The position numbers and the translations under genes are program-made. A stretch of 8,161 nucleotides of DNA from positions 1 to 8,161 of the forward strand of contig JACNFQ010000074.1 of assembly GCA_014384545.1 (NCBI GenBank), given 5' to 3'. This document shows positions 1 through 8,161 of this stretch, one piece after another (the stretch's first letter is position 1; the number at the start of each line of letters is the position of its first letter). Source of the DNA: a bacterium (GTDB taxonomy: Bacteria; UBP7; UBA6624). The notes under the pieces were generated by a model, which worked only from the letters and a program-made list of their open reading frames with translations, searched no databases and was not told the origin of the DNA.

Positions 1-146
1 GAGGGGGGGGCTGCCAAGGCAAGTGGCATGTCGGCGAGGACGGCCAGGCCGGTCTGGATGGGATGCTCAAGGCAGTGGGGATGGTCGCGTTGGTGGGTTT
101 GGGTTTGTGGTTGATCAGTGAATTGACGAGACAGGAGAGTGCCTGA
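1..146 (+). CDS. C-terminal end of an unrecognised membrane-associated protein (partial)
   Basis: This frame is open from the left edge (first full codon at base 3) to a TGA at 144-146, so only about 47 C-terminal residues are visible. They start with a Gly-rich hydrophilic stretch containing one Cys, followed by one hydrophobic segment (about residues 24-39 of the visible part, LKAVGMVALVGLGLWLI) and a short charged tail, ELTRQESA. This looks like a C-terminal membrane anchor. The stop lies just before the likely GTG start of the next gene, which puts it in the same operon as the two small membrane-protein genes downstream. A run of eight G at 3-10 lies inside the coding region. I do not recognise the family. 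The evidence is the open frame, the membrane segment and the tight spacing. Confidence 0.55.
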   Translation, partial: GGGCQGKWHVGEDGQAGLDGMLKAVGMVALVGLGLWLISELTRQESA

Positions 147-147
147 A

Positions 148-459
148 GTGAAGACAAGGGAACTACGGGAGATTCTCCAAGCCCTCGGTGTGATGAGCTG
201 GTTGAGGGATCTAGGGATTTCACAGGCACAAAGGGCCAGGCGGGCAGGAAGGGCAGAGATTGAAGGCTATTGGACAGCTTTGGCGGTGACCAGTCCAGTT
301 GTGGGCGCTCTGAATGCACTTTCCTCCAAGTCCAACCAGTCTGATTGGGCGCGTCTTGCCATGCTGGTTGCCTCTGTTGGACTGGGGATTGATACCCTAG
401 AAAGATTGGAAGGACAATCCGTAAGAGAGTACCTTCTCTCGCAAGGGCTGCGTTCTTGA
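148..459 (+). CDS. Small membrane protein, unrecognised
   Basis: Predicted 103 residues. I chose GTG at 148 because an AGGAG at 133-137 lies 10 bases upstream. An in-frame GTG at 139 would leave only one base after that AGGAG and overlap the previous gene by 8 bases. The N-terminal 40 residues are charged and probably cytoplasmic (several Arg/Lys, QRARRAGRAE). Two moderately hydrophobic segments follow at about residues 41-59 and 67-83, separated by a polar SSKSNQSD turn, so a membrane hairpin is likely. The stop TGA at 457-459 overlaps the TTG start of the next gene. The small size and stacking of three overlapping membrane-protein genes could suit a phage or secretion module, but nothing confirms that. 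The family is not recognised. Confidence 0.6.
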   Translation: MKTRELREILQALGVMSWLRDLGISQAQRARRAGRAEIEGYWTALAVTSPVVGALNALSSKSNQSDWARLAMLVASVGLGIDTLERLEGQSVREYLLSQGLRS

Positions 460-836
460 GACCGTCGTCCAAGTGGCGCGTCTTTGGGATCATTATCCTC
501 GTTCTGGCTCTACTCTTTCAGTTGGCTATGGGGGTGTTTTCACTTGAGATTCTCTTGAAGTTGGGATATCTCTTGGGATTGCTCATTCGGTATTTGGATG
601 GGATTGAACAGCGAATTCCCAAGCCTGACAAGGTGTTTCTGTATGGTATCTTCTTCTATCACGCACTGTTCTTCCTTCCAGGCACGGGAATCACGGTAAG
701 GGCTGATATCTTTGATACAGTGACGTTTGTCGTGGTTTGGGTCTTGCTTGGCGAGTTGTGGGTGGGTCCCTTCTTTAGGAGAAAGAGTGAAGATGAAGGA
801 GAGCTTGGAGGCGCAGGAGGAGTAGAGCACGAGTGA
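456..836 (+). CDS. Small polytopic membrane protein, unrecognised
   Basis: Predicted 126 residues from a TTG at 456 that overlaps the previous gene's TGA (TTGA), a typical translational-coupling arrangement. A weak AAGGG lies about 8 bases upstream. A basic N-terminus (RPSSKWR) is followed by hydrophobic segments at about residues 9-29, 31-45, 60-76 and 87-105, so three or four membrane spans are likely. Next come a basic FFRRK and an acidic, Gly-rich tail (EDEGELGGAGG), which suggests a cytoplasmic C-terminus. No catalytic motif is visible. The gene ends 16 bases before the convergent minus-strand reading frame that stops at 853. It is probably the last intact gene of this operon. Confidence 0.62.
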   Translation: MRPSSKWRVFGIIILVLALLFQLAMGVFSLEILLKLGYLLGLLIRYLDGIEQRIPKPDKVFLYGIFFYHALFFLPGTGITVRADIFDTVTFVVVWVLLGELWVGPFFRRKSEDEGELGGAGGVEHE

Positions 837-852
837 AGGGGAGACTCTTTGC

Positions 853-1125
853 TTATGGTTTGGGCTTGGACTGAAAGAATACCCCTTTGCACCCCTGAGG
901 GGTGCGCTGGAAATCGACCACAAGCACAACGTTCTCTCCTTCTTTGCCCGTCATCTTGGTATCACTCAAAGGCTCTGGCCACTCCAAGACCATGCTATCT
1001 GAAAGAGGGTTGCCGTCAATGCCCTTCAGCCCAGACCAAGGTCCGAACGAAAGACCCCCTTCGATTTGTGACCAGGAAACAGATGTCCCCGGACCAGCAG
1101 GATCTTCAGCCCCCACAGGCGAAGG
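853..1125 (-). CDS. In-frame extension behind the esterase stop: 90 codons, probable small extra domain
   Basis: Directly after the TAG that ends the esterase (1126-1128), the same frame stays open for 90 codons to a TAA at 853-855. It begins with a linker-like stretch (PSPVGAEDPAGPG) and continues as a compact, probably beta-rich segment with Trp and alternating hydrophobics (SWSQIEGGLSFGPW, NVVLVVDFQ), ending in a Lys/Pro tail. The first possible start, GTG at 1114-1116, has no Shine-Dalgarno site, so an independent gene is doubtful. It more likely belongs to a longer esterase of about 369 residues interrupted by a nonsense codon, or is made by stop-codon readthrough. The opposite strand is also open here but gives a low-complexity Ser/Pro-rich product that looks like a shadow. 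Confidence 0.42.
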   Translation of the reverse strand, partial: PSPVGAEDPAGPGTSVSWSQIEGGLSFGPWSGLKGIDGNPLSDSMVLEWPEPLSDTKMTGKEGENVVLVVDFQRTPQGCKGVFFQSKPKP

Positions 1126-1962
1126 CTAGGGTGTCGTGGGGTGCAGGATGGTGTCTAGGAAGGCGAAGAGGCGGTCCGAGTAGGGATTGTCCGGTTTGGA
1201 GAGGAACTGGTTCATCCCCGCGTGGGTGGTCTCCACCTCCACGCCTTCCCCAGCCAGCCCCAGTTCCTCAAGGGCATTGAGGAAGAGATTGTTGGATTCC
1301 GGGGCGGCTGGACGGGTCGTCCAAAACAGCAGAAACGGCGGGATTCCTTTGTCTGTGTCAAGATGGGTGATGGGTGAAAAATCTGCCCATACGGGACCAG
1401 GATTCCCCAAGATACTCCTGAAGGCGGTCTCGGTGCGGGGAATCGCTTCCAGCCTAGCAAGCATATCGAACGCTGCATGGTCGGAAGAGATCACGCCCCG
1501 AATGATAGAAAGGGGCTTTTCGTACGCGCCCAAGCGCTTCTCGTCCACTGCCACCAGCGTTGCCAGATGGGCGCCCGCCGAGTGACCCGTAACAAAGAGG
1601 GCGTCGGGGTTGCCCCGATAGTCGGAGATGTGGTCATGAATCCAGGCAAGAGCCGCTGCAACATCCTCTACATGGGCGGGGTGCTTCACCGCAGGGGAGA
1701 GCCTGTAGTTGATGGAGACCAAGACAAAGCCGTTGGCATGATAAAGGGCGACCTTCTCCCGCATGTTGCTACCCCGCTTGTCACCCTTGCGCCATCCCCC
1801 ACCGTGGATTGTGACCATTACGGGGAAGGGCCCCTCCCCTTCGGGCACATAGATGTCAAGGGAATGGAACTTGGCATCAACCCCCTCCATCTCACGATAG
1901 GGGATGTCTGTGATGGCTTGGGCGGTCGGCACCACCATAGCGAGGACAAGGAGGGTGTTCAT
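1126..1962 (-). CDS. Secreted alpha/beta-hydrolase (carboxylesterase-like)
   Basis: Predicted 278 residues from ATG at 1962, chosen because GGAGGA (1970-1975) is 7 bases upstream and a signal peptide begins exactly there (MNTLLVLAMVVPTAQA). Longer in-frame GTG/ATG starts would put polar residues in front of the signal. The mature part shows the esterase/lipase fold hallmarks: oxyanion-hole HGGG at residues 53-56, the nucleophile elbow GHSAG at 126-130 (Ser128), and a candidate catalytic His247 in THAGMNQF. The acid residue is not obvious. Where relatives often carry an Asp shortly after an Arg-Pro, this protein reads TRPAAPES, so Glu222 or a nearby Asp may serve. Likely role: hydrolysis of a small ester outside the cytoplasm, substrate unknown. 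It ends with TAG, and the frame continues open beyond it. Membership of the family is well supported. Confidence 0.88.
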   Translation of the reverse strand: MNTLLVLAMVVPTAQAITDIPYREMEGVDAKFHSLDIYVPEGEGPFPVMVTIHGGGWRKGDKRGSNMREKVALYHANGFVLVSINYRLSPAVKHPAHVEDVAAALAWIHDHISDYRGNPDALFVTGHSAGAHLATLVAVDEKRLGAYEKPLSIIRGVISSDHAAFDMLARLEAIPRTETAFRSILGNPGPVWADFSPITHLDTDKGIPPFLLFWTTRPAAPESNNLFLNALEELGLAGEGVEVETTHAGMNQFLSKPDNPYSDRLFAFLDTILHPTTP

Positions 1963-1969
1963 GCCCACA

Positions 1970-1975
1970 TCCTCC
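1970..1975 (-). promoter_or_regulatory. Ribosome binding site of the esterase
   Basis: GGAGGA read on the minus strand, 7 bases before the ATG at 1962. It decides the start among several in-frame candidates (GTG at 1992, ATG at 1977, GTG at 1968, ATG at 1962), because only the last has suitable spacing and is followed at once by a signal peptide. Confidence 0.7.
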
Positions 1976-2066
1976 ATAATGAGGGGTTTCACGGGGTCGG
2001 GACAGCCGGGAGGCTCGCCCCAGCCCTATAGAGTTGGGGGGATCAGGGTTGTGCGGGTACCGGAAC

Positions 2067-2510
2067 TTAGGGGGGCGGAGCGGGTGGGCAGGATGCCTGC
2101 GCAGTGATGGAGAAAGCCGGGGGGATCTCGTCCTCCACCCCTAAATGCCACACAGCCTCTTCGCCGTTGATTTCATCAGCCGGAGGGCTTGTGGCTTGGA
2201 CCGGACAGGGGGAGGAGAGGTGGAAATCGATCCCCCCATACCCCAAAAGACCCACCCCCCCAACAGCCTTGATGGCCGCGTCGGTCCAGGCGGCGATTTG
2301 GGTCTCTTGGACGATATGCACGGTCCCATTGCCCAGATCCTGGATCTGCACTTGGCCCGGGGTGGGCCAGGGGTAGTAGTCGTCGGGGTCGGCGAGGGTC
2401 TGCAGACTTGTCAGCAGCACAGAGGCGTGTTGGTTCCAATCAGCCAGCGTGGCGAAGGTGGTGGTGCTCCAAATCAGGCAATCGTTCCCCTCCACCACAG
2501 ATTCGTCCAC
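2067..2510 (-). CDS. C-terminal part of a frameshifted, membrane-anchored protein
   Basis: This frame carries 147 codons after a GTG at 2510 and ends in TAA at 2067-2069, but the coding sense clearly continues upstream without a start, to about 2570 (YFGGFATEYLTREGIDATLVD). There the N-terminal part (2537-2758) overlaps it in another frame. Joined, the two give a protein of about 230 residues. This part is soluble-looking: three Cys (NDC, SPC, ASC), aromatic-rich turns (DDYYPWPTP), Gly-rich GGVGLLGYGGI, and a Pro-rich end (CPPAPPP). No known motif is visible and I do not recognise the family. It is unlikely to be an independent gene, since the GTG has no convincing ribosome binding site. Either the gene is broken, or the base call is wrong in a C-run, or frameshifting is programmed. 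Confidence 0.6.
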   Translation of the reverse strand: MDESVVEGNDCLIWSTTTFATLADWNQHASVLLTSLQTLADPDDYYPWPTPGQVQIQDLGNGTVHIVQETQIAAWTDAAIKAVGGVGLLGYGGIDFHLSSPCPVQATSPPADEINGEEAVWHLGVEDEIPPAFSITAQASCPPAPPP

Positions 2511-2536
2511 AAGCGTTGCGTCGATCCCCTCACGGG

Positions 2537-2758
2537 TCAGGTATTCTGTGGCAAATCCCCCGAAGTAGGGGTCTCCGCCTGGCAGTCCGCGCCATGACCA
2601 TAGAAGTACTGCACGGTCGAGACGGAAAGGGGTCCGTCTGCCTCGATGTGGACCTTCACCGGGGCAGGCACGCCGTATCTCTTAAACACGGCACCCGAAA
2701 GAGCCAGGGCCAAGATGGCCACAATGAAGGGTAACCCACGCCAAGAGATCTCTGTCAA
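2537..2758 (-). CDS. N-terminal part of a frameshifted, membrane-anchored protein
   Basis: This starts at a TTG (2756-2758) that lies 6 bases after a TATACT box, matching the leaderless layout of other genes here. The frame is open further upstream, but that stretch contains the promoter. After a short basic N-terminus comes one hydrophobic segment (about residues 9-23, LPFIVAILALALSGA), either a signal anchor or an uncleaved signal, then KRYGVPAPVKVHIEADG and a domain start with YFYGHGADCQAETP. The frame then runs off into nonsense and stops at TGA 2537-2539. The sense continues in the -1 frame at the ACCCCTAC read on the minus strand (about 2566-2573), giving ETP-YFGGFATEYL. The lesion equals one missing base. 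The family is not recognised. Confidence 0.58.
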   Translation of the reverse strand: MTEISWRGLPFIVAILALALSGAVFKRYGVPAPVKVHIEADGPLSVSTVQYFYGHGADCQAETPTSGDLPQNT

Positions 2759-2775
2759 GCCACAAGTATACACCG
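2759..2775 (-). promoter_or_regulatory. Probable promoter giving a leaderless mRNA for the frameshifted gene
   Basis: On the minus strand TATACT (2765-2770) matches the -10 consensus except for one base and lies 6 bases before the TTG at 2758. Transcription would begin at or next to the start codon. AGGACA, 17 bases upstream, matches four of six positions of a -35 box. No Shine-Dalgarno sequence is present. Confidence 0.5.
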
Positions 2776-3062
2776 TTCCCCATTTTGTGTCCTGAATTGC
2801 GTGTACGCCATCTAACCTGGCAGTAAACTCATAATATGGCGGCGTATTGAGTGGATGCAAGAAGGGTCGCGGAGGGTCGGAGCCCGGCGCCTTACATTCC
2901 CGTTAGGGCGACCCTTCCACGGGTCGCCATATGCGGGGGCGTGGACATGAGGGACGGAGGTCAGAGAAGGACGCTTGCGTTTGGTCTTGCGCCGGAGCCA
3001 CCCGACATGGTGTCTCGGAGAGCCACAACCCCCGCCAAACGTATCCCTGGGGGGGGTCGCGG
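2771..3062. other. Non-coding gap between two minus-strand genes
   Basis: Together with the promoter, this makes about 304 bases without a supported gene. Several frames are open across it, but their products are Arg/Pro-rich or low-complexity and lack motifs. It holds the hairpin at 2907-2928, several copies of GGGTCGC or its complement, and a run of eight G at 3049-3056. It probably carries the 3' end of the 3063-4697 transcript and the promoter of the next gene. Confidence 0.5.
2907..2928 (-). terminator. Strong 8-bp hairpin downstream of the amidohydrolase-like gene, no T-tract
   Basis: GGCGACCC at 2907-2914 and GGGTCGCC at 2921-2928 are perfect inverted repeats around a 6-base loop, so a very GC-rich stem forms on either strand. 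It lies about 135 bases after the stop of the minus-strand gene ending at 3063 and about 150 bases before the next gene starts. A T-tract is missing, so it is not a classical intrinsic terminator. It could be a pause or processing hairpin or an attenuator. Further GGGTCGC copies at 2864-2870 and 3054-3060 could pair alternatively with 2908-2914. Confidence 0.35.
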
Positions 3063-4697
3063 TCAGCGGTAGGTTCCGTCGGGGAGAACAGTGGGGAGGT
3101 TGTAGCGTGGATTGGTTAGGAGGGCGTGGAGGTCTGGGTCGCAAAGGGCGAATGTGGCCGCAGCGGGGCAACGCCACTCGTCGCCGATCTCTGCAGGACG
3201 CCCAGCGTATTCCTGGGCACCAAGGAGGGAGGTCAATCCCCAGTAGAGGTATTCCCCCCCTTGGCAGGCATAGTCGCAGGTGCGGTCGCTGTAGGTGTAC
3301 CAAGCACGGCGGGGATATCCAAGCCAAGGGATGAGCAAGAACCGCCCCCCACGTGCCCTGTCCATCGCTTGGGTGAGGAGCGAGGGGGCACGAGAATCAA
3401 GACCAAATGCCTCGGGATAGGCCTCCACCCATCCGTTGGAGACGAGGTGAAGAACCTCTTCCAACGTCGCGTCAAACCGCCTTGACTCAAGCGAATGGGG
3501 AGGACCATAGGGGAGGGTCTCTTCTCCATACAGGTCTTGACCCAGCATCCACCCTCCCTGCTCCAAAGTCTCAATAAGATCCATCTCAAAGAGGCTCTCC
3601 ATATCCCTCTCTAGAGGCACCATGATGAGGAAAGCGCCTTCGGCGTGGAGGGCATTCATGACTTGGGTGTCGTCGGGAATGCCATCCTCGTCATTGTCCA
3701 GCCACTGGGCCAGCACATGGGCGGCGTGTTCTTGTTTGGCGGCGGAGACGCCCTCTGTCGCCACCACGGGAATCCCAAATACCTCCACCACGGTGAAAAA
3801 CGCTTCTCTGAAGGGAGCGAGACGACCCATGGTGGGAATATCAATCACCTCAAACCCCTCAAAGGGGGGAAGAGGCAAAGTGAAATGATCCGCCATGAAC
3901 TGAACAAGGGCATCCGCCATCCCTTCAACCAACAACGCCCTCTCGCCATCCGTCCCGCTGAACCTAGGGAACGGGGGGAGTTCTATCTGAACCGATTGAA
4001 GCCCCTCTTCGGTGCCAGAGCGATGGCGACGAATGATATACCCCCCCGTGAAATACCGCAAGCCATCAGGATGGGGGTGGGTGAGCGAAGGCACCGCGGG
4101 AATCCCCACCTCCTCGAGCCGTGTCCCCAAACTCCGCGGACCGCGATACCAATCTGCACGGGGAAGCTCGTCGTCTGGCTTTGCCAACTCTGAAGCGCTC
4201 ATGCCATACCCCAACTCTGCCAATCCATGGGAGTGGGCATGGCCATGGATATCCACCAAGAGTGCGCCCCCGCCCCCCGCCTTCACTGCCCCCTCCCCTG
4301 CTTCTTCTAAGAAAGCGTGGTATCCTTCCCAATGGGCGACTCGTCCTAGATGGGGGTTCTCGCCTGCGATGCCTGAACCGCTGGATTCTCTTTGTACGTT
4401 CATCTCGATGTTTGCGGGATGGATGGATAGTGCCACCACCCAGGGACGATGCCCCGTCCGCTCCTCCAAAGCGTCAGCCAATGCCCAGACAATCTCCCAA
4501 GTGTTCCCATCCCTTGGTCTTGTGCCAGGTTCAGGCCAACCTTCGGGGGTGGTTCCCCGCCCGCCATGGGGTGCTGAGAGTATCAAGGGTAGGGTGCCCC
4601 GCTCGGTTTCTAAAAAGGTTGTTTCTTGGGAGGAAGAACTATGCCCTTGCAGAGCATAGGAAAGAAGGAGAAGATAGGGAACTGGACCTAGGCTCAT
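3063..4697 (-). CDS. Exported two-domain protein: N-formylglutamate amidohydrolase-like plus uncharacterised C-terminal domain
   Basis: Predicted 544 residues from ATG at 4697, with a short hydrophobic signal-like N-terminus (VPYLLLLSYALQG) and then polar linker. Residues about 36-270 match the N-formylglutamate amidohydrolase (HutG-type) superfamily: SAPHGG at 41-46, RD at 62-63, the HWEGYHAFL helix at 122-130, DIHGHAH at 149-155, ELGYGMS at 161-167 and VQIEL at 236-240. The His and Asp/Glu residues there are the likely metal and catalytic sites. Residues about 285-544 form a second domain with VFGIPVVAT (306-314), a calcium-loop-like LDNDEDGIPDD (333-343), EEVLHLV (413-419) and an aromatic, Cys-containing block (465-495). 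I believe this C-terminal domain is conserved in secreted bacterial proteins but cannot name its function. HutG enzymes are cytoplasmic and about half this length, so a role in histidine breakdown is unlikely. An envelope peptide or amide hydrolase is a reasonable guess. Confidence 0.85.
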   Translation of the reverse strand: MSLGPVPYLLLLSYALQGHSSSSQETTFLETERGTLPLILSAPHGGRGTTPEGWPEPGTRPRDGNTWEIVWALADALEERTGHRPWVVALSIHPANIEMNVQRESSGSGIAGENPHLGRVAHWEGYHAFLEEAGEGAVKAGGGGALLVDIHGHAHSHGLAELGYGMSASELAKPDDELPRADWYRGPRSLGTRLEEVGIPAVPSLTHPHPDGLRYFTGGYIIRRHRSGTEEGLQSVQIELPPFPRFSGTDGERALLVEGMADALVQFMADHFTLPLPPFEGFEVIDIPTMGRLAPFREAFFTVVEVFGIPVVATEGVSAAKQEHAAHVLAQWLDNDEDGIPDDTQVMNALHAEGAFLIMVPLERDMESLFEMDLIETLEQGGWMLGQDLYGEETLPYGPPHSLESRRFDATLEEVLHLVSNGWVEAYPEAFGLDSRAPSLLTQAMDRARGGRFLLIPWLGYPRRAWYTYSDRTCDYACQGGEYLYWGLTSLLGAQEYAGRPAEIGDEWRCPAAATFALCDPDLHALLTNPRYNLPTVLPDGTYR

Positions 4698-4709
4698 CCC
4701 TTCATCCTA
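4698..4709 (-). promoter_or_regulatory. Possible -10 box giving a near-leaderless mRNA
   Basis: On the minus strand TAGGAT (4704-4709) fits the TAnnnT pattern and lies 6 bases before the ATG at 4697. That is the same layout as the TATACT boxes of other genes here. No clear -35 box is visible. The bases between are GAAGGG, too close to the ATG to serve as a normal Shine-Dalgarno site. Confidence 0.35.
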
Positions 4710-4925
4710 CGGTCTGGAATCACGCCATGGGGTGGAGCTGGTTCTACAGGTTCCCTCCTTCAGCACAAGACGAAGGTCTACTTGGGCGCGCAAGAGGGGC
4801 AGTACGAGCGACTACTTTCTGGGGTTGCCCATGCGCCACCCTGAACCGCCCTACCACCAATCTCCCCTCCCCCCCTTCCACCACCCCGAACCAAGGGCAA
4901 ATGGAGGTGATTGAGCATGGGAGTC

Positions 4926-5858
4926 CTAGGCGGATGGCAACGGTCGGGCCCTTGAGGCGGGTGAGTTCAAGGAGGGGCTAGGGGGGGTGATGCTGTCGCA
5001 GTCGGGCACCCCGCCCTGTTTGTGGGGTTTGAAGGGGATGTTCGCAATGGGCATAGGGGGGTCGGCCAGCATCGCGGCGGGATCCCACACCCACCACATG
5101 CCGGCAAGACTGTCCCAATCGGTGGGTGTGGGGTCTCCCTTCTCCAAGAGCCCAGGAAAAGGCGCCATATGCGCAGTCATCCCCACATAGGCTGTGATGC
5201 GGCAGAACACGGAGGCGGCATCCATGGGTGGTGGGCCCGATGCGCTCCACGCAGAGCCCATGTGGGGGTTGACAGGCTCTTTCACTTGGAGCACAACGCC
5301 GGGGGTGACAGCAGCGAACCAACGCCAGCCAGCGGGAGCCCATTCCCAGTGCAGAACTTCCGAGTAGGCGAGGTTGCTGGGCTCCTTGGAGGTCCATCCC
5401 CGATGGAGACCAGTCTCTTGGTCCACCATCGCCCAAGTCCCCGTCGTCCACGTCCAATAAGAGCCAACGGGGGCATCATCAGGTGGCTCTCCCTTCCGGA
5501 GTGTGCCCGCATCCCCCAAGACGGGATTCCAGAGATTGATGCTGGCAAACTCCAGACTGGAGGCGAACTCCTCTAGGGTTGCGGGGGAAGGTCTCCAAGA
5601 GGAAGCCTCCCTGAACGCAAGGGCCAGTGTTGTCAGGTTGCCTGCCATTCTCTGCGAAGGGATGTCCACTTGGAAGCCCTGTGTCAAGTAAGCCCACGCC
5701 GTTTGATGAATGCCGGGGCCAGGCGGTCGCTTGGCGACTTGGCTAGGGCGGAGGCTCTCCCCTTCTGCAAGAGACTGGAATCCCTGCACGCATCCACCCC
5801 AACCAACCAAGAGGAGGAGGGGGGTGAAGGAGTTGGGAGGCACGCTGGGACGATTCAT
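4926..5858 (-). CDS. Lipoprotein of the cassette, minus-strand copy
   Basis: Predicted 310 residues from ATG at 5858, which overlaps the upstream gene's TGA by one base (TGATG); an earlier in-frame start would lie inside that gene. The N-terminus is a lipoprotein signal, with a hydrophobic LLLLVGW then GGC; Cys23 is the probable lipidation site. There is no Asp at +2. A core paralogous to the product of 7138-8004 follows: AGNLTTLALAF (72-82), INLWNP (107-112), GTL (118-120), GSYWTW (132-137), FAAVTPGVVLQV (181-192), FCRIT (218-222) and WWVWDPAAML (255-264). Cys219 and Cys287 are shared with the paralogue and may form a disulfide. The N-x-x-x-L-x-x-A helix, Pro-rich step and GSY strand faintly resemble the globular part of pseudopilins; that is a guess. 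The C-terminus is Pro/Ser-rich. The family is not recognised. Confidence 0.8.
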   Translation of the reverse strand: MNRPSVPPNSFTPLLLLVGWGGCVQGFQSLAEGESLRPSQVAKRPPGPGIHQTAWAYLTQGFQVDIPSQRMAGNLTTLALAFREASSWRPSPATLEEFASSLEFASINLWNPVLGDAGTLRKGEPPDDAPVGSYWTWTTGTWAMVDQETGLHRGWTSKEPSNLAYSEVLHWEWAPAGWRWFAAVTPGVVLQVKEPVNPHMGSAWSASGPPPMDAASVFCRITAYVGMTAHMAPFPGLLEKGDPTPTDWDSLAGMWWVWDPAAMLADPPMPIANIPFKPHKQGGVPDCDSITPPSPSLNSPASRARPLPSA

Positions 5859-6415
5859 CAGTTGAGACAGCACTTCTTGCACGCTTTGCATTGGATGGAT
5901 CCGCTTCCCGCCACAACCTCCTCCATTCCCACAGGCACATTCGGCACGAGGTCGCTACAGTCATAGAGGCAGCCGAGACAGTTGAACTCCACGATGGTGA
6001 CCTCTGCCAAGGAAGGAGCATAGGTGGAGCCGTCCCACCGCTTCTTGCAGATCGTGCCGCACTTTTCCGTTGATGCAACGCAGGATTGGGCGTAGGTCAC
6101 ATGGTATATGGGTTGCTCACAAGAACTCTGGATGTCGTTGCAGCACTCAATCATTCCAGCGGGGCTGCGGTTGATCTCTGTCCTCTGGATTCGTTCGCAG
6201 GATGAAACGCCCGAACACCACCAACAGAGGTCGTCCCCATCCGCCAAGAGGGCGACTGAAACGACTTGGCCCTCCTCCAAGACAGCTGCGCATCCGGGCA
6301 TCGGTTCTGTGGGGAAACCAAAAACAGTCACCAAAGGCAGACGCTCCCCAGCCTCTTCCAACCCCAACGAACCCCCCCATACCACCAAAGCCAGTAGCCC
6401 AACCAAACTCTTCAC
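5858..6415 (-). CDS. Secreted cysteine-rich protein of the cassette, minus-strand copy
   Basis: Predicted 185 residues from GTG at 6415. A longer frame reaches 6442, but that extension would translate the promoter, and GTG 6415 sits exactly 7 bases after TATACT as in the opposite copy. The first 20 residues form a signal peptide (VKSLVGLLALVVWGGSLG) resembling that of the paralogue (MRSLPLVAFLIAVWMVSLG). There are 17 Cys: positions 42, 64, 67, 73, 91, 92, 99, 112, 119, 123, 146, 149, 153, 176, 179, 182 and 183. Sixteen align well with those of the 6526-7125 product, including identical gaps of 13, 7, 23 and 3 residues. The end is CKACKKCC, a CxxCxxCC motif. Disulfide-rich folding outside the cytoplasm is most likely, though CxxC metal binding is possible. 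It is followed by, and translationally coupled to, the lipoprotein gene. Confidence 0.8.
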   Translation of the reverse strand: MKSLVGLLALVVWGGSLGLEEAGERLPLVTVFGFPTEPMPGCAAVLEEGQVVSVALLADGDDLCWWCSGVSSCERIQRTEINRSPAGMIECCNDIQSSCEQPIYHVTYAQSCVASTEKCGTICKKRWDGSTYAPSLAEVTIVEFNCLGCLYDCSDLVPNVPVGMEEVVAGSGSIQCKACKKCCLN

Positions 6416-6420
6416 GTTCC

Positions 6421-6431
6421 CGAGTATAGCA
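6421..6431 (-). promoter_or_regulatory. Extended -10 promoter of the minus-strand cassette (leaderless)
   Basis: Read on the minus strand this is TGCTATACTCG: an extended -10 (TG, one base, then TATACT at 6423-6428). Seven bases separate the box from the GTG at 6415, so the transcript should start at the start codon. It is the exact inverted copy of 6510-6520. No -35 box is clear at 16-18 bases upstream. Confidence 0.65.
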
Positions 6432-6460
6432 TAGATGCCCACCAGTTGGCGTGGTGCCGT

Positions 6461-6475
6461 CCCGTCTAGACCGGG
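6461..6475. promoter_or_regulatory. Imperfect palindrome, candidate operator between the divergent promoters
   Basis: CCCG, TCTAGA, C, CGGG: a palindrome with one extra base, centred at about 6468. The midpoint between the two -10 boxes is about 6471. A factor bound here could control both cassettes together. Support is only symmetry and position. A GACCGGG direct repeat also occurs at 6469-6475 and 6488-6494. Confidence 0.3.
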
Positions 6476-6491
6476 TGAGACCTTGGCGACC

Positions 6492-6500
6492 GGGGGGGGG
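6492..6500 (+). repeat. Run of nine G upstream of the plus-strand cassette promoter
   Basis: A nine-G tract ends 12 bases before the TATACT box at 6513-6518, inside the promoter spacer. A TTGGCG (6483-6488), four of six matches to -35, lies on its far side with a 24-base spacer. Length change in such a tract can alter promoter strength. However, G or C runs of 7-8 are common elsewhere in this window, so the tract may be incidental. Confidence 0.4.
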
Positions 6501-6509
6501 CTCTTGATG

Positions 6510-6520
6510 TGCTATACTCG
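6510..6520 (+). promoter_or_regulatory. Extended -10 promoter of the plus-strand cassette (leaderless)
   Basis: TGCTATACTCG, with TATACT at 6513-6518 preceded by TG and one base. Seven bases follow before the ATG at 6526, and there is no Shine-Dalgarno site. It repeats 6421-6431 in inverted orientation, with box sequence and distance to the start codon both identical, which strongly supports function. Confidence 0.65.
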
Positions 6521-6525
6521 AATAC

Positions 6526-7125
6526 ATGAGGTCTCTGCCCCTGGTCGCCTTCTTGATAGCTGTTTGGATGGTGTCGTTGGGGTCGGCGTGGGCACCACCT
6601 TCGTGGACTGGGGTAGAGCCGCCTGTACTCCCTTTGTTAGCGGATGGGAGAGAGGGGGAGGGTCCTTCCATCCCCGACGAGTCCCCAAGGTTTTGCCCCG
6701 CTTCAGGGGGGAAAGTAATCGCTACATACGCTGCTGGGGGCAACTGTCCCGATGCGGGTTGCCCGGGGGCTGCTTGCTTTGACTTGGCTTTCAATACTAG
6801 GACTGTAACGAACAAGAGCCAACCCTGCTGTGTGGGGTCTGGATCTTGTTTGGGGGATGTCACCATTACGGTTGTTCGCGCCTACTGCGCAGCACCGGTA
6901 AACAACTGTTCTGGTGAGGATTGTGTCCCCCGCTCGAGTGAGACATCCTCTTCGGTGGGCAACCTCTTTGAGATTACTTATGAATTTGACTGCGCGGATT
7001 GTTGCCAATGTGGACCGGGTTGCCCTGATCCCCCAGCCGTCTGTTGCGCCCTCATAGAAGAGGACCGAACGGATATTGTCCCTACAGCAGTTCAATGTCC
7101 CGACTGTGATCTATGTTGTGAATAG
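6526..7125 (+). CDS. Secreted cysteine-rich protein of the cassette, plus-strand copy
   Basis: Predicted 199 residues from ATG at 6526, the only start compatible with the adjacent promoter. The signal peptide is about residues 1-22 (MRSLPLVAFLIAVWMVSLGSAW), followed by a Pro-rich linker to about residue 55. The mature part has 21 Cys (57, 74, 79, 84, 101, 102, 108, 121, 128, 133, 156, 159, 160, 162, 166, 173, 174, 191, 194, 197, 198). Two beta-like stretches precede Cys residues (VTITVVRAYC, LFEITYEFDC), and matching stretches occur in the minus-strand paralogue (IYHVTYAQSC, AEVTIVEFNC). The end is CPDCDLCC, the same CxxCxxCC motif. A Cys-dense insert, CCQCGPGC and then CC at 173-174, is extra in this copy. 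The stop TAG at 7123-7125 overlaps the ribosome binding site of the lipoprotein gene 12 bases downstream. Function is unknown; extracellular or periplasmic disulfide-rich structure is likely. Confidence 0.82.
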   Translation: MRSLPLVAFLIAVWMVSLGSAWAPPSWTGVEPPVLPLLADGREGEGPSIPDESPRFCPASGGKVIATYAAGGNCPDAGCPGAACFDLAFNTRTVTNKSQPCCVGSGSCLGDVTITVVRAYCAAPVNNCSGEDCVPRSSETSSSVGNLFEITYEFDCADCCQCGPGCPDPPAVCCALIEEDRTDIVPTAVQCPDCDLCCE

Positions 7126-7129
7126 GAGG
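7124..7129 (+). promoter_or_regulatory. Ribosome binding site of the plus-strand lipoprotein gene
   Basis: AGGAGG, 8 bases before the ATG at 7138. It overlaps the TAG of the upstream gene and selects ATG 7138 over ATG 7144. It shows that the second gene uses normal Shine-Dalgarno initiation while the first appears leaderless. Confidence 0.75.
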
Positions 7130-7137
7130 GATGGAAT

Positions 7138-8004
7138 ATGACCATGAGAGTGTTTCTTGGTGCGGGCTTGTTCTTTGTGGGCTTGGCGGGGTGTCTGGGT
7201 ACGAGGGAGAATGCCCAGCCCCTTCAAGATACTGTACCCGCTCCGTCCGTTCTCCAGCGTGAGGATAGAGGGTGGGAATCGACGCCAGGGTCTCTCCTCC
7301 CCAGTCTTGAGGAAGAGGGGTGGAGCGACGAGGATCGCCGGGTAGTGGGCAACCTCCATGCCTTGACGATCGCCTTCAACCAAACTTCGAAGTGGGCTCC
7401 TTCGCCAGCGTCAATTGATCTCTTTGAGCAGACGCCTGCGTTCAAGGCGATCAACCTGTGGAACCCCTTTCTGGATGAGCCAGGGACACTTCTTCTTGGT
7501 CCCCCCATTGACAAGGAGAGGATGGCCTTAGGGAGTTATTCCTCTTGGGCAGAGGGAAAGAAGAGGTACTTCGCAGGGGGAATCCAAAGTGGCGTGGTGG
7601 TCGTGGAGGCGGAGCAGCATGCCGACGGCTGGGGGAACGCGGAGACCGAGGGGTATGAGTCTGCCGATTCGAACGAATGGACCCAACCGCTGGCGACGTG
7701 CAGACTGATGTCCAAGGTGGCTCTACTGACGACGCCGCAACTTACGAAGGCAGATAAAGGTCCAGCCAGAAGTTTGGACGAACTCAAGACCTACTGGTGG
7801 CTTTGGGACCACGCCGCGGTGTTGGAGAGGGCTTCCTTCAGGGAAGAGAGTCTCTCTGTTCACTGGTTGGGGAAAGATCTGTTTGGCATGGTGGATTGCC
7901 TTGTGGATGGTGAATCCGTCTGGCAGCACTCCCCTCTCCAGGGAGACAGCATCCTCGCCGATATGGCGACCCTTCCCCCGTTGGATTGGGTCAGGGATCC
8001 CTAG
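7138..8004 (+). CDS. Lipoprotein of the cassette, plus-strand copy
   Basis: Predicted 288 residues. The N-terminus is a clear lipoprotein signal: MRVFLGAG, a hydrophobic stretch, then lipobox LAGC with Cys19 as the lipidation site. A polar, probably disordered stretch (about 20-65) links the anchor to the core. The core is paralogous to the product of 4926-5858: VGNLHALTIAF (70-80), WAPSPAS (86-92), INLWNP (105-110), GTL (116-118), GSYSSW (132-137), SGVVVVEAE (151-159), TCRL (187-190) and YWWLWDHAAVL (219-229). Cys188 and Cys254 match Cys219 and Cys287 of the paralogue. It is not recognised as a known family; the core vaguely resembles the globular part of a pseudopilin. It is co-transcribed with the cysteine-rich gene, so the lipoprotein may anchor or assemble that protein at the membrane. 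It ends with TAG at 8002-8004, with no clear terminator after it. Confidence 0.83.
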   Translation: MTMRVFLGAGLFFVGLAGCLGTRENAQPLQDTVPAPSVLQREDRGWESTPGSLLPSLEEEGWSDEDRRVVGNLHALTIAFNQTSKWAPSPASIDLFEQTPAFKAINLWNPFLDEPGTLLLGPPIDKERMALGSYSSWAEGKKRYFAGGIQSGVVVVEAEQHADGWGNAETEGYESADSNEWTQPLATCRLMSKVALLTTPQLTKADKGPARSLDELKTYWWLWDHAAVLERASFREESLSVHWLGKDLFGMVDCLVDGESVWQHSPLQGDSILADMATLPPLDWVRDP

Positions 8005-8161
8005 CACCCATATCTTCAACCTTTCCTCGCTTGCAGCCTGGATGTTCGTTGGATTGGTTCGGGGGCGTCGGGGCGTTGGAGGTTTCTCTTGCGCAAGACC
8101 CCCCACAGCCTCCCAGATGATGAGGAGGGCTAAGACGAAGTTGCCAGCCCCCACAACCAAG

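What the first reader, a model, noticed from the sequence alone, without database searches (positions are those of the whole stretch)
4926..8004. Divergently duplicated two-gene cassette: cysteine-rich secreted protein plus lipoprotein
Both halves have the same gene order. First comes a signal-peptide protein with 17 or 21 Cys and a terminal CxxCxxCC. Then comes a lipoprotein whose core shares NLxxLxxAF, INLWNP, GTL, GSY and WWxWDxAAxL blocks and two conserved Cys. The partners are coupled (one-base overlap in one copy, 12-base gap with strong ribosome binding site in the other). Conserved order, coupling and co-duplication despite strong divergence suggest that the two proteins function as a pair, perhaps a surface or envelope assembly with a lipid-anchored partner. 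I know of no described system of this form.
Basis: partly seen in the sequence, partly recalled or inferred. Interest (0 to 1): 0.85.

Follow-up and report, generated by a model that had tools for sequence, protein, structure and literature searches.

The report
Multicopy secreted-protein plus lipoprotein gene pairs
One little-known bacterium carries at least seven diverged copies of the same two-gene unit, a cysteine-rich exported protein followed by a lipid-anchored protein, all run from one shared switch and found nowhere else searched; the function is unproven, but the pattern looks like a variable cell-surface pair or a toxin with its antidote.

Summary
The window's two divergent units belong to a family of seven complete cysteine-rich/lipoprotein pairs, plus one lipoprotein relic, in this 1.39 Mb metagenome-assembled genome. 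All seven full lipoproteins directly follow a cysteine-rich gene. The lipoproteins are homologous by pairwise comparison; the cysteine-rich partners only by profile. Neither family was found in 59 (lipoprotein) or 40 (cysteine-rich) relatives including both same-family genomes. The lipoproteins were also absent from GTDB species genomes, IMG/VR, phages and plasmids. Neither has a significant match in Pfam, NCBIfam, PHROGs or PDB sequences. All seven promoters share a TCTAGA operator core; six have a -10 box exactly 7 nt before the start codon, implying leaderless transcripts. Two neighbouring copies share 97% identity over the leader and 44% beyond it, a mosaic. Three of seven cysteine-rich genes are broken and one lipoprotein end is scrambled. 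The predicted lipoprotein core (pTM 0.72) matches no solved fold convincingly. The best reading is a lineage-restricted, recombining regulon of envelope pairs, most likely a secreted disulfide-rich protein bound by an outer-membrane lipoprotein. Toxin-immunity is the main rival.

The parts
5858..6415 (-). cysteine-rich exported protein, copy W- (17 Cys, GTG start 7 nt after TATACT; open frame extends to 6442)
4926..5858 (-). lipoprotein partner, copy W- (310 aa, lipobox VGWGGC, 1-nt overlap with the upstream gene; aberrant C-terminus)
6526..7125 (+). cysteine-rich exported protein, copy W+ (199 aa, 21 Cys, signal peptide, C-terminal CPDCDLCC)
7138..8004 (+). lipoprotein partner, copy W+ (288 aa, lipobox GLAGC)
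7124..7129 (+). AGGAGG ribosome-binding site before the W+ lipoprotein, overlapping the stop codon of the cysteine-rich gene
   Evidence: sequence
6465..6470 (.). TCTAGA core of the operator-like element, shared by both divergent units; invariant in 7 of 7 cassette promoters
6513..6518 (+). -10 element TATACT of W+ (TG-extended), 7 nt before the ATG
6423..6428 (-). -10 element TATACT of W- (TG-extended), 7 nt before GTG 6415
6492..6500 (+). run of 9 G between operator and -10 of W+; 8, 11, 9 and 8 G in four other cassette promoters
8095..8161 (-). remnant of the 3' end of cstA, continuing into contig C89 (1-90); mark of the duplication that made the array
4795..4974 (-). [quoted passage not shown]

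Best explanation
The window holds two of at least seven copies of a lineage-restricted two-gene unit. Shown: strict pairing, shared promoter elements, family homology, mosaic copies. Strongly implied: leaderless mRNA from a TATACT box, and coupled translation of the second gene. Inferred from sequence: the first product is exported by Sec and is disulfide-rich; the second is an outer-membrane lipoprotein (no Asp at +2) with a tether of roughly 25-50 residues and a conserved folded core. Most likely (inference): the lipoprotein core binds its own cysteine-rich partner at the outer membrane and holds or displays it. Partner sequence diversity across copies, made by tandem duplication, partial gene conversion of the promoter-leader segment and long divergence, would then give a set of alternative surface pairs under one regulator.
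For: Seven pairs plus a relic in one genome, every full lipoprotein directly behind a cysteine-rich gene. Near-zero intergenic distances. Common operator/-10 architecture: TCTAGA 7/7, -10 to start exactly 7 nt in 6/7, against 1 of 180 candidate starts at that distance on a 98-kb contig of the same genome. The pattern GTCTAGA-N15-45-TATACT hits five places genome-wide, all cassette promoters, with one control hit. The lipoprotein core is modelled with pLDDT mostly above 80 after a disordered stretch of about 25 residues behind the lipobox. The partner is the more variable member: 20-36% against 25-37% identity outside the C89 pair. The genome encodes an Omp85 protein, so it is diderm, and a sub-threshold VKOR-like protein that would suit disulfide formation. 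Mosaic: 97% then 44% nucleotide identity within one gene pair.
Against: No direct evidence of binding or localisation. Tree congruence between partners rests mainly on one close pair (r=0.82, exact Mantel p=0.004; r=0.42 without it). Three of seven cysteine-rich genes are broken, which is odd if the pair works only as a pair. No fold match identifies the lipoprotein.
Confidence: 0.45

Rival explanations
1. Antagonism system: the cysteine-rich protein is a secreted bacteriocin-like toxin and the coupled lipoprotein is its cognate immunity protein, intercepting it in the periplasm or at the cell surface.
For: Effector-first, partner-second order with overlap or tight coupling; multicopy and diverse; recently shared leader followed by unlike bodies; three cysteine-rich genes interrupted (C61a and C95 by frameshift, C89b by TGA) while the lipoprotein frame behind each stays open; a lipoprotein relic without partner on C97. 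Immunity genes immediately downstream of toxin genes are typical of polymorphic toxin systems (PMC4287609).
Against: No toxin or immunity domain matched in Pfam, NCBIfam or (lipoprotein only) PADLOC. Immunity lipoproteins are rare: the 2012 survey had one, Imm65 (PMC3482391). The lipoprotein is larger and more conserved than the putative toxin. The breakage asymmetry is 3/7 against 1/7 with an altered end, too few to be significant. SelA was not found, so the C89b TGA is probably a plain stop.
Confidence: 0.27
2. The lipoprotein is a dedicated chaperone, folding or export partner for the cysteine-rich protein, whose own role is structural or metal-binding, and the copies are redundant paralogues drifting apart.
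For: Strict pairing and order; invariant cysteine pattern without other conserved chemistry; frequent decay (C61a, C95, C89b, C97).
Against: One generic chaperone would suffice; keeping seven separate lipoproteins argues for cognate specificity. Lipoprotein dN is below dS even where dS is near saturation, so the lipoproteins are under constraint.
Confidence: 0.15
3. Phase-variable surface antigens: length changes of the promoter G-run switch single cassettes on and off.
For: Runs of 8-11 G between operator and -10 in five of seven promoters, with different lengths in otherwise near-identical flanks (8 against 11 in C89a/C89b).
Against: Runs of 8 or more G are common across this genome (432 overlapping 8-mer matches; 19 of 21 tracts on contig C16 lie in long open frames). 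W- and C95 lack the run. A metagenome consensus cannot show switching.
Confidence: 0.08

Closest known systems
Neisseria maf islands (MafA lipoprotein, MafB secreted toxin, MafI immunity)
   Same: genus-restricted multicopy loci pairing a surface lipoprotein with a signal-peptide protein that has a constant front and variable back (PMC4287609, PMC3482391)
   Different: order reversed (mafA upstream); MafB carries recognisable toxin domains and a separate MafI; no such domain or third gene seen here
Imm65, lipoprotein immunity of polymorphic toxin systems
   Same: lipid-anchored downstream partner
   Different: the lipoproteins here match no Pfam family above cut-off; there is no JAB toxin domain upstream
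Cdz two-protein bacteriocin of Caulobacter (CdzC/D with CdzI)
   Same: small exported surface proteins encoded with a downstream membrane-associated protein (PMC5380434)
   Different: Cdz uses type I secretion, glycine zippers and a transmembrane immunity protein; here Sec-type signals, disulfide-rich proteins and lipoproteins
Myxococcus SitA lipoprotein toxins with SitI (own knowledge, not tested)
   Same: multicopy, polymorphic, lipoprotein with partner gene
   Different: the toxin is the lipoprotein there, delivered by TraAB outer-membrane exchange

Membership tests
Polymorphic toxin-immunity systems | recognisable C-terminal toxin domain in the upstream protein | tested here: inconclusive
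   no significant family match for any of 7 cysteine-rich proteins in Pfam, NCBIfam or PHROGs; a new toxin type would not be seen
Polymorphic toxin-immunity systems | downstream adjacent partner gene specific to each effector | tested here: met
   7 of 7 full lipoprotein genes adjacent and downstream; specificity itself not tested
Polymorphic toxin-immunity systems | conserved front with sharply variable back in the effector | tested here: met
   C89a/C89b: 97% over the first 64 codons, 44% after; only one pair is this clear
Polymorphic toxin-immunity systems | partner protects against effector toxicity | not testable with these tools
   needs expression assays
Neisseria Maf system | MafB N-terminal domain and MafI downstream | tested here: not met
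   no Pfam or NCBIfam match above cut-off; gene order reversed
Bacterial lipoproteins (diderm, outer membrane) | lipobox cysteine, residue +2 not Asp, diderm envelope | tested here: met
   invariant GC at the signal end in 7/7, +2 residue V, L or H; Omp85 present
Selenoproteins (in-frame TGA of the C89b cysteine-rich gene) | selenocysteine machinery in the genome | tested here: not met
   no SelA match; genome 79% complete, so the absence is soft

The most novel reading that the evidence does not exclude
A new class of diversified envelope pair, disulfide-rich ligand plus cognate lipoprotein with no solved-structure match, kept as a coordinated and possibly phase-variable regulon of seven or more cassettes in an uncultured deep-branching bacterial lineage, working in cell-cell recognition or antagonism.
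Probability: 0.3. Interest if true: 0.8.

Novelty: new variant of a known kind. Interest (0 to 1): 0.55.

Why it matters
Multicopy, recombining secreted-protein/lipoprotein pairs usually mark where a bacterium meets rivals, hosts or phages. Here both protein families are unmatched in every collection searched and come from a lineage with two known relatives, so the case points to an undescribed interaction system. The seven natural variants and the shared operator make pairing specificity and regulation directly testable.

Tried and rejected
Pilin-like or internally repeated lipoprotein core: suggested by the helix-strand order of the model, but hhalign of the two halves gave probability 2% and a score of 18.3 against a shuffled maximum of 16.0, and Foldseek against PDB and viral models had no hit below E 0.2; VIA-align best Z 2.9 over 80 residues. 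Poly-G tracts as a special feature: common genome-wide, mostly in open frames. Selenocysteine at the C89b TGA: no SelA. Fold of the cysteine-rich protein: pLDDT 42, unusable. Taxonomy: no 16S found; IspH, best outside hit 57% to a WOR-3 metagenome bin followed by Gammaproteobacteria, does not settle the phylum. A cysteine-rich ORF listing was spoiled by a script error and was repeated correctly. The NCBIfam L-ring and Pfam DAP3/LIM hits are far below cut-off or weak single-member matches.

Full report
WHAT WAS CHECKED. The window is a whole contig (C4, 8161 bp) of a 1.39 Mb, 107-contig genome estimated 79% complete. Only two other genomes of its family are held; the next kin are listed as 'same domain'. 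The four genes of the finding are present as described. The two lipoproteins are clearly homologous (29% over 206 aa, E=8e-17). The two cysteine-rich proteins are not demonstrably homologous by themselves (E=0.11).

THE FAMILY. Searching the same genome with one lipoprotein found further copies on contigs C61 (two), C89 (two), C95 and C97. With a seven-member profile there are seven full lipoproteins and one relic with an internal stop on C97. The profile of their partners finds exactly seven cysteine-rich genes, each directly upstream of a full lipoprotein. Leave-one-out profiles score every cysteine-rich member above the maximum of 200 composition-preserving shuffles (W+ 20.8 vs 4.4; weakest C61a 5.5 vs -2.0), so the partners are one family, held together mainly by cysteines. 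Lipoprotein identities are 25-48%; cysteine-rich identities are 20-36%, apart from 62% for C89a/C89b.

DISTRIBUTION. No lipoprotein match in 59 other genomes including the two family members. None in 84,980 GTDB species genomes, IMG/VR, plasmids or phages. The GTDB and IMG/VR scans depend on short conserved stretches and may leave out near relatives. The cysteine-rich profile is absent from 40 relatives. No family library or PDB sequence matched significantly.

ARRAY AND DUPLICATION. The last 55 bases of the window equal the first 55 of contig C89, as neighbouring edges of an assembly graph would, so C4 and C89 are probably adjacent (inference). The array then reads W- (left), W+ (right), a cstA 3' remnant, C89a, C89b, and complete cstA. 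The remnant matches the last part of the CstA encoded at C89:3553-5202, as a tandem duplication of the cassette-cstA junction would leave.

MOSAIC STRUCTURE. C89a and C89b share 95.8% over 265 bp covering promoter, signal peptide and the first 64 codons. In codon alignment the first 64 codons are 97.4% identical and the rest 43.6%. The lipoproteins are 55% identical in nucleotides but about 90% over their last 48 bp. A recent gene conversion of the 5' block onto long-diverged bodies explains this best (inference).

PROMOTER. Aligned upstream regions show TCTAGA in all seven and the fuller AAGGTCTCAAAACGGTCTAGAC, with GGTCT half-sites 11 bp apart, in W-, C89a, C89b and C61a with small changes. 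The -10 is TATACT in six and TATGAT in C61b. It lies exactly 7 nt before the start codon in six and 9 nt in C95, so transcription would begin at or next to the start codon: leaderless mRNA (inference). On the 98-kb contig C16 only one of 180 candidate starts has such a box at 7 nt and one at 6 nt. Genome-wide the pattern GTCTAGA-N15-45-TATACT hits five sites, all cassette promoters, against one control hit. In the window the palindromic TCTAGA (6465-6470) serves both divergent units. Five promoters carry runs of 8-11 G between operator and -10, but such runs are common in this genome, so phase variation is only a possibility.

DECAY. C61a: the signal peptide is in another frame than the cysteine-rich body. 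C95: likewise, with a shift near GGGGGAGGCGGGGG. C89b: TGA where C89a has TGC, removing the last cysteines. The bodies of C61a and C95 are still open, which shuffles rarely give, so the shifts are recent or artefacts of consensus. The W- lipoprotein has lost the family's GSVWxW end and runs into a remnant of an unrelated lipoprotein gene. The C97 copy is a relic. Cysteine-rich genes are thus damaged more often than lipoproteins (3/7 vs 1/7), suggestive of a dispensable effector with a retained partner but too few to weigh heavily.

PROTEINS. Lipobox cysteines are invariant and no +2 residue is Asp; the genome has Omp85. This suggests outer-membrane lipoproteins by the usual sorting rule (established knowledge from Proteobacteria; inferred here). 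The C89b lipoprotein model has pTM 0.72, a low-confidence N-terminal region to residue 55 (about 26 residues after the lipobox cysteine) and a confident alpha/beta core without a convincing solved or viral relative. A weak search result does not prove a new fold. The cysteine-rich model is unusable. A VKOR-like protein below the family cut-off is encoded on C97.

MECHANISM. Shown: pairing, family, shared promoter elements, mosaic, decay. Implied by sequence: Sec export, lipidation, disulfides, coupled translation. Inferred: the lipoprotein binds its own partner at the outer envelope. I favour display or holding of a variable disulfide-rich protein (0.45) over toxin-immunity (0.27), because the lipoprotein is the larger and more conserved member and carries a flexible tether, and immunity lipoproteins are rare. 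Gene order, coupling and the damage pattern fit toxin-immunity well, and a simple expression test would separate the two.

KNOWN SYSTEMS. Maf islands of Neisseria are the nearest parallel in logic, but MafB/MafI features are not met. Cdz differs in secretion and protein type. No paper found describes this arrangement.

Noticed in passing
window 4795-4974 (-) and C61 (L010) 6180-7154 (+): A second, unrelated lipoprotein family: an intact gene on C61 and a 60%-identical 60-aa remnant in the window behind the W- lipoprotein.
   Followed up: partly
whole genome; e.g. G000:C19:30453-30482: G/C runs of 8 or more are frequent (432 overlapping 8-mer matches), mostly within open frames on contig C16; two long neighbouring runs on C19.
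   Followed up: partly
L011 2484-2486 (C89b): In-frame TGA replaces a TGC cysteine codon near the end of a cysteine-rich gene; the frame continues with the family's CC end. SelA not found.
   Followed up: yes
L010 5205-5798 (-), 14207-14713 (-), 5927-6313 (+): Further cysteine-containing ORFs (8-13 Cys) on C61; the first and second have no Pfam match.
   Followed up: no
window 3063-4697 (-): 544-aa protein with a weak, sub-threshold match to N-formylglutamate amidohydrolase (E 0.0023).
   Followed up: no
window 1126-1992 (-): Alpha/beta-hydrolase, BD-FAE type (E 1.2e-32).
   Followed up: no
L013 3664-4017 (+): Short VKOR-like membrane protein with CxxC, below the Pfam cut-off.
   Followed up: no
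L012 4645-5910 (+): 421-aa protein very rich in Gly, Met, His and Gln with tandem repeats, no Pfam match.
   Followed up: no
L012 1-98 and L013 98-1: Inverted 98-bp match (97%) at the ends of contigs C95 and C97, perhaps a repeat or an assembly edge.
   Followed up: no
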